A DNA stretch of 64,000 nt, from contig LDXX01000005.1 in assembly GCA_001442925.1 (NCBI GenBank), forward strand, positions 248,001-312,000, in the 5' to 3' direction. The notes beneath the pieces were generated by a model. It ran no database searches. It was given only the letters and a program-made list of their open reading frames with translations, and was not told where the DNA came from. This document shows, one piece after another, positions 1 through 64,000 of this stretch. Source of the stretch: Candidatus Kryptonium thompsonii (lineage in GTDB: Bacteria > Bacteroidota > Ignavibacteria > Kryptoniales > Kryptoniaceae). Position numbers and translations under genes: made by a program. Positions within the stretch are counted from its first letter, which is position 1, and every line of letters starts with the position of its first letter.

Positions 1-1358
1 AAGCACTTTTCAAAAAAGGTGAAACGATAAGTTATTTTTTAAGCATAATTTCACTTATTTTAGCGGGGCTTTTTGCTATCTACACTTATTCAATGTATTC
101 GACAGCTTTTAATGGGATGGTTGCGGTTGGAGGATATGCGAGTTTTTTCAACTTTATTTTCTGCGTTGGTGCTTTACTCACAATTTTACTTTCAAAAGAT
201 TATCTTGCTAAGAGAAACATAAATTATGGTGAGTTCTATATACTTGTTTTGTTTGCGACTGCTGGCATGATGTTTCTTGCATCGGGTGTTGATCTTATCA
301 TAACTTTCCTTGGAATTGAACTTATGTCCATTTCCCTTTATGTTCTTGCAGCTTTTGCCAGGACAGATCCGAAATCAAATGAGGCTGGTTTAAAATATCT
401 TCTGCTTGGGGCGTTTGCGACTGGATTTTTGCTTTTCGGGATTGCGTTTATTTATGGGAGCACAACAACAACCAATTTAAAAGTTATATCCGCGAATTTC
501 CAAAATTATCAAAATGATTTCCTCTTTTGGCTCGGGGTTGGACTCTTGCTTGTGGGATTTTCATTCAAGGTTGCAGCTGTGCCATTTCATATGTGGGCAC
601 CCGATGTTTATGAAGGAGCTCCAACGCCAGCAAGTGGTTTTATGTCAGCAGTTTCAAAGTCAGCTGCATTTGGCGCCTTTGTTTTAGTTTTCATATTTGG
701 CTTCAATGGCACGAATGAACAAGTAAGATATGCGATAGCTATCATTTCCGTTTTATCAATGGCTCTTGGAAATATAATAGCACTCTCACAAACCAATATT
801 AAAAGAATGCTCGCCTATTCAAGTATAGCTCACGCTGGATATATCCTAATTGGGCTCGCCTCAGCAAATGAACTCGGGAAACAAGGGGTTCTTTACTATT
901 CTTTAGCTTACATTCTGATGCAAGTTGGAGCCTTTGGGGTTGTTTCCATCGTTGAAAGAGAGGAAAACAAAGCACTTAATATAAATGATTACGCTGGGCT
1001 TGGGCATAGGAAACCTTTGATTGGCGTTTTGATGTCCATTTTCATGTTTTCATTAACAGGTTTTCCACCCTTTGCTGGATTCGTCGGAAAGTATTATCTT
1101 TTCGCATCAGCTGTACAAGCTAAAATGACTTGGCTTGCAGTGGCTGGAGTATTGGCAACGCTTGTATCAGTTTATTATTACCTGAATGTTGTGATAAATA
1201 TGTATCTTAAAGAACAGCCAGCAGAAGTTTTAAATAATCCTGAGCAAGAAAAAATTTCTATTTCAAGTGCTTTTGCGGTTTTAATCTCAGCAATTGGTAT
1301 ATTTATCATAGGAATTTTGCCGACCCTAGTGACGAGGTATTTTGAGAAGTTGTTTTAA
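1..1358 (+). CDS. nuoN: NADH-quinone oxidoreductase subunit N-like, 5' end cut by window edge
   Basis: Proton-pumping antiporter-like membrane subunit of complex I. The frame is open from base 3 to the stop at 1358 with no stop before the first Met at base 93, so the true N terminus lies outside the window; 452 codons are visible, against about 480-500 residues usual for NuoN. Seen: repeated hydrophobic helices, the proton-antiporter core 'KVAAVPFHMWAPDVYEGAP', and 'LAYSSIAHAGYILIG' further on. It is clearly a paralogue of the complete NuoN encoded at 34467-35984 (same PFH-W-PDVYEGAP block) but diverged across its whole length. As nuoN normally ends a nuo operon, more nuo genes probably lie just left of the window. 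NuoL/M and Mrp subunits share the fold; the 'PDVYEGAP' wording favours NuoN. Confidence 0.9.
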   Translation, partial: ALFKKGETISYFLSIISLILAGLFAIYTYSMYSTAFNGMVAVGGYASFFNFIFCVGALLTILLSKDYLAKRNINYGEFYILVLFATAGMMFLASGVDLIITFLGIELMSISLYVLAAFARTDPKSNEAGLKYLLLGAFATGFLLFGIAFIYGSTTTTNLKVISANFQNYQNDFLFWLGVGLLLVGFSFKVAAVPFHMWAPDVYEGAPTPASGFMSAVSKSAAFGAFVLVFIFGFNGTNEQVRYAIAIISVLSMALGNIIALSQTNIKRMLAYSSIAHAGYILIGLASANELGKQGVLYYSLAYILMQVGAFGVVSIVEREENKALNINDYAGLGHRKPLIGVLMSIFMFSLTGFPPFAGFVGKYYLFASAVQAKMTWLAVAGVLATLVSVYYYLNVVINMYLKEQPAEVLNNPEQEKISISSAFAVLISAIGIFIIGILPTLVTRYFEKLF

Positions 1359-1384
1359 TATAAATTAATCTTTTGGCGAAATTT

Positions 1385-2962
1385 ATGCTTTTAGTTGCAA
1401 CCCCTGAAGAAATGAGGAAATGCGATAGTTATGCGATAGATAACCTTGGGATTCCGGGGCTTTTGTTGATGGAAAATGCGTCACAGGGTGTGATACAGTC
1501 GATTTTAATGAAGTATGGCAATGTAAATGGAAAGAAAATTTTCGTTTTTTGTGGCGGGGGAAACAATGGTGGTGATGGTTTAGCCGTAGCCAGAAAACTT
1601 TTCGGAATGAAGGCTGATGTATATGTCTTCTTACTTGTTGAACCAGATAAATTGCGTGGCGACGCTCGAACAAATTACGAAATTGCGCTCAAAATTCATG
1701 AAAAGAAAGGCAAAGCAGGAATATTTGAGATTATAACTTTGAGCGATGTAAAAGAACTCGATAAATATCCCAAGCCTGATCTTGTAATTGATGCTATATT
1801 TGGAACTGGATTTAAAGGAAAGGTGGAAGGTTTGTTTTATGATGTGATAAGTTGGATAAATTCAACGCGCGCTTATACGGTTTCAATTGATATTCCATCT
1901 GGTTTGAACGGTGACACTGGAGAAGTTGAAAATATCGCGGTGAGGGCTGACCTTACTGCAACTATGGGGCTTCCCAAGACTGGACTTATGTTAAACATGG
2001 GCAAAATTTTACCCGGGAAAATTTACATCATTGATATTGGAATCCCAAGCTTTGTTTACCATATGATGGGAATAAAAACTTACTATCTTGAATTACCTGA
2101 TGTAAAGAAAAGATTACCCGTGCGACCTTTTAATGCACACAAATATAGCTGCGGGAAAATTTTCGCTCTTGTTGGTTCACCTGGACTTACTGGGGCTGCG
2201 ACAATGTCAACACTTTCAGCTATGAGGGTCGGTGCTGGAGCTGTCATCGCTGGTGTTCCGAAAAGTTTAAGTCCTGTGCTCGAGATGAAATTAACAGAAG
2301 TCATGAAACTGCCTCTGCCAGAAACAGAAGAACATACGATAGGATGGGATGCTCTTGATCTAATCGAAGAATACATTGAATGGGCTGATGTTTTAATAAT
2401 TGGTCCAGGGCTTTCAAAAAATTATGAAACGAAGCAAGTTATCTTAAATGTCATAAAAAAACTAAACAAAAAAGCAGTTATCGACGCAGATGGATTAAAT
2501 GCAATAATTGGGAATCTAAATATCCTTAAAAGTTTACACAATGAAATTGTTTTAACTCCCCACCCAGGCGAATTTTCTCGTTTAACAAATTTACCAGTTG
2601 ATAAAATAGAGCGAGAAAGAATCAAAGTTGCCAGAGACTTTGCTACTGAATACGGAGTTGTGCTCGTTTTAAAAGGAGATACAACTGTAATAGCCAATCC
2701 CGAAGGTGAGGTTTTCATAAATTCCACTGGAAATCCAGGAATGGCAACCGCAGGAAGTGGCGATGTCTTAACAGGTATGATAGCAGGTCTTATGGGTCAA
2801 GGATTAAGCGCGGTTGATGCTGCAATTTGTGGAGTTTATCTACATGGTCTTGCTGGTGATATCGCTCGTGATAAACTTGGGGAATTGCCAATGATGGCCA
2901 TGGATATCTTAAACTCCATCCCCGACGCGATTCAAAAAGTTATGAAAGAAGAAAAGGGGTGA
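1385..2962 (+). CDS. nnr: Bifunctional NAD(P)H-hydrate epimerase / ADP-dependent NAD(P)H-hydrate dehydratase
   Basis: Repairs hydrated NADH/NADPH (NAD(P)HX): the N-terminal YjeF_N half epimerises R to S, the C-terminal ribokinase-like half dehydrates with ADP. Seen: N-terminal half with 'GGGNNGGDGLAVARKL' and 'AIFGTGFKG'; C-terminal half with 'GSPGLTGAATMSTLSA', 'LIIGPGLS', 'VIDADGLNAI', 'LTPHPGEFSRL' and the catalytic-loop 'GNPGMATAGSGDVLTGMIAG'. Length about 525 residues is normal for the fusion. A TTG lies 12 bases upstream (1373), but the ATG at 1385 gives the family-typical start 'MLLVATPEEMRKCD'. The stop overlaps the next gene's GTG by four bases (GTGA), so the two are probably translationally coupled. 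Its place after a nuoN-like gene fits a role near NADH metabolism, but that is only context. Confidence 0.95.
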   Translation: MLLVATPEEMRKCDSYAIDNLGIPGLLLMENASQGVIQSILMKYGNVNGKKIFVFCGGGNNGGDGLAVARKLFGMKADVYVFLLVEPDKLRGDARTNYEIALKIHEKKGKAGIFEIITLSDVKELDKYPKPDLVIDAIFGTGFKGKVEGLFYDVISWINSTRAYTVSIDIPSGLNGDTGEVENIAVRADLTATMGLPKTGLMLNMGKILPGKIYIIDIGIPSFVYHMMGIKTYYLELPDVKKRLPVRPFNAHKYSCGKIFALVGSPGLTGAATMSTLSAMRVGAGAVIAGVPKSLSPVLEMKLTEVMKLPLPETEEHTIGWDALDLIEEYIEWADVLIIGPGLSKNYETKQVILNVIKKLNKKAVIDADGLNAIIGNLNILKSLHNEIVLTPHPGEFSRLTNLPVDKIERERIKVARDFATEYGVVLVLKGDTTVIANPEGEVFINSTGNPGMATAGSGDVLTGMIAGLMGQGLSAVDAAICGVYLHGLAGDIARDKLGELPMMAMDILNSIPDAIQKVMKEEKG

Positions 2963-3336
2963 AAGAATTCTTGAAATACCAACTTCCAGCTCCCCTATGG
3001 ATGGGCATCATATTTATCCTTTCATCCATCCCTGGAAATTACTTTCCAGAGCAACCATTTGATTTGTTTGATAAACTTGTTCATGCAACCTTGTTTGGAA
3101 TTTTAACATATCTTATTTATCGAGCCCTTCAATATCAAGATAAAAGTTTTTTTCTTAAAAACTTCAGCATCGCAATTGCTTTCCTTATATGCGTGATTTA
3201 CGGGATATTTGATGAACTTCATCAGGAATATGTCCCAGGTCGAACTCCAGATATAACAGATGCTTTCGCCGATATATTGGGTGGTGGGCTTGTCTCACTT
3301 TATCTTCTCTTATTTAACTATAGAAAACAAAAGTGA
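2959..3336 (+). CDS. VanZ-like family membrane protein
   Basis: Small polytopic inner-membrane protein of the VanZ-like family; members of this wide family have no agreed function (the namesake lies in teicoplanin-resistance clusters). Seen: 125 residues with about four hydrophobic helices, 'DKLVHATLFGILTYL' in helix two and the family's conserved polar loop 'DELHQEYVPGRTPDITDAFADILGG'. It starts with GTG at 2959, inside the nnr stop, with GAAAAGGGG just upstream as a plausible ribosome-binding site. It is followed 9 bases later by the GDT1-like gene, so nnr-vanZ-GDT1 look like one transcript. Confidence 0.8.
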   Translation: MKEFLKYQLPAPLWMGIIFILSSIPGNYFPEQPFDLFDKLVHATLFGILTYLIYRALQYQDKSFFLKNFSIAIAFLICVIYGIFDELHQEYVPGRTPDITDAFADILGGGLVSLYLLLFNYRKQK

Positions 3337-3345
3337 GAGGTTAAA

Positions 3346-3618
3346 ATGTCCTGGAAGGTGATAATTACAACTTTCACGGCGATTTTTCTCGCAGAGCTTG
3401 GGGACAAAACTCAAATTGCAGTGTTAACTTTATCTGCTGAATCAAAAAAGCCAATTTCAGTATTTATTGGTGCAATAGTTGCTTTTGGAGCGATAACACT
3501 AATCGGTGCTCTTTTAGGTGATGCGATAACAAGGATTATCCCAACACACATAATAGAAAAAATCGCTGCCCTTGCCTTCATTGTGATTGGAATTTTGATG
3601 TTTTTTGAAAAAATATAA
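3346..3618 (+). CDS. Half-size GDT1/TMEM165 (UPF0016) cation transporter
   Basis: UPF0016/GDT1 family proteins transport Mn2+ or Ca2+ and usually contain two copies of a three-helix repeat, each with an E-x-G-D-K/R-T/S motif. This protein has 90 residues and a single motif, 'ELGDKT' at residues 17-22, in helix one, followed by two further helices and ending at 'MFFEKI'. It is therefore one repeat only; such half-size forms are expected to act as dimers, either with themselves or with a partner. No partner half is visible nearby. Start ATG at 3346 has GAGAGG upstream. Confidence 0.8.
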   Translation: MSWKVIITTFTAIFLAELGDKTQIAVLTLSAESKKPISVFIGAIVAFGAITLIGALLGDAITRIIPTHIIEKIAALAFIVIGILMFFEKI

Positions 3619-3631
3619 CTCAAAATAAGTC

Positions 3632-4531
3632 ATGTTTGAAAAACTTGGCTTTAAAATCGGGCATTATACAAATAAAGAAGCCTTAACAGGGTGCACAGTT
3701 ATTTTGTGTCCCCCAAATACAGTTGGCAGTTGTTTCGTGAGTGGAAATGCCCCAGGGAGCCGAGAACTTGAGCTTTTATCCCCACATATGACAGTTTCAG
3801 AAGTTCACGCAGTTGTTTTGACTGGCGGTAGTGCCTTTGGGCTTGCATCTGCCGATGGAGTTATGCGTTTTTTGGAAGAAAATGGAATTGGATATCAAAC
3901 ACCTTGGGCGAAAGTTCCAATCGTTCCAACTGCCGTCGTTTATGATCTAAATGTTGGTGATCCCAAAATAAGACCGACATCCGAAGATGGATATAAAGCT
4001 TGTTTAAACGCGAATGTTAACTTTGAAACTGGACTTGTTGGCGCTGGAACTGGAACAACCGTCGGAAAATGGGCTGGATTTGAATATAGAATGAATGGTG
4101 GATTTGGTTTTTCAATTATACAAATGGATGATTTAATTGTTTCGGCAGTTGCGGTTGTAAATTCAGTTGGTGATATCGTAGATGAAAACGGCAGAATAAT
4201 TGCTGGAGCAAGGAAAGACGGTAAATTTATTGCCGAGGATAAAAAATTCCGCTTCGCGCTACAGAGAAAAATTCAATTTGGGACAAACACGACGCTTGTA
4301 TGTGTGATGACGAACGCGAAATTATCAAAAGTTGACGCTTATAAAATTTCCAAACGAGCTGACGATGGAATTTCAAGGGCAATTCACCCATCCCACACAA
4401 GTTATGACGGGGATGTAATTTTCACAGTTGCAACCAAGCAAGTGGATACTGAATTTGAAATCGTGGCTGAACTTTCTTCTTATGTTGTGGCTGAGGCTAT
4501 AAGAGATGCAGTTATAAAATCAAATCGTTAA
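3632..4531 (+). CDS. P1/S58-family N-terminal-nucleophile hydrolase (DmpA/NylC-like)
   Basis: Member of the DmpA/NylC superfamily of self-cleaving hydrolases (aminopeptidases, beta-aminopeptidases, 6-aminohexanoate oligomer hydrolase). Seen: 299 residues, 'VVLTGGSAFGLASADGVMRFLEE' near residues 61-83, 'GLVGAGTGTTVGKWAGF' near 134-150, and 'GTNTTLVCVMTNAKLSKVDA' at 217-236. In NylC the chain cuts itself between Asn and Thr and the new N-terminal Thr is the nucleophile; N219-T220 here is in the equivalent place, so I infer Thr (not the Ser of DmpA) as nucleophile. No signal peptide, so cytoplasmic. The natural substrate cannot be read from sequence. Confidence 0.85.
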   Translation: MFEKLGFKIGHYTNKEALTGCTVILCPPNTVGSCFVSGNAPGSRELELLSPHMTVSEVHAVVLTGGSAFGLASADGVMRFLEENGIGYQTPWAKVPIVPTAVVYDLNVGDPKIRPTSEDGYKACLNANVNFETGLVGAGTGTTVGKWAGFEYRMNGGFGFSIIQMDDLIVSAVAVVNSVGDIVDENGRIIAGARKDGKFIAEDKKFRFALQRKIQFGTNTTLVCVMTNAKLSKVDAYKISKRADDGISRAIHPSHTSYDGDVIFTVATKQVDTEFEIVAELSSYVVAEAIRDAVIKSNR

Positions 4532-4597
4532 CTTTTGTAAATTCAGGGAAAGTTTTTAAATTTTTAACGAGTTTAAAAACAAACGACGGGAGATAAA

Positions 4598-5383
4598 ATG
4601 AAGGAGGTAATTTTATTAACAATTTTCCTATTTGCTGCGGGGCTTGCCGTCTCAGCTGAGAAGAAACAACAAAGGTTTAAAGGTGTTGAAGTCACTTGGC
4701 TTGGTCATGCTGCATTTCTTTTAAAATCCCCCAACGGTAAAGTCGTCTTAATTGATCCATGGCTTGATAATCCAAAAGCGCCGGAATCAGCCAAGAATAT
4801 TACAAGTGCAGACATCATACTTCTAACTCACGGACATTTTGACCATGTTGGTTCAGCTCCAGCAATAGCGAAAAACAGCAAAGCGAAGGTTGTTTGCATC
4901 TTTGAAGTTTCAAGATATCTCGCAAAACAAGGCGTGCCGGAGGAGCAGATTATAGGGATGAATTATTCAGGAACTGTCGAGGTTGACGGGATTAAAGTTA
5001 CAATGGTTCCAGCAGTTCATAGTTCTGGGATATCGGATGGAAACAATATAATTGAGGGTGGTAACCCAGCGGGATATGTGATTGAGTTTGAAAATGGTTT
5101 CAAGGTTTATCATACAGGAGATACTGGTTTGTTCGGAGATATGGAATGGATTAGAAAACTTTATGCTCCAGATTTGATGCTTGTTTGCATTGGTGGACAC
5201 TTTACAATGGGTCCAAGGGAAGCAGCTGAGGCAATTAAACTCGTTGCACCAAAGTATGTCATACCGATGCACTATGGCACCTTCCCAATCCTTGCTGGGA
5301 CCCCAGCGGAGTTGAAGAAGCATTTACCTGCAAAGTTTAAAAACTCAGTTGTTGAGTTAAACCCCGGGGAAACCGCAAATTAA
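4598..5383 (+). CDS. Secreted metallo-beta-lactamase-fold hydrolase (UPF0173)
   Basis: UPF0173/YtkL-like metal-dependent hydrolase. Seen: signal peptide at residues 1-20 ending 'GLAVSA', then the beta-lactamase-like fold with 'EVTWLGHAAFLLKSPNGKVVLIDPW', the metal-binding 'THGHFDH' at 77-83, 'VHSSGI', 'YHTGDTG' and a C-terminal 'IPMHYGTFP'. Most family members are cytoplasmic, so the leader, which predicts a periplasmic enzyme, is somewhat unusual. ATG at 4598 is preceded by GGGAG. It is the last plus-strand gene before the accessory minus-strand module; the 60-bp inverted repeat begins 12 bases after its stop. Substrate unknown. Confidence 0.85.
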   Translation: MKEVILLTIFLFAAGLAVSAEKKQQRFKGVEVTWLGHAAFLLKSPNGKVVLIDPWLDNPKAPESAKNITSADIILLTHGHFDHVGSAPAIAKNSKAKVVCIFEVSRYLAKQGVPEEQIIGMNYSGTVEVDGIKVTMVPAVHSSGISDGNNIIEGGNPAGYVIEFENGFKVYHTGDTGLFGDMEWIRKLYAPDLMLVCIGGHFTMGPREAAEAIKLVAPKYVIPMHYGTFPILAGTPAELKKHLPAKFKNSVVELNPGETAN

Positions 5384-5394
5384 CAAATTTTTAA

Positions 5395-5454
5395 AACAGG
5401 CTGTGTCATAATATATACTTTTTCTCAAAAAATTGAACTGTGACACAGCCTGTT
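5395..5454. repeat. 60-bp element with perfect 14-bp terminal inverted repeats
   Basis: Left arm 5395-5408 (AACAGGCTGTGTCA) and right arm 5441-5454 are perfect reverse complements, separated by a 32-base AT-rich centre. It sits between two convergent genes and supplies the last codons and stop of the sigma-factor reading frame. A long loop and no U-run on the plus side make it a poor plus-strand terminator; on the minus strand the stem is followed by TTTTAAAAATTTG, so it may terminate sigma transcription. GGCTGTGTCA-type arms are also common at insertion-sequence ends, so a solo or miniature element is possible. No target-site duplication is obvious. Confidence 0.6.
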
Positions 5455-6144
5455 CACTAACTTATTCAAAGTTTCTGCATAATAAACTTTACTTAACCCA
5501 GAGAGCGTAAAAATTTCGGCACTTAACTCAATAAAGTTCACTTTTAAAGATTTTATTTCAATCCATGCTGAATATAACCACTTTGGTAAAGCGTTACCCC
5601 CCCCCGATAACCATATTCTTCTCGCTTCCCTTCTGCATTTCGTGAGCCTTTTCTCAATCGCTTTTATTGATACCCCATATATTCTTGCTATCTCTTTACG
5701 CGGTTTCCCCTCAATGTAAGCTAAAGTTATCATTTCTCTATATTTCGGAGACAAACTTTCAAGCAAATGTTGAACATCCAATCGCAAACAATGATCTTCT
5801 AGGTGTGCAAATAACCCCGAACAATTCTTATCCCTATTAAGTTTTTCCACAACTTCACCAAGGCTACTTTCTTTTTTATTTCTCCCACTATCAATATAGT
5901 TTAAAGCCATATGCCTCGCCATACTAAATAAATATGATTTAATATTCTTAATAGCTAACAACTCTTCCTTTTTCATCTCACATAACTTCAAAAATAAATC
6001 TTGAACTATATCACATTCCACACCCGTAACTTTAACAATTCTTGCAACATAATTTTTTAAAGTATCCGCATAATCCTTGTATAATTTTGAAATTAGTAAA
6101 TTAGCTTCGTCATCTTCCTTTAAAATCTTATTATTGTGACCCAT
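5425..6144 (-). CDS. ECF-like RNA polymerase sigma-70 factor with unusual C-terminal tail
   Basis: Alternative sigma factor. Seen: region 2 around residues 20-90 ('YADTLKNYVARIV', 'DIVQDLFLKL', 'IKNIKSYLFSMARHMALNYID') and region 4 around 120-178 ('LLESLSPKYREMITLAYIEGKPRKEIARIYGVSIKAIEKRL'), the latter a clear helix-turn-helix. The core is about 180 residues, normal for the ECF group, but the frame runs on for 60 more residues without family resemblance, ending inside the inverted repeat. Core and tail meet at a run of nine G (5597-5605). One more G would stop translation at once ('SGGG' then TAA); one fewer gives a tail of about 17 residues. The tail may thus be variable or spurious. It is the last gene of the minus-strand propeller/ABC module. 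No anti-sigma factor is recognisable next to it. Confidence 0.88.
   Translation of the reverse strand: MGHNNKILKEDDEANLLISKLYKDYADTLKNYVARIVKVTGVECDIVQDLFLKLCEMKKEELLAIKNIKSYLFSMARHMALNYIDSGRNKKESSLGEVVEKLNRDKNCSGLFAHLEDHCLRLDVQHLLESLSPKYREMITLAYIEGKPRKEIARIYGVSIKAIEKRLTKCRREARRIWLSGGGNALPKWLYSAWIEIKSLKVNFIELSAEIFTLSGLSKVYYAETLNKLVNRLCHSSIF
5597..5605 (-). repeat. Homopolymeric G9 tract inside the sigma-factor gene
   Basis: Nine consecutive G on the coding strand (C9 on the plus strand), at about codons 180-183, directly after sigma region 4. Tracts of this length are prone to slippage in replication and transcription, and all three frames after it have different ends (60-residue tail as read, immediate stop with G10, short tail with G8). 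An assembly error in tract length is equally possible. The decayed sigma copy at 9836-9999 has no such tract at the matching position. Confidence 0.85.
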
Positions 6145-6209
6145 CCCTAATATAGAACCTGTTTCCTTAACAAAATTCTAGGTAATTTTATAAAATGAAG
6201 CATAAAAAA

Positions 6210-6881
6210 TTACAAGCCAGTGGGACCAAGGCTGAAATTGAATTTAAGCAAAAACCCCAAAATAGTTAAAGTGAGATAACATAGTACTGTTAAAATAAAA
6301 ACAAACAATGGTCGTTCATGATAAGAAATTGATAAGTTAAATGAAATGAGCAGAAGATACAATAATGAAAAAACTTCTACTCTTGCCAAAACAAAATGAA
6401 ATAAATTATCCGGATTAAAATAACGATGACCAATAAGCCAAGTAGCTAAGCTTGTGGTAGGTAGTACTTCAAGTAAAATAATTCGTATTACTGTATCAAA
6501 TATAACGCCGATAGATAAAATAACTGTAAAAATAAAAAGGATGTCAAAATATTGCCTAGAAATCAGCCATTTGCCCATAATGAATGAAAAGCAAAGCCAA
6601 TGAAGTAATATAAAAATACCTAAATCTCTAGTTCTCTTAAAAGCAACAAGCGAAGAACCATACATTCTATACACTGGATTTTCTATGACCATCCTTGTCA
6701 TTTCAAGCATATCTTCGTACTCCGCGGGAGCTTCGCCAGAAGCCTCTAATTTCTTTTCGTGCTCAGAAAATACATATTCCACATAGAAATCCAGCGATGT
6801 AATTAAGTAGCTACAAGCAAATACAGTAACTATATAAACAATGGGTAAAAAAATATACAATTCTTTTGGAATTTTCCACAT
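6210..6881 (-). CDS. Unknown polytopic membrane protein of the sigma/ABC module
   Basis: I do not recognise a family. About 223 residues with five probable membrane helices: an N-terminal one ('IFLPIVYIVTVFACSYLIT'), a long polar segment of about 60 residues rich in Glu ('EHEKKLEASGEAPAEYEDM'), then four helices up to 'LTVLCYLTLTILGFLLKF'. The layout, one helix, a large extracytoplasmic loop and a helix cluster, resembles ABC-2 permease-like subunits, which would suit its place 41 bases after the permease gene, but this is inference. ATG at 6881 chosen; an in-frame TTG lies 15 bases upstream (6896). Neither has a strong ribosome-binding site. Confidence 0.75.
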   Translation of the reverse strand: MWKIPKELYIFLPIVYIVTVFACSYLITSLDFYVEYVFSEHEKKLEASGEAPAEYEDMLEMTRMVIENPVYRMYGSSLVAFKRTRDLGIFILLHWLCFSFIMGKWLISRQYFDILFIFTVILSIGVIFDTVIRIILLEVLPTTSLATWLIGHRYFNPDNLFHFVLARVEVFSLLYLLLISFNLSISYHERPLFVFILTVLCYLTLTILGFLLKFNFSLGPTGL

Positions 6882-6922
6882 ACCAATTCTAAACAACTGT
6901 AAAAAACTTTTCTTGCAATATA

Positions 6923-7720
6923 TTAAATTTCCTTTCGTCTAAACAATATTAAACCAACAATAAAGTATATTGATGAATAAATAATAAAGGTAGCCACCAA
7001 AGGTATCAATGGAATATCCACATTAGATAAACTATATTTTATGACATCACCCATTGTTTCCATTACTTTTTGAAGTGGGGGAAAAAGGTAGGGAATTTGA
7101 GATAAAATTAAAATCCCACTTCTTTTAAGACTATCTAAATAACCACTTAGGAATAGCAACACTACATTAAAACCAATAGCAACCGTTCCATTCTCAAATA
7201 TCACCCCTAAGATAGCAGCCACAGACGACATAAATAAAAACATTAAAAATTGGCAAAGTAACGCAACGATTGGGTTAATTATAAAAGCTCCCCCAGTTTT
7301 AAATATCAAAACAAAGGTAATTAATGAACCAAAAATTAAAAAATCAAATAAAGCAAATAAATTAACACCTAAAAACTTTTGAAGAAACACATTGGTTTTA
7401 GATATAGGTTTTGTGAAGATAATCTCTATAAATGGGTCACGGAGAAACTCAGCAAATATCGGAGAACTTCCAATAACTAAAAGCAACATGATAAAAAATA
7501 AAATCAAGGAGGAGATTGAATTTAAAAGATTTAAAGCCACCCCTTCTTCTAATTCAGAACCAAAAATTTTTACTGAAATAAGCGTTCCTTGATCATAAAT
7601 TAAATGCACCCCAAATATTAATACCAACACACTCACTACTTGAATACCTATTACACCAAAAATAATCGGTTGTGATAATAATTCTCGGAAGGTTTGTTTA
7701 ATAATAGCTATTTTCCCCAT
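6923..7720 (-). CDS. ABC-2 type transporter permease
   Basis: Membrane subunit of an ABC exporter. 265 residues with six probable helices: 'PIIFGVIGIQVVSVLVLIFG', a second near residues 65-85 ('LLNSISSLILFFIMLLLVIG'), then 'EFLRDPFIEIIFTKPISKTNVFLQKFLGV', the short amphipathic segment typical of ABC-2 permeases, and four later helices. It starts one base after the stop of the ATPase gene with a good GGAG six bases before ATG, so the pair is co-translated. It belongs to the NosY/GldF-like type of permease, but cargo cannot be told from sequence. Confidence 0.88.
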   Translation of the reverse strand: MGKIAIIKQTFRELLSQPIIFGVIGIQVVSVLVLIFGVHLIYDQGTLISVKIFGSELEEGVALNLLNSISSLILFFIMLLLVIGSSPIFAEFLRDPFIEIIFTKPISKTNVFLQKFLGVNLFALFDFLIFGSLITFVLIFKTGGAFIINPIVALLCQFLMFLFMSSVAAILGVIFENGTVAIGFNVVLLFLSGYLDSLKRSGILILSQIPYLFPPLQKVMETMGDVIKYSLSNVDIPLIPLVATFIIYSSIYFIVGLILFRRKEI

Positions 7721-7721
7721 T

Positions 7722-8639
7722 CTATTCTCCCCTTATATATTTTACAAATAAATCTTCAAGTGATGTTTTAATAGGACGAATTGCTTTAATAGAAATATTA
7801 CGATTTTTGAGAAAATCCATTATTTTGTGAAGATTCTCTATCCCTTGAACTTTGCATATCCACGAAGAATTTTTCTTTTGAAAGTTCCACTCACCCATAT
7901 TATTGTCAATTTCTCCACTTACTTCAACTTCAAAATCGCAACTTTCTCCTGCAAGCAAATCATCAAGCGCTCCTTCAACCACTAATTTCCCCTTGTTGAG
8001 AATGCCAATCCTATTTGCAACCATCTCAACCTCTGATAGTAAGTGTGAGTTAAGCAGTATTGTCATTCCATTTCTTGCAAGTTCAAAAATAAGATTTCTT
8101 ATCTCAATTCTACCTAATGGATCGAGTCCTTCGGTAGGTTCATCAAGAAATAAAATCTTTGGATCATTGAGCAATGCTTGTGCAATACCTAATCGCTGTA
8201 TCATCCCTTTTGAAAAAGTTTCAACTTTACGATGAGATACATCAGATAATCCCACTTTAGATAAAACAATTTCAATCTTATTCTTCAATTCCTTGCCTTT
8301 TAATCCACTTAATTCACCCAAATACTTAAGTGTGCTATAGGCTGTTAATTTCGGATTAACCCGAAATAACTCTGGCAAATATCCAACAGCTATTCTCATT
8401 TTCCAATCACTATTTACAGGATTGCCAAATATAAATGCTTCACCCGATGTCGGTCGAATAAGACCAAGCAAAATTTTAGTCAAAGTAGTTTTTCCAGCCC
8501 CGTTTGGACCCAAAAGCGCATAAATCTCTCCTTCATAAATATTGATAGAAACCTCATTAAGAGCAAGAATGCTTTTCTTAAATCCAGCAGCATAAATTTT
8601 TGTAAGCTTATTAGTTTTGATTGCTAATTCCTTAACCAT
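7722..8639 (-). CDS. ABC transporter ATP-binding protein
   Basis: Energises the permease encoded directly downstream. Seen: Walker A 'GPNGAGKT' at residues 44-51, signature 'FSKGM' at 142-146 (SKG in place of SGG, common in this exporter branch), Walker B 'ILFLDEP' near 162-168, and the switch His in 'LLNSHLLSE'. After the nucleotide-binding domain a C-terminal region of about 85 residues ('FEVEVSGEID...SLEDLFVKYIRGE') matches the accessory domain of CcmA/NosF-like exporters. A TATATTTG box lies about 85 bases upstream on the same strand. It begins the ABC pair in the sigma module. Confidence 0.93.
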   Translation of the reverse strand: MVKELAIKTNKLTKIYAAGFKKSILALNEVSINIYEGEIYALLGPNGAGKTTLTKILLGLIRPTSGEAFIFGNPVNSDWKMRIAVGYLPELFRVNPKLTAYSTLKYLGELSGLKGKELKNKIEIVLSKVGLSDVSHRKVETFSKGMIQRLGIAQALLNDPKILFLDEPTEGLDPLGRIEIRNLIFELARNGMTILLNSHLLSEVEMVANRIGILNKGKLVVEGALDDLLAGESCDFEVEVSGEIDNNMGEWNFQKKNSSWICKVQGIENLHKIMDFLKNRNISIKAIRPIKTSLEDLFVKYIRGE

Positions 8640-8722
8640 AATTTGTTCTATTTATGTTTTTCATTATTCAAAAACCAAAATAGAAGTTTGTTGGAAATTA
8701 AAATGCTGGTAAAATGGCATGC

Positions 8723-8730
8723 CAAATATA
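8723..8730 (-). promoter_or_regulatory. Possible -7 promoter box (TATATTTG) upstream of the ABC genes
   Basis: On the minus strand the 109-base gap between the propeller gene and the ATPase gene contains TATATTTG, identical to the -7 boxes found upstream of nuoA and of the P460 gene. No TTTG is present at the -33 position, so support is partial. The 10-base palindrome TGGCATGCCA (8715-8724) overlaps it and could be an operator. If real, the ABC genes, membrane protein and sigma gene would form a unit that can be transcribed apart from the propeller gene. Confidence 0.35.
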
Positions 8731-8748
8731 TTTAAGCCATCTGTTGGT

Positions 8749-9741
8749 TTATCTTCCATGATAAATCATCTTGTATTTTTTTACAATTGTTCTTTGATTT
8801 TCTATAGTATATAAATAACCATCTTGATCAAATGAAATCCAAGATGACTGTTGAGGTAACTTGAAACTTGTTATTATTTCGCCCTTATCATTCAATACAA
8901 AAACATCTCGCTTTGGCGAAGAAGCCACATCCCCAATAAGAATAAAAATATATCCTTCGCCATTAACCCACAACGAAGAGAAAACAAGGTCTTCCGGCAC
9001 TTCAATTTTTTTGCCAAATAATCCGCCCGTTGAAATAATTTTCTTTCTTGATTCAGGGATACCAGGGATTGTGAATTCACTTTTAAAATTGCCAGCGCTA
9101 TCCCGAATTTCTATTTTATTTCTAAAATTATATGCAACAATGATATCACCATTGGTAGGATTTATAGCAAAGTCAAAAAAATTCCAAATTTCGTTTCCAA
9201 TTTCTTTAACATTTCTAGAATTTTTAAGCTTTATAGATTTTAAAACAGTCCCTTTTCGATTAACTTTAACGAGATTTTGATTCTTCCTATAATAAGAAAC
9301 CACGCCTAACCATATATTACCATCCCGATCAAATTTCAACCTGAAGACGATGTCAGGGGCATAGAAACTTGATTTATACTCGAGATTATCGGAGAAAATA
9401 TGAACTCGGCGGGATGAAAATTCAGCAACTGCAACTATATTTTTGTATACATCAATTTGGCTTGGACCTTGAGTAAATTCACCAGGATTTTTTCCCCTTT
9501 TGCCAACTTGAAGAACAATTTTGCCAAATTTATTAATTTTCTTCAGCTTATAATCAAGCTTATCTGAAATTATTAAGCTACCATCTTGAAGATGCCCTAT
9601 ACTATGAACTTCAAAAATAAGATTTCCCTTCTCATTGCCAATTGTTAGCTTTTCTTGGAGTTTAATTTGTTTAGTCGATATTTGAAATGCGAGAGCATCT
9701 GTATGATTTATAATTAAAAAAAGAAGAAGCAAAATTTTCAT
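8749..9741 (-). CDS. Secreted 6-bladed beta-propeller protein
   Basis: Extracytoplasmic protein of the NHL/6-bladed propeller kind often seen in Bacteroidota. Seen: signal peptide 'MKILLLLFLIINHTDALA', then repeated propeller strands: 'IGHLQDGSLIISDKLDYKLKKIN', 'GKIVLQVGKRGKNPGEFTQGPSQIDV', 'LKFDRDGNIWLGVVS', 'FAINPTNGDIIVAYN', 'DLVFSSLWVNGEGYIFILIGD' and 'ISFDQDGYLYTIENQRTIVKKY'. The glycine/aspartate 'DxDGN/GxIxL' blade endings repeat about every 45-50 residues. Likely binding or scaffold rather than enzymatic. It heads the five-gene minus-strand module; the next gene upstream on the strand (10064-11164) is also a propeller protein, separated by the decayed sigma gene. Confidence 0.82.
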   Translation of the reverse strand: MKILLLLFLIINHTDALAFQISTKQIKLQEKLTIGNEKGNLIFEVHSIGHLQDGSLIISDKLDYKLKKINKFGKIVLQVGKRGKNPGEFTQGPSQIDVYKNIVAVAEFSSRRVHIFSDNLEYKSSFYAPDIVFRLKFDRDGNIWLGVVSYYRKNQNLVKVNRKGTVLKSIKLKNSRNVKEIGNEIWNFFDFAINPTNGDIIVAYNFRNKIEIRDSAGNFKSEFTIPGIPESRKKIISTGGLFGKKIEVPEDLVFSSLWVNGEGYIFILIGDVASSPKRDVFVLNDKGEIITSFKLPQQSSWISFDQDGYLYTIENQRTIVKKYKMIYHGR

Positions 9742-9835
9742 ATTCTCTATTCGTTTCTTCTAAATCTTTGCTTTCATCTTAGGTCGATCCTATAAGCAAT
9801 GTAACATCCGAGTGCGTTCTTGCTTTAAACAAATT

Positions 9836-9999
9836 ATTTAAGTATTGTAGGTATTTTACCCCTCGCTACACTAATAACCACCCCTAAATCCCTACCGTAC
9901 CCCTCTTCCAATAACCATATTTTTCTCGGTTCCCTCCCACATTTTGTGGATCTTTTTTAACCTCTCTACCGATACTTTATTCAAGGTACGCTTTTTTCA
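9836..9999 (-). pseudogene. Decayed remnant of an ECF-like sigma-factor gene
   Basis: The 322-base gap 9742-10063 has no intact gene, but its minus strand matches the 3' part of the sigma gene at 5425-6144. A frame reading 'KCGREPRKIWLLEEGYGRD' aligns without gaps over its first dozen codons to 'KCRREARRIWLSGGG' of the intact gene; just before it, one frame over, 'VSVERLKKIHK' matches 'VSIKAIEKRLTK', and before that 'AYLE' then TAA matches 'AYIEG'. So there is at least one 1-base frameshift, a deletion of about 10-11 codons and an in-frame stop. The remnant ends at TAA near 9836. Bases outside this stretch (9742-9835 and 10000-10063) show nothing recognisable. Confidence 0.72.
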
Positions 10000-10063
10000 T
10001 TTATACTCTACTATAAAAAATATTTTGAAAAATTGCAACATAACTCTCAACCCAGCGGTGCTT

Positions 10064-11164
10064 TTATCTTATATCCGTTGACAACCTATATCTAACGATT
10101 CTATTATTTCCAGTATCAGCGATATAGAGAATCCTATCAAACCATGCAACACCTTTTGGATTTTTTAACTTGTCATCGCCAAGTTTTCCGGGTCCAAATG
10201 ATTCCTTCAAGAGCTTTCCCCTTACATCAAATTTCATCAAAGAATCAAGCCCTGAGTCAATAACATAGATATTGCTTCGTGTATCAAGTGTCACATCTTC
10301 CGGGCTTACGAAGATACCCTGTTGGGTTAAATCAGTTGCATTTGGTTTAAAATACGCTTCCCAATTCGGTGGCACAACTTCACTCCCGGGGTTGAAACGG
10401 AACCATTTAACTTTAAAATTAGCTCCTGGATCCGTCTGTGCTACGATAAAATCAGTTGCCCTTCTTCTATCGGAAAAAGTTGCGATTGCGCTCATTTGAT
10501 TTATTGAACGAATCCCACTTCCGGTGGCGTCAAGATTCGGCGTAAGATCAACATATTCACGGGGATAAAGTGAATCATTTTTGCTGAAATGAAGTATCAT
10601 ATTATCCGGGTCGAACAAACTCGTGTTATCTGGTCCAACGCGACAGACATAATAACTGTTGTCAATTAGTTCCGCAACACCTGTAAATTTACGCGCTGGT
10701 TTTTCAGGCTCCCAATAAATTGTGTCAACCTTTGCCATGTTAATATTATGCGCTGATTCAAATAGCCTTATTTTATAAATTGCGCCATATCTATAGCCCC
10801 CGCGCTCAAGTTCACCAGCGACAATAAGATTAAATCTTCTATCTTGAGCAATTGCAACCGGGCGTAAAATTCTTTTTTCGCCAACATAATTTCCAGCTAA
10901 ATCAAGCATCACCACTCTATCATTCCCTGTATCGGCTATGTAAACAAATCCATCATGCCCAATATAAATATCTTCTGGCTGATTAAATTCCAAAGCGCCA
11001 GCTTTTTTCCAATCCTCACCCTCTTTGACATAAACCGTATCTGAGATTGAGATGCCTCTTGGGGCATTGTTAAACTCAGCGATGTTAAGTTCTTTCCCAC
11101 ACCCGCCAAACAAAATCATTCCAACAATTAGAAATGGGACAAAGAACAAAGGTATTTTCTTCAT
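10064..11164 (-). CDS. NHL-repeat beta-propeller lipoprotein
   Basis: Membrane-anchored propeller protein. Seen: lipoprotein leader 'MKKIPLFFVPFLIVGMILFGGC' with the lipobox Cys at about residue 22, then NHL-type blades, clearest at 'FNQPEDIYIGHDGFVYIADTGNDRVVMLDLAGNYV' near residues 58-92 and at the end 'LKNPKGVAWFDRILYIADTGNNRIVRY', also 'SPEDVTLDTRSNIYVIDSGLDSLMKFD'. The 'ADTGNxR(I/V)V' wording is diagnostic. It is the last gene of the six-gene surface operon, 20 bases after the PorV-like gene. Probably a binding or scaffold protein facing the periplasm or exterior; ligand unknown. Confidence 0.85.
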   Translation of the reverse strand: MKKIPLFFVPFLIVGMILFGGCGKELNIAEFNNAPRGISISDTVYVKEGEDWKKAGALEFNQPEDIYIGHDGFVYIADTGNDRVVMLDLAGNYVGEKRILRPVAIAQDRRFNLIVAGELERGGYRYGAIYKIRLFESAHNINMAKVDTIYWEPEKPARKFTGVAELIDNSYYVCRVGPDNTSLFDPDNMILHFSKNDSLYPREYVDLTPNLDATGSGIRSINQMSAIATFSDRRRATDFIVAQTDPGANFKVKWFRFNPGSEVVPPNWEAYFKPNATDLTQQGIFVSPEDVTLDTRSNIYVIDSGLDSLMKFDVRGKLLKESFGPGKLGDDKLKNPKGVAWFDRILYIADTGNNRIVRYRLSTDIR

Positions 11165-11184
11165 CAGCGTTTAACTTTTTATTT

Positions 11185-12168
11185 TCAATCAAACTTAAAC
11201 AAAAGCGAAAATCTGTGCGTGCTTCCAAGTCTTGTGAACCTTGCGAAGGCGTAATCAAAATTTAAATTCAAACCCGCCATTTTCAAGGCAACACCAGCTC
11301 CAAAGGTGAAATCTTGCTCATCAGCGTTTATCTTATAACCACCTCGTATGAAGAAAGATTTTTTAAATCCATATTCAACTCCAAATCCAAAATTTTCAGC
11401 ATTGTCATTCGGATGATTCAATTGTATCGCTGTTGTCAACCTGTGAACTTCGTTCATCACTGGTTCAAACGCAAACCCAAATCTAAACATCGTCGGCGGA
11501 GAGAAAGATTGAAAGGATGTGATCTTCTCACCATTCAAAAGTGTAACCTCGCCTTTTGGTGCGATATCGCCACCAAAATTTGAAATTGAAACTGCAAACC
11601 TTGATGTTCCAAGTCCAATCCAATAAAACGTGCCAAGGTCAATAAGAAAACCTCGCATTTTTAAAACATCTATCGTTTCATCGATATATTTAACCGTCAA
11701 ACCAAAACTAAATTGGTTCGTAAGTCTCCTCGCGTAAGTTAGACCAAGCGCCAAATCAATATATTTGAAATACCTTCCCGTCCCGTAAGGTTGAGTTTCA
11801 GTTGTGATTTCCATATCATCGGTATAAAGCGTGGTTAAACTCAAGCCAATCGCATCGCTTCTTGAAAGATGGTAAACTCCGCCGATGAAATCATGCTTCA
11901 CATCGACGACCCAATTGGTGTGGGTGAGGATAATTTCGTTTCCATCGAACTGAACGATTCCAGCGGGATTCCAATACAAGGCTGAAGCATCGGTTGCATT
12001 AGCGACAAAAGCATCGGCCATTCCTACAGCCCTTGCTCCAACTCCAATCTTTAAAAATTGTGCTGTCGAAATCCCTGCCCTTTGTGAACCAAGCGCTGGA
12101 AACAGTTGTGCATATGCAGAGCAAATTGCAAAGTTAAGAAGAGCGAACATAAATACGAGTTTTCTCAT
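11185..12168 (-). CDS. PorV/PorQ-family outer-membrane protein
   Basis: FadL-like outer-membrane barrel of the PorV/PorQ (UPF0164) group; PorV carries T9SS substrates from the translocon to the surface attachment complex. Seen: signal peptide ending 'CSAYAQ', the family hallmark 'FLKIGVGARAVGMADAFVANATDASALYWNPAGI' near the mature N terminus (two parts, ARAVGMA and ALYWNPAG), then alternating beta strands and a C-terminal aromatic strand ending 'FSLLFKFD'. ATG at 12168 (sequence 'MRKLVFMF') is preferred to a TTG 12 bases earlier. It follows the TonB-dependent receptor by about 20 bases and lies in an operon with two genes encoding T9SS-like cargo, which supports an export role. Confidence 0.87.
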   Translation of the reverse strand: MRKLVFMFALLNFAICSAYAQLFPALGSQRAGISTAQFLKIGVGARAVGMADAFVANATDASALYWNPAGIVQFDGNEIILTHTNWVVDVKHDFIGGVYHLSRSDAIGLSLTTLYTDDMEITTETQPYGTGRYFKYIDLALGLTYARRLTNQFSFGLTVKYIDETIDVLKMRGFLIDLGTFYWIGLGTSRFAVSISNFGGDIAPKGEVTLLNGEKITSFQSFSPPTMFRFGFAFEPVMNEVHRLTTAIQLNHPNDNAENFGFGVEYGFKKSFFIRGGYKINADEQDFTFGAGVALKMAGLNLNFDYAFARFTRLGSTHRFSLLFKFD

Positions 12169-12188
12169 AATGAAAATCAAAGTTACTT

Positions 12189-14996
12189 TTAAAATCTAAT
12201 TGCCAAACCAAGTTTTATATTTCTCTGTGGCAAATATCTTGCTGGATTAAACGGGAACGGATCCACAGGAGCTTGAAGTTCGGGATAAAGCGGATCATTC
12301 CATTCAACAGGTGTTGGATCGCCGTATTCGTAAGCTCTTCCAGTCACAGGATTAATTATCTGAGAATTTTTATTGTTGAAAAGATTGGTCACTTCAACCA
12401 TAAATGTAAACTCAAGTCCGCCAAACTTTATATACTTTTCAAATGTCAAATCAACCCAAAACCATGGTTTTCCAACTTTGCTGTATCTATTTCTTAAATC
12501 AGGCACATAAACTGGCTTACCATTTGACAACGTATCTCCCGTGAAATAATATGGTGTGTATCTTCTACCCGACTGATAAAACGCTCTCAAATAAAGATTA
12601 AAATTATCAAGCACGCCCCTACCAATTCCAAAAATTCCCTTGCCCTTATCAACATAAAAGTTTAAAATTGCAGAAGCTTGAACAGGTCTATCCCAAACAA
12701 GATAAGTCTCTTTGATGCTCTCGTAAATCTCCCCTCTTATTGCGAGAACACCTTCGTCTGGAGAGGAACTTTTACCAGTTGCAATTGAATACGAGCCACT
12801 CAGCGTAGCTCTAAACCACCGCCCTATTCTCTTTTTATATTCAATCTCAATCCCTCGACTTCTCGCATAATCAAGATTAACATAAGTTATATAACTTCTC
12901 CCAAGTTGTCCTGCAATTGTTATCCTTGCTTGCTTTGTTGTGACATAGTCAAAGATATCTTTGTAATATGCAGTTATCGTTAAAACATCGTTTTCGGAAA
13001 GTTGATTTCTAAGACCAAGTTCGTATGCAACGGTCGTTTCAGGATTTAAATTTGGGTTTCCAAACTTTTGAAAAGTTGACCTTGCTGTCACAGGGTTAAG
13101 CTTTGCATAAACAAATTGTGGGCGTGGTCTTTTAGAAAAATGTCCATATGAGAAAAACAATGTTTGATTATCCGAGATCGGGTGTGAAACCCCGAGCCTC
13201 GGGCTTAATCTCCCCTTCCATCTGCGACCGAAAAAGTTGTACGTCTCGCGGAAATATCTTTCGCGTGCCTCATCAGAAATTGTGATAACTTCGGGATTTC
13301 TCACAGCGTCATCAACAAATTTCCCAGGGAACCAATAATCAAATCTCAAACCAAAATTCAAAATCATTCCACTATATGTTATGTTATCCTGAACATAAAA
13401 AGCACCGAAAGCTGGGCTAACTTCATAAAGGTCATTATTTAAACCCATAGGTGGGACCCACGGCTGATAGATATCAACAAACCTTAACCTTTGAAAGCTC
13501 ATTTCAAATCCAGTTTTAAACTTATTCCTTTCGCTGAAAAAGTGCGTCAAGTCACCTTTGATTGTGTATTCAACAACCGAATGATCATGCCATGTGAATG
13601 GATTTCCAGTGTCGTAAAATCCATCGCCTGGGATTAATCTAATTGTGTCGCTTCCGGTGTTATAATAGTAAGGTGGTAATTGCGGAACATCGCGGGGCTC
13701 TTTATAACTTTTCCAATCGAGACCATTTGCATCGCTTCTCAAACGAGTGAAATATCTACTTAAATTGAGTTCGTAAAAAGTCTTTTCACTTAATGTATGC
13801 GTAATGCCAATCTGATGATTCAAATTTATGTGGGAGTAAACATTTGCGTTCCACAAGATATTTTGAAACTCATATTGATACCCGGGTCCGGGCTCAACAT
13901 ATTCAAGCGTAATTTGAAGTGAGCGTGTGTTTTGATTTACGCTTGCGGAGAAACTGAAAGAATAATTAAGCTTGAAAGTTGTTGCAGGTTTCCAAGTTAG
14001 TTTAAGCAAACCCATATAAGTATTTTCCGCCCGCGGTGTATAGCGTGGACTATACCTATTTCCGAAAAATTCTGAAAAAAGGGATGAATAGAGTCTCCCA
14101 GGCCTTTTCCCCGTCCTGCCATAAGTATAGCCATCTGAAAATCCAACGCTTCCATTTGCAAAAAATGTCAACTTCCCAGGCAAAAAGTTGAGCAATGGAC
14201 CGCTTAAATTAAACTCAAAAATATCGGTGTTAAAATTCGAAGGGGAGTTGCTGTTAAGCCCGAAATGATCAAATTTATAAGTAAATCTACCTTGAAATTT
14301 ATCCCCACCCTCTTTAGTTCTCACTCTTACAACTCCGGATGTTGCTTGGCCATATTCAGCGTTAAATCCTCCAGTTATAACTTCTATTTCTTCGATTGCA
14401 TCCGGACTTAACTGCAAACCAAATCCCGTTCCAGCAAGTGGGTCTTGAACCGAAACCCCGTCAACTAGATAAGCACTTTCATAAGCCCTGCCACCACGAA
14501 TGTGAACACCTTCATCGCTATAAACAACGCCAACTTGAAGAGTTACAATATCTTTCACATTCTGAACAGGTGCAATTTGAATTTCTTCGGCTGAAATAGT
14601 ACGCCTTGATTGTGTTTCCTCTATATTGAAAAGTGGTCTTTCACCGATGACGACAACTTCCTGCTCAAGAGTTAACACTGTCTCTTCCATTTTTATAGTC
14701 TTTAAATCCGTCACTCCACCTGCCGTAACCTTTACACCGGTTATTGTAACCTTCTTGTAACCAATTATTGAAATCTCAAGTGTGTAAGTCCCAGGATTCA
14801 CATTTTTAATTTCAAATCTCCCATCAAAACCAGTGGCAGCCCCGTAATAGGTTCCTTTTACTACGACATTTACCCCAGGAAGACCTTCACCAGTTTTAGC
14901 ATCGACAATCACACCAACTATTCTTCCTCTATCTTGGGCATGAATAAAACTTAGAGATAAAATCAGCAGTGCGGTCAATTTTAAAATCTTTTTCAT
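12189..14996 (-). CDS. TonB-dependent receptor with carboxypeptidase-regulatory-like N-terminal domain
   Basis: Large outer-membrane gated channel. Seen in order: signal peptide to 'SFIHAQ'; a carboxypeptidase-D-regulatory-like beta-sandwich at about 24-105 ('GVIVDAKTGEGLPGVNVVVKGT', 'GYKKVTITGVKV'); plug domain with 'EEIQIAPVQNVKDIVTLQVGVV', 'IHIRGG/VHIRGGRAYESAYLVDGVSVQDPL' and 'EIEVITGGFNAEYGQATSGVV'; then a 22-strand-type barrel ending in the aromatic C terminus 'NIKLGLAIRF'. 935 residues, normal. ATG at 14996. It sits fourth in the surface operon; substrate unknown, and in FCB bacteria such receptors import oligomers or help to display or secrete proteins. The neighbouring PorV-like protein hints at the latter. 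Confidence 0.93.
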   Translation of the reverse strand: MKKILKLTALLILSLSFIHAQDRGRIVGVIVDAKTGEGLPGVNVVVKGTYYGAATGFDGRFEIKNVNPGTYTLEISIIGYKKVTITGVKVTAGGVTDLKTIKMEETVLTLEQEVVVIGERPLFNIEETQSRRTISAEEIQIAPVQNVKDIVTLQVGVVYSDEGVHIRGGRAYESAYLVDGVSVQDPLAGTGFGLQLSPDAIEEIEVITGGFNAEYGQATSGVVRVRTKEGGDKFQGRFTYKFDHFGLNSNSPSNFNTDIFEFNLSGPLLNFLPGKLTFFANGSVGFSDGYTYGRTGKRPGRLYSSLFSEFFGNRYSPRYTPRAENTYMGLLKLTWKPATTFKLNYSFSFSASVNQNTRSLQITLEYVEPGPGYQYEFQNILWNANVYSHINLNHQIGITHTLSEKTFYELNLSRYFTRLRSDANGLDWKSYKEPRDVPQLPPYYYNTGSDTIRLIPGDGFYDTGNPFTWHDHSVVEYTIKGDLTHFFSERNKFKTGFEMSFQRLRFVDIYQPWVPPMGLNNDLYEVSPAFGAFYVQDNITYSGMILNFGLRFDYWFPGKFVDDAVRNPEVITISDEARERYFRETYNFFGRRWKGRLSPRLGVSHPISDNQTLFFSYGHFSKRPRPQFVYAKLNPVTARSTFQKFGNPNLNPETTVAYELGLRNQLSENDVLTITAYYKDIFDYVTTKQARITIAGQLGRSYITYVNLDYARSRGIEIEYKKRIGRWFRATLSGSYSIATGKSSSPDEGVLAIRGEIYESIKETYLVWDRPVQASAILNFYVDKGKGIFGIGRGVLDNFNLYLRAFYQSGRRYTPYYFTGDTLSNGKPVYVPDLRNRYSKVGKPWFWVDLTFEKYIKFGGLEFTFMVEVTNLFNNKNSQIINPVTGRAYEYGDPTPVEWNDPLYPELQAPVDPFPFNPARYLPQRNIKLGLAIRF

Positions 14997-15019
14997 CTCT
15001 ACTTACACCTCTGATTTAG

Positions 15020-16648
15020 TTAATTTGTTGCACCAAAGTTTTTGAAAACTCTGTAGATGAACTCGCCAGCATTTTTAGTTCCACCATTAAACCTGTATAT
15101 TGGAAAGCCAACAAGAACAAAATTTCCATCATTTGACTCCGCTCCTACTATAAAACTTTTATTACCCCACGCGCTTTGAGGTTCAAGCCAGTAAATCGAA
15201 CGCGCATTTACCGACGGATAAAGCGCCCTTAAAAAAGCAACTATCTTACCACCATCAATGGGATTATCGGATGGGCTATCGCGCACCAAAACAGGATAGT
15301 TTGAAGTTTCGCTTGGATTTGTTGGATTGTAATTTAAAATTCTCGTTCCACTGGGAACAAAACCGGTCAACGGCGCCAAACTGACGCTATCAACCACACC
15401 TGAAAGATCGCTCAATGCTTTCCCCACATCGAAACCGGGAGTCGTGCTTTGAGGCAATATGAATGAGAACAAAGTTTTTCCACCAACGGACTTGAACTTA
15501 GGCAAAGAAATCGCCGCTATATCGAAATTTGTTTCGTCACTTGAAACCCAAAAAACATACTTATAAAACCTCGCTAAAACTTCCGCAAAATCAACCCTTG
15601 GGAATGGAGGAACAAGACTCCCACGCCTTGGATACCTTGCGCCAACTCTTAAATCCCAAACATCAAAATTTCCACCGACAAGCGTATCAAAAATTGATTT
15701 ATAAAAGTTAATCGAATTATCAGCAACACCGTAATCTGCAACTATCAAAAGATTCCCTTTTGGTCTCTTAACAAACCATGTTTTACCCTCGGATGGCATT
15801 CGTATAGTTGAACTAAATGCGCCTGCAACATCACGAGCCTTTAAATAAAAGACATTGTTGGCATTTAATCTCATTTTTAAAGTCCCTTGAACAGGCGCGC
15901 GACCAAGTGTCTGCATTGAACTTGGTATCACAAGAGCGTCCGCAACGCTATCAGACTGCGTGAAATTCTCAGCAAGAAGTGTCAAAAACCTAAATTGCCC
16001 CGGAACCCTCACCCAATTCGTCGTGTCGTTCAAAGCAACCCAAAATTCAGAAATCGTATTATCACCGTCAATGTCAGATGCAATCCATTGAAAAGATACA
16101 ATTGGAAAAGTTGTATCAGGAACATCAAGTCGCGTCCCTGTAAATTCACCAGTCATAGCAAACTCAACCGTCGGCGGAGTATTTTTTATCGGAAATTCTA
16201 AATTCGCTGGCGTATCGTCGTAAGAGTCGTCAGGAAAAATTTCAAACCTTTCACCTTCATTCCAAAACCCATCGCCATTTTTATCGACAAAATTAACTTT
16301 GCTTCCTTCTTCAAACTTAACTTTCACCGTATTGTCAACAGCTAAAACCCAAAAATGATAACTCGTATCAGGTCCAAAAATTGGTAGTCTAAAAACGCTG
16401 TCATTTTTAAATGTCCAAAACCAATTCTTCCCATCAAAACTAAAAACATAGCCAACCACCCACCCATCTTCATCCGTCCCCCACCAATGAATTTTTAAAT
16501 TGCTCGTCGACTGACTCAAAGATGAATCGGGGAAAAGAGAAATATAAGTCTCTGGCTTTGCATTTGGATAAGGTTCGCTTACCTTATGCTTAACACAACC
16601 ATAAGCGAGAATTAAAACAACGGAGAAAATCAGAAATTTAAGCTTCAT
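15020..16648 (-). CDS. Large secreted lipoprotein of unknown function
   Basis: No family recognised with certainty. ATG at 16648 is chosen because GGAGAG lies just before it and because it gives a clean lipoprotein leader, 'MKLKFLIFSVVLILAYGC'; the open frame extends 14 codons further upstream. The body, about 540 residues, contains Ig/fibronectin-like stretches with many Trp/Tyr-Asp pairs ('IHWWGTDEDGWVVGYVFSFDGKNWFW'), an EF-hand-like calcium loop near 'DKNGDGFWNEGE', a second sandwich-like domain ('FQWIASDIDGDNTISEFWVALND'), and a C-terminal half with 'GNLLIVADYGVADNSINFYKSI' that looks like a Rossmann/flavodoxin-like fold as in class-I amidotransferase-like surface proteins (inference). 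It lies between a T9SS-cargo gene and the receptor gene. Confidence 0.75.
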   Translation of the reverse strand: MKLKFLIFSVVLILAYGCVKHKVSEPYPNAKPETYISLFPDSSLSQSTSNLKIHWWGTDEDGWVVGYVFSFDGKNWFWTFKNDSVFRLPIFGPDTSYHFWVLAVDNTVKVKFEEGSKVNFVDKNGDGFWNEGERFEIFPDDSYDDTPANLEFPIKNTPPTVEFAMTGEFTGTRLDVPDTTFPIVSFQWIASDIDGDNTISEFWVALNDTTNWVRVPGQFRFLTLLAENFTQSDSVADALVIPSSMQTLGRAPVQGTLKMRLNANNVFYLKARDVAGAFSSTIRMPSEGKTWFVKRPKGNLLIVADYGVADNSINFYKSIFDTLVGGNFDVWDLRVGARYPRRGSLVPPFPRVDFAEVLARFYKYVFWVSSDETNFDIAAISLPKFKSVGGKTLFSFILPQSTTPGFDVGKALSDLSGVVDSVSLAPLTGFVPSGTRILNYNPTNPSETSNYPVLVRDSPSDNPIDGGKIVAFLRALYPSVNARSIYWLEPQSAWGNKSFIVGAESNDGNFVLVGFPIYRFNGGTKNAGEFIYRVFKNFGATN

Positions 16649-16704
16649 TTTCTCTCCAACCTTTTTATTCAATATGTAAAAAGAACCCACACTAAAGCTT
16701 CAAA

Positions 16705-18945
16705 TCACTTCAAAAGCATCATCTTCTTAACATCAACGAATCCACCAGCTCTCAAAACATAGAAGTAAACTCCGCTTGAAATTTGACTATTTTCAAATTT
16801 AACTCTGTAAGTTCCAGCCCCTTGAACCTCATCAACAAGCGTCGCAACTTCTCTGCCAAGTACATCGTAAACTTTCAATGTCACATAAGATTGCCTCGGC
16901 AACCTGTACTCAATGTAAGTAGATGGATTGAACGGATTTGGATAATTTTGCAAAAGCTCGAATTTATCCGGTATCTCGGAGTTATAAGCAACTTCAACTT
17001 TCGTTATCGTCCCAAAGTCATCATCTTGCCTTGGTTCAAGTTTATAGTTTCCGAACGAGTAGTAAAATATCCCGCGCAGGTAACTGATTTTATTCCCTTT
17101 ATAAAGTATTCTAAACCCAAGAGATGTATCCGGAGGATAATTGCTGAGCCTATAAGCGCCATCATCATTAACTCTACAAGGACCTGTTCCATCGTCAACG
17201 ACAAACTCTCTAAATGTTCCACCATTTCTATCAGGATCGATATCGGTAACTGATACATTTCTGAATTCAACAAGCATGCTTTCCCATTTTTCTGAACTCT
17301 CCGTCCCGTTGGGTTTATTTCCAACTTCACCTGTCTTTACGACAACCGGTGGATAAACAGGTCTATTTCTTGTAATTATTTTAATGGAATCGACGACAAT
17401 TTCGGTCACATTATTTCTCTCTCTTACAATTCCAACAACTTCAACGCTGTCGCCCCTTTTAGCAATATGTGAAGCACTTCCATATAATCTAATTCCACTC
17501 CAGGCGGAAGTATCATCTTGAATATACACTCTTAACTGGTCTTTACTTCCAGCATTTGGTATTGCTTCTGCTGGGAAATCGCTTGTATCCGCTACCACTA
17601 TACCGCGAACTTTTACTCTTAAATCCCAAAATCCAGTGTTTCCATTTCTCAAAATCGTATACTGCAAATCTTTTATCTTCAATTCACCATCCTTCACAAA
17701 GTAGAAATAAATATTTTGCGAAGTATCACCGGGAAGAATAGATGACTGCCCCTTTGAATCAATCGCCTTGAAGAAATATCTAACGACTGAACCGTTTGCT
17801 TGGGGCGGGATAATTCCTTCCCAAAGCGTATCACCGCTAACCTTAGACATCAAAAGCTCATTGAAACTGGCATAATTTACACTGTAAAGAAGTTTAACCG
17901 TATCAACAGTTACACCGGGCTCAGGATCTGTAACTTTAACAATTGCTCTCACCTTAACCGGGTCACTGCTTGATGGCAAAGCAGGTTCTCTTTTCTGCGG
18001 GCTTGTGAAAGCATGATTAATCTCCGGAGCATAGGAAAGAATTTTCACATCACCCGGATAAAGTGGCGTAATCGCATAGCCGCTACCAACCCCGACTATG
18101 ACACCGCGAATATATTCAAGCTTTGTCCCAATTGGTGGCGGAGTCCAATTAGGATCAAATGCTCCAGTTCCACCTCTGAAATATTTTGAACCATCATAAA
18201 CTTGCATCACATTGTCCGAGTCATCTGCTACCCACCAGGTCCATCGTCCGCCAACAACTCCACTGCGGTTGAAAACTCGAACATTCTTTATTACAACATA
18301 CACATCTTCCCATTGTTCCCCATTAGAAAAATTAATTCGATGCCCTCCTGCAGAAGCGTTTCCCCTCACAAAATCCGAAATTTTTACCTCAACAGGTTCT
18401 GGTCGGCTTAATTTCCAATCAAGAACTTCAATTGGAATTATTTGTCCTGTTCGTGGATCTGGTATGACTGTAAATAACTCAGTGTATCCAGTGCTTGAAG
18501 CGTTTGGAAATTCCTCAACCCTACCAACAATTTTAACAACCATTCCTGTATCAAGAACTTGAATTCCCGTCGCCTGCGTTGCTGATGATGTAGTATCATT
18601 CGCGAGAACAATTATACCACTCCATGGTCCACCGCTTGTGTCCTGTATAAAAACTGCATACCTATTCCCAAGCGCATACATCTGTGGTTTGTTCATAACT
18701 ATTCCGACAACTGTGAAAGTATCTCCATATTGAGTTGCTGAAAGTGGCGGAACATGCCAGTATCTTGAATCCTCAATCCAGTGTGGGAAATTGGTAGCGT
18801 TGAAAGCAACTCCAGCTGCTTGCAAACTATCTGCTTTTCTCAATGAGTCGGGATGAACCCATTGAATTTCCTGTATTGGGATAAGCGGGAAAGGGCTTTG
18901 TGCAAATGCTATACCCACAATTAAAAGTAATGCAATAACTCTCAT
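16705..18945 (-). CDS. Secreted multidomain protein with T9SS C-terminal sorting domain
   Basis: Surface or secreted protein of about 746 residues. Signal peptide 'MRVIALLLIVGIAFAQ'; two OB-fold-like modules of the kind seen beside DUF5689 and secreted nucleases (for example 'FTVVGIVMNKPQMYALGNRYAVFIQD' and 'DSVEVVGIVRERNNVTEIVVDSI'), a central Ig-like part ('VRAIVKVTDPEPGVTVDTVKLLYS'), and a textbook T9SS type A tail: 'LLQNYPNPFNPSTYIEYRLP' then 'VTLKVYDVLGREVATLVDE' and 'GVYFYVLRAGGFVDVKKMMLLK'. The ATG at 18945 has AAAGGTGAG before it, better than a GTG nine bases upstream. No catalytic motif found, so enzyme activity is not claimed. Confidence 0.85.
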   Translation of the reverse strand: MRVIALLLIVGIAFAQSPFPLIPIQEIQWVHPDSLRKADSLQAAGVAFNATNFPHWIEDSRYWHVPPLSATQYGDTFTVVGIVMNKPQMYALGNRYAVFIQDTSGGPWSGIIVLANDTTSSATQATGIQVLDTGMVVKIVGRVEEFPNASSTGYTELFTVIPDPRTGQIIPIEVLDWKLSRPEPVEVKISDFVRGNASAGGHRINFSNGEQWEDVYVVIKNVRVFNRSGVVGGRWTWWVADDSDNVMQVYDGSKYFRGGTGAFDPNWTPPPIGTKLEYIRGVIVGVGSGYAITPLYPGDVKILSYAPEINHAFTSPQKREPALPSSSDPVKVRAIVKVTDPEPGVTVDTVKLLYSVNYASFNELLMSKVSGDTLWEGIIPPQANGSVVRYFFKAIDSKGQSSILPGDTSQNIYFYFVKDGELKIKDLQYTILRNGNTGFWDLRVKVRGIVVADTSDFPAEAIPNAGSKDQLRVYIQDDTSAWSGIRLYGSASHIAKRGDSVEVVGIVRERNNVTEIVVDSIKIITRNRPVYPPVVVKTGEVGNKPNGTESSEKWESMLVEFRNVSVTDIDPDRNGGTFREFVVDDGTGPCRVNDDGAYRLSNYPPDTSLGFRILYKGNKISYLRGIFYYSFGNYKLEPRQDDDFGTITKVEVAYNSEIPDKFELLQNYPNPFNPSTYIEYRLPRQSYVTLKVYDVLGREVATLVDEVQGAGTYRVKFENSQISSGVYFYVLRAGGFVDVKKMMLLK

Positions 18946-18964
18946 TTTTCTCACCTTTTTATTT

Positions 18965-20989
18965 TTATTTGATTATTACAAACTTACCTCTTTTGATCTC
19001 TCCTGTTTCAAGGTCCTTAACCGTAAAAAGATAAAGTCCCGTTGCAATTGCTTGGTCATATTTTGAAATCAAATCCCATGCGTGCTCTCCGCCTGAAAAT
19101 TTTTGCGTTCCATCTCCGTAAACTTGAAACCACTGGATATCAGTTCCACTGTATGTATCCGCATCATGAATAAATCTATCAACTATATCACCAGCAAGCG
19201 TGTAGATTGTTATCTCACATTTTCTCGGCAAATTGTAGAAATAAATTTTCCTTTCTCGTTCACCGCCTGAACCATCCCATATTGCCTTTGCATAGTATGG
19301 ATTCGGATAAACCCCAACTTCTTTTGATTTATCTGATGTTGGAAGCGACCCTGGCACCACTCTTTTTAAAACCCTGATGCTTGATTGACTTGGGATGTTG
19401 TTTACTGGATCGCCTTCATCAAACGCTTCAACCCCGAAAATATATTGCCAGCCATTAAGTAAGTTTTGAACTGTGAATTTGTAATAATACTTTACTGTGT
19501 CATCAGGAAATGTTACAGGCTCCGAAAGTTTTATCATTCCAAATCCAGTGTTGAAACCAACATCATTACCTGGTTTATCAAACTCGGCAAGCAAAATATA
19601 AGGGTCCTCGCCAGATTTAACATATCCAATGTCAAAACCGTGTTTTGTCATGTAAATTCTATATCCTTCGAAATCTTTTTTATTCAAAACAGGATCAATC
19701 ACATCTTCAACCGATTTATCCCAGTATATATCAACCTTTCTATCTCCTGGGATTACTCTTACCTTTGGTGGTGGAAGTATTGTTGGGAAGATAAATCTTG
19801 TTATCTTGCCATCGCCATCAAGGTCCTCGCCTGGGTCAAGAATGCCGTTCCCATTTCTATCTTCGCCGTTATAAGTCTTCTGAGCCCACATAGCACTTTC
19901 AATTAAGAGTTTTTTGCTCAGCGGTGTATCGTCAGTCTGCGGATCAGTTCCATATTTTTTAGCACAAATGACAGCAAATGCAACCTTAACAGAATCACCA
20001 GGCTGTAAAGTTGGGAAAGGTCCAACGGATAAAAGTGTGTATCTATTTCCAGGGCGTTTCAAATCTGAAATTTTTACCGCTGGAAATGGAAATCTCATTT
20101 TATCATATCTTTGCTGGTCATTTATTGGGGATATTAAATCGGGGTCACCTGTGCTAGCTCTAAATTGCCACACTTGATAAACTGTATAATTATTCAAACT
20201 ATCAAGTGAACCACCAAGCAAAGGGTCAACCCCAAGAAGTTTTATACCAATATAGTTATCAGTTGGACCATCCGATGGCCTATTTTCAGCATCAAATGCG
20301 TAATGAAGTCTTAAACTATCAATATAACCAAGCCCTGTCCCAGAATAAAAAACTGAACCTTCGGCTGGAAACCTGTAATTTGTATTTCTAACGACAAGAT
20401 CAGTGACGAGACCAACATACAAACTTTCAATGGGAACATCGACAACATTTTTTATCGTGAAATTTAAAATGACGAAATTATCAGCAATTGAATATTGCCA
20501 CGCATATGTTTCAAAATGAACGGAAACACCAAGCGGGTTATGCCCTGAGATTGGTTCACCTGTTAACGGATTTATCGTGTTTGTATCTGTAAAGTCGCAG
20601 TAAAAATCTTGATGACTTATCGCATCTGGGCTGTAATATCTTGATTCAAGTAAACTTGAACGTTCATATAAACCTTGATCCACGGGCTGTGTAAATTCAC
20701 TTGAGAAGCGTCTGTCATTCGTGGCGGTCGTAACGCTTAACCCACTTTTTCCATATCCTCCAACCCACAGCCCACCGTTGAAGAGATGCTCAATTCTTGT
20801 TCTAACAGGTTTTATAGGAAACTCGCATGAGGGTTGAGATGGCCAAAAAGATGGATTGAAGCCGTTACCGATCTGACCATATGAATTTACAGCAAGTCCA
20901 ATTCTACCAATGTTGGTTGCCCGATTATCCTGCGGTTTTTGAGCGAGAATTAAAGAAGGTAGAAGGAGAAGAATTAAAAATTTTTTCAT
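18965..20989 (-). CDS. Secreted protein with fibronectin-like domain, calcium-loop motif and T9SS-like tail
   Basis: First gene of the surface operon; 674 residues. Signal peptide 'MKKFLILLLLPSLILAQ'. The N-terminal 350 residues are not recognised but contain 'HLFNGGLWVGGYGKSG' and 'YSIADNFVILNFTIKN', wording that recurs in secreted proteins of Ignavibacteria-like genomes. Then a paired calcium-loop region at about 375-395 ('DRNGNGILDPGEDLDGDGK', dockerin/EF-hand-like), a fibronectin III-like domain ('GDRKVDIYWDKSVEDV'), and a C-terminal sorting domain beginning 'VGVYPNPYYAKA' and ending 'GLYLFTVKDLETGEIKRGKFVIIK'. ATG at 20989, preceded by an in-frame GTG. Probably exported by T9SS and surface-bound; ligand unknown. 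Confidence 0.82.
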   Translation of the reverse strand: MKKFLILLLLPSLILAQKPQDNRATNIGRIGLAVNSYGQIGNGFNPSFWPSQPSCEFPIKPVRTRIEHLFNGGLWVGGYGKSGLSVTTATNDRRFSSEFTQPVDQGLYERSSLLESRYYSPDAISHQDFYCDFTDTNTINPLTGEPISGHNPLGVSVHFETYAWQYSIADNFVILNFTIKNVVDVPIESLYVGLVTDLVVRNTNYRFPAEGSVFYSGTGLGYIDSLRLHYAFDAENRPSDGPTDNYIGIKLLGVDPLLGGSLDSLNNYTVYQVWQFRASTGDPDLISPINDQQRYDKMRFPFPAVKISDLKRPGNRYTLLSVGPFPTLQPGDSVKVAFAVICAKKYGTDPQTDDTPLSKKLLIESAMWAQKTYNGEDRNGNGILDPGEDLDGDGKITRFIFPTILPPPKVRVIPGDRKVDIYWDKSVEDVIDPVLNKKDFEGYRIYMTKHGFDIGYVKSGEDPYILLAEFDKPGNDVGFNTGFGMIKLSEPVTFPDDTVKYYYKFTVQNLLNGWQYIFGVEAFDEGDPVNNIPSQSSIRVLKRVVPGSLPTSDKSKEVGVYPNPYYAKAIWDGSGGERERKIYFYNLPRKCEITIYTLAGDIVDRFIHDADTYSGTDIQWFQVYGDGTQKFSGGEHAWDLISKYDQAIATGLYLFTVKDLETGEIKRGKFVIIK

Positions 20990-21206
20990 CACAAACGAAT
21001 TTATGTTTTTTCATCGCATCGTTTTTAAAATTTAAAAAATTACTGGCTTAAAAAAAATTTACACACCATTGTCATCCTACCCCTGACCAATGCAAGCACG
21101 AGCTTAGATTTTTCATTTTAACTAGCTTAAAATTGTAAATTTTTGAATTTGATTTTTTGTGCTCGAAAATTTAAATTTGAAAAAAGCACAATTTCAACGG
21201 GAAACG

Positions 21207-23675
21207 ATGACAAGAGAAGAAAGCAGAGATATTGAAAAACTTAAAGAGAGCAATCTTATAAAGATAGATATCCCAATTGTTGGGATGAGTTGTGCCAGTT
21301 GCGTTTTAAAGGTTCAAAACAGCCTGTTGAAACTTCCGGGGGTAAAAAATGCCATAGTAAATCTCGTGACAGAAAAAGCTACACTTGAAATTGATCCGAA
21401 TAAACCAATAAATCTTAAAGAGGTAGTTCAATCTGTAAAGTCAATTGGTTATGATGTCGCCATTCAAAAAATAACCATTCCCGTTGAAGGGCTTTCTTCG
21501 GCGTCGTCAACTTATCTTGAGGGTGAAATATTAAAATTAGATGGGGTTATCAATGCATCCGTAAACATTGCGACTGGAAATATAACGATTGAATTTCTTC
21601 CAACGATTGTCTCACTTGAGCAGATAAAAGAAGAAATCGAAAAATTTGGATACAAAGTTCCTCCAATTGCAGAGGAAGATGTTGAACTTTATGAAGAAAT
21701 AATCAGGAAGCGAGAATATGAAGATTTAAAAAGACGTTTCGTGATCAGTGCTATTTTAACTGCTTTGATCTTAATTGACATGATTTCCCACTTTTTCTAT
21801 CACATTGAGAATAGAACCATTGTAAACTACATTCTTTTTATTTTAACTACACCCGTTGTCATTTATGGTGGTGGGAAATTCTTTAAAAGCTTCTTTGCTG
21901 GAATTCGTCACTTGTCAATGGACATGAACACATTAATAGCAATAGGAACTGGCTCGGCGTACATTTACAGCGTTGTTGCAACACTTTACCCAAAGTTATT
22001 TACATACGCTGGTAAAACACCAGATGTTTATTATGAAACATCTGCAGTTATCATTACACTAATTTTGCTTGGTCGACTTCTTGAAGCGAGAGCGAAATCT
22101 CAAACGACGGAAGCGATAAAAAAACTTTCTTCTCTACAACCTAAAACCGCAACAGTTATAAAGGATGGTGAGGAGACCGTTGTTTCCGTCAAAGATTTAA
22201 AAGTTGGGGATATAGTCCTTGTTAAACCGGGCGAGCGTGTCCCCGTTGATGGAGTTATAGTCGACGGGTACGGCTCCATTGACGAGTCAATAATTACAGG
22301 CGAAAGCATGCCGGTTGAGAAAAAACCTGGGGATAGTGTCATAGGTTCAACCTTAAACAAAGCTGGGGCTTTCAAATTTAAAGTGACAAATGTCGGCAAA
22401 GATACGGTCCTATCCAAAATAATCCAACTTGTAAAAGATGCTCAAGCAACAAAACCACCTGTTCAAAAACTTGCTGATAAAGTTGCGTCTATATTTGTTC
22501 CAATTGTGATTGGAATAGCGACTTTAACATTTTTAATATGGTATCTCCTTGGGTATAGTTTTACATTTGCTTTAATGAATTTCGTCTCAGTTTTAATTGT
22601 CGCTTGTCCATGTGCACTTGGACTTGCAACGCCAACCGCGATAATTGTAGCAACCGGGAAATCGGCGGAACATGGTATTTTAATAAAAAATGCTCAAGCC
22701 CTTGAGCTTGCAAACAAAGTTAACACTATAGTTTTTGATAAAACTGGGACGATAACATACGGAAGACCCGAAGTAACTGATATATTGAAAATTGGAGATA
22801 TACCTGAGAATGAACTTTTAAAACTTGCAGCATCAGTTGAAAGAAATTCCGAACATCCACTTGCCGAAGCGATAGTAAGATACGCAAAGTTAAGAAACTT
22901 AAAGCTTTACGAACCAAAAGATTTCTTTTCAATCCCTGGTCAAGGCGTGTTTGCAAAAATTAATTCAAAAGAAGTAGCTGTTGGAAATGCAACATTTATG
23001 AAGAATTTAAATATCGAAACAAAAACTTATGAAAAACTACTGGATGTGCTGACCAATGAGGGTAAGACACCGATGTTTATCGCTGTTGATGGTAAAATTG
23101 CTGGGGTAATTGCCGTGGCGGATACGATAAAACATGATGTTAAGCAAACTATCTATGAACTTAAAAATCTTGGAATTAATGTTATCATTTTAACTGGTGA
23201 TAATTACAAAACAGCAAAGGCGATAGCAAATAAAATAGGGGTTGAAAAAGTTTTCGCTGAAGTTTTGCCCGAGCAAAAATCTGAGAAAATCGAAGAACTG
23301 AAAAACTCAGGATTTATCGTTGCAATGGTTGGAGATGGTGTTAACGATGCCCCAGCCTTGGCTAAAGCGGATATTGGAATTGCCATCGGCTCAGGAACAA
23401 ATGTAGCCACTGCAACAGCGGACATAATTTTATTAAAAGACGATGTTAAAGCTGTCCTTCACCTTATAAAACTTTCTTCGAAAACCTACAAAATCATAAA
23501 ACAAAATCTATTCTGGGCTTTCTTTTACAACATAATTTTAATCCCAGTTGCTGCCGGGGTTCTATATCCAATTCTCGGAATCCTTCTAAAGCCAGTTTTC
23601 GCATCGATCTCAATGTCGCTCAGTTCAATTTTTGTCGTTTCAAATTCACTTAGAATTAAAAAACTAAAATTATGA
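21207..23675 (+). CDS. copA: Copper-exporting P1B-type ATPase
   Basis: Inner-membrane pump that exports Cu+ with ATP. Numbering from an upstream GTG (21159): first HMA domain with 'GMSCASC' (metal Cys 45 and 48), second HMA-like domain whose motif is 'GLSSASS' (Ser 114 and 117 replace both Cys), then eight helices, actuator 'TGES', the Cu-site 'CPC' in 'VACPCALGLATPTA', phosphorylation 'DKTGT', 'SEHPL' in the nucleotide domain, 'GDGVNDAPAL', and the P1B-1 signatures 'YN' in helix seven and 'MSLSS' in helix eight. ATG at 21207 (before 'TREESRD') is preferred since GGGA lies close by; GTG at 21159 remains possible. Followed 8 bases later by copZ. Confidence 0.95.
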   Translation: MTREESRDIEKLKESNLIKIDIPIVGMSCASCVLKVQNSLLKLPGVKNAIVNLVTEKATLEIDPNKPINLKEVVQSVKSIGYDVAIQKITIPVEGLSSASSTYLEGEILKLDGVINASVNIATGNITIEFLPTIVSLEQIKEEIEKFGYKVPPIAEEDVELYEEIIRKREYEDLKRRFVISAILTALILIDMISHFFYHIENRTIVNYILFILTTPVVIYGGGKFFKSFFAGIRHLSMDMNTLIAIGTGSAYIYSVVATLYPKLFTYAGKTPDVYYETSAVIITLILLGRLLEARAKSQTTEAIKKLSSLQPKTATVIKDGEETVVSVKDLKVGDIVLVKPGERVPVDGVIVDGYGSIDESIITGESMPVEKKPGDSVIGSTLNKAGAFKFKVTNVGKDTVLSKIIQLVKDAQATKPPVQKLADKVASIFVPIVIGIATLTFLIWYLLGYSFTFALMNFVSVLIVACPCALGLATPTAIIVATGKSAEHGILIKNAQALELANKVNTIVFDKTGTITYGRPEVTDILKIGDIPENELLKLAASVERNSEHPLAEAIVRYAKLRNLKLYEPKDFFSIPGQGVFAKINSKEVAVGNATFMKNLNIETKTYEKLLDVLTNEGKTPMFIAVDGKIAGVIAVADTIKHDVKQTIYELKNLGINVIILTGDNYKTAKAIANKIGVEKVFAEVLPEQKSEKIEELKNSGFIVAMVGDGVNDAPALAKADIGIAIGSGTNVATATADIILLKDDVKAVLHLIKLSSKTYKIIKQNLFWAFFYNIILIPVAAGVLYPILGILLKPVFASISMSLSSIFVVSNSLRIKKLKL

Positions 23676-23683
23676 GGTGAAAA

Positions 23684-23890
23684 ATGAACAAACTAACATT
23701 AACAGTTGAAGGAATGACTTGCCATCACTGTGAAATGACAATTGAAAAAGCGGTCAAGCAACTGAAAAATGTTGTATCAGCAAAAGCTGACCATATGAAT
23801 AAAACGCTTGAGATAATTTACACTGGGGAACTCAAAATAGATGATGTAAAACAAAAAGTAGAAGAAGTTGGATATAAAGTCTTGGTTTAA
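23684..23890 (+). CDS. copZ: Copper chaperone, HMA domain
   Basis: Small soluble metallochaperone that passes Cu+ to CopA. 68 residues forming one ferredoxin-like HMA domain: 'LTVEGMTCHHCEMTIEKAVKQL' with the metal pair Cys14-x-x-Cys17 and ending in 'EVGYKVLV'. The CHHC form is that of CopZ-like chaperones. ATG follows GAGGTGAAAA. It is eight bases after copA and surely co-transcribed with it. No copper regulator such as CsoR or CueR is encoded nearby. Confidence 0.93.
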   Translation: MNKLTLTVEGMTCHHCEMTIEKAVKQLKNVVSAKADHMNKTLEIIYTGELKIDDVKQKVEEVGYKVLV

Positions 23891-23917
23891 AGCGTAAAAT
23901 GAATTTTTGAGGGATAA

Positions 23918-24556
23918 ATGCAGGAGATTTATTACGACCTATTTAAATTTTTTCTCGCAATTGTATTTGGTGGTTTAATTGGGCTTGAAAGAGAATTAAA
24001 GGGGAAACCCGCTGGTTTTAGAACGAATATTTTGATTTGTCTCGGCTCAACACTTTATATGATTTTATCTATGAAAATTGCCGGTGACCCCGGTAGAATT
24101 GCAGCACAAGTGGTGACAGGCATTGGGTTCATCGGCGCTGGAACAATAATCCAAGCAAGGGGCACTATAACTGGTTTAACGACGGCAGCTACAATCTTCG
24201 TGGTCGCATCAATCGGTCTTGCTATTGGGTCAAATCAAATCATCCTCGCAACGATATTCACAGGTTTGGTTTTAATTGTGTTAACTTTGCTTTCAACTTT
24301 TGAAAAAACACTTCTTGGGAAATGTCACTTTCAATTTCTTGAAATTGAGATACTTGATGAGAAAGGAAAAGGCAGAGCCGAACTTATAGAAATCCTGAAT
24401 GAGCACGAAATAAAGCCAAATCAATATCAGCTGATTGAAGAAAATGGAAACTTGAGAATTAGCATTTCATATTGTGACAAACATCCTTCGCATCACCGCT
24501 TTCTATCGGAGCTTTTAAAAATACCATATATTAAAGAGATCAAAACTAAAACTTAA
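23918..24556 (+). CDS. MgtC/SapB family membrane protein
   Basis: Inner-membrane protein of the MgtC/SapB family, linked in other bacteria to Mg2+ limitation, acid tolerance and ATP-synthase control. Seen: four to five helices in the first 130 residues with the family core 'GGLIGLERELKGKPAGFRTNILICLGSTLYMIL', 'QVVTGIGFIGAGTII' and 'GLTTAATIFVVASIGLAIG', then a soluble C-terminal ACT-like segment of about 80 residues. 212 residues, normal. It follows copZ by 27 bases and its end overlaps the convergent gene at 24546 by 11 bases. Its link to copper export is only positional. Confidence 0.9.
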   Translation: MQEIYYDLFKFFLAIVFGGLIGLERELKGKPAGFRTNILICLGSTLYMILSMKIAGDPGRIAAQVVTGIGFIGAGTIIQARGTITGLTTAATIFVVASIGLAIGSNQIILATIFTGLVLIVLTLLSTFEKTLLGKCHFQFLEIEILDEKGKGRAELIEILNEHEIKPNQYQLIEENGNLRISISYCDKHPSHHRFLSELLKIPYIKEIKTKT

Positions 24557-25169
24557 CTTGCAAGCCTGTTTGAATTCCGAGCCATTGGAAACCGCTCGTT
24601 TGCTCAAGCCGTAAAATAAGCGTTTGCCACATCTCACCAACAATTATTTTATACCTTGCATTCAAATTTAATGATAAATTCTTTATAATTTTGAATTCAA
24701 CTCCACCTCCACCCCAAAATCCCGCACCCCAATCCTGATACCTTCGCTCCGCAACATAATCAATTACATTTCCAACAGAGTCCTTAATAGAATATTCCCC
24801 TCTCAAACCAAACCAGCGATATAATCCAGTGCCAAGAACGCCATAAAGGTTTACAAAGTAAAAATCAATTAGCGAATGTCTATATTCCGCGCCAACGCCA
24901 TAAATTTTCAACTCAAGATTTAAATCCTTGTAGTAAAGTTTGTCTTTGTTCTCCTTGTAAAACTTGTAAAATTCAATTCCACCGAAGAGAAAAGAGCTTC
25001 TTCCTCGCACTTGACCAAGGTAAATTGTTCCAGAATAATGTTTATCAAACCAACCCGAGAACCCACCAACGGGAATTATATAGATCCCTTCACCTGCAAC
25101 CGTGAGTTGAGCATGCGAGTAATCCAAAGAAATTAAAGTTAAGGCAATTATGATGAAAATTTTTTTCAT
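24546..25169 (-). CDS. Small outer-membrane beta-barrel protein, unknown
   Basis: No specific family recognised. 207 residues: signal peptide 'MKKIFIIIALTLISLDYSHAQ', then alternating hydrophobic strands with Tyr/Trp/Gly patterns ('GTIYLGQVRGRSSFLFGGIEFYKFY', 'DWGAGFWGGGGVEFKIIKNLSLNLNARYK') and the C-terminal strand 'GIQTGLQVKF' ending in Phe, as outer-membrane barrels do. An eight-to-ten-strand OmpA/OmpW-like barrel is the best reading. It follows the next barrel gene (25189) by about 20 bases, so the two are co-transcribed and may work together. Confidence 0.75.
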   Translation of the reverse strand: MKKIFIIIALTLISLDYSHAQLTVAGEGIYIIPVGGFSGWFDKHYSGTIYLGQVRGRSSFLFGGIEFYKFYKENKDKLYYKDLNLELKIYGVGAEYRHSLIDFYFVNLYGVLGTGLYRWFGLRGEYSIKDSVGNVIDYVAERRYQDWGAGFWGGGGVEFKIIKNLSLNLNARYKIIVGEMWQTLILRLEQTSGFQWLGIQTGLQVKF

Positions 25170-25188
25170 CTCAATTCAAAGTTAGATT

Positions 25189-25971
25189 TTAATAACTGAA
25201 CGAGAACCCAAGTGAAAATCTAAACACATCGCGCAAGACAAAATTTTTATACGATTCGCCAACATCACCAAGCGTAATTTTCCCAAATTCAATTTTTTCA
25301 ATTTTATTCACGCTCGGATAATGTTCAAACTCAAATCCAAACACAAGCGATGCAATTTTAGTTAGCTTATAACTTCCATCAATTTTTACACCGAAATTTA
25401 AAATGGTTCCCTTTTTACTTGGTGCGTTGTTTTTAAACGAATACTGAAAAACATATGTTTCACCTTCCGGAACATTCGGGAACTTTTTCCACCACGTTTC
25501 ATTTAACCAAAAAGCCCTCTCATAAAATAAAACTCCAGCCCCAAGTCCAGCGAAAATTTTAAATCCTCCAAGCTGAAGCTCTCTGCCGATTTGAACTTTC
25601 ACAGGCAAAACATACAAACGCTGTTCAGGATTTAACTTAACAGCATAATTTGAATCAGCCATCAATGTGCGTATATGATTGCGATACCAAATTCTCCAAT
25701 AATCCCAATTCCATCTTTCAATCGTCATCGAGTCGGATGGTTCAAGTTTCATATCCTCGTAGCCCGAGATGAATTTAATTTTCCAGTTTGAGCCCGCAAC
25801 TCCAAATTTTAAATTACCCCAAAAACCAAGCCCGATTGCTTTGGTGACATAATTAATCCCTCTAATTCCATAGGTGAAATTTGACCCAAGCGTTATGCTT
25901 TCGATCTTAACTTGACCATACAACTGCTGTGAAAGATAGAAAAGCGCCAGGATAAAAAATTTAAAGCGCAT
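25189..25971 (-). CDS. Outer-membrane beta-barrel protein, unknown
   Basis: No specific family recognised. 260 residues with signal peptide 'MRFKFFILALFYLSQQLYGQ' and alternating amphipathic strands ('IGLGFWGNLKFGVAGSNWKIKFISGYEDM', 'GGFKIFAGLGAGVLFYERAF', 'ILNFGVKIDGSYKLTKIASLVFGFEFEHY') ending 'FRFSLGFSFSY', an aromatic outer-membrane insertion signal. It lies between the asparaginase gene and the smaller barrel gene on the same strand. Role unknown; perhaps a porin-like or adhesin-like barrel. Confidence 0.75.
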   Translation of the reverse strand: MRFKFFILALFYLSQQLYGQVKIESITLGSNFTYGIRGINYVTKAIGLGFWGNLKFGVAGSNWKIKFISGYEDMKLEPSDSMTIERWNWDYWRIWYRNHIRTLMADSNYAVKLNPEQRLYVLPVKVQIGRELQLGGFKIFAGLGAGVLFYERAFWLNETWWKKFPNVPEGETYVFQYSFKNNAPSKKGTILNFGVKIDGSYKLTKIASLVFGFEFEHYPSVNKIEKIEFGKITLGDVGESYKNFVLRDVFRFSLGFSFSY

Positions 25972-25990
25972 CGGTGTTAAGTTTTAAATT

Positions 25991-26998
25991 TTAAATCAAG
26001 TTAGGTGCGTCAAGAAATTGATTTTTACCGTCCTTATAAAGCGCATATTGAAAACCTTTTCTTAAACCCATCGCTCCAATTTCACCCTTCAAGTTAACAG
26101 CGATAAATGCAACTTGGAAATTCGGGTCCTTGTCAATCCATTTTTTGTTGACTTTTAAGACGCGTTTTAAGGTTTCCTCAACCGCTTTTTGTGGATGCAT
26201 TCCATTTCGCATATATTCAACCACAAGAAAACTACCACATGTCCTTATCACAGCTTCACCAACGCCGGTTGAGCCAGCAGCACCAACTTCACCATCAACA
26301 TATAGCCCAGCACCAATTATTGGCGAATCCCCAACTCTTCCGTGTATCTTCCACGCAAGTCCACTTGTTGTAACGGCACCCGCAACCCTTCCTTCCTTAT
26401 CAAGTGCAAGCATTGCGATTGTGTCGTGGTTTTCTTCGGGCGAAAGCCAATTATCGTTTGGGCTTGCTTTCCTTTTCCATTCAAGCCATCTTTTACGAGC
26501 TTCATCTGTTAAGAGATCAACTTCTGGAAATCCCATCAATTTCGCAAACCTATCTGCCCCTTCCCCAACTATGAAAACATGTTTCGTCAATTCCATCACT
26601 TTCCTTGCAACTGAAACTGGGTTTTTACACTTTTGGACAAATGCAACAGCACCAGCGTTAAAATTCCAGTCCATTATGCATGCATCAAGTGAAACATGCC
26701 CACACTCATCCGGTAATCCACCATACCCAACGCTCATAACCTTTGGGTCATCTTCTGCGGTTCTAACTCCCAATTCAACTGCATCAAGCGCTGTTCCACC
26801 TTCTGACAAAACCTTAAATCCCATTTCGTTCGCCGCTATCCCCTGTCTCCATGTTGAGATCAAAACTGGACGACTCACTTGCTTAGACGACTTTGCAAAT
26901 GCAACTTCTGAAGGCCAGAGTGGTTTGAATTTTTTAGCAATTATTGCCCCAACCCCAGCAAGTAAAGAATTTCTCAAAAATTCTCTTCTTCCGATCAT
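25991..26998 (-). CDS. Tat-exported N4-glycosylasparaginase/isoaspartyl peptidase family protein
   Basis: N-terminal-nucleophile amidohydrolase of the glycosylasparaginase family, cleaving beta-aspartyl or N-linked Asn amides. ATG at 26998 gives 'MIGRREFLRNSLLAGVGAI', a twin-arginine (RR) Tat leader; a TTG start 66 bases upstream would bury it. Seen: 'VLISTWRQGIAANEMGF' near the mature start, 'SVGYGGLPDECGHVSLDACIMDW', the self-cleavage site 'NHDTIAML' whose Thr (about residue 193) becomes the nucleophile, 'SGLAWKIHGRVGDSPIIGAGLYVD' and 'GAAGSTGVGEAVIR'. Length about 335, normal. Export by Tat implies that it folds in the cytoplasm and acts in the periplasm, perhaps on imported peptides or glycopeptides. 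Confidence 0.9.
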   Translation of the reverse strand: MIGRREFLRNSLLAGVGAIIAKKFKPLWPSEVAFAKSSKQVSRPVLISTWRQGIAANEMGFKVLSEGGTALDAVELGVRTAEDDPKVMSVGYGGLPDECGHVSLDACIMDWNFNAGAVAFVQKCKNPVSVARKVMELTKHVFIVGEGADRFAKLMGFPEVDLLTDEARKRWLEWKRKASPNDNWLSPEENHDTIAMLALDKEGRVAGAVTTSGLAWKIHGRVGDSPIIGAGLYVDGEVGAAGSTGVGEAVIRTCGSFLVVEYMRNGMHPQKAVEETLKRVLKVNKKWIDKDPNFQVAFIAVNLKGEIGAMGLRKGFQYALYKDGKNQFLDAPNLI

Positions 26999-27079
26999 TG
27001 AACTTTTGCATTTGTTTTTAAATATCGCTGTTAAAAATTTAAAACACTTAATTTCAAAAGGCAAGTGTTTTAAACAAAA

Positions 27080-27823
27080 TTAAACCTCGTCAAGCAAAAT
27101 AAACTCCAAAGCGGAATTCTTGTTAACCTCAACATCCTTTGTCTTCTTTTTATAAAAACTTTTCATCTCAAACTCGCAAATTTTATAAATTGGGCAAACA
27201 CCACATAGCGGATCTCTTGCCTTGCAAATTGCTCTTCCAAACTTTATCAAACCAGTGTGAAGATGATAAGAAAGTTTATCAGGTATAAGTTTACCAACAG
27301 CGAAAAAGGTTTCCTCCGGCGTTTTTGTTTTAACTATGCCAACTCTATTTAAAATTCTATGAATGTGAGTATCCACAGGAAAAACCTCTTTATCAAAGCC
27401 AAACAAAAGCACGCATCCGGCGGTTTTTAACCCAACGCCTTTAAAAGAAGTTAAAAACTTTATCCCATCCTCGACCGACAAATCTTTAAGGAAAGATAAA
27501 TCAAAACCCCCATGCTTTTTCTTCAGCTCGATTAATAAATTTTTTATCCTCTTCGCCTTCTGACGCGCAAGCCCCCCAACTTTTATCGCTCTCTCAATTT
27601 CCCTTAGATCCGCGTTAGCCAAAGATTCAAAATCTGGGAACTTGTCCTTTAAATTTTTAAATGCCTTGTGACTGTTTAAATCGTTTGTGTTTTGCGACAA
27701 AATCGTTGCAATTAAAATATCAAGTGGGTCTGATTTTTCCCTCCTCTTGATCTCAAAAAGTTTACTAAGCGCATCGGATATCTTGCGAAGTTTATTTCTT
27801 AACTTTGCCTCATCCTTAACCAT
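27080..27823 (-). CDS. nth: Endonuclease III-type DNA glycosylase/AP lyase
   Basis: Base-excision repair enzyme removing oxidised pyrimidines. Seen: N-terminal 'DPLDILIATILSQNTND', helix-hairpin-helix 'LTSFKGVGLKTAGCVLL' with catalytic Lys133, catalytic Asp151 in 'PVDTHIHRI' (the 18-residue spacing equals that of E. coli K120/D138), and the iron-sulphur loop C-x6-C-x2-C-x5-C in 'CKARDPLCGVCPIYKIC'. 247 residues, about 30 more than E. coli because of charged ends. It overlaps the stop of the upstream DUF4292 gene by eight bases. Confidence 0.95.
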   Translation of the reverse strand: MVKDEAKLRNKLRKISDALSKLFEIKRREKSDPLDILIATILSQNTNDLNSHKAFKNLKDKFPDFESLANADLREIERAIKVGGLARQKAKRIKNLLIELKKKHGGFDLSFLKDLSVEDGIKFLTSFKGVGLKTAGCVLLFGFDKEVFPVDTHIHRILNRVGIVKTKTPEETFFAVGKLIPDKLSYHLHTGLIKFGRAICKARDPLCGVCPIYKICEFEMKSFYKKKTKDVEVNKNSALEFILLDEV

Positions 27824-28511
27824 CCCAGCTATTGACCTTTATTTCCGAGAAATTAAGATAGATCCCCCTTCCATGTCTGTCGTAAATTCTTATAACCTTC
27901 GGTAGCGTTATTTCACCGACTTTGACATACCTTGAATATCTCACTTCAAAAAATTTATCTCCCCCCTTGGAAAGAGTACAACTTTCAAGTTCAAGGTCTG
28001 AATTAAAATTTAAAGTAATTTCCTCATCGCCCCTTCTCTCATAAATTGAAAAGCCGTAATCAGCAAGATTATACATTTCAGCGTTGCTAACCCTTGGCGA
28101 TGCAATCAAAATGTCAACAATTTCATCAAATTTAAGATTAAACTCAAAATATCTTCGCAAATATTCACTTACTCTACCCGACAAAGTGCGATCATTAAAC
28201 CTATCGACAAGTTCAAAACTATCTCCATAAATTTTAACTTCACCCAAATTTATTCCAAATACTGTCTCAAACTTCAACATCAATGTGTCTGGTCTTTTTA
28301 GATTTACCCTTAAACTTGCCGAGCTTGAAAACTCAGGCGAGTCAATTGTTATGCTCCCCTTTGCAGTTATTAACTTAACATATCTATCACGGAAGTTGAG
28401 TTTACCAAGGGCTGTTTCAAAGTTTAAATCTGTTAACACCTTCTTTGATGGAGCGCATGAGATTAATAGGATAGCAATTGTGATAAGGCTTAGAACTTTA
28501 TATTTGACCAC
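27816..28511 (-). CDS. DUF4292-type lipoprotein (LolA/LolB-like fold expected)
   Basis: Envelope lipoprotein. Seen: leader 'MVKYKVLSLITIAILLISC' with the lipobox Cys at residue 19, then the pattern of DUF4292 proteins: 'VKLITAKGSITIDSPEFSSSASLRVNLKRPDTLMLKF' followed by a run of beta strands ('FEVRYSRYVKVGEITLPKVIRIYDR'). The family is thought to resemble LolA/LolB carriers of lipoproteins; that is family knowledge, not visible here. GTG start at 28511; its start overlaps the end of the TPR gene by 14 bases and its end overlaps nth by 8, so the three are tightly coupled. Confidence 0.82.
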   Translation of the reverse strand: MVKYKVLSLITIAILLISCAPSKKVLTDLNFETALGKLNFRDRYVKLITAKGSITIDSPEFSSSASLRVNLKRPDTLMLKFETVFGINLGEVKIYGDSFELVDRFNDRTLSGRVSEYLRRYFEFNLKFDEIVDILIASPRVSNAEMYNLADYGFSIYERRGDEEITLNFNSDLELESCTLSKGGDKFFEVRYSRYVKVGEITLPKVIRIYDRHGRGIYLNFSEIKVNSWDG

Positions 28512-30231
28512 GCTTTATCTTTTCCTTTAGTTTCTCGTTCGATGGATTTTTCTCAAAGGCTTTCTTCCAGAATTCCAAAGCTTTTTCTTTATCTCCAAGC
28601 TTAAAATAAACATCCCCCAAATGCTCAACAACCACAGGGCTTCCACCTTTTTCGACTGCTTTTGAAATATATTCCCTTGCTTTTTCATAATTCCCAAGTT
28701 TAAAATAAACCCAACCAATAGTATCAAGATAAGATGGATTATCAGGTTCCTGTTCAATTGCTTTTTTTGCCATTTCAAGTGCAAGTTCTAACCTTTCCCC
28801 ACGCTCGGCAAGCGTGTAGCTGTAATTGTTCAAAAGAAGATGATTATTGGGACTGATTTTTAAACCAAGTTCATGGAGTGAGTCAGATTTTGCTGCCTCA
28901 CCGATGGCATCGTAAACAAGAGCGAGTGTACTTATTACATCAATATTTTGTGGTTCAATCGAAAGAGCTTTTTCAAGTGGCTGAACTGCTTCCTTGTTTT
29001 GATCAAATCTATGATAACCCAGACCAAGCAAAAAGTTTAAAAAGAAGTCGTCTGGGAAATTTTTAAGTCCATCTTTCATCCATTTGATAAGCTCCTCAAA
29101 ATTCCCGATTTCATAAAGAGCAACCCCAATCCCACGCCACGCTTCAACGATTTTAGGATTAATTTTTACAACATTCGCAAACTCCTTAAATGCCCCTTCA
29201 TTATTCTTATCTTCAGATGCAATAACACCCAGCAACCAATGCACTTTCCATTCATTGGGATACCTTGCCGACAAATCATTTAAGGATTTTTTCACCTTTG
29301 GTATTAAACTTGTATCATTACTTGACCTTCTAAGCAATGTCTCCACAGCTTGCAGTTTTATGTCAACCCCAATAGAGTCATCTGATAAAATTTCATCAAA
29401 AACTTTAATGGCGTTACTTTTTTCTCCCAATTGAAGCAAAACCCCCATGTGGGTTACTCTCGCTTGTGCATCTGAAGGTTTTATTTCAATAAGCTCAGAA
29501 AGGATTGATTTTGCCTTTTGAAACTCACCTGCATTTATGTATGTTTCAGCGGTTAACTTTCTAAGCTCATAATTTGACGGATCAATTTCTATCATCATTT
29601 CAAGTGCATGGGCGGACTCAGCAAACCTACCAAGTTGAAAAGAAAGTTCAGCGATCCTTTGCAAGGCGTTCCATTCGGGACCATAGTTTTCAACGATCTT
29701 TCTATAAAGTTCAAGGGAACGCAAAGGTTTACTGCTTTCATAAAGTTGAGCCAGACTGAACAACGCCCCATAGTTTAAAGAATCAAGCCGAAGTATAGCC
29801 TCCAACTCATCTATAGCTTTTTGCGTCTCAAATGTCCCTATGTAAATGTCAACCAAAGTTTCGCGATAAGCTATATTTGATGGATCAAGTCTAACGGCTT
29901 CTTGAGCCATTTGAACAGCCAGTGAATGTTTCCCAATTTTATGGTATGATTTTGCAATGGCATTATAAATCCCAGGGCTTTTATCATACCGAAGAGCATC
30001 TTGATATTCAAGTATTGCGCTTGCGTAGTCACCTTTGAGTTCGTAAACTTGCCCCGCGATGAAATGCTCAATAGCCTTGTCCTGATTAAAATCTTGTTTA
30101 TATGTTAACTTTTGAACTTCAGATGAGCTTGGCTCCGTCGAAGTTGAAACCGTTTTTTTGCTTGAGGCACAACCAACCAGAATTAAAGCTATAAAAATTA
30201 AGACGTAGAAATTACAGCATCGCGTCGTCAT
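28498..30231 (-). CDS. TPR-repeat lipoprotein
   Basis: Scaffold protein anchored by a lipid. Seen: 'LIFIALILVGC' with the lipobox Cys at residue 21, followed by at least twelve tetratricopeptide repeats across residues 45-570, for example 'GDYASAILEYQDALRYDKSPGIYNAIAKSYHKIGK', 'QNIDVISTLALVYDAIGE' and 'SYLDTIGWVYFKLGNYEKAREYISKAVEKG'. Typical 34-residue spacing. 577 residues. Coupling to the DUF4292 lipoprotein gene suggests a joint outer-membrane assembly or maintenance role. TPR-rich lipoproteins of this type are common in FCB genomes. No enzymatic motif. Confidence 0.88.
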   Translation of the reverse strand: MTTRCCNFYVLIFIALILVGCASSKKTVSTSTEPSSSEVQKLTYKQDFNQDKAIEHFIAGQVYELKGDYASAILEYQDALRYDKSPGIYNAIAKSYHKIGKHSLAVQMAQEAVRLDPSNIAYRETLVDIYIGTFETQKAIDELEAILRLDSLNYGALFSLAQLYESSKPLRSLELYRKIVENYGPEWNALQRIAELSFQLGRFAESAHALEMMIEIDPSNYELRKLTAETYINAGEFQKAKSILSELIEIKPSDAQARVTHMGVLLQLGEKSNAIKVFDEILSDDSIGVDIKLQAVETLLRRSSNDTSLIPKVKKSLNDLSARYPNEWKVHWLLGVIASEDKNNEGAFKEFANVVKINPKIVEAWRGIGVALYEIGNFEELIKWMKDGLKNFPDDFFLNFLLGLGYHRFDQNKEAVQPLEKALSIEPQNIDVISTLALVYDAIGEAAKSDSLHELGLKISPNNHLLLNNYSYTLAERGERLELALEMAKKAIEQEPDNPSYLDTIGWVYFKLGNYEKAREYISKAVEKGGSPVVVEHLGDVYFKLGDKEKALEFWKKAFEKNPSNEKLKEKIKRGQI

Positions 30232-30294
30232 AAAAATCTCACTTTGCTAATTTTTAAGTAAAATTAAACCCCTCTTTCCAATTTTCCAAACAGA

Positions 30295-31077
30295 TCACCG
30301 AATGTTTATTTTTTTAACCCGAACCAAAACTTCATCCCCATAACTTGCTTTAAAAAACTCTCTAGCATTCCCATTTCTTATCCCAATCTCAATTAATCCA
30401 CTGCTGTCAACTAAAGCAACAACTTCCGAAATCCCGACATCAGAATATGTTCTTGAAATTTTACTTATTGTAGTCCCCTTAAACTTAACCTCACCATTGA
30501 TCTCACCCGATGCCCTCAAATTCGTTATCAAATTTCCAAATCTGTCAATATAAATAACCTTGCCCTTATAACTACCCTCACCCTGAATTTCAATGAACAT
30601 TTTCTCTGGCTTTTTAATGTTAAATTCACTTCCAAGTTCACTTATATCAACCCCGCGTGAGATATATGCAGAAACTGGTGCAAAGATATCCCTGCCATGA
30701 AAAGTTGAACTAACTTTCTCAAGAAAATAATTTTTATTTTCAACATAAACTGCTTTTAAAACTCCAACCTCACTCAAAACAAAATCAAGGAGCCCATTAT
30801 CTGGGGCGATAAAAATATATTCCCTCGTTTCAACAGCGATAATTTTTCTCTCACTTCCAACCCCAGGATCAACAACACAGACAAAAATTGTCTTCGGTGG
30901 AAAGTATTTGTAGGCATTCCATAGAACAAATCCTGCCTCGTGAACATTTTGAGGTGAGATATCGTGGCTGATGTCAACAATCTCAACATTTGGATTTATT
31001 CGTAGAATAACGCCCTTCATTGTTCCAACAAACCAGTCTCTATTTCCAAAATCAGTCAAAAGTGCTATGATCATCAT
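30295..31077 (-). CDS. SAM hydroxide adenosyltransferase family protein (DUF62)
   Basis: Cleaves S-adenosylmethionine with water/hydroxide to adenosine and methionine; same family as fluorinase and chlorinase. Seen: 'MIIALLTDFGNRDWFVGTMKG' at the N terminus with the family Asp-Phe-Gly, 'VDISHDISPQNVHEAGFVLWNAY', 'VFVCVVDPGVGSERKII', 'FIAPDNGLLDFVL', 'STFHGRDIFAPVSAYIS', and a C-terminal domain with 'VIYIDRFGNLITNL' and 'IEIGIRNGNAREFF'. The ATG at 31077 is chosen: the longer frame, open to 31161, would begin inside the terminator hairpin of the adjacent gene. About 260 residues, normal. Confidence 0.9.
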   Translation of the reverse strand: MMIIALLTDFGNRDWFVGTMKGVILRINPNVEIVDISHDISPQNVHEAGFVLWNAYKYFPPKTIFVCVVDPGVGSERKIIAVETREYIFIAPDNGLLDFVLSEVGVLKAVYVENKNYFLEKVSSTFHGRDIFAPVSAYISRGVDISELGSEFNIKKPEKMFIEIQGEGSYKGKVIYIDRFGNLITNLRASGEINGEVKFKGTTISKISRTYSDVGISEVVALVDSSGLIEIGIRNGNAREFFKASYGDEVLVRVKKINIR

Positions 31078-31141
31078 TTTCTTAGTAATTTGTTTTTGAT
31101 TTAACTTATTGCGATGGCAGAAATCAATAATTAAAAATAAA

Positions 31142-31177
31142 AAAGGGGAGCAAAGAAGCAAATCCTTGCTCCCCTTT
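31142..31177 (-). terminator. Intrinsic terminator after the large TonB-dependent receptor gene
   Basis: Perfect 12-base arms, 31142-31153 (AAAGGGGAGCAA) and 31166-31177, with a 12-base loop. On the minus strand the stem is followed by a U-rich run, TTTTTTATTTTTAATT. It lies 20 bases beyond the receptor gene's stop, so it ends that gene's transcript and separates it from the SAM-hydrolase gene. Confidence 0.85.
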
Positions 31178-31196
31178 GAATCAGCTAGTGAAATTT

Positions 31197-34100
31197 TTAA
31201 AATGTATACCTAATTCCAATCTGCGCTTGCCATCTCGATGCAAGGTCAAGTGGAAGCTCGCGAATTGGAGTTCCAGTCCACTGGAATCTTGGCTTACCTG
31301 TTGTTGGGTCAAGGCTGTGGAACCTGAGCAAGAAGGCTCTTTGGAAAGTAACTCCCTTTACAATTCCCCAATCCTTATTCAAAAGATTAAGCAAATTCAA
31401 AACATCAAATGTTATCTCAAGCTTTTGCCCTCTAAGTGACGGTATCTCAAGCGTAAGCCTTGCGTCAACCTGATGTGACCATGGACCACGAGCGCCCATC
31501 CTTTCAGCAAATTTACCACGATTCCTGCTCAAATAAGGATCACTTTCTATAAATGCATTCAGTTGATCGTAAGCTGGGTTATTATAAGGCAAGTTATTGC
31601 CACCCGCATCAACAAGAATTACGTCATTTCTATCCTTCGGTATATAAACAAGGTCATTTTCCGTTTGTCCATCTCCATTAACATCACCGTTATAGACCCA
31701 CGAATATGGTTGACCTGAAAGACCATTATAGAACAATCCAAGTGTTGCGGATATACCTCTGAAAATTTCATATCTGTAGGTAATTATGCCAAGGATTCTA
31801 TGCCTGTAATCAAAGGAAGAGTATGAAAGCGTTGGATTGTTAGGATCAATAGCATGATTAAATCTCCACTGCGAAAATGCCTGAGATGATGTTCCACTGT
31901 TCATATCTTTCGATACGCCATAAGTGTAAGCAAATTTAGCATAAATTCCATCTGGCGCAACAGGCCTTTCAAGTTGGAATGTGATATTGTAAGTATATCC
32001 TTGATTTGTATTCGTCAACAGGATAACATTTGTGAAAGTCGAATTATATTTTTGCACAGTCCATCTTCTCGTTGCATAATTCCATGTTCCATAAATTGGC
32101 CTTCCATCGGCAAGATAACCCTGTGGTATAAGGTTAATATCTTGATAAAGGATGTCGTTTACGACTTTTGAATATTGAGCCTCAATTGTTCCAATAAAGC
32201 CAAATGCAAGAGTTTTATCAACGCCAAAACTTGCCCTCCAAAGTTGAGGGAGCTTATATGTTGGCGCTGTAACATTTATCTCTGTCGTTTGTATAGGTGT
32301 TCCTCCTCTCGGCGGATTATATGGGTCAGGAACAAAATCTGGAACTGAAGCACCAGTCAAGAATAATCTTCCAAATTCCATTCCAGTGTTTGAATATTGA
32401 TTAGAAATCCAAACATATGGAACACGACCAGTAAACAATCCAACGCCACCACGAACTTGCAATGTCTTATCACCAAGCACATCCCAATTTATACCCAACC
32501 TTGGACCCCACATAAATTGTGCCTTCGGAACCTTATCAGTTGAGATATCGTAACCAAGCGGTTTGAATGTTGAATCAACCTTAGGATTATATGATGGCTT
32601 ATCCGGGAATGTCGGAACATCAAGCCTAAGTCCATAAGTTAATCTCAAGCCTGGTTTAACTGTCCACTCATCTTGAACATAAATTCCATATTGAATTGCT
32701 TTCCATTCAGCTCTTGGAGCTGGGTTGCCTGGTATATTTGAATAGCTCAGCTCATATTGAGCAGCTTTTCTTCCAGCAAGAAAATCAGCAAGCGAGTTCC
32801 AATGGTATGCACCAAAGAAATCGCGAATGAAGAGGTTGCTAAATGAGAATATCTCGTTATGAGTTCCAACCGTGATAGCATGACTGCCAACAAAGAATGT
32901 TAAGTTATTCGTAATTTCGATGACCCTTTGCTTCAAATCATTAGCCATTCTGAATTTCTCTGAACCAGCAGCAAGATTATATGTTCTACCCTGTGCATCG
33001 TAGGTCCTTACACTTACATATGGGAACGGTTGCCCATAGTATAAAGGTGCATCATGAATGATGGTATAACCAAGGATCAATTCGTTTGCAATGTTATTCC
33101 CAAATAAACTTCTCAATTGAAGGACTGTGGAGTTAGTCGTATTTTGAGTTTTATACCTTGTGTTCTCTGCATATATCGTAGCAACTGATGGTGCAGGAAT
33201 TCCAGATGTCGCTGGTGCATTATCGTCAAAAGCATCAAGATAGCTGTGTCTCAACGATAGACGATGATTTTGGCTGATGTTAAAATCTAACTTAACGAAG
33301 AGTTTGTTACTTTGTCTTTGAAACTTAAGAGCATCAAATGAACCTGTTTCATAACCATAAGCATTTTTCAAACGCTCGCGGAACAATCTAACACTATCTG
33401 GGGAAACAGTAAAGATGTTCGTTCCAACAGTTGGCGCTCCGAAAACTCGGTTCAAAGGAGAATTATAACGGGTAATCTCACCGTTGATGAAGAAGAATAA
33501 ACGATTTCTTAAGATAGGTCCACCAACTCTAAAACCAGTTTGATAATCTGTAAAGTTAGGATAAGGTCTTCTCAACGAATCAGGGCTCTTTCCAATGAAT
33601 TTTTGATTTCTCCCATAATAGAAAAGCGCCCCTGAAAATCTGTTAGTTCCACTTCTTGTGATGACATTTACGCCACCGCCTGTAAATCCGCTCTGACGAA
33701 CATCATAAGGAGCGATTACAATTTGAAACTCTTCAATTGCTTCAAGGCTTATCGGCGTGACATTTGACTGTCCTGCTGGTGTTCCTGTGGCGCCCAAGCC
33801 GAATAAATCATTGTAGTTCGCACCATCAATTTGAATGTTGTTGTAACGGTTGTTCCTACCGGCTGCGCTGTTCCCAACAAAATATGGTGAAATTTTGTAA
33901 TAATCCTGGAAACTTCTTGAAATCGTCGGAAGCACATCAATTTGCTGTCTCAAAACGTTTGTTGCGGGTCCAGTCCTTGCAGCATTTATAACACCAGCCC
34001 TCTCACCCACAACCTCAACTTCTCCAAGTTGAACTGGCTGTTCAGTAAGGCGGAAATTAAGTTCAAGATTCTGACCCAAGGCAAGCATTACATTTTCTCT

Positions 34101-34367
34101 CCTCTGCTGAGCATAACCAACATACGAAACAGTGATTGTGTAGGGTCCCCCGACTCTTAATCCAACAAGATTATAGTGCCCATCAATTCTTGAAATTGTT
34201 CCATAAACCGTTCCACTTGGTTCATGGACAGCGATGACATTAGCCCCAGGGAGAGGCTCACCTGTTTGAGTTGTTACAACACCACTTATGCTTGCGGTTG
34301 TGATGCCCTGCCCCCAGAGAATGGAAGGGATTAAGATAAATAAAGCTAATAACATCAAATGCCTCAT
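31197..34367 (-). CDS. Oar-like TonB-dependent receptor
   Basis: Large outer-membrane receptor, 1056 residues from the ATG at 34367 (AGGTG lies just before it; the open frame extends 17 codons further). Seen: signal peptide 'MRHLMLLALFILIPSILWGQ'; carboxypeptidase-regulatory-like domain ('SGVVTTQTGEPLPGANVIAVHEPSGT', 'GGPYTITVSYVGY'); plug with 'NNIQIDGANYNDLFGLG', 'EEFQIVIAPYDVRQSGFTGGGVNVITRSG'; a long barrel with 'GRNQKF' loops and a late calcium-like loop 'NGDVNGDGQTENDLVY'; C terminus 'WQAQIGIRYTF'. This arrangement matches Oar proteins, linked in myxobacteria and Bacteroidota to surface protein export and adhesion. It is monocistronic: own promoter-like boxes and terminator. Confidence 0.9.
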   Translation of the reverse strand: MRHLMLLALFILIPSILWGQGITTASISGVVTTQTGEPLPGANVIAVHEPSGTVYGTISRIDGHYNLVGLRVGGPYTITVSYVGYAQQRRENVMLALGQNLELNFRLTEQPVQLGEVEVVGERAGVINAARTGPATNVLRQQIDVLPTISRSFQDYYKISPYFVGNSAAGRNNRYNNIQIDGANYNDLFGLGATGTPAGQSNVTPISLEAIEEFQIVIAPYDVRQSGFTGGGVNVITRSGTNRFSGALFYYGRNQKFIGKSPDSLRRPYPNFTDYQTGFRVGGPILRNRLFFFINGEITRYNSPLNRVFGAPTVGTNIFTVSPDSVRLFRERLKNAYGYETGSFDALKFQRQSNKLFVKLDFNISQNHRLSLRHSYLDAFDDNAPATSGIPAPSVATIYAENTRYKTQNTTNSTVLQLRSLFGNNIANELILGYTIIHDAPLYYGQPFPYVSVRTYDAQGRTYNLAAGSEKFRMANDLKQRVIEITNNLTFFVGSHAITVGTHNEIFSFSNLFIRDFFGAYHWNSLADFLAGRKAAQYELSYSNIPGNPAPRAEWKAIQYGIYVQDEWTVKPGLRLTYGLRLDVPTFPDKPSYNPKVDSTFKPLGYDISTDKVPKAQFMWGPRLGINWDVLGDKTLQVRGGVGLFTGRVPYVWISNQYSNTGMEFGRLFLTGASVPDFVPDPYNPPRGGTPIQTTEINVTAPTYKLPQLWRASFGVDKTLAFGFIGTIEAQYSKVVNDILYQDINLIPQGYLADGRPIYGTWNYATRRWTVQKYNSTFTNVILLTNTNQGYTYNITFQLERPVAPDGIYAKFAYTYGVSKDMNSGTSSQAFSQWRFNHAIDPNNPTLSYSSFDYRHRILGIITYRYEIFRGISATLGLFYNGLSGQPYSWVYNGDVNGDGQTENDLVYIPKDRNDVILVDAGGNNLPYNNPAYDQLNAFIESDPYLSRNRGKFAERMGARGPWSHQVDARLTLEIPSLRGQKLEITFDVLNLLNLLNKDWGIVKGVTFQRAFLLRFHSLDPTTGKPRFQWTGTPIRELPLDLASRWQAQIGIRYTF

Positions 34368-34419
34368 GGGAAGCACCTGTTTTGTTTTAATTGCTGTGTT
34401 CAATGGAAATTTAAGCAAC

Positions 34420-34451
34420 CAAATTTAAATTTCAAATAAGGAAATGTTAAA
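34420..34451 (-). promoter_or_regulatory. Candidate Bacteroidetes-type promoter of the Oar-like receptor gene
   Basis: On the minus strand, TAAATTTG (34420-34427) matches TAnnTTTG, and 20 bases upstream stands TTTA (34448-34451), three of four bases of the -33 TTTG element. It lies in the gap between nuoN and the receptor gene, about 50 bases before the chosen ATG. Confidence 0.5.
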
Positions 34452-34466
34452 ATTTCGTTAAACTTT

Positions 34467-35984
34467 TCACCTCAAACCAAACATAGCAACCGAAATTTGA
34501 GCAAAATTAACAATCGGGGTGAAATAAACACCAAATAGCAAAGTCGGTATCACAAGTATTAGCATAACAACGATGTGAGCTGGTGAAAAATTAATAGGCT
34601 CTTTTCCGGACTCTGGATCCCCAAGAAACATATTTCTTACAACCCGAATATAGTAGTAAAGCGAGACAACACTATTCAAAACTCCAACCACAGCAAGCCA
34701 TATGACCTTTGCATTAATCAGCGCTGAGAAAAGATAAAGCTTTCCAATAAATCCAAATGTTGGCGGTATCCCCGTCAACGAGACAAGAAAAATTGTGAAC
34801 ACAATGCTAAGAAATGGTGCACGATACCCAAGCCCCTTGTAAACCTCGATGTCCTCACTTCCAGTTTTTTCAGCGACAAGCATAACGCAGTAAAAGGCGC
34901 CCAAATTCATAAAAAGATAAGCAAGAAAATAAATTAACATCGCAGAGATACCAAGATTTTGCATTACAACGACACCCATCAATATGTATCCAGCATGTGC
35001 GATACTTGAATAAGCAAGCATCCTCTTTAAGTTATTTTGCCATATCGCAATTATATTTCCAACCGTCATCGTTAAAGCGGATAAAACAGCAACTATCTCA
35101 GTCAATGGTAAACCTTGAATTACTGCCCATGCGCCTTCAATCCCAAGCGTTATTGTTCTATCAATAAAGCTAGCCTTTAAAAACCTGACCAACATTGCAA
35201 ATCCAGCCGCTTTGGAGCTAACAGACAAGAAGGCCGTTACAGTTATCGGCGCACCCTCGTACACATCTGGAGTCCAATAGTGAAATGGCACAGCCGAAAT
35301 TTTATATCCAAAACCAGCAAGTATCAATACCAAAGAGATCATCAAAACAATTGGACTATAACCGCTTGATAAAAACGAAGCATTTATCGCATATATATTT
35401 AATTCACCTGTTAACCCGTAAACAAGCGAGATTCCATAGATCATCAAACCAGATGATAAAGCTCCATAAATTACATACTTCATTGAAGCCTCACTCGAAC
35501 GCTCGGATTCCTTGATATAGCCAGCAAGTATGTAAGAGCTTATGCTTACAAGTTCAAGCGAAAGATACATCATTATCAAATTGACAGAGCCAGCCATCAA
35601 AAATGCACCAAGCGTCAAACTTAAGATAAAAAAGTAATACTCCCCTATCCTCCTCCTTGCAGATGTCTCCCTAAGTTCATACGATTGTAAAGAAAATATC
35701 ACAATGACAAAAGCAGAGAGCAAAAACACAAATTTGAAAAATGTTGAATAAGGATCAACGACAAACATTCCCCTGAAGATCTGATAACTTCCACCATATT
35801 GCTTAATTGTAAAGAACAAAGTCACAACTAGCCCAGCAAGCGAGACAAAAGCACCAATGTTTTTAAATCTTCTTCCAAATATCAAATCAAGCAAGATGAC
35901 AAGTGACAATGTCACAGTAAGTGAAACTTCAGGTAAGAAATTTTTCAATGATTGCGTTAATTCTATAATAAACCTTTCTTCCAT
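34467..35984 (-). CDS. nuoN: NADH-quinone oxidoreductase subunit N
   Basis: Proton-pumping membrane subunit of complex I. 505 residues, about 14 hydrophobic helices. Seen: 'LELVSISSYILAGYI', the antiporter core 'ISAVPFHYWTPDVYEGAPITVTAFL', 'LAYSSIAHAGYILMGV' and 'SLTGIPPTFGFIGKLYLF'. Last gene of the 11-gene minus-strand operon, following nuoM by 28 bases. It is a diverged paralogue of the gene cut by the left window edge. Confidence 0.95.
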   Translation of the reverse strand: MEERFIIELTQSLKNFLPEVSLTVTLSLVILLDLIFGRRFKNIGAFVSLAGLVVTLFFTIKQYGGSYQIFRGMFVVDPYSTFFKFVFLLSAFVIVIFSLQSYELRETSARRRIGEYYFFILSLTLGAFLMAGSVNLIMMYLSLELVSISSYILAGYIKESERSSEASMKYVIYGALSSGLMIYGISLVYGLTGELNIYAINASFLSSGYSPIVLMISLVLILAGFGYKISAVPFHYWTPDVYEGAPITVTAFLSVSSKAAGFAMLVRFLKASFIDRTITLGIEGAWAVIQGLPLTEIVAVLSALTMTVGNIIAIWQNNLKRMLAYSSIAHAGYILMGVVVMQNLGISAMLIYFLAYLFMNLGAFYCVMLVAEKTGSEDIEVYKGLGYRAPFLSIVFTIFLVSLTGIPPTFGFIGKLYLFSALINAKVIWLAVVGVLNSVVSLYYYIRVVRNMFLGDPESGKEPINFSPAHIVVMLILVIPTLLFGVYFTPIVNFAQISVAMFGLR

Positions 35985-36012
35985 TTTTTTATCTCACCAG
36001 ATTTTTTATTTT

Positions 36013-37617
36013 TCAAGGTAAAATTCCCAATTGCATCCCTGCTTGACCCATCTCAGAAACAAATTTAACAAGATGATTAACCGATGTATTCATCAAATTG
36101 ATCAAAGGACTCGGATAGACACCAAGGAAGATAACAATAATTGCAAGTGGTACAAGCGTCACAAGTTCACGAGCATTGATATCAGGCAGGTTTTTCCATC
36201 TCTCAGGTAGCTGGCCAAAGAAAAGTCGTTGAGTCGTCCAAAGAATATATCCCGCAGTTATTATCACACCTGTTGCAGAAAAGATCGCAATCCATTTATA
36301 AGTTTGAAAAGCACCAAGGAATACAAACGCCTCACTTATAAACCCACTTAATCCAGGGAGTCCAAGCGCAGCAAAGAAAGCAATTATGACAATTCCAAAA
36401 TATTTGGGCATTTGATTTGCAAGCCCACCAAATTCATATAACCCACGTGTATGCGCCCTATCATAAAGAACCCCAACTATAAGGAACAACATCGCTGTTA
36501 TCGTCCCATGGTTAAACATCTGCATAATTGCGCCCGTAACGCCTTGCGTGTTTAAAGCTGCCATACCAAGAACAACATAACCCATATGGCTTATACTTGA
36601 ATATGCGATAAGTTTTTTGAAATCTTCCTGCGCCATCGCCGCAAGCGCACCATAAACTATATTGATAAATCCAAGAATAGCCATCGGAAGCGCATACTTT
36701 ATCATTCCATCTGGAAAGATTGGAAAACTTATCCTCAACATTCCATAAGTTCCCATCTTTAATAATACTCCAGCAAGTATGACACTTATTGGGGTAGGTG
36801 CTTCTACGTGCGCATCAGGAAGCCATGTATGGAAAGGAACTATTGGAACTTTTATTGCAAACCCAATGAACAATGCAATATAAGCAATATATCTCCATGT
36901 TGTATGTAAACCTGAAAAGATTGAACCAGGCTCATAGTTCTTTGGATCCATCATTGCAAGCATATTAAATGTATGAACCTTCTCACCTGTCACAGGGTCA
37001 ATTATACTTGTGCTGAAATACAAACCAATCATAACAAGGAGCATCAAAACACTACCCAGCAAAGTGTAAATAAAGAATTTTATCGCCGCATATTCCCTTC
37101 TCGGTCCGCCCCAAATTCCAATCAGAAAATACATCGGCAAAAGCATAACTTCCCAAAAGATATAAAACAAGAAGAAATCAAGTGCAACAAATACTCCCAT
37201 CATTCCTGTATCGAGCAAAAGATAGAGTGCATAATATCCCTTGGTCTTGGGCAATTCCCAAGATGCTATGGCACCGATAAAAGAAATTAAAGCAGTCAAA
37301 ACTACCATCGGCATGCTCAAACCATCAACACCAAGGAAGTAATCAATTACGATCCTACCAAACCATGCAACCCCAGAAACATCAATCCAACGATATTTCT
37401 CAACAAATTGAAATCCCTCAAGTGTATTAACACCAGCAAGATCATATCGATAATTCAAAAGCAAAACTGCAGCAAGTATGACTTGAAGTCCAGTCGCTAC
37501 AACTGAAATCCATTTTATCCAAGTTTCTCGGCCCTTTGGGACAAGCAAAACAAATATCATAGCTACAATCGGCAGGAAAACAATCCAAGTCAAAATTCCG
37601 ATGCCAAGTATTTGCAT
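36013..37617 (-). CDS. nuoM: NADH-quinone oxidoreductase subunit M
   Basis: Antiporter-like membrane subunit of complex I. 534 residues, about 14 helices. Seen: 'LLPMYFLIGIWGGPRREYAAIKFFIYTLLGSVLML', with the conserved pumping-site Glu in 'FYIFWEVMLLPMYF', 'VPFHTWLPDAHVEAPTPISVILAGVLLKMGTYG', 'LIAYSSISHMGYVVLG' and 'GLPGLSGFISEAFVFLGAF'. The 'HVEAPTP' wording separates NuoM from NuoL ('MEGPTP') and from Mrp subunits. ATG at 37617, 45 bases after nuoL. Confidence 0.96.
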   Translation of the reverse strand: MQILGIGILTWIVFLPIVAMIFVLLVPKGRETWIKWISVVATGLQVILAAVLLLNYRYDLAGVNTLEGFQFVEKYRWIDVSGVAWFGRIVIDYFLGVDGLSMPMVVLTALISFIGAIASWELPKTKGYYALYLLLDTGMMGVFVALDFFLFYIFWEVMLLPMYFLIGIWGGPRREYAAIKFFIYTLLGSVLMLLVMIGLYFSTSIIDPVTGEKVHTFNMLAMMDPKNYEPGSIFSGLHTTWRYIAYIALFIGFAIKVPIVPFHTWLPDAHVEAPTPISVILAGVLLKMGTYGMLRISFPIFPDGMIKYALPMAILGFINIVYGALAAMAQEDFKKLIAYSSISHMGYVVLGMAALNTQGVTGAIMQMFNHGTITAMLFLIVGVLYDRAHTRGLYEFGGLANQMPKYFGIVIIAFFAALGLPGLSGFISEAFVFLGAFQTYKWIAIFSATGVIITAGYILWTTQRLFFGQLPERWKNLPDINARELVTLVPLAIIVIFLGVYPSPLINLMNTSVNHLVKFVSEMGQAGMQLGILP

Positions 37618-37662
37618 TTATGCTTCCTTACTTTATTTTTTGTTTTTAAACTTGTTAATTTA

Positions 37663-39747
37663 TCATCCAAGGAAAATGTAAAACAAAACTATCACTGCAA
37701 AAACGACATAAATTATGTATGTCTGAACCTTTCCATTCTGCAATAGCCTTGTGATATAACCAAAGAAACCAGTTATATAAGCAAGCAAATTAACAAGCCC
37801 GTCAATTATATTCCAATCGAATTTGCCAACTGAAAAAGACCATAACTTTGTCAAATGAGCTGAACCATCAACGATACCATCGATGACCTTGATATCAAAC
37901 CATCGAGCAAATTTGGAAATCCCAAGCGTCGCTAAAACAAAAGTATTCTGATAAAGTTCATCAAAATACCACTTGTTCTTCAAGAATGTATAAACTGGCT
38001 TTAAAGCATTCGCAACTTTTTCAGCGCTTATCTTACCCCATTGATAAGTTAAAAACGCAAATAAAATACCAAGCCCTGCCATCCCAAGCGATAGCAACAT
38101 CGCAGGGATATGTGCCTCATGAAGCGCATGCTCATATTCAGTAACTAAAACACCCTCCTTGGGCAGATTAAACTCAAATTGCTGTTCATGTGGAACAACG
38201 CTTTCAGGTTTATGAATATATTTTTCAACCCAAGTTGCGCTCGCATCAAACGGATTTGGTCCAAAGATAAACCAAAGCGACAAAACAGCAAGTATAATAA
38301 GTGGAACAACCATAACTTTCGGCGACTCATGTATATGCTCAAAAATATCCTTTCTCTTTGGCTCGCCATGAAATGTCAATATCAAAAGCCTAAACATGTA
38401 AAAAGCAGTTAAACCAGCCACGAAAAATCCAATTAAAGGTATCGCCGTATGACCGCTTAATTTCCCAAATGCAAAAGCACCAGCGAGAATTGAATCTTTA
38501 CTCAAGAATCCAGATGTAAGCGGAATGCCTGATATTGCAAGTGTGTAGATTAAAAACGTGTAATAAGTTATCGGCATTTTTTTCTTCAGTCCGCCCATGT
38601 TCCGTATATCCTGCGGGTCTGTATGATGGTCATGAATTTTGTGTAAAGCATGATGCATAGCATGTATCACAGAACCAGAACCAAGGAATAAGCCAGCTTT
38701 AAACGCAGCATGCGTCACAAGGTGGAAAAATCCTGCAACATAAGCTCCACTTCCGAGCGCCATCGTCATATATCCAAGCTGTGAAATCGTTGAATAAGCC
38801 AGAACCCTTTTTATATCCGTTTGAGTTATGGCGATTGTTGCAGCGATAAATGCCGTCACAGCCCCGATATATGCGATGAATGTCAAAGCATCTGCACTCA
38901 TCATCGCATAAGTTCTCGCAGTGAGATAAACACCAGCTGCGACCATCGTTGCTGCATGAATTAAAGCGCTGACTGGGGTTGGACCCTCCATCGCATCTGG
39001 CAACCACACATGAAGTGGAAATTGAGCCGACTTACCAATTGCACCGCAAAAAACCAAAATCCCAGCAGCAGTGAGTAATCCCCCAGACAGTTTTCCCTGC
39101 TCAATCCCAGCGAAAACCTCACCAAAGTTAAAGGTCTTCAAACTTGCCCATATTATCATTATCCCAACGAAGAAACCAAAATCTCCAACTCTATTTACAA
39201 TGAAAGCCTTCTTAGCAGCATCGGAAGCTGATTTTTTCTCATACCAATGACCTATCAAAAGATATGATGATACACCAACAAGTTCCCAAAAAACATACAT
39301 CGTGAAAAAGTTATTCGTCAAAACAATTCCAAGCATTGAAAATGTGAAAAAGCCAAGATAAGCAAAATAGCGTGAATACCGCACATCATCTTTCATATAA
39401 CCGATCGAGAAAATATGAACGAGAGAACTTACAACAGTCACAACGACAAGCATCGTGGCTGAAAGGTTGTCAATTAAAATCCCAAGCGTTATCTTCATCT
39501 CACCCCAATTTTCAACAAATCCAAAATTCACCCATTCAAATTTCCATTCAATCGGATTTGGGAAGTAAAGTATTTTATTGAAGAAAATTATAAACGAAAG
39601 AACAAGCGAACCAAGGACAAGCCCAGTTTCAATCACATCACCTTGTCTCGGCAGTCGCTTTCTCCCCCAGAAGATCAAAAGAACAAATCCCAAAAATGGC
39701 AAAAGCAGAGCAAGAATAGCAAGCAAAATCAGCGTATTTTGATTCAT
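37663..39747 (-). CDS. nuoL: NADH-quinone oxidoreductase subunit L
   Basis: Distal antiporter-like subunit of complex I. 694 residues. Seen: 'FFTMYVFWELVGVSSYLLIGHWYEKKSASDAAKKAFIVNRVGDFGF', 'QFPLHVWLPDAMEGPTPVSALIHAATMVAAGVYLTAR', 'KRVLAYSTISQLGYM', a His-rich loop 'HAMHHALHKIHDHHTDPQ', and a C-terminal extension with 'KWYFDELYQNTFV' leading to the long lateral helix and final anchor helix ('TYIIYVVFAVIVLFYIFLG'). Between nuoK and nuoM, as expected. Confidence 0.96.
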   Translation of the reverse strand: MNQNTLILLAILALLLPFLGFVLLIFWGRKRLPRQGDVIETGLVLGSLVLSFIIFFNKILYFPNPIEWKFEWVNFGFVENWGEMKITLGILIDNLSATMLVVVTVVSSLVHIFSIGYMKDDVRYSRYFAYLGFFTFSMLGIVLTNNFFTMYVFWELVGVSSYLLIGHWYEKKSASDAAKKAFIVNRVGDFGFFVGIMIIWASLKTFNFGEVFAGIEQGKLSGGLLTAAGILVFCGAIGKSAQFPLHVWLPDAMEGPTPVSALIHAATMVAAGVYLTARTYAMMSADALTFIAYIGAVTAFIAATIAITQTDIKRVLAYSTISQLGYMTMALGSGAYVAGFFHLVTHAAFKAGLFLGSGSVIHAMHHALHKIHDHHTDPQDIRNMGGLKKKMPITYYTFLIYTLAISGIPLTSGFLSKDSILAGAFAFGKLSGHTAIPLIGFFVAGLTAFYMFRLLILTFHGEPKRKDIFEHIHESPKVMVVPLIILAVLSLWFIFGPNPFDASATWVEKYIHKPESVVPHEQQFEFNLPKEGVLVTEYEHALHEAHIPAMLLSLGMAGLGILFAFLTYQWGKISAEKVANALKPVYTFLKNKWYFDELYQNTFVLATLGISKFARWFDIKVIDGIVDGSAHLTKLWSFSVGKFDWNIIDGLVNLLAYITGFFGYITRLLQNGKVQTYIIYVVFAVIVLFYIFLG

Positions 39748-39810
39748 GCTATCTCAATTTTGTTTTATTTTTAAACTCAAACTTTGGCAGTTCAATCATG
39801 CCTTTGAAAT

Positions 39811-40143
39811 TCATCGCTTTAAATTGTCAATCTCGTCGATGTTGATGGTAAGAAAGTTTTTATAGATGTTTAAAACAATAGCGATAGCAATTGCTGCTTC
39901 GGCAGCAGCGAGAATTATAACAAAAATTGCAGCAAGGTGACCGCTTAAATCCGCAGTGCTATATTTTGAAAAGGCGATGAAATTTATATTCGCAGAATTT
40001 AAAATAAGTTCAATCCCCATCAAAACCATGATAGCATTTTTTCTCGTAACCACAGCGTAAATCCCAAGTGAGAAAAGAATTGCCCCAATGATCAAAAAAT
40101 GCTCAAGCCCAACACTTTTAAGTCCAGATAGATTTACCAGCAT
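39811..40143 (-). CDS. nuoK: NADH-quinone oxidoreductase subunit K
   Basis: Small three-helix membrane subunit. 110 residues, about ten longer than usual at the N terminus. Seen: 'HFLIIGAILFSLGIYAVVTRKNAIMVLMGIELILNSANINFIAFS' with the conserved membrane Glu in 'MGIELILNS', and 'AAEAAIAIAIVLNIYKN' with the second conserved Glu. 21 bases after nuoJ. Confidence 0.96.
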   Translation of the reverse strand: MLVNLSGLKSVGLEHFLIIGAILFSLGIYAVVTRKNAIMVLMGIELILNSANINFIAFSKYSTADLSGHLAAIFVIILAAAEAAIAIAIVLNIYKNFLTINIDEIDNLKR

Positions 40144-40164
40144 CTATAGATCCACTTTTATTTT

Positions 40165-40677
40165 TTAACTTTTAACCCTTTCTCTTCTTGCAATTATAAC
40201 AGCGCCAAGCAAAGCAACAAGCAAAACAACAGATGCAACCTCAAACGGCAGAAGAAAATCAGTCATCAATCTCTCGCCTATTTTTTTCGTCGTTCCATCC
40301 CATTGGACATTCAAAATATCAAACCATTTCGTTTTCAAAATTACCCCAAAAAGTGTCCCCATGATCGCACCTGTTACCACGATTGCAGGACCAACATGCA
40401 AAGTTTCAGTTTTTACAGGCACATCAAAAACCTTCGTTGTAAGCATAACACCAAAAATTATCAAAACAAGAATTCCACCGACATAAATCAAAACTTGCGT
40501 CACCGCAATAAAATCAGCATTAAGCAAAACATATAACCCTGCGACACCAAAAAATGTAAAAAGAAGTGCAAATGCAGAATAGATGATGTTCCTTGAACTC
40601 ACAACAACTATCGCTGAACCAACGGTTATAAACGCAAGAACATAAAATGCAACATCAAATAAACTCATTTTATCCAA
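40165..40677 (-). CDS. nuoJ: NADH-quinone oxidoreductase subunit J
   Basis: Five-helix membrane subunit whose third helix rotates during turnover. 170 residues. Seen: 'ALLFTFFGVAGLYVLLNADFIAVTQVLIYVGGILVLIIFGVMLT', the NuoJ core with its pi-bulge helix, and a C-terminal helix 'VASVVLLVALLGAVIIARRE'. Twelve bases after nuoI. Confidence 0.95.
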   Translation of the reverse strand: MDKMSLFDVAFYVLAFITVGSAIVVVSSRNIIYSAFALLFTFFGVAGLYVLLNADFIAVTQVLIYVGGILVLIIFGVMLTTKVFDVPVKTETLHVGPAIVVTGAIMGTLFGVILKTKWFDILNVQWDGTTKKIGERLMTDFLLPFEVASVVLLVALLGAVIIARRERVKS

Positions 40678-40689
40678 TCTTTTGTTTTT

Positions 40690-41256
40690 TTAAGATTTTT
40701 TCTCAATGTTTTCGGGATTGTTAACTGTAACTTGCTCCGCTGGCTTTGCCTTTTTCATCTTTTGCTCAAGCTCAAACTGCTCAACTTCTTTCTTTTTCAG
40801 CTCAGCCTCCTCAGGAGTGAAGTTGCTGAAGTGATAAATCAAGTTATGTCTATTGTATTCTGAAAATTCATAAACATCCGTCATATAGATACATTCCGTC
40901 GGACAAGGATAAACACACAAGCCACAATAACAACACTTGCTTATATCGATGTCAAACTTCGTGACCCACAACCTCTTCTTATGTCCCGTTGATGTAACCC
41001 CGAGATCCTCATTTGGTAACGCCTTAACTGTTTCAATAGTTATGCAATCAACAGGACACGCCATCTCGCACTGCCTGCATCCAATGCAATCATCTATGTT
41101 AACATAAAGACGATTCCTTGCTCTATCTGGAAGTTTTAATTTAACATCGGGATATTGAATCGTCACAGCTCTTACAAAGAGATGTTTAAAAGTAAGCTTC
41201 AAACCAATAAGAATCGTCCAAATAGCCACAAATATATTTTTAAAGTATTGTCTCAT
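40690..41256 (-). CDS. nuoI: NADH-quinone oxidoreductase subunit I (two [4Fe-4S] ferredoxin)
   Basis: Peripheral-arm iron-sulphur subunit carrying clusters N6a and N6b to N2. 188 residues. Two CxxCxxCxxxC motifs at Cys57-60-63-67 and Cys108-111-114-118, plus 'FKHLFVRAVTIQYPDVKLKLPDRARNR' in front, which anchors it to the membrane arm. A charged tail of about 40 residues ('EEAELKKKEVEQFELEQKMKKAKPAEQ') is longer than in most NuoI. Next to nuoH. Confidence 0.96.
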   Translation of the reverse strand: MRQYFKNIFVAIWTILIGLKLTFKHLFVRAVTIQYPDVKLKLPDRARNRLYVNIDDCIGCRQCEMACPVDCITIETVKALPNEDLGVTSTGHKKRLWVTKFDIDISKCCYCGLCVYPCPTECIYMTDVYEFSEYNRHNLIYHFSNFTPEEAELKKKEVEQFELEQKMKKAKPAEQVTVNNPENIEKKS

Positions 41257-41269
41257 TTTAAAGCAAGTT

Positions 41270-42265
41270 TTATTTTAAAATTGCCCACAAGCCGACCACC
41301 ATCAAATTTACAAATGAAATCGGAGTTAACACTTTCCATGAAACATACATCAATTGGTCAACCCTTAACCTTGGCAATGTCCATCTCAACATTATTTGCA
41401 AAAACACGAAAAATAAACCTTTCGAAACGAACCAGAAAACTCCCCATCCTGGACCTGCCAAAAACTCGCCAAACGGGCTACTCCATCCACCGAAAAACAA
41501 AATCGCCGCAATCCCTGAAACAAGAAACATGTTTGCATACTCAGCAAGGTAAAACATAGCGAACTTCATTCCTGTATACTCGGTATGATAACCCGCAACG
41601 AGCTCTGATTCAGCTTCGGGGATGTCAAATGGCGTTCTATTAACTTCGGCAAGTGATGCAGTAAAATATATTAAGAAAGTTATCAACATGAACGGTGGAT
41701 ATTTAAAAATGTTCCAACTAAATAATCCTCCCTTCTGGATTTCACATATCTCCTGCAAATTCAATGTCCCAACAGCAACAATGACGGTCAAAATTGATAA
41801 AACAGTAGGGATCTCATAGCTTACAATCTGAGCCACGGATCGCATCGCACCAAGCAATGAATACTTATTATTTGATGACCAACCCGCCATCAAAATTCCT
41901 ATCACAACAAACGAAGTTATAGCAACGATGTAGAAAATTCCAATATTTAAATTCGCTGCAATAAAAGTTGAAGTAAACGGGAGCGCAGCATACGCAGCAT
42001 ACGAACTTGCGAACACAAGTATTGGGGCTAATGTAAAAAGAATTTTATCAGACCTTTCGGGTGTTATATGTTCCTTAGTTAAAAGTTTCAAGAGATCCGC
42101 TATCGGTTGTGCCCAACCATGAAAACCACCCGTATACATATACCCAAGTCTATCTTGAACATGCGAAGCAACTTTTATCTCAACCCATAAAATTACAACC
42201 GCATAAACCAGTATGAACAGAAGTGGGATAACAGAAGCAATTAACACATTCAAAATTTCAGGCAT
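41270..42265 (-). CDS. nuoH: NADH-quinone oxidoreductase subunit H
   Basis: Membrane subunit forming the quinone-access chamber. 331 residues, eight helices. Seen: 'ADLLKLLTKEHITPE', 'AAYAALPF', 'SNNKYSLLGAMRSVAQIVSYEIP', the signature 'EVNRTPFDIPEAESELVAGYHTEYTGMKFAMFYLAEYANM', and 'LRWTLPRLRVDQLM'. It follows nuoD directly (27 bases); nuoE, nuoF and nuoG, which usually stand here, are absent. Confidence 0.97.
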   Translation of the reverse strand: MPEILNVLIASVIPLLFILVYAVVILWVEIKVASHVQDRLGYMYTGGFHGWAQPIADLLKLLTKEHITPERSDKILFTLAPILVFASSYAAYAALPFTSTFIAANLNIGIFYIVAITSFVVIGILMAGWSSNNKYSLLGAMRSVAQIVSYEIPTVLSILTVIVAVGTLNLQEICEIQKGGLFSWNIFKYPPFMLITFLIYFTASLAEVNRTPFDIPEAESELVAGYHTEYTGMKFAMFYLAEYANMFLVSGIAAILFFGGWSSPFGEFLAGPGWGVFWFVSKGLFFVFLQIMLRWTLPRLRVDQLMYVSWKVLTPISFVNLMVVGLWAILK

Positions 42266-42292
42266 TTCAAAAGCAAAATTTGTTTTTGAATT

Positions 42293-43450
42293 TTACCTAT
42301 CAACCTCACCTAAAACTATATCAACACTTCCAAGTATAGCCACAAGATCTGCAATCATATAACCTCTTGAAATCTCCGGTAAAACGGATAAATTGACAAA
42401 GCTTGGTGCCCTTGCCTTAACTCTAAATGGAGATGCGGAGTGACCATCGCTTATGATATAAAACCCAATCTCGCCTCTTGGATTCTCAGTTCTAAAATAA
42501 ACCTCACCTTGTGGGGGACGAACCTTTTTAGGTATCGCAGAATGAACATCTCCGGGCGGAAGTTGCTCCCACGCTTGCTCTATTATCTTTAGACTTTCTT
42601 CCATTTCCCTCACACGCACATAATATCTATCCCAGCAATCTCCAACTGTTCCCATCTTCCCCTCACCAACAGGGATATCAAACTCAAATCTATCATAAAC
42701 AAGGTAAGGTTCATTCTTTCTCAAATCAAACTTAACACCAGAACCCCTTAGCATTGGACCACTACAACCATAATTTATCGCAACATCAGCAGGCAAAACC
42801 CCTACATTCGCAGTCCTATCTATAAAAATTTTGTTAAATGTCAAAAGATCGTTTATCTCTTTCAGTGCCTTTGGGAATGTTTTCAAAAAATCTTTAAGTT
42901 TTTTCCCAAATTCAGATGGCAAATCATGGGATACACCACCAACCCAGATATAGTTGTAAAGCAATCTTGCACCACATGTTATTTCAAACAAATCAAGAAT
43001 TTTTTCCCTTTCCCTGAAACACCACAAAAATGGAGTAAAAGCCCCAAGATCAAGTCCATAAGTACCAATCGCAAGAAGATGGCTCGCTATCCTTTGTAAT
43101 TCAGCCATTATAACACGAATATATTGAACCCTCTCAGGAACTTCAATACCCAATAATTTTTCAACCGCAAGAACATACGCAAGTTCATTTCCCATTGCTG
43201 CTACATAATCCATTCTATCAACATAAGGAATGACTTGTTGATAATTTGTCATCTGCTCGGCGTGTTTTTCAAAACAACGATGAAGATAACCTATATGTGG
43301 GATGACATCAACTATTACCTCACCATCAACTACAAGCTCAAGTCTTAAAACCCCGTGAGTTGACGGATGTTGTGGACCCATATTCAAAATCATTGTATCG
43401 GTCTTCAAATCCCCCTTAACCGAGCGAGTGGTTATTTCAAAGGTTGCCAT
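42293..43450 (-). CDS. nuoD: NADH-quinone oxidoreductase subunit D
   Basis: 49-kDa subunit forming the quinone site with NuoB; related to the large subunit of NiFe hydrogenases. 385 residues. Seen: '[22 protein letters not shown]', '[13 protein letters not shown]', '[17 protein letters not shown]', '[15 protein letters not shown]' and the C-terminal '[26 protein letters not shown]'. The hydrogenase Ni-binding Cys pairs are absent, so it is the complex I form. Confidence 0.97.
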
Positions 43451-43488
43451 TAAATTAACACCTATTGTTTATTTTTGTTCATCTATAT

Positions 43489-43977
43489 TTAATACGGAAC
43501 TTTCATTCCGTTGTAAAATTCTGGTACTTGGAAATCTTTCCTCAAAGGATAACTACCTTCAGGCCAATCATAAGGCATCAAAATTCTTCTCAAATCTGGA
43601 TGACCTTCAAAGATAATTCCGAACATATCATACGCCTCCCTTTCATGCCAGTTTGCACTTTTCCAAATGGACTCAACAGATTGAACAACTGGGTTATCAA
43701 TCGGAACTTTAACCTTTAAAACAAATCTATGCCCATGTTTCATTGAATAAATGTGGTAAACAACTCCAAGCGTCCCGTTGCCATAATCAACACCACTCAA
43801 ACACATCAAATAATCAAAAGCAAGCTCAGGGTCATCCCGGAGAAACTCACAAACATCCTTTACTCTATCGGCTTTTACCTCAAGATATGGTTCAACAATT
43901 GCATCTGCTTTAAACTCAACAATCGCATCTTCAAATTTTGATTTTATCCTTTCGTAAATTTCATTTGCTTGCATCAT
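43489..43977 (-). CDS. nuoC: NADH-quinone oxidoreductase subunit C
   Basis: 30-kDa peripheral-arm subunit. 162 residues. Seen: 'FDYLMCLSGVDYGNGTLGVVYHIYSM', 'SIWKSANWHEREAYDMFGIIFEGHPDLRRILMPYDWPEGSYPLRKDF'; both blocks are NuoC signatures. Not fused to NuoD, unlike in E. coli. Confidence 0.96.
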   Translation of the reverse strand: MMQANEIYERIKSKFEDAIVEFKADAIVEPYLEVKADRVKDVCEFLRDDPELAFDYLMCLSGVDYGNGTLGVVYHIYSMKHGHRFVLKVKVPIDNPVVQSVESIWKSANWHEREAYDMFGIIFEGHPDLRRILMPYDWPEGSYPLRKDFQVPEFYNGMKVPY

Positions 43978-43988
43978 TGCCTCAATTT

Positions 43989-44504
43989 TTATTTTTCCTC
44001 GACATAAACTGGTGGAAGTTTTTTCTTGACCAAGCTTTCTCTGCGAATTTTTTCCCGAAGCTTTATTATACCCTCAAGCAATGCCTCAGGTCTCGGTGGA
44101 CAACCCGGAACATATACATCAACAGGAATAACTCTGTCAACTCCTTTCAAAACATGATAACCATGCTCCCAGTATGGACCCCCACAATTTGCACAACTTC
44201 CCATAGATATCACATACTTTGGATCCGGCATCTGTTCATATAATCTTTTCACACGAGAAGCCATTTTCAAAGTTACCGTTCCAGCAACTATCATTAAATC
44301 CGCCTGCCTTGGGCTTGATCTCGGAATTATTCCAAATCTCATTATATCAAAATGCGAAGCCGAAGCAGCCATCATTTCAATCGCACAACATGCAAGACCA
44401 AATTGCATCATCCACAATGAAGATAACCTCGCCCAATTTAATACATCTTCAACACTTGTTATAATTATATTTTCGGTTTCAAATCTTTTATCTAAAAGTC
44501 CCAT
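43989..44504 (-). CDS. nuoB: NADH-quinone oxidoreductase subunit B
   Basis: Carries the terminal [4Fe-4S] cluster N2 beside the quinone site. Start ATG at 44504 ('[13 protein letters not shown]') chosen because GGAG stands seven bases upstream; the frame is open 16 codons further. Seen: the tandem Cys in '[12 protein letters not shown]', '[12 protein letters not shown]' and '[16 protein letters not shown]', which together give the four cluster ligands, and '[20 protein letters not shown]'. Confidence 0.97.
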
Positions 44505-44555
44505 TTTAATTCTCCAAGTTTTAATTTTTATCAACCCTTTTTTAAAGGGCAATGA

Positions 44556-44975
44556 TCACGCCTGAACTTCTTCTATCTCTCTTTTCTCCCTTTCAAATCC
44601 CAAATACTTAGGCTTTGGCTTATCCCATTCAAGATCTCCCTTAGCCCAAGCGTAAACATAACCAAGTATCAAGATTAAAAGAAAAACAACCATTTCAATA
44701 AATGCGAACAAACCAAGCTCCTTGTAAATCACAGCCCACGGAAATAAAAACACAACCTCAACTTCAAAGATCAAAAATATCAAAGCAACTGTGTAAAATC
44801 TAATGTTAAACTTTACCCACGGATTTCCAATTGGTTCTTCTCCACATTCGTAAATCGTGGATTTTTCAGGATTTGGTTTATGGGGACGGATAAGACGATT
44901 TGTAATTAAACCTCCAGCAACGAAAATTACACCTATGATTAAAAATAACAGAACTTTCGCAAATTCACTTAGCAT
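44556..44975 (-). CDS. nuoA: NADH-quinone oxidoreductase subunit A
   Basis: Three-helix membrane subunit. 139 residues. Seen: '[44 protein letters not shown]', the family signature with the quinone-site loop Cys. First gene of the operon; the promoter lies 38-69 bases upstream of its ATG. Confidence 0.97.
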
Positions 44976-45012
44976 AAAATTTCTATCTTTATTTTCGTCA
45001 AAGAACTCTTTG

Positions 45013-45044
45013 CAAATATATTAAAACCAAGGGATAAATTCAAA
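45013..45044 (-). promoter_or_regulatory. Promoter of the nuoA-N operon (TTTG-N20-TATATTTG)
   Basis: On the minus strand TTTG (45041-45044), a 20-base spacer and TATATTTG (45013-45020) match the Bacteroidetes housekeeping promoter pattern TTTG-N19-21-TAnnTTTG in every fixed base. Transcription should begin near 45006, leaving a leader of about 30 bases before the nuoA ATG at 44975. Consensus is established for Bacteroides/Flavobacterium; its use here is inferred from the match and position. Confidence 0.7.
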
Positions 45045-45077
45045 TTATACAATGCAAACACACCGAAATAAAAATTT

Positions 45078-46892
45078 TCACGGCAATGGCAAATTCTTCT
45101 TTTTTATAAACCTCAACCAATCAACATTTCTTTCAAGCAATGGAACCGCAAGAATCCGATTGTTAAACCCAAGAAAGCGAACAACGATCGTGTTTATGTA
45201 AGTAACCTCCACAGCTTTTAAGATTTCGGGCTTCACGCTTACACCGTATTCATCAGCAAGCGAAGCAATTAACTTATTTAGAACAACGCCAAAAGTGTCA
45301 TAGTTTACAACGAAAAGCGTATCCTTTGGCTTTCGTTTGTCAATAAGTTTAAAAATTGAATAACCCTCCTCAGTATAAAGTGGACCATAAACTTCACCTA
45401 TTTCAAGGGTACCTGCAATTTGACCTATCTCACCGAGTTGATTTGAAAGAACATAGCCAATTATCCCATCATTCTCCCTCGCAATTTCCCTCTTAGAAAA
45501 CCTCCTCGCAAGTTCCCCCATGTCATATCCAGACTTAACAAGATTCAAAAGCGAATCTGCAAGATCGATATCATTAACAAGTATTTCTTGGATTTTTATC
45601 TCCCATATATCACCCGTCGTTGGACGATAACTCTTTAAAAGTTCCTCAGCTGAAATCGAGCGATTAAACTTCAAGGAGTCCAACACCAACTTTTTAACAG
45701 CATAAGCAAGATAAGCATCACGCCACATCTCCATATCCTTTAAAACCTCGGGCGATTTATCTAATCCACGCCTATATCCCTCAAAAGCGAGAAACTCTTC
45801 ATTGATTATTGTCTTTAAAAGACCATTTAAAACACCTGAAACACTTTGCCTATCCGAATGAAGGACGAAACCTTTAAAAGAAAGCTGATCTATCACATAA
45901 TCAAGCGTTCGATTAAAACTATCTCCCTTCAAGAAATATTGATCAAGGAATCCAGCAAGCCTCGACTTTATATCAAGAAAATCATCCCTTAAAACAGCAA
46001 GCGGATAAACCGAAACATTTTCCGCTTTACGAACATACTTTTTCTTCTCAACTATGTTGTTTATCTCTCTATAGAGAAGTTTCAAAAGGTGCGCATCCAC
46101 TTTTAAAATTTTACCCTTTCCAAATTCATTTACAAACTCAATAAATCTTTGCTTTTCCTTCCGCTCTTGAATTATCTTCCTCACTTGGCTCTTTGCGCTT
46201 TCAATTTCATCAGGACTTAAGCCAAACTTTGATGACTTACCCGCAAGCTTTATGATATACCACAGCGAATCCACCTGCACAGGTTGGTAAACTTCGCCAA
46301 CAGAAAGATAGTCATAAACGATCTTTTCTATGGGCTCGTAAATTTCCCCCCACCTTAATTTTTCAGAATTATTCTTTTGTCCTAATTTCACCATCAAACT
46401 ATCGAAATCTTCCCCACCTTTCAGTAAATTCCAAAGCGAATCAGCTTTCTCTTTCGTCTCTGCAATTATGTAATGTAGTTCAACTTCAGTATTATACTTC
46501 GGCAACGCTTCAAGGATTTCCCTTTCAGACACACTGACTTTGTTTTTTATCTCCTGCTTATAAAGAGCATCAAGCACTAAAAGTTTTTCCGTCTGTTGAA
46601 TTGCCCTTTGAATTTCTGGATCTTTGTCAAGCCCAAGTTCAAGCCCCTTAAACGCAAGCAATTTTTCAGCGATCATCGAATATAAAAACTCAAGTTTATT
46701 CTTATCAACCTGCGTTTTCTTTTCTTTCCCCCGCCATACCGTCAATTCATATCTCTCAATAAAATCTCTCACCGTTATGGCTTTATCCCCGACCTTGGCA
46801 ATTGTATCATTTTTAATCTCGGATTTAAAAAAGTTCTGCGAAAACCCAATGGTAGTAAGACAGATAAGCAAGGTCAAAGCTATATTTTTCAT
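45078..46892 (-). CDS. Periplasmic parvulin-type peptidyl-prolyl isomerase (SurA/PpiD-like)
   Basis: Envelope folding chaperone. ATG at 46892 gives the signal peptide 'MKNIALTLLICLTTIGFSQ'; an earlier in-frame start 33 bases upstream would bury it. Seen: SurA-like N-terminal helical region ('IAKVGDKAITVRDFIERYEL', 'LYSMIAEKLLAFKGLELGLDKDPEI'), a first parvulin-like domain at about 125-220 ('VELHYIIAETKEKADSLWNLLKGGEDFDSLM', 'RWGEIYEPIEKIVYDYLSVGEVYQPVQVDSLWYIIKL') and a second near 430-520 ('WEIKIQEILVND', 'RFSKREIARENDGIIGYV', 'LEIGEVYGPLYTEEGYSIFKLID'). About 604 residues. Likely needed for the many outer-membrane barrels encoded in this window. Confidence 0.87.
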   Translation of the reverse strand: MKNIALTLLICLTTIGFSQNFFKSEIKNDTIAKVGDKAITVRDFIERYELTVWRGKEKKTQVDKNKLEFLYSMIAEKLLAFKGLELGLDKDPEIQRAIQQTEKLLVLDALYKQEIKNKVSVSEREILEALPKYNTEVELHYIIAETKEKADSLWNLLKGGEDFDSLMVKLGQKNNSEKLRWGEIYEPIEKIVYDYLSVGEVYQPVQVDSLWYIIKLAGKSSKFGLSPDEIESAKSQVRKIIQERKEKQRFIEFVNEFGKGKILKVDAHLLKLLYREINNIVEKKKYVRKAENVSVYPLAVLRDDFLDIKSRLAGFLDQYFLKGDSFNRTLDYVIDQLSFKGFVLHSDRQSVSGVLNGLLKTIINEEFLAFEGYRRGLDKSPEVLKDMEMWRDAYLAYAVKKLVLDSLKFNRSISAEELLKSYRPTTGDIWEIKIQEILVNDIDLADSLLNLVKSGYDMGELARRFSKREIARENDGIIGYVLSNQLGEIGQIAGTLEIGEVYGPLYTEEGYSIFKLIDKRKPKDTLFVVNYDTFGVVLNKLIASLADEYGVSVKPEILKAVEVTYINTIVVRFLGFNNRILAVPLLERNVDWLRFIKKKNLPLP

Positions 46893-47048
46893 CTTGGATA
46901 ATTCCTGTCTAATTTTTTCATCCAAAAGTTAAACAAAGTAATCAAAATCTTCAAACATTTAGTTTCGTATTGATGAAAGTTGGATTTTTTTAGATGCTTG
47001 ATTAAATTTAGGTTTGATTTTCAAAACAAAATCCACAAAACCACAAAA

Positions 47049-48014
47049 ATGAAAAGGATTGGAGTATTTACAAGTGGTGGTGATGCCCCGGGAATGAATG
47101 CATGTATAAGAGCGGTCGTAAGAGCTGGGATTTATTACGGTCTTGAAGTTATCGGAATTGGTCATGGATATCAAGGAATGATAAATGGCGAATTTATACC
47201 GTTACAAGCGAGATCTGTGTCAAACATTCTCCAACGCGGTGGGACAATTCTAAAAACCGCAAGATCAGAAGAATTTATGACCAAAGAAGGCAGAGCGAAA
47301 GCCGCAAAGAATCTGAAAGAGCAAGGAATAGAAGCGCTTGTTGCAATTGGTGGCGATGGAACCTTTCGTGGCGCTGTCGCACTGTATGAAGAACACGGTA
47401 TCCCATCGGTTGGAATACCTGCAACAATTGATAACGACTTATACGGAACTGATTACACGATCGGGTATGATACAGCGGTTAACACAGCGCTCGAATCAAT
47501 TGATAAGATCCGAGATACAGCAGATGCGCATGATAGATTGTTTTATGTTGAGGTGATGGGAAGAACAAGTGGATTCATAGCGGTTGAAGCTGGAATCGGC
47601 GGAGGGGCTGAATATATCGCAATACCCGAGGAACAAACAGATTACGAGGAGATACGGAATGTTTTAAAGGGCTTCAGAAAAGATAAAACAAGCAGTATAA
47701 TAATTGTCGCAGAAGGGGATGAGGAAGGAGGGGCATTCAAAATCGCCAAAAAAGTGAAAGAACTTTATGGATTTGATTACAGAGTTGTTATCCTTGGACA
47801 TATTCAACGCGGAGGTGCTCCGAGCGCAAGGGATAGAATTCTTGCAAGTAAACTTGGCGTCGCAGCGGTTGAGGCATTGATAAATGGGAAATTTAATGTT
47901 ATGGTTGGAGAGGTAAAGGGTGAAATTAAACTTACACCTCTTAAAGAAACATTTGGTAGAAAGAAAGAGCCTGATCCGTACCTTTTGAGAATTGCGAAAA
48001 TTTTATCAATATGA
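47049..48014 (+). CDS. pfkA: ATP-dependent 6-phosphofructokinase
   Basis: Glycolytic enzyme phosphorylating fructose 6-phosphate. ATG at 47049 gives the standard start 'MKRIGVFTSGGDAPGMNACIRAVVR'; the frame is open 23 codons further upstream but adds an untypical extension. Seen: 'AIGGDGTFRGA' with the Gly that marks ATP (not PPi) use, 'GIPATIDNDLYGTDYTIGYDTAVNT' with catalytic Asp, 'EVMGRTSGFIAVEAGIGGGAEY', 'ILGHIQRGGAPSARDRI'. 321 residues, the usual bacterial length. Its stop is immediately adjacent to the stop of the convergent PHP phosphatase gene. It shares a roughly 150-base divergent region with the parvulin gene. Confidence 0.96.
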   Translation: MKRIGVFTSGGDAPGMNACIRAVVRAGIYYGLEVIGIGHGYQGMINGEFIPLQARSVSNILQRGGTILKTARSEEFMTKEGRAKAAKNLKEQGIEALVAIGGDGTFRGAVALYEEHGIPSVGIPATIDNDLYGTDYTIGYDTAVNTALESIDKIRDTADAHDRLFYVEVMGRTSGFIAVEAGIGGGAEYIAIPEEQTDYEEIRNVLKGFRKDKTSSIIIVAEGDEEGGAFKIAKKVKELYGFDYRVVILGHIQRGGAPSARDRILASKLGVAAVEALINGKFNVMVGEVKGEIKLTPLKETFGRKKEPDPYLLRIAKILSI

Positions 48015-48806
48015 TCACAGTTTTATCTCCTTCCTCTCTCTTCCTTCAAAAACCGAAACCTTGCCACCCCCATAAATTTGAATCAATTGATACGCAACTT
48101 CAAACCCTTTCCCTACATCATTGGGGTCGTGTGCATCTGATCCAAGGGTAAGCGGAATTTCATACTCTTTAACAATTTCAAGAATCCAAATCGAAGGATA
48201 AATTTCCCCAACTTTATGCCTCAATCCAGATGTGTTAATTTCAATACACAACCCACATTCCTTCACAATTTTTAATATCTCCCTTACCAACTCCTCAAAA
48301 TTTTTATCCGAACGGTGACCAAATTTCTTTATCATGTCAAAATGCCCAACAATATCAAAAATTCCAGAGGATACAAGCTTTTTCACAGTTTTATAATAGC
48401 TTTCGTAAACCTCGTTTACATCCCGTCCATCCCATTTCCACGCCTCCCTATGGCTTGCGATATTCCAATCACCAATAAAATGAAGCGAACCAATTACATA
48501 GTCAAATTTTCCGTTCAAAACAAACTCTTTGATGAAACCGATTTTCTCTTCTATAAATTCAGCCTCAATCCCAAATTTTATCTTAATTTTATCCCCGAAC
48601 TCTTCAACAACCGAGTCATACCATTGCTTGTAAGTTTTAAACTCATCAACACTCATCCTATGCTCAGGGTCAAAACCATCAGGCAAAGGCATATGGTCAG
48701 AAACCCCTATCTCTTTAAAATTTTTGTTGATCGCACTCAAAACATAATCCCTAATTTCTCCACTTGCATGCCGACAAAGTCTCGTGTGTGTATGATAATC
48801 AACCAT
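48015..48806 (-). CDS. PHP-domain phosphatase, HisK/HisJ-type histidinol-phosphatase family
   Basis: PHP-fold metal-dependent phosphatase; the HisJ/HisK group removes phosphate from L-histidinol phosphate. Seen: 'MVDYHTHTRLCRHASGEI' with metal-binding HTH, 'IGVSDHMPLP', 'GIEAEFIEE', 'DYVIGSLHFIGDWNIASHREAW', 'DIVGHFDMIKKFGHR', 'IEINTSGLRHKVGEIYPS' and 'LTLGSDAHDPNDVGKGF'; these are the usual metal ligands. 263 residues, normal. No other histidine gene lies nearby, so a different sugar- or alcohol-phosphate substrate cannot be excluded. Confidence 0.85.
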   Translation of the reverse strand: MVDYHTHTRLCRHASGEIRDYVLSAINKNFKEIGVSDHMPLPDGFDPEHRMSVDEFKTYKQWYDSVVEEFGDKIKIKFGIEAEFIEEKIGFIKEFVLNGKFDYVIGSLHFIGDWNIASHREAWKWDGRDVNEVYESYYKTVKKLVSSGIFDIVGHFDMIKKFGHRSDKNFEELVREILKIVKECGLCIEINTSGLRHKVGEIYPSIWILEIVKEYEIPLTLGSDAHDPNDVGKGFEVAYQLIQIYGGGKVSVFEGRERKEIKL

Positions 48807-48817
48807 AGAAAATATCT

Positions 48818-49714
48818 CTATTTTTTACCAATGTAAGAACTTACAAGTCCAAGCATCTGAGAAGCAAGGTTAACCGAAATGCTCTTCTTTTTGAAAGCGA
48901 CCCTTATCGTCTCTATCGCCAGCGAAGAATAAAGTGGTAAAATCTCAGGAAACTTATCTTTAAGTTCATTAAGGTGAAGTTCAAGCGTTTCCAAATCACC
49001 TCTTTCAATTGGTCCAGTGAGAGCGTTCACAACTCCAAGTTCATCAGCGTTTTTAAGCGATGCCTCCACAAGCGGGATCAAAAATTTGTCGTCGACATTT
49101 AAATTTGCTTTCCTTAAAATTTCACCGATCGCATTCAAAAGTGCGATCACATAATTAGATGCGAAGACACAGGCAATGTGATAAAGGACTTTACAAGATT
49201 TATCTATTGGAAAAATGTTCGAATCGAAATTGTAAAAAATCCACTTTGTTATGTCGTAAATCTTTTTGCTACCTTCAAGTGTGAATTTTATCTTCTTTAT
49301 CTCGTCAACTGTATAATCAAAGTGCGAAACTGAATAAATAGGATGTAAAGAGCCGACCTCTGAACCACATCGATGCAAACTATCAAGGACATCACTCGTT
49401 AAAACCCCGGATGTGTGATAAACTACGAGATTTTTAAAATTTAAATTTTCAAGTTTGGAAATCTTCTCAGCAACCTCCTTAATCGCTGAATCAGATGTGG
49501 TTATAAAAATAACTTCAACTTCAGAAGGTAAATCATGAATTGATTTTGAAGCGACATCAGCCTTTACTCTTTTCAAAAACCTCTCTATTGATTCATCGCT
49601 TCTGCTTACCACAGCGATTATCCTATGCCCAAGCACCTGACTAAGAAACTTCGCCATCAAAGTTCCAACTCTCCCAGCACCAACGATAGCTATGTTGAAA
49701 GATTTAAGCGCCAA
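48818..49714 (-). CDS. Rossmann-fold plus DUF2520 protein
   Basis: Probable NAD(P)-binding oxidoreductase of unknown substrate. Seen: N-terminal Rossmann 'NIAIVGAGRVGTLMAKFLSQVLGHRIIAVVSRSDE', 'VEVIFITTSDSAIKEVAEKI' and 'VVYHTSGVLTSDVLDSL', then the all-helical DUF2520 domain with 'GSLHPIYSVSHFD', 'YHIACVFASNYVIALLNAIGEILRKA' and 'ALTGPIERGDLETLELHL'. Layout parallels ketopantoate/6-phosphogluconate-type dehydrogenases. TTG is the only start near the N terminus (49714); it lies six bases after the MEMO gene. Confidence 0.85.
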   Translation of the reverse strand: MALKSFNIAIVGAGRVGTLMAKFLSQVLGHRIIAVVSRSDESIERFLKRVKADVASKSIHDLPSEVEVIFITTSDSAIKEVAEKISKLENLNFKNLVVYHTSGVLTSDVLDSLHRCGSEVGSLHPIYSVSHFDYTVDEIKKIKFTLEGSKKIYDITKWIFYNFDSNIFPIDKSCKVLYHIACVFASNYVIALLNAIGEILRKANLNVDDKFLIPLVEASLKNADELGVVNALTGPIERGDLETLELHLNELKDKFPEILPLYSSLAIETIRVAFKKKSISVNLASQMLGLVSSYIGKK

Positions 49715-49720
49715 CCCAAA

Positions 49721-50569
49721 TTAACCTGCTTTAAATAGAACAGCGGACAGATAGCCAACAACACCTGTCTTATCGCCTGTGACATCCCCTGAATTGCAAT
49801 AATAAAGAACTTCTGATTTATCTGCCCCAAGTTTTTTAGCTGCACGCATAACTGCGACAGTTGGACCCCCACCACACGCTTCACATATTTGCTGCTCAAG
49901 GTCGCTCATAAGCTTTTCCTCATCAAAATTCGCAACATCATCGATCACAATCTTATCAAATTTAATCGCAACTTCATAAGGATAGTAATGAGATAAATCG
50001 GTGCTTGCAACGAGAAGGACATTGCGTCCGCCTAAAACCTCACCAAGTATATCCCCAAGGCGAAAACAGTAATCCGCTTTTTGATCACCCATCACAATTG
50101 GGACAAGCTTAAAGTGGTTTAATGCTTTTTGAAGAAATGGAAGATGAACCTCAACCGCATGTTCAGTTTTATGACCGTGCGATGAAAACTCGATCAAACC
50201 ATTTCCCATTCCAACAATTTTTTCAGCGATCTCAAAATCAATCTCAATCTCCCCAAGTGGTGTTTTGTAAGATTTCCCATCGTAAATTGAAATAGCATCA
50301 AAATATTCCCTATGGCTCGGTGAAACCACAACGACCGTATCATAATCCTTGCCACGAACGAAAGAATAAGCGATGGCAGCAGTTTGACCTGAATACATAT
50401 AACCAGCGTGAGGTGCTATTATAGCTTTTATCTCGCCGTTAATTTCTTTATCACCAATTATATCCCTGACCCTTTCAAACATCTTTTCAATTTCCGCATT
50501 TAAAATTGATGGAACATCGGGATAAAATAAACCAGCAACCGCTGGAAATCTTACCTTTTCTTTTATCAT
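49721..50569 (-). CDS. amrB: MEMO1-family protein (AmmeMemoRadiSam system protein B)
   Basis: Member of the MEMO family, structurally like class III extradiol dioxygenases. Seen: 'IKEKVRFPAVAGLFYPD', 'IAPHAGYMYSGQTAAIAYSF', 'VVVSPSHREYFDAISIYDG', 'HAVEVHLPFLQKAL', 'LVASTDLSHYYPYEVAIKFD', 'ACGGGPTVAVMRAAKKLGA' and 'SGDVTGDKTGVVGYLSAVLFK'. 282 residues, normal. In many prokaryotes it is encoded with AMMECR1 (here directly upstream, overlap ATGA) and a radical SAM protein; the radical SAM gene is not in this window. Human MEMO1 binds iron; function in bacteria is unsettled. Confidence 0.93.
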   Translation of the reverse strand: MIKEKVRFPAVAGLFYPDVPSILNAEIEKMFERVRDIIGDKEINGEIKAIIAPHAGYMYSGQTAAIAYSFVRGKDYDTVVVVSPSHREYFDAISIYDGKSYKTPLGEIEIDFEIAEKIVGMGNGLIEFSSHGHKTEHAVEVHLPFLQKALNHFKLVPIVMGDQKADYCFRLGDILGEVLGGRNVLLVASTDLSHYYPYEVAIKFDKIVIDDVANFDEEKLMSDLEQQICEACGGGPTVAVMRAAKKLGADKSEVLYYCNSGDVTGDKTGVVGYLSAVLFKAG

Positions 50570-51150
50570 ACACCCTCCCCTGTTTTTTGTTTAAAATCGC
50601 TCTCTTTAAAAACAATTGCAGTGAATATGTAAATTTCAGTTTCTTTATCCTTCCAACAATCGGGTGGTAAACCAGCCTTCAAACATGTATGCTCAAGAAA
50701 TTCTTCCCTTGTTAAGTTATGTTCAATCGCAACTTGTGGCAAAAGCAAGCCACGACGCCAACCTCTTTTTATCATTATCCCATTTTCTCCAACCTTTATC
50801 TCATCAACTGATTTAACACGAGTTAAGGGGGATAAAACTGATATTTCAATTTCGATCTTGTCAAGCTCATAAGGTTCGACTGGGGGAAATCGCGGATCCT
50901 CGAGCGCAGATTTAGCTGCTACCTCATTAACAGTTTCAGCAAGCGATTTCACCGGCTCAACATAACCGATGCATCCCCTCAAACTGTCGTTAATCGTTAT
51001 CGTCACGAAAGCTCCACATGGGGTTTTAAGATTTTCGGTCTTCGGTTCAACCTCAGGAAGCCCTTCCCCATTAACAGTGCTTGTAATCGAGTTGCGAGCA
51101 ATTCGCAAAAGTTCAATTTTTTCTTCATCGGTGAGGTTCACTGCCTTCAC
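50566..51150 (-). CDS. amrA: AMMECR1-domain protein (AmmeMemoRadiSam system protein A)
   Basis: AMMECR1 family. Seen: 'FVTITINDSLRGCIGYVEPVKSLAETV' containing the invariant LRGCIG, 'SALEDPRFPPVEPYELDKIEIEISVLSPL', 'KRGWRRGLLLPQVAIEHNLTREEFLEHTCLKAGLPPDCW' and 'EIYIFTAIVFKE'. 194 residues, normal. GTG start at 51150. The four-base overlap with amrB shows translational coupling. Biochemical role unknown; the LRGCIG motif suggests a binding or catalytic site. Confidence 0.93.
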   Translation of the reverse strand: MKAVNLTDEEKIELLRIARNSITSTVNGEGLPEVEPKTENLKTPCGAFVTITINDSLRGCIGYVEPVKSLAETVNEVAAKSALEDPRFPPVEPYELDKIEIEISVLSPLTRVKSVDEIKVGENGIMIKRGWRRGLLLPQVAIEHNLTREEFLEHTCLKAGLPPDCWKDKETEIYIFTAIVFKESDFKQKTGEGV

Positions 51151-51271
51151 ACCTCTAAATTATAAACTCATCGAAAGAAAACTAAGAAAAATTACCAAAT
51201 TTTTCAACTTAACCCTGACAATCCAACTCAATAACCTCCCCCTCAGAAAAATTCTTTGGCTTCAGATATGG

Positions 51272-52108
51272 TTATTCTATGAAATAGCAGCTGAATTTAC
51301 TTGAAAACGCATTCAAAATTTTTTCTTTTTCACCGACTTTTTCAAAAAATCCAAAAACAGCTGAACCACTCCCCGACATCAGTGAAAAAACCGCCCCGAT
51401 TTCGTAAAGTTTTTCTTTTACATCAGCAACAATCGGATGATATCGGAAGACAACATCCTCAAGATCATTTTTGACAAGTTCCCTCAACTTATCTGGTTTA
51501 TCGATGTTTTCAACGACTATCTTTTTTAAACTTTCCTCCCCATCGTGACTTCTTAAATTTAAATTCCCATAAACCCATGAAGTTGAGACCTTAACATTAG
51601 GATAAACGATGACAATTTTATATGGCACTTTAACCTCAATTGGTTCAATGATTTCCCCACGCCCCGTGGCATAAGCTGTGCCCCCCTTGATGAAAAATGG
51701 AACATCGGAACCAATTAAACTGCCAAGTTCACTTAGTAAATCATCATCCGCACCGACACCAAATAAAATGTTAAGCCCTTTCAAAACCGCAGCGGAATTA
51801 CTGCTACCCCCACCAAGCCCAGCTCCAACGGGGATTCTTTTTTTAAGGTAAATCCTTACACCGCTATGAATTCCAAAACTTTCAAAGAAAATTCTCACAG
51901 CCTTCAAACAAAGATTTTCAAACCCACGCGGAATCTCATTGGAGTTAGTCTCAAATTCAATTTCATCCGAGATTTCCATTTCAATTTCATCAAAAAGTTT
52001 CACCTCATGAAAAACCGTCTCTATATCATGGTAGCCATCCTCACGCTTTCTCCATACCCTCAACCCGATGTTTATCTTGCCTGGTGAAAGAAGTTTTACC
52101 CTGTCCAT
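51272..52108 (-). CDS. ispE: 4-diphosphocytidyl-2-C-methyl-D-erythritol kinase
   Basis: Fourth step of the non-mevalonate isoprenoid pathway. GHMP kinase fold: 'LLSPGKINIGLRVWRKREDGYHDIETVFHEV' at the N terminus, ATP loop 'IPVGAGLGGGSSNSAAVLKGLN', 'LGSLIGSDVPFFIKGGTAYATGRGE' with catalytic Asp, and 'MSGSGSAVFGFF'. 278 residues, normal. Its start overlaps the end of the adenosyltransferase gene by 13 bases. Confidence 0.95.
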   Translation of the reverse strand: MDRVKLLSPGKINIGLRVWRKREDGYHDIETVFHEVKLFDEIEMEISDEIEFETNSNEIPRGFENLCLKAVRIFFESFGIHSGVRIYLKKRIPVGAGLGGGSSNSAAVLKGLNILFGVGADDDLLSELGSLIGSDVPFFIKGGTAYATGRGEIIEPIEVKVPYKIVIVYPNVKVSTSWVYGNLNLRSHDGEESLKKIVVENIDKPDKLRELVKNDLEDVVFRYHPIVADVKEKLYEIGAVFSLMSGSGSAVFGFFEKVGEKEKILNAFSSKFSCYFIE

Positions 52109-52638
52109 TTTATATCGTCAACATTTTCAATTTTGTTCGCATACCTCGCAAGCACAAACAAAAGATCCGAAAGACGGTTCACAAACGGTATCACATGTTC
52201 ATTTATCCTCTCTTTTTCAGAAAGCGAAACAAGTCTTCTCTCAGCTCGCCTGCAAACTGTTCGCGCGTGATGCAAAAGCGATGCAAGCAGAGTCCCACCA
52301 GGAAGTATGAAATTTTTCAATGGAGAAAGTTCCTTATCAATTTCATCGATCAACTTTTCAATCATCTCAATATCATCCTTTGAAATCCTCTTTACCCTTT
52401 CATTTTTAACATCTATCGGCGTTGCAAGATCAGAACCAAGAACGAAGAGAAGATTTTGAATATCGCGAATTATCCCACTGATAAATTCGTTTTTTGAAAC
52501 AGCCCTTGCAATCCCAAGAATTGAATTAAATTCATCAATTGTTCCATAAGCTTCAACCCTTGCGTCATTTTTTTTAACTCTTCCACCCGCAAAAATGGAA
52601 GTTGTTCCATCATCACCTGTCCGTGTGTAAATTTTCAT
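52096..52638 (-). CDS. PduO-type cob(I)alamin adenosyltransferase
   Basis: Makes adenosylcobalamin from cob(I)alamin and ATP. Seen: 'MKIYTRTGDDGTTSIFAGGRVKKNDARVEAYGTIDEFNSILG', the PduO N-terminal ATP-binding signature, and 'FILPGGTLLASLLHHARTVCRRAERRLVSL' with the conserved Arg cluster; C terminus 'VIPFVNRLSDLLFVLARYAN'. 180 residues, normal. It overlaps both neighbours (SirB1-like by 26 bases, ispE by 13). Implies use of B12; no B12 riboswitch visible in front. Confidence 0.94.
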   Translation of the reverse strand: MKIYTRTGDDGTTSIFAGGRVKKNDARVEAYGTIDEFNSILGIARAVSKNEFISGIIRDIQNLLFVLGSDLATPIDVKNERVKRISKDDIEMIEKLIDEIDKELSPLKNFILPGGTLLASLLHHARTVCRRAERRLVSLSEKERINEHVIPFVNRLSDLLFVLARYANKIENVDDIKWTG

Positions 52639-53473
52639 CTACCAATTCAATTAGTTTTATTATTTCAGTTAACTTGTTTGCTTTCTCCAGATATCCGTTG
52701 TTCTTATAAGAAAGAGCAAGATTTTCAAACATTCTCTTAACAATTACATCAGCTGTCGCTCGCTTTAAATACTTGCAATTTTGAGAATATCCAAGCTGAG
52801 AAATTAATTTTTCACAATCTGCCCTCGACATTATTTTACCGCCGTTAAACGGGTCAACATAAATTTCAAAACCATTTGATTCATACCTCACGACAAAACA
52901 CCCTGGTAAATCAATGCCATAAACGGGAAGATTTGCCCTCCTTCCAACAAGGATGTAAACCAGGGAAAGCGTTATGGATATCCCCAATCGCCTGTCTATC
53001 ACACGATTTATAAAGATGTTATCAGGCTCATAATAATTCTCAAAATTTCCCCTGAAGCCTTTTTCAACGAAGAAAAATTTATTCACAGCATCAATAATGT
53101 CATCAAAATTTTCCCTTGTATAAATTCTTCTCTTTAATTCAAGAGCCATCAAATCAAGCTTTTCGGAATATTCCTTGAAATTAACATCGGGATACGCAAA
53201 CTTTGCAACAAGATATGCCCCTCTTTCAATATCCCTTTCAGCATCTTTAAAATATGCGACAACTTCCTCAAGATAACCTCTATATTTTATAACATCCACA
53301 ATTTCATCAAGCAAATTTTTAAGATTTCCACCAATTGTTTCACGCAAGTTCAAAAGCACAGGAAGTGCCTCTACTCCAGAGTTTATTAACTTTTCATAAG
53401 CAGTCTTTGAAATAAAAACATCCTCATCATCAAGAAGCTTAACAAGCGAAATTATGCGTCTTTCGAAGTTCAT
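52613..53473 (-). CDS. SirB1-like protein with transglutaminase-like fold
   Basis: SirB1 family, function uncertain. Seen: an N-terminal helical region with HEAT-like pattern, then 'ESLY'-type core 'EPDNIFINRVIDRRLGISITLSLVYILVGRRANLPVYGIDLPGCFVVRY' followed by 'IYVDPFNGGKIMSRADCEKLI'. The Cys of true transglutaminases is not in the usual place (the block reads GISITLSLVY), as in most SirB1 proteins, so it is probably not an active transglutaminase. 286 residues; TPR-like ending. Overlaps LOG gene by four bases. Confidence 0.85.
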   Translation of the reverse strand: MNFERRIISLVKLLDDEDVFISKTAYEKLINSGVEALPVLLNLRETIGGNLKNLLDEIVDVIKYRGYLEEVVAYFKDAERDIERGAYLVAKFAYPDVNFKEYSEKLDLMALELKRRIYTRENFDDIIDAVNKFFFVEKGFRGNFENYYEPDNIFINRVIDRRLGISITLSLVYILVGRRANLPVYGIDLPGCFVVRYESNGFEIYVDPFNGGKIMSRADCEKLISQLGYSQNCKYLKRATADVIVKRMFENLALSYKNNGYLEKANKLTEIIKLIELVDENLHTDR

Positions 53474-54345
53474 AGATAATGTTTTGTTAATTCATTTTTT
53501 AGATATTCAAATGCCTCGATCGGGGAATCAACAAACTTAAAAAGTTTCAAATCATCTTTATCAATTACACCATGCCCAACCATAGCATCAAAATTAATAA
53601 TTTTTCTCCAATATTCGCTCCCGTAAATTAAAACAACCATCTTCTTTTTGATTTTTTTCGTCTGAAGAAGCGTTAAAACTTCAAAAAGTTCATCAAGCGT
53701 CCCATATCCACCTGGAAATATAATAAGTGCCTTGGCAGGGTAAACAAACCAAAACTTGCGCATGAAGAAATAATGAAACTCAAATATAAGTTCATCTGTG
53801 ATATATGGATTTGGCTTTTGCTCGTATGGAAGGCTTATGTTAAGTCCTATACTCAAACCTTTAGCCTTATATGCTCCCTTATTTGCAGCCTCCATGATAC
53901 CAGGTCCCCCACCAGAACAAACTACAAACCGATGTCCATTTGCGTCACCAAGACTTTTCGACCACTCTGTTATCAACCTCGCAAGTTCTACAGCATCCTC
54001 ATAATATCTTGCCATATAAACATCGATCTCAGCCTTTGCTCTTTCCTCTATTAAACTTTGAGGCACAGGTTTTCCCTTCGACTCTAAATCTTTTATTTTC
54101 GCCTCAATCTCCCGAAGATTTGCTTTTGCTTCCTTCATTGGTTTCGTTCTCGCAGAGCCAAAGAAAACTATCGTATCAACAATTTGATATTTTTTAAACC
54201 GAGATAATGGCTCAAGATATTCAGCAAGAATTCTCAAGGCTCTCGCATCGGGGCTATTTAAAAATTTTAAATTCTTGTACGCCTTCACAGGCTGTCTGTC
54301 CTCGCTTAATAACTTCTCCTCTTTTTCGATCTCCTCTTTTGGCAT
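53470..54345 (-). CDS. LOG-family Rossmann protein (TIGR00730 type)
   Basis: LOG-family nucleoside 5'-monophosphate phosphoribohydrolase-like protein, in plants the enzyme that activates cytokinins; in bacteria a nucleotide salvage role is proposed. Seen: 'TIVFFGSARTKPMKEAKANLRE', 'VCSGGGPGIMEAANKGAYKAKGLSIGLNISLPYEQ', and the motif PGGxGTxxE in 'IIFPGGYGTLDELFEVLTLLQ'. An insertion of about 40 residues, rich in Glu/Lys, follows the first strand, making it longer (291) than the usual 180-220. Confidence 0.9.
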   Translation of the reverse strand: MPKEEIEKEEKLLSEDRQPVKAYKNLKFLNSPDARALRILAEYLEPLSRFKKYQIVDTIVFFGSARTKPMKEAKANLREIEAKIKDLESKGKPVPQSLIEERAKAEIDVYMARYYEDAVELARLITEWSKSLGDANGHRFVVCSGGGPGIMEAANKGAYKAKGLSIGLNISLPYEQKPNPYITDELIFEFHYFFMRKFWFVYPAKALIIFPGGYGTLDELFEVLTLLQTKKIKKKMVVLIYGSEYWRKIINFDAMVGHGVIDKDDLKLFKFVDSPIEAFEYLKNELTKHYL

Positions 54346-54363
54346 ATCAAATTAAGTTTTTGT

Positions 54364-55095
54364 TTATAAAATTGATCTTCCACCATCAACTGGGATGACC
54401 TGCCCAGTTATGTAATCTCCCTTGGTAGCAAGGAACACAACTATTTCTGTTATATCCGAAGGTTTACCATATCTTTTCAACGGGATCTTATGTTCAGGTA
54501 TGTGCTTTATTTCGCCAGATTCCTCCCCCGGAATTATTATAGTGCCCGGGGCAATCGCATTCACAGTTATATACGGAGCAAGCGCCTTCGCCATAGCTTT
54601 CGTCAACATTATCAAACCCGCCTTCGCAACATTATAGGCTATATGCTCCGTCCAAACTTGCAAACCACCAAGCGAAGCGATGTTTATTATTTTACCCTTC
54701 TTCCTCTCAAGCATGAACTTAACAACCTCTCTTGAACATAAAAATTGACCTTTCAAGTTAGTATTAATCACATAATCCCAAAGTTCGTCAGATATCTCCC
54801 AAAACTTAACAGGCTTTGGAAAAATCGCTGCGTTATTCACAAGCACATCTATTTGCCCAAACTTTTCAATTGCTTTCTCAACCATCCTCTTCACTTGTGA
54901 TCCTTTCGTTATATCAGCTTTAATTACAATCGCATCTCTTCCAAGTTCCCTTATCCTGCTCAAAGTTTTCATCGCTTCATCCCTTGATCTATTATAATTT
55001 ACGACTATATCAAAGCCCGACTCAGCAAGAGCAATGGCGATTTGCCTTCCTAATCTTCTTCCAGAACCAGTTACAAGAGCGACTTTCTTCTCCAT
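54364..55095 (-). CDS. Short-chain dehydrogenase/reductase
   Basis: NAD(P)-dependent SDR. Seen: cofactor motif 'VTGSGRRLGRQIAIAL' (TGxxxRxG), 'VLVNNAAIFPK', catalytic Ser in 'IINIASLGGL', the Tyr/Lys pair in 'HIAYNVAKAGLIMLTKAMA', 'TVNAIAPGTI' and 'YITGQVIPVDGGRSIL'. 243 residues. The TGSGRRLGR form resembles pteridine reductase and FabG-like members; substrate undetermined. 18 bases before the LOG gene. Confidence 0.92.
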   Translation of the reverse strand: MEKKVALVTGSGRRLGRQIAIALAESGFDIVVNYNRSRDEAMKTLSRIRELGRDAIVIKADITKGSQVKRMVEKAIEKFGQIDVLVNNAAIFPKPVKFWEISDELWDYVINTNLKGQFLCSREVVKFMLERKKGKIINIASLGGLQVWTEHIAYNVAKAGLIMLTKAMAKALAPYITVNAIAPGTIIIPGEESGEIKHIPEHKIPLKRYGKPSDITEIVVFLATKGDYITGQVIPVDGGRSIL

Positions 55096-55119
55096 TTTTC
55101 CGTCACTTTTTCTTTAACC

Positions 55120-55599
55120 TTAAAATTTTGAAACCAACAAATCAACAATTTTTTCAAGATAAACTTTATCAACCTCATCAAAATTATTTAACTCATAACT
55201 ATCAATATCAAGCACGCCAAGCACTTCTCCATCTTTAATTATTGGAACAACTATCTCGGATTTTGAATCGGGATCACAATAAATATGTCCCGGAAATTTC
55301 TCAACATCAGGAACAATTATAGTTTTCTTCTCCAAAGCAGAAGTCCCACATACGCCCGACCCAATTTTTATCCTCGTGCAGGCAAGTTTACCTTGAAATG
55401 GTCCAAGGACAAGCTCATTCCCTTTCATCAAATAAAATCCAACCCATGAAAAAGATGGGAACGCTTGCTTTAATACAGATGTGACATTGGCAAGATTTGC
55501 GATTAAATCCGGTTCATCAGCAATTAGCGATTTTATCTGCGGTAAAAGTTCTGAGTATATTTCTTCCTTTGTCTCTCCTTTTATAACTATTTGCTCCAT
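55120..55599 (-). CDS. Free methionine-(R)-sulfoxide reductase (GAF domain)
   Basis: Reduces free methionine-R-sulfoxide. One GAF domain of 159 residues with the three reaction Cys at 74 ('KLACTRIKIG'), 84 ('GVCGTSA') and 108 ('HIYCDPDSKSEIVVP'); spacings 10 and 24 equal those of the characterised fRMsr enzymes. Therefore a working fRMsr, not merely a sensory GAF domain, is likely. Between the SDR and YgfZ genes on the same strand. Confidence 0.93.
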   Translation of the reverse strand: MEQIVIKGETKEEIYSELLPQIKSLIADEPDLIANLANVTSVLKQAFPSFSWVGFYLMKGNELVLGPFQGKLACTRIKIGSGVCGTSALEKKTIIVPDVEKFPGHIYCDPDSKSEIVVPIIKDGEVLGVLDIDSYELNNFDEVDKVYLEKIVDLLVSKF

Positions 55600-55626
55600 C
55601 TTTTAAACGCTCAGATTTATTTTTAA

Positions 55627-56736
55627 TTAAATTGAAAACGGTGGGATGACAATCATCGCAGATGAAACTTCACCATCATATCTAATTTCTACTTTCTCCC
55701 CCTGAACAGCATGATTTATTTTAATATAGCCAAGGGCAATCAACCTTTGAAAACCATAAGAATAAACTAAGCTGGTTATCTTGCCAACCGCTTCATCATT
55801 AACATATACCTGAGCCCCCTCTCTAACTTTTCCTTTACCCCTATCCCTTTCCATTATAAATCCGACCAATTTCTTCTGCAATTTATTATAAGAGTCAATT
55901 CTCGCCAAAACCTCCTGCCCAATATAACATCCCTTTGTAAAACTAACATATTTACCCAAATTCGCCTCAAGTGGATTGTAATCCTGTGTTATCTCTTTTC
56001 CATAAGCTGGAAAACCCGCTTCAATTCTCAACATCTCTAAAATTTCACGTCCAATTGGCATTGCACCCCCTGAATATAACAATTTCCACATCTCAACAGA
56101 AAGATCATTTTTGAATATCAAATTATATCCTGGAATTAAAAATTCATTCGTTCTTGCTAAAACAACCTCACTATCAAACGCAAAACCACGAACGAAGTTA
56201 TGAATTGGCATCTTTGATATATCTGTGAAATGTCTATGGTCAACCTTAAAATTAGGCTCAATGATTTCATGAATGTTATGACCATATGCAGAAATAATCG
56301 CATAATCGTCGGTCACATCTTCAAGTCTCACATCATCCGTGATGACCAACTTATCAATCCAACTTTTTACCTTTTCTAATGCTTCATAACTTAACAGAGC
56401 AAGGACCTCTTGATAATCTTCCCTGGACTCAAAAACATAAATAATCAACAACTCGATCATCTTCCCTTTTTCATCCGTAAGCACCGTGCCAATTCCCATC
56501 CCTGGCGAAAGCCCCCTCAAATCATTAGTTGAAATCCTGTTCAAAAAATCAATCGTGTCCTTCCCAAAAATCCGCAATTTTCCAAGATATGTTCTGTCAA
56601 TTATGACATTCGATGTTTTCGCTGCTTTGTATTCATCCACAGGATTTACATAATGCTTCGGCAATTCCCAATCGGAATAAGAATCAAATTCAGCACCAAG
56701 ATCAAGATGTATTTCATATAGTGGCGTTCTCTTCAC
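55627..56736 (-). CDS. YgfZ/GcvT-family folate-binding protein
   Basis: Folate-dependent Fe-S cluster/tRNA-modification helper (YgfZ, COG0354). Seen: GcvT-like N terminus 'YKAAKTSNVIIDRTYLGKLRIFGKDTIDFLNRISTNDLRGL', and the YgfZ signature KGCYIGQE at residues 268-275, with 'RIEAGFPAYGKEI' before it. The signature Cys is C270. GcvT proper lacks this motif. 369 residues. GTG start at 56736. It is the most upstream gene of the long minus-strand run 48015-56736, transcribed away from the P460 gene. Confidence 0.87.
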   Translation of the reverse strand: MKRTPLYEIHLDLGAEFDSYSDWELPKHYVNPVDEYKAAKTSNVIIDRTYLGKLRIFGKDTIDFLNRISTNDLRGLSPGMGIGTVLTDEKGKMIELLIIYVFESREDYQEVLALLSYEALEKVKSWIDKLVITDDVRLEDVTDDYAIISAYGHNIHEIIEPNFKVDHRHFTDISKMPIHNFVRGFAFDSEVVLARTNEFLIPGYNLIFKNDLSVEMWKLLYSGGAMPIGREILEMLRIEAGFPAYGKEITQDYNPLEANLGKYVSFTKGCYIGQEVLARIDSYNKLQKKLVGFIMERDRGKGKVREGAQVYVNDEAVGKITSLVYSYGFQRLIALGYIKINHAVQGEKVEIRYDGEVSSAMIVIPPFSI

Positions 56737-56904
56737 TAAACCTTCATCTTTGAATTTTCTTAAAAAATAGCAATTTTTTGAAACTCTGTCAAGTTTATGA
56801 AGCCCCTAAAATTCACTTTAGTTTAATAGTCACCCACCAAAGAAACTGGCTCCAATCGAACCACATGCGTCCAAGGAATAAAACTTTTCTTTCTCTTCTC
56901 GATA

Positions 56905-56936
56905 CTTGACTTTTAAATTTTGCTTCATTATATTTG
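56905..56936 (+). promoter_or_regulatory. Promoter of the cytochrome P460-like gene
   Basis: CTTG (56905-56908), a 20-base spacer and TATATTTG (56929-56936) fit the Bacteroidetes TTTG-N20-TAnnTTTG pattern with one mismatch. The same bases also read as a sigma-70-like TTGACT (56906-56911) with a 17-base spacer to TATATT (56929-56934). Start of transcription is expected near 56943, about 38 bases before the ATG at 56981. The -7 box overlaps the palindrome listed next. Confidence 0.65.
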
Positions 56937-56953
56937 TTAGGAATCCTAACAAA
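56933..56953. promoter_or_regulatory. Palindromic operator over the P460 promoter start site
   Basis: A perfect 10+10-base palindrome around one central A (half-site TTTGTTAGGA), covering the end of the -7 box and the expected start of transcription. Size and symmetry suit a dimeric winged-helix repressor; the second gene of the unit encodes a MarR-family protein. Binding is inferred from position. Confidence 0.7.
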
Positions 56954-56980
56954 ATTCAAAACAAAATTTACGGTGTCATC

Positions 56981-57472
56981 ATGATTAAAAAGGCAATTTT
57001 AACGGTCGGCTTATTTGCCATTGCAGTTTTGTTTTTATTCTCAAATATCTCCGGTCAATCCAAGCCCAGTGTTCCATATCCCGAAGGATACAGGAAATGG
57101 GCTCATGTTAAATCAATGCTTATCCTGCCAGGACATCCGCTTTACGAAGCATTTGGTGGAATACATCACATATATGCGAACGATAAAGCAATGCGTGGAT
57201 ACAGAACTGGCAAATTTCCCGATGGTTCTGTAATTGTATTTGATCTTCTTGAAGCTAAATCTGAAAACAACACATATGTTGAAGGTGCAAGAAAAGTTGT
57301 CGGTGTGATGTATAAAGATTCCAAAAAATTTAAAAATACTGGTGGATGGGGTTTTGAAGCTTTCAAAGGCGATACAAAAGAAAGGGTTGTGAAAAATGCT
57401 GAGCAAGATTGTTTCTCATGTCATGCATCACAGGAAGCAACAGATTTTGTTTTTAGCCAGTATAGAAAGTAA
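56981..57472 (+). CDS. Cytochrome P460-like c-type haem protein
   Basis: Periplasmic haem protein. ATG at 56981 gives signal peptide 'MIKKAILTVGLFAIAVLFLFSNISGQ'; a longer frame back to 56906 begins inside the promoter and is rejected. Seen: 'YPEGYRKWAHVKSMLILPGHPLYEAFGGIHHIYANDKAMRGY', the P460 family N terminus, 'FPDGSVIVFDLLEAK', 'VGVMYKDSKKFKNTGGWGFEAF' and one haem-attachment CFSCH at 144-148. 163 residues. Cytochromes P460 oxidise hydroxylamine or act on NO; the related cytochrome c'-beta binds NO without the Lys-haem crosslink. I cannot tell from sequence which of these this is. Followed by a MarR-family gene. Confidence 0.88.
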   Translation: MIKKAILTVGLFAIAVLFLFSNISGQSKPSVPYPEGYRKWAHVKSMLILPGHPLYEAFGGIHHIYANDKAMRGYRTGKFPDGSVIVFDLLEAKSENNTYVEGARKVVGVMYKDSKKFKNTGGWGFEAFKGDTKERVVKNAEQDCFSCHASQEATDFVFSQYRK

Positions 57473-57487
57473 ATTAACGTAAAACAA

Positions 57488-57513
57488 AAGGCGGGGCTTT
57501 CCTGCCCCGCCTT
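57488..57513. terminator. GC-rich hairpin between the P460 and MarR genes
   Basis: Perfect 10-base stem (AAGGCGGGGC with its complement) and a 6-base loop, 15 bases after the P460 stop. On the plus strand no U-run follows (GTAAAAAG), so full termination is doubtful; it could protect the P460 mRNA end or reduce read-through into the MarR gene. On the minus strand the stem is followed by U-rich TTTTGTTTTACG, but no minus-strand gene ends here. Confidence 0.6.
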
Positions 57514-57539
57514 GTAAAAAGTTAAACAAACTTAAAAAT

Positions 57540-58163
57540 ATGGCACCGGTATTTGATCCGATAGAACAAAATGAAAACATTGATTCAAAAATTATTGCAG
57601 GGCTCGAAAGAATCTCAAGAGTTTTTAGACTTCTTTTATGGGATATCGCAAAAGATGAAAATTTAAGCCCAATTCAAATTCAATTTTTGATTTTTCTTCT
57701 CTACAATAAACCCTCCCGAAGACGCATAACAGATATCGCAAATGAGTTCAACCTCACGAAAGCAACCGTAAGTGATGCAATATCTTCACTTGAAGAAAAA
57801 AATTTAATCGAAAAAGATAAAAACACGGAAGATAAGCGAAGCTATGCTATCAAACTCACCCCAAAGGGTAAAAAACTCGCAAAACAGCTTTCCATCTGGG
57901 CTGATGTTTTAAAAAACAATCTAAAAAATTTTAATCAGGAAGAGAAAGAAGCAGTTCTTAAATTCATCTTCAAACTAATCGAGTCCCTCTACGAAGCAGG
58001 AATAATCACGATACAAAGAATGTGTTTTTCATGCCTTTACTTCCAAAGGGACATTCACCCAAATCCAGAAGCCCCACATCATTGCAACTTTCTTAACAAA
58101 CCACTTTCTATCGTTGAGCTTCGCCTCGATTGTGAGGACTACGCTCCGATTGAATCAAATTAA
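57540..58163 (+). CDS. MarR-family regulator with four-cysteine C-terminal tail
   Basis: Winged-helix transcription factor, 207 residues, about 60 more than typical MarR. Seen: dimerisation helices, then 'LSPIQIQFLIFLLYNKPSRRRITDIANEFNLTKATVSDAISSLEEKNLIEKDKNTEDKRSYAIKLTPKG' with recognition helix and wing. After residue 155 comes a tail with Cys162, Cys165 (CxxC), His180-His181-Cys182 and Cys198, ligands enough for an iron-sulphur cluster or zinc. It most likely regulates the upstream haem gene through the 21-bp palindrome; the Cys tail suggests redox or NO sensing, which is inference. Start ATG at 57540 has no clear ribosome-binding site. Confidence 0.87.
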   Translation: MAPVFDPIEQNENIDSKIIAGLERISRVFRLLLWDIAKDENLSPIQIQFLIFLLYNKPSRRRITDIANEFNLTKATVSDAISSLEEKNLIEKDKNTEDKRSYAIKLTPKGKKLAKQLSIWADVLKNNLKNFNQEEKEAVLKFIFKLIESLYEAGIITIQRMCFSCLYFQRDIHPNPEAPHHCNFLNKPLSIVELRLDCEDYAPIESN

Positions 58164-58196
58164 ACATCTTGCTTCAAAACCAACTTAACAAAAATG

Positions 58197-59471
58197 TTAA
58201 GCTTTCTTCTTCAAAATCACAATATATTCATATCTCATAGTGAGATCTTTTTCACCTTTGACATTAGATGGTGAGTTTTCAATAGGCATTCTCTTATTAG
58301 ATATTGCCCTTACAATTGTTTTTTGATGTTCAAAACCCTGACTTTCAAAAAAATCCGCAGAAATTTTATCTGTCGGCAGTTCTAATCCTTTTACCTTTCT
58401 ATTGCCAACGACAAAACAAACAAAACCTTTCTCTCTAACTTTCTTCGCTATGATTTGGATGGATGTGTATAAATCCGCATAAAACGAAAATACCTCCTTT
58501 GCTCTCTTTTCATCTTTATCTGCGATCTTTTCTATATATTTATAAAGTAAGTCCGAAGGTAATCCTAAATTAATATCCTTAGGTTTTGCCCCAAGCGATG
58601 TTCGATCTACATTCTCCTCTAATCCCAACCATCTTAAGGATAACCTTGAAAATTGACCATAAGCCACTGTAGTTTTTGAATCCCCATAAGGCGGAGAAGT
58701 GATTACCAAATCGACGGAATTATCTTCCAATGGAATGCCATCTATTATATTCCTTTCCTCAAGTTTTAGAGAGACTTTGTGCGGTGTGAATTTATTGTAA
58801 AAATCTGTAAGTAGCCCGATATTTTTTAGAGACACTTCTCTAAAGGTTTTTACAACATCAGGAGTATCATCGTCTTTTTTTCTTATCAGCTTAAATTCTT
58901 CATACCTTGCTTTTGAAACTCTTCTTACAGTTTCTGAAAATACTACTTTAAAGAAATCCCTTACATCACTGTTTTCTATGTTAAATATTACTTGTCGTAG
59001 TTTCGACAAATTTTTTATTACATCCTCATCAAACCAATAATAAATATTTGGGAATTCCACGGTTTCAGGTTTCTGCTCTTTAAAGGTTTGCAAGATACAC
59101 TCTAATGTCTCTAAAAGCGAATTGAATGGTATGGGTGTTGTTCTAACTTTTGAGATTAACACAGCCAATGGATTTATATCATAGCCAACAAAATTTCTTC
59201 CGCTAATCAAACATTCGCCAGCAACTACTCCAGAACCCATAAACGGATCTAAAACATTTTCTCCCTCATTAGAAAAATTCTTGATGATTTCCCTCACAAC
59301 TAAAAAGTGAAACATAGCGGGATAAGGATGTATTCCATAGATTCCAGTGCCTGCTGGAGTATCTTTGAAATCAAAATATTCATCTCTTACTCGCTTAAAA
59401 GGCAACCTCTTTACTAACTTATTAACTTCGACATTCTTTCCTTCAGTTTCAAATAGAGCTATTTGTTTCAT
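58197..59471 (-). CDS. Type II DNA methyltransferase (amino-methylating)
   Basis: Modification half of a restriction-modification pair. 424 residues. Seen: motif X-like 'HPYPAMFHFLVVREII', SAM-binding motif I 'VLDPFMGSGVVAGECLISGRNFVGYDIN' (75-100), and the catalytic motif IV 'TSPPYGDS' at 258-265, so it methylates an exocyclic amino group (N4-cytosine or N6-adenine). Motif I precedes motif IV by about 180 residues, and the region between them probably holds target recognition. TSPPY is more usual in N4-cytosine enzymes. Overlaps the nuclease gene by four bases (ATGA). Confidence 0.9.
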   Translation of the reverse strand: MKQIALFETEGKNVEVNKLVKRLPFKRVRDEYFDFKDTPAGTGIYGIHPYPAMFHFLVVREIIKNFSNEGENVLDPFMGSGVVAGECLISGRNFVGYDINPLAVLISKVRTTPIPFNSLLETLECILQTFKEQKPETVEFPNIYYWFDEDVIKNLSKLRQVIFNIENSDVRDFFKVVFSETVRRVSKARYEEFKLIRKKDDDTPDVVKTFREVSLKNIGLLTDFYNKFTPHKVSLKLEERNIIDGIPLEDNSVDLVITSPPYGDSKTTVAYGQFSRLSLRWLGLEENVDRTSLGAKPKDINLGLPSDLLYKYIEKIADKDEKRAKEVFSFYADLYTSIQIIAKKVREKGFVCFVVGNRKVKGLELPTDKISADFFESQGFEHQKTIVRAISNKRMPIENSPSNVKGEKDLTMRYEYIVILKKKA

Positions 59472-60226
59472 ATTTTTCTCAGCTCCTTAGGTAAATCAGA
59501 TAATTTTCTAATCCAAGGCATTTTTTTAAAGGCTCTGTTTTTCAATAGTTCATCTCTAACAAATGCGATTAGCCCTTTCTGATTTATTTCGTTAGCTTTG
59601 CTTTCTGGCAAATTTTCATCTATTGTTATAAGGTAGATTCTTTGATTTGGTCGAGCTTGCGGAACTTCTTGTTTCCATCTTTCTCTCAATGTTCGTTTAC
59701 AAGTTAAAAATATTGCTCTATCGGGAGTTTTAGTAGCAATCTCCACAGATGGTATTACTATATCAATCCGTCTTAACTCCTCTCTTGCTTTTCCTTTTGG
59801 GATTTCACATTTAATATCTATAAAATTTAAGAGTTTTAAAAGCACTTTTTCAAAAGTTTTACCGCCCCTTGCCTTTCTCATGTTACCTAAAACCTTCTCA
59901 AAATTTTGAACCAAAACACCAAATTCTACAAAAATTTCACTTGCCTTTTCTATAAACCTATCCCACCCATCCTGAGCAACAATTTTCTCTAACCTTTCCT
60001 TAATCTCTTTCTTTTGTAAACTTATCCAAGATTTTGCAAGTTTCTCTAAAGCCTTTCTCTCATAGTTTCTGAATATCTCTGTTGCCTTTTCATCAAACAT
60101 TACCAATACTTTTCCAAAATTATTTCTTACAAAAGATTTATTTAACCCCAGATCATCCCATGTCTCGTTGAGAATACGGTTAACAGATGGAATTTCACTT
60201 TTTGCTGTTTCAATGAGCTTTTCCAT
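59468..60226 (-). CDS. Type II restriction endonuclease, PD-(D/E)xK-type
   Basis: Restriction half of the pair; 252 residues. Likely catalytic elements (numbering from a TTG one codon upstream): Glu127, Asp156 in 'RRIDIVIPS' and Cys177-Lys178 in 'FLTCKRTLRERWKQE'. The '-CKxxxRERWxQ' block resembles the active site of the EcoRII/PspGI group. The N-terminal 110 residues are helical and highly charged and may hold specificity or dimer contacts. ATG at 60226. Directly upstream of, and overlapping, the methyltransferase. I infer function from this motif and from position; recognition site unknown. Confidence 0.8.
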   Translation of the reverse strand: MEKLIETAKSEIPSVNRILNETWDDLGLNKSFVRNNFGKVLVMFDEKATEIFRNYERKALEKLAKSWISLQKKEIKERLEKIVAQDGWDRFIEKASEIFVEFGVLVQNFEKVLGNMRKARGGKTFEKVLLKLLNFIDIKCEIPKGKAREELRRIDIVIPSVEIATKTPDRAIFLTCKRTLRERWKQEVPQARPNQRIYLITIDENLPESKANEINQKGLIAFVRDELLKNRAFKKMPWIRKLSDLPKELRKI

Positions 60227-60439
60227 CAAAAATTTTTTCTCCTGTTCACTTACTTTTTATCGTTTGTTAACATCATTTTAACGAAAAACAAGCAAAAAAT
60301 CAATTGGTTTTAGTAGTTGCGCAACTCTTCTCCAACACTGATTCTTATCTCCTACAGACTAAACTTTCCAAACTTTTAGTTGAACTTTTCAAAATTTTGA
60401 GTTAACATTATACAAAGAAAACAAAAAATACCGCTTGAC

Positions 60440-62617
60440 ATGAAAAGAGTTAGATTTTTAACCATCGTAATTCTAATCCTAACTATTACAATTTCAGCAT
60501 CTGCGCAAAAGAAGCTCACACTTGAGGACATTTTTAAAACCTTTAAATTTAGAACCAACACCCTGATAAAGCAATGGTTATCCGACGAAGATGCCTATAC
60601 CACCCTTAAATATGATTCCCTCTCAAGATCAATGGCAATTTATAAGTATGATTTAAAATCTGGCAAAGAAGAAAAAATTGTTTCTTACGCTGAACTTGAC
60701 TCCCAAATTCCGAACTTCTCAAAAAATGTAAGCGCTTATTTCTTCTCACCAAATAAAAAATTTATACTTTTCACTGGCAGTCTGCCAGCCCGAAGATTGA
60801 AAACCGGTGGGAATTTCTATCTTTACGACATTCAAACAAAAACCCTAAAACAAATAACGAACACTGAGGAACCCCAAGCGATAATAAAATTCTCACCCGA
60901 CAGCAGGTTTATAAGCTTCGTCAGAAATAATAACATCTTTGTTTATGAAATTTCAACTGGAAATTTTAAACAGCTCACTTTTGATGGTTCTGAGACAATC
61001 CTAAATGGACTTTTCGATTGGGTTTATGAAGAGGAATTTAGCATAATTGATGGTTATGAATGGTCCCCCGATGGAAGGCACATTGCTTTCTGGCGTCTCG
61101 ACCAGTCAAAGGTTCCAGTTTTCAAACTCATTGATTATGAACCAACTTATTTAAATGTGATCGATCAGCGTTATCCCTACGCAGGTTATCCAAATTCAAC
61201 TGTTAAAATTGGAATCGTTAATGTTCAAACTGGCGACATCAAATATATTGATTTTGGAGATGAAGATATTTACATACCAAGGGTCAATTGGACGAGAAAC
61301 CCAGATATTTTATCCTACCAGAAACTTAACAGATTACAAAACAAACTTGAACTTATATTTTATAACATCAAAACTGGCGAGCAAAAATTAATTTTAACAG
61401 AGGAATCAAACACATGGGTTGATGTTCATGATTATTTGACTTTTCTCAAAGATGGTAGACACTTCATCTGGGCAAGCGAGAGAGACGGATGGCTTCATCT
61501 TTACCTTTACAGAATCGATGGGAAATTAATAAATCAAATAACAGAGGGGACATTTGAGATCGACCAACTTTGCTTTGTTGATGAAAAGAATAGAAAAATT
61601 TACTATACATCAACTGAGGTCTCACCCCTTGAGAGACATCTTTATGTAATCGATTTCAAGGGCTTAAACAAAAAGAAGTTATCCGTTGAGGCTGGCTGGC
61701 ACAATGTTGACTTCTCTCCTTCGGGAAGTTTCTACATCGACAATCATTCAACGATAACGAGACCACCGAAGTGGAAACTTTATAGCTATACTGGAAAATT
61801 TATCCGAACACTTGTGGACAATCCAGACGATATTCTTGCAGGTTATGATAAAGGAGAAGTCACATTTGAAGTTGTTGAAACAAGCGATGGTGTGAAACTA
61901 AATGCATGGATGATAAAACCCGCAAACTTTGATTCAACCCGAAAATATCCTGTGCTTTTCTATGTTTACGGCGGACCTGGAAGTCAAACAGTAAGAAATG
62001 CCTTTCTTGGAAACTATGCTTGGTATCAATATCTTGCACAGAATGGATATATAATTTTCAGTGTCGATGGGCGTGGCACAGGAGCGAGAGGAAAATCGTT
62101 TAGAGATGTGATTTATAAAAATCTCGGATATTATGAGTCAAAAGATCAAGCTGAAGCAGCGCTCTATCTTATCAAAAAATATAAATTCGTCGACAGCTCA
62201 AGGATTGGCATCTGGGGTTGGAGCTACGGTGGATATATGTCAAGTTTAACGCTTTTTAAATTTGGAGATATTTTTAAATTAGCTGTCGCAGTGGCACCCG
62301 TGACGACATGGCGATTATACGACACCATCTACACAGAAAGATATATGCAAACCCCTGAACTAAACCCCGAAGGCTATGAGCAAAGCTCGGTATTAAAATA
62401 TGCAGACACTCTAAAAGGTAAATACCTTGTGATTCATGGCACGACCGATGATAATGTACATTGGCAAAATACGATTCAACTTGTGGATAAACTTCAAAAA
62501 GCGGGAAAGCAATTTAATGTGATGTTTTATCCAAATAAGGACCACAGCATTGCGGGAAGAGACACAAGGTATCATCTATTTACCCTGATAACGAACTTCA
62601 TTCTTGAAAACTTGTGA
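60440..62617 (+). CDS. Secreted dipeptidyl-peptidase IV (S9B serine protease)
   Basis: Cleaves X-Pro/X-Ala dipeptides from peptide N termini. 725 residues: signal peptide 'MKRVRFLTIVILILTITISASAQ'; eight-bladed propeller domain (to about 480) with 'DWVYEEEF', the Glu pair that binds the substrate N terminus, and 'RHIAFWRLDQSKVPVFKLIDY'; then alpha/beta-hydrolase with 'YGGPGSQTV', nucleophile Ser595 in 'GWSYGGYM', Asp in 'GTTDDNVH' (670/671) and His702 in 'NKDHSIAG'. All catalytic residues are present. A 210-base gap separates it from the divergent restriction operon and contains no recognised site. Confidence 0.95.
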   Translation: MKRVRFLTIVILILTITISASAQKKLTLEDIFKTFKFRTNTLIKQWLSDEDAYTTLKYDSLSRSMAIYKYDLKSGKEEKIVSYAELDSQIPNFSKNVSAYFFSPNKKFILFTGSLPARRLKTGGNFYLYDIQTKTLKQITNTEEPQAIIKFSPDSRFISFVRNNNIFVYEISTGNFKQLTFDGSETILNGLFDWVYEEEFSIIDGYEWSPDGRHIAFWRLDQSKVPVFKLIDYEPTYLNVIDQRYPYAGYPNSTVKIGIVNVQTGDIKYIDFGDEDIYIPRVNWTRNPDILSYQKLNRLQNKLELIFYNIKTGEQKLILTEESNTWVDVHDYLTFLKDGRHFIWASERDGWLHLYLYRIDGKLINQITEGTFEIDQLCFVDEKNRKIYYTSTEVSPLERHLYVIDFKGLNKKKLSVEAGWHNVDFSPSGSFYIDNHSTITRPPKWKLYSYTGKFIRTLVDNPDDILAGYDKGEVTFEVVETSDGVKLNAWMIKPANFDSTRKYPVLFYVYGGPGSQTVRNAFLGNYAWYQYLAQNGYIIFSVDGRGTGARGKSFRDVIYKNLGYYESKDQAEAALYLIKKYKFVDSSRIGIWGWSYGGYMSSLTLFKFGDIFKLAVAVAPVTTWRLYDTIYTERYMQTPELNPEGYEQSSVLKYADTLKGKYLVIHGTTDDNVHWQNTIQLVDKLQKAGKQFNVMFYPNKDHSIAGRDTRYHLFTLITNFILENL

Positions 62618-62623
62618 TTAAAA

Positions 62624-64000
62624 TTATTCGCTTTTCATTGCCACTTGTTTTGTTGAAACTGCATATATAAGAATGTTGGAGAAAAGCTGTAATTGTGTAG
62701 TATTATCAATTGAAGGGTTATCAAACTTGCTTAAGATTCGCATATAACCTTTATTTGAGAAAACAACGATTATTCTCTTTTGCCAAAAGAGAGCCTCAAG
62801 ATAGTTGTATTTTTCTTCCCTTTCAAATTCTTTTACTTCGACTATATCATCAGCTCCAAGGGGGAGTTCCTTTATTTTCGCCCAGATTGAATAAACCGGG
62901 TGAGAAAGAAAAATTTTCTCGATATAGCTCCCCTCAAATTTTGCTTTTATTTTATCAAGCAAATCCCTTGCACCAATGTTAAATTGACTCGATTTTGAAT
63001 GATTTAGATCATCAATTAAAATTATGCCCCCATTTCTTATACATGCGGCGAAGTTATCGACCGCAACAGGGGAAAACTGAGGTTTCACCACCCCACCGCT
63101 CACAACGACAAGATCTGATTTAGCAACGCTCGGCGACTCAGCCCTTCCACTCTCAAGCGTAACCTTTAACCCCTCTTTTTTATTCAGAAATTCAACAAGA
63201 TTTTTTAATCCAAGTTCAACTATTTCTTCGCCATCTCCCCCGTACTTAACTTGGAAAATTTTTATTTCCCTATCTTTTATCGTTTTTAAGTCAACCCCAT
63301 CCCCACCTGCGGCGATAACCTTAGTTGCCTCTGTAACTCTTCGAATTACAGGAACCCGTTTAAAGTAAAAGTTAATATCTATGAAATCGCTCGGCACGTT
63401 ATTTTCATCATATCCAACTATGAAATTTTTCAAGACAACCTTTATTCGTTCAACTCCTTCTGACAATGGATCAAAGACAACTAACCCCTCCCTGCTGTCA
63501 CCTTTATACAAAGGTCTCCCATAAGTTAACATCGTTCTTCTCGCTATTCCCATCCTCGCTTCAAAAACATCTTCATCAATTCCCGTCGATCCCTTCCTCG
63601 CACGGTAATATTCCTCCAAGCTATGAAACTTACTTGTCTTTGCTTCAAGCCCATAGGCAATAAATCTATCACCCCGGTCACTTAACAAAATCGCATTTTC
63701 TGGATCAAAATTTATTTTGGGTGCAGCGTAGTTATATATTGAAACCTTAAAGACAGTAAATCGATTCGGCGTATAACCTAGCTCAGGATCAACCCAATCG
63801 CCATAAGTGTAGGGATTCGTAGAGTAAATTCCACCCTTGGATTCTTCGGGAAACTCAAAATTGTTAAGCTGATAATCGCTCATATATTTAATTTCAACTT
63901 TAAAAGTGCCTTTATCGAAGACGATGGTCATCGAATCTTTGCCAATGTAGTAGCTCGTATCCCCTGCCGTTTTCATCATCTCTATATCGGGAACGATCTC
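62624..64000 (-). CDS. DUF4159-type protein, 5' end cut by window edge
   Basis: The frame is open from the right edge (base 64000) with no stop before the first Met at 63979, so the protein probably begins outside the window. The first 210 visible residues are beta-rich and unrecognised. From about 230 a DUF4159-like domain follows: 'IKIFQVKYGGDGEEIVELGLKNLVEFL', 'LVVVSGGVVKPQFSPVAVDNFAACIRNGGIILIDDLNHS' and 'FLSHPVYSIWAKIKELPLGADDI', the Rossmann-like fold seen in envelope proteins of myxobacteria and FCB members. Function unknown. It converges on the DPP-IV gene with six bases between. Confidence 0.75.
   Translation of the reverse strand, partial: EIVPDIEMMKTAGDTSYYIGKDSMTIVFDKGTFKVEIKYMSDYQLNNFEFPEESKGGIYSTNPYTYGDWVDPELGYTPNRFTVFKVSIYNYAAPKINFDPENAILLSDRGDRFIAYGLEAKTSKFHSLEEYYRARKGSTGIDEDVFEARMGIARRTMLTYGRPLYKGDSREGLVVFDPLSEGVERIKVVLKNFIVGYDENNVPSDFIDINFYFKRVPVIRRVTEATKVIAAGGDGVDLKTIKDREIKIFQVKYGGDGEEIVELGLKNLVEFLNKKEGLKVTLESGRAESPSVAKSDLVVVSGGVVKPQFSPVAVDNFAACIRNGGIILIDDLNHSKSSQFNIGARDLLDKIKAKFEGSYIEKIFLSHPVYSIWAKIKELPLGADDIVEVKEFEREEKYNYLEALFWQKRIIVVFSNKGYMRILSKFDNPSIDNTTQLQLFSNILIYAVSTKQVAMKSE

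Follow-up and report, generated by a model that had tools for sequence, protein, structure and literature searches.

A MarR-family regulator with a four-cysteine tail and its predicted operator at a cytochrome c'-beta locus of Candidatus Kryptonium thompsonii

Cytochromes c'-beta are P460-fold proteins that bind NO; their structures are known in detail, and their physiological role is undetermined (PMC11928373). McCP-beta of Methylococcus capsulatus and TtCP-beta of Thermus thermophilus are described members of this family, sharing a capping Phe, a Phe where the cross-linking Lys would otherwise stand, a Gly at the position of the catalytic carboxylate and a single C-terminal CxxCH motif. The three positions concerned, which in McCP-beta are Phe32, Phe61 and Gly82, separate gas-binding c'-beta proteins from hydroxylamine-oxidising P460 proteins (PMC11928373). 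No account of c'-beta regulation was found in the same review.

Regulators that respond to NO have been characterized in other settings. ArnR of Corynebacterium glutamicum is a [4Fe-4S] protein with a MarR/ArsR-like winged helix that controls nar and hmp, and its DNA binding is abolished by NO. It carries three conserved cysteines (179, 193 and 223), and its homologues are found almost exclusively in Actinobacteria (PMC12343034). NsrR, an Fe-S repressor of the Rrf2 family, and HcpR, a member of the CRP/FNR family, control hcp, globin-type genes and other NO-stress genes; the survey of their regulons makes no mention of a MarR-type regulator (PMC1274295). Additionally, the nic cluster of T. thermophilus encodes an NsrR, an NO-related Fe-S regulator of the Rrf2 family that binds CTTGACCNNGGTCATGG (PMC5748679).

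The locus analysed here belongs to Candidatus Kryptonium thompsonii, a bacterium of hot springs, and lies in a window of 64 kb, by which the whole stretch of analysed DNA is meant. It joins a gene for a c'-beta protein to a gene for a MarR-family regulator, and its features, in window coordinates, are as follows.

56906 to 56934, plus strand: sigma-70-like promoter TTGACT-17-TATATT, with the -35 element TTGACT at 56906-56911, a spacer of 17 nt and the -10 element TATATT at 56929-56934
56933 to 56953: predicted operator, the perfect 21-bp palindrome TTTGTTAGGAATCCTAACAAA, with arms of 10 and one central base
56937 to 56949: 13-bp core TTAGGAATCCTAA of the palindrome, spanning the expected transcription start
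56981 to 57472, plus strand: cytochrome c'-beta (P460 fold; PF16694, PDB 6hih), 163 aa, probably an exported monohaem c protein
57410 to 57424, plus strand: haem c attachment motif CFSCH, read from the sequence
57488 to 57513, plus strand: GC-rich hairpin separating the c'-beta gene from marR (intergenic stretch z = -4.5)
57540 to 58163, plus strand: MarR-family regulator, 207 aa, with a winged-helix core (PF01047, E = 4.9e-11)
58002 to 58160, plus strand: C-terminal four-cysteine tail, a predicted metal or Fe-S site (codons C162 at 58023, C165 at 58032, C182 at 58083 and C198 at 58131)

A preliminary description of this DNA had named a P460-type haem protein and connected it with hydroxylamine or NO. 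The family assignment is upheld: a profile search matches the protein over its whole length to PF16694 (Cytochrome_P460, E = 2.9e-37), and at the level of sequence it combines the P460 fold with a C-terminal CxxCH. Its closest PDB entry is 6hih (E = 2.9e-51), recognised as McCP-beta by the Phe32/Phe61 variants that PMC11928373 lists, to which 75 of 152 aligned positions are identical. The hydroxylamine role, in turn, became less likely. F58, F87 and G108 align with Phe32, Phe61 and Gly82 of McCP-beta, so that a hydrophobic residue stands where the cross-linking Lys would be and the distal carboxylate is absent; the haem-cross-linked Lys and distal Glu/Asp of hydroxylamine-oxidising P460 proteins are replaced by Phe and Gly. 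By these residues the protein is assigned to the cytochrome c'-beta subclass. Since Phe occupies the cross-link position and Gly the position of the catalytic carboxylate, gas binding is likelier than hydroxylamine oxidation, and NO binding is thus the better guess for its activity.

A c'-beta gene whose product is 65% identical to the Kryptonia protein is carried by the Pseudomonas aeruginosa plasmid pAFM-PA19-3158 (L214, 4944-5420), amid integrases and IS66 elements. Neither marR nor the dyad lies nearby, and this gene is possibly a mobile copy.

The arrangement of the unit agrees with what had been described from the sequence at the outset: a promoter, a perfect palindrome over the start site and a single plus-strand unit to which no other gene is attached. 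The neighbouring genes, an aminomethyltransferase-like gene on one side and a DNA methylase gene on the other, are both on the minus strand, so the plus-strand unit stands alone in the K. thompsonii genome. The palindrome begins at the end of the -10 element and therefore spans the expected start of transcription. With 0.01 matches expected in the 64-kb window at up to three mismatches, it is beyond chance, and the 2.59-Mb genome holds a single exact copy of its core TTAGGAATCCTAA. Taken by themselves, the promoter hexamers are not significant (3 seen vs 3.9 expected); they are conserved jointly with the dyad in six Kryptonia species. The half-site TTTGTTAGGA, whose recurrence the preliminary description had proposed to follow, does not recur usefully: it is not enriched (6 matches, both arms included, vs 13 for the reversed control), which indicates that the dyad is the signal, and it was rejected as a regulon marker. 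A search of the genome for dyads with up to two mismatches was also set aside as uninformative, returning 59 sites vs 215 for the reversed control.

Between marR and a gene for a DPP IV-type peptidase, the minus strand holds a DNA methylase (PF01555) and an EcoRII-C-like endonuclease (58197-60229). The peptidase gene directly follows marR in genomes G001, G003, G004 and G006, and a gene resembling the methylase gene in size and strand intervenes in G002. This comparison suggests that the methylase/endonuclease pair beside marR is a restriction-modification insertion.

Conservation of the pair in relatives, and of the palindrome upstream of the orthologous genes, had been named as a check of the original proposal, and both are found within the genus. 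The two genes are adjacent and in the same order in five of six further genus members; the sixth genome is 71% complete and contains neither. All six members that have the MarR gene, the window genome included, keep the pair, the promoter and the dyad TTAGGANTCCTAA just after the -10 element. Both promoter elements and the core stand at identical spacing in these six species, and the flanks drift. Homologue identities are 78% in Candidatus Kryptonia bacterium and 75% in Candidatus Chrysopegis kryptomonas. The exact dyad is present in one copy per genome in five species and in two copies in G004; the additional G004 copy falls within a region of glycosyltransferase-type genes. The intergenic hairpin is likewise in the same place in all six species (L008-L012 and the window), with few compensatory changes and a T-run in one (L010). 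It is possibly a leaky terminator, an attenuator or a processing site, setting the ratio of cytochrome to regulator.

The regulator has the winged-helix domain with flanking helices that is typical of the MarR family, matching both PF01047 and PF12802 above cut-off. Its AlphaFold2 model reaches a mean pLDDT of 91, and Foldseek aligns the core with MepR, SlyA and MexR. The cysteine tail already recognized in the initial reading follows the pattern C162-x2-C165-x16-C182-x15-C198, and its four cysteines are invariant in 54 aligned homologues. The tail is modelled at high confidence by AlphaFold2 and has zero matches in Pfam or the PDB. Four invariant cysteines point to a four-thiolate metal or Fe-S site, and a structural zinc site would suit them no less than an Fe-S cluster.

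This protein resembles ArnR in combining a winged helix with a C-terminal cysteine sensor region and in the repression, predicted for Kryptonia, of an NO-handling haem protein. It differs from ArnR as that protein has been described, having four cysteines in a CxxC-x16-C-x15-C arrangement and another set of partners. By profile test it is not an NsrR-type Rrf2 protein: the Rrf2 domain PF02082 gives no match in the window protein at E ≤ 0.01, and the weak cross-matches that it gives in 14 of the 54 relatives, at best 6.5e-4, fall below the MarR models, which match all 54. The regulons of NsrR and HcpR contain genes of a similar kind, whereas the regulators belong to other protein families and the DNA motifs are different (PMC1274295).

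MarR proteins with the four-cysteine tail are a large family distributed over many phyla, and the operator tracks them. An exact dyad lies within 2.5 kb upstream at 45 of 85 such loci, where 0.05 were expected and each of nine control dyads gave 0-1, although the loci are related and the counts are therefore not independent. At 33 of the 40 other loci, a scan with a matrix built from the exact-dyad sites (consensus ATAGTTAGGANTCCTAACTAT) detects a degenerate dyad scoring 13-26, vs a shuffled maximum of 6. The dyads mostly sit just before the first gene of the operon. Their spread over phyla and the changing partner genes make mere common descent of the flanks unlikely. Among 61 relatives, the dyad occurs in 9 of 11 genomes with a Cys-tail MarR and in 0 of 50 without (p = 3e-9); for a phylum sample of 248 genomes, the corresponding figures are 10 of 19 and 19 of 229 (p = 5e-6). 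Beyond the 85 loci, marR of a Nostoc plasmid and the c'-beta gene of Thermus plasmids are preceded by exact dyads, and Sphingopyxis and Rhizobium have ATAGGA variants of the dyad. The dyad thus follows the family into other phyla, and the pairing of P460 and MarR is not a private arrangement but an instance of a far broader system of regulator and operator.

Comparative evidence that this family, as is usual for MarR proteins, binds a palindrome in the promoter of its own operon is strong, and so is the predicted pairing of regulator and operator. Conversely, the dyad might be bound by a different regulator, with the MarR gene as a passenger of the operon. Such an explanation can draw on the comparative nature of the link, in which binding is predicted, and on the few family members that have no dyad nearby. 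It must then account for a dyad that follows the MarR gene over many phyla with different partners, and that is present even where c'-beta and marR occupy different contigs, which makes it very improbable. The latter arrangement is seen in G038 and G145, where the promoter of a lone c'-beta gene holds an exact dyad and marR sits on a separate contig; retention of the dyad away from the regulator argues for control in trans.

Further exact dyads occur in G004, G082, G076, G077 and G202; those inspected lie in or beside unrelated genes and were taken as chance. The matrix scan detects no dyad at L081, L143, L152, L171 and L172. The last four form the Kapaibacteria/Ignavibacteria branch of the family, which has possibly changed its operator.

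The genes found between the dyad and marR, or just downstream, encode c'-beta, protoglobin (PF11563), truncated globin (PF01152) and hybrid cluster protein (PF03063). Other partners of marR are a DUF438-hemerythrin-PAS protein (L147), a CPVC thioredoxin-like protein, a DUF2024 protein and an exported protein. At L099 and L102, the gene for hybrid cluster protein (Hcp) is directly downstream of marR, and the dyad is 33 bp before marR. Many MarR proteins sense small ligands in the MarR pocket, and the MarR fold is intact here, so that the tail could be a structural zinc knuckle only and the signal a small organic ligand in the usual pocket. The partner genes encode gas-binding haem proteins and redox proteins, not catabolic or efflux functions, which renders an organic ligand improbable.

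A stronger competitor is a general sensor of thiol or oxidative stress, in which a zinc-thiolate or redox-active cysteines of the tail would be oxidised by peroxide, electrophiles or disulfide stress, with NO as one inducer or none. A thioredoxin-like partner is present at 47 of 85 loci. Relatives in other phyla adjoin comparable genes: those of Nostoc, Sphingopyxis and Rhizobium lie beside thiol peroxidase, thioredoxin, superoxide dismutase (SOD) or peroxidase genes, and that of Hymenobacter is near a catalase gene. In Nostoc, one dyad precedes the thioredoxin gene and another separates thiol peroxidase from marR; in Rhizobium, variant dyads are found near SOD and peroxidase operons. The thiol peroxidase, SOD, peroxidase and catalase neighbours suggest a wider redox signal. 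Additionally, no role in NO handling is known for the commonest partners in Flavobacteria, namely the CPVC thioredoxin-like protein, DUF2024 and an uncharacterised exported protein of 240 aa, which speaks against a pure NO reading. These three constitute a conserved Flavobacteria operon, upstream of marR and with the same dyad, at L098, L108, L139 and about 30 other loci.

Hcp, c'-beta, the globins, the DUF438-hemerythrin protein and a nir/nor setting are, however, typical of NO regulons. Moreover, the nearest neighbours of the Kryptonia regulators in a maximum-likelihood tree are Hcp- and hemerythrin-linked (support 80/84), and the link of c'-beta to Cys-tail MarR proteins requires at least four changes on that tree. 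A general sensor of thiol or oxidative stress is regarded as less likely. NO or reactive nitrogen is ranked first as the signal and broader redox stress second; we infer both the signal and the cofactor. The NO reading is favoured by the Hcp, DUF438-hemerythrin, truncated globin and protoglobin partners and by the nir/nor setting in Thermus.

That setting is found on a plasmid of T. thermophilus AA2-2, where the c'-beta/marR pair has the dyad after a -10-like TTAATAT. The pair adjoins nitrite reductase, a cbb3-type oxidase/cytochrome c pair (probable NorBC), a DUF542 protein and an Rrf2 regulator. The Rrf2 gene thus shares a cluster with the pair; T. thermophilus NsrR, as a protein of this family, binds its own motif and not TTAGGANTCCTAA. 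In HB27, where the orthologous regulator is WP_011174471, and in T. oshimai JL-2, the pair lacks these denitrification neighbours in the stretch examined, and the HB27 dyad differs by one base, TTAGGAATCCCAA. A Thermus 'NorR, MarR-family' (PMC9270275) was considered as a possible Cys-tail MarR and rejected. PMC9270275 cites PMC7694296, where NorR has the NsrR properties given in PMC5748679 and MarR is unmentioned; it is taken, not with certainty, to be NsrR renamed.

Kryptonia are reported to have N2O reductase, with the other denitrification steps absent, and to co-occur with N2O-producing Thermus (PMC4737851). The reported reductase and such neighbours make exposure to NO made by neighbours plausible. 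The genome carries nos_propeller and prismane/Hcp-type genes; its own hcp gene has no exact dyad, which counts against the NO reading.

Autoregulated nitrosative or redox defence, as originally suggested, is still the best reading of the locus. In its preferred form, to which we give a probability of about 0.6, it is a stress operon in which the Cys-tail MarR represses c'-beta and marR until NO or a related species hits the tail site. As its position suggests, a MarR dimer would bind the dyad over the transcription start and block both genes, and the four-cysteine tail would hold a metal or an Fe-S cluster. NO or a related reactive species would destroy or nitrosylate this site, causing the repressor to leave the DNA. 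Periplasmic cytochrome c'-beta would then be made, bind NO and lower its free level, and falling NO together with fresh repressor would close the switch; the intergenic hairpin may hold regulator output under cytochrome output. In effect, the regulator would use a MarR core to act like NsrR or ArnR, as a repressor governed by NO or redox signals.

The open-access literature searched yielded no account of Cys-tail MarR proteins, of the tail itself or of the operator (the dyad sought as TTAGGAATCCTAA), nor one of a MarR protein paired with P460, protoglobin, Hcp, Fe-S tails or DUF2024. More tentatively, and at somewhat less than even odds, MarR repressors with a four-cysteine Fe-S tail may be a pan-bacterial new class of NO sensors, with one operator, TAGGANTCCTA, from Bacteroidota to Deinococcota, Acidobacteriota, Cyanobacteria and Alphaproteobacteria and with swappable haem and redox effectors. 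If this is true, DUF2024, the CPVC thioredoxin-like protein and the 240-aa exported protein would be new NO-defence proteins.

For c'-beta itself, the gene of a predicted repressor follows in both Kryptonia and Thermus, and this conserved, dedicated repressor with its operator would tie the protein to an inducible response. The c'-beta/marR pair gives a direct test of this in T. thermophilus, where gene deletion is established (PMC5748679). For the family, the shared regulator-operator pair marks a set of operons across numerous phyla, and on this basis DUF2024 and two further uncharacterised protein families are predicted to share a function.
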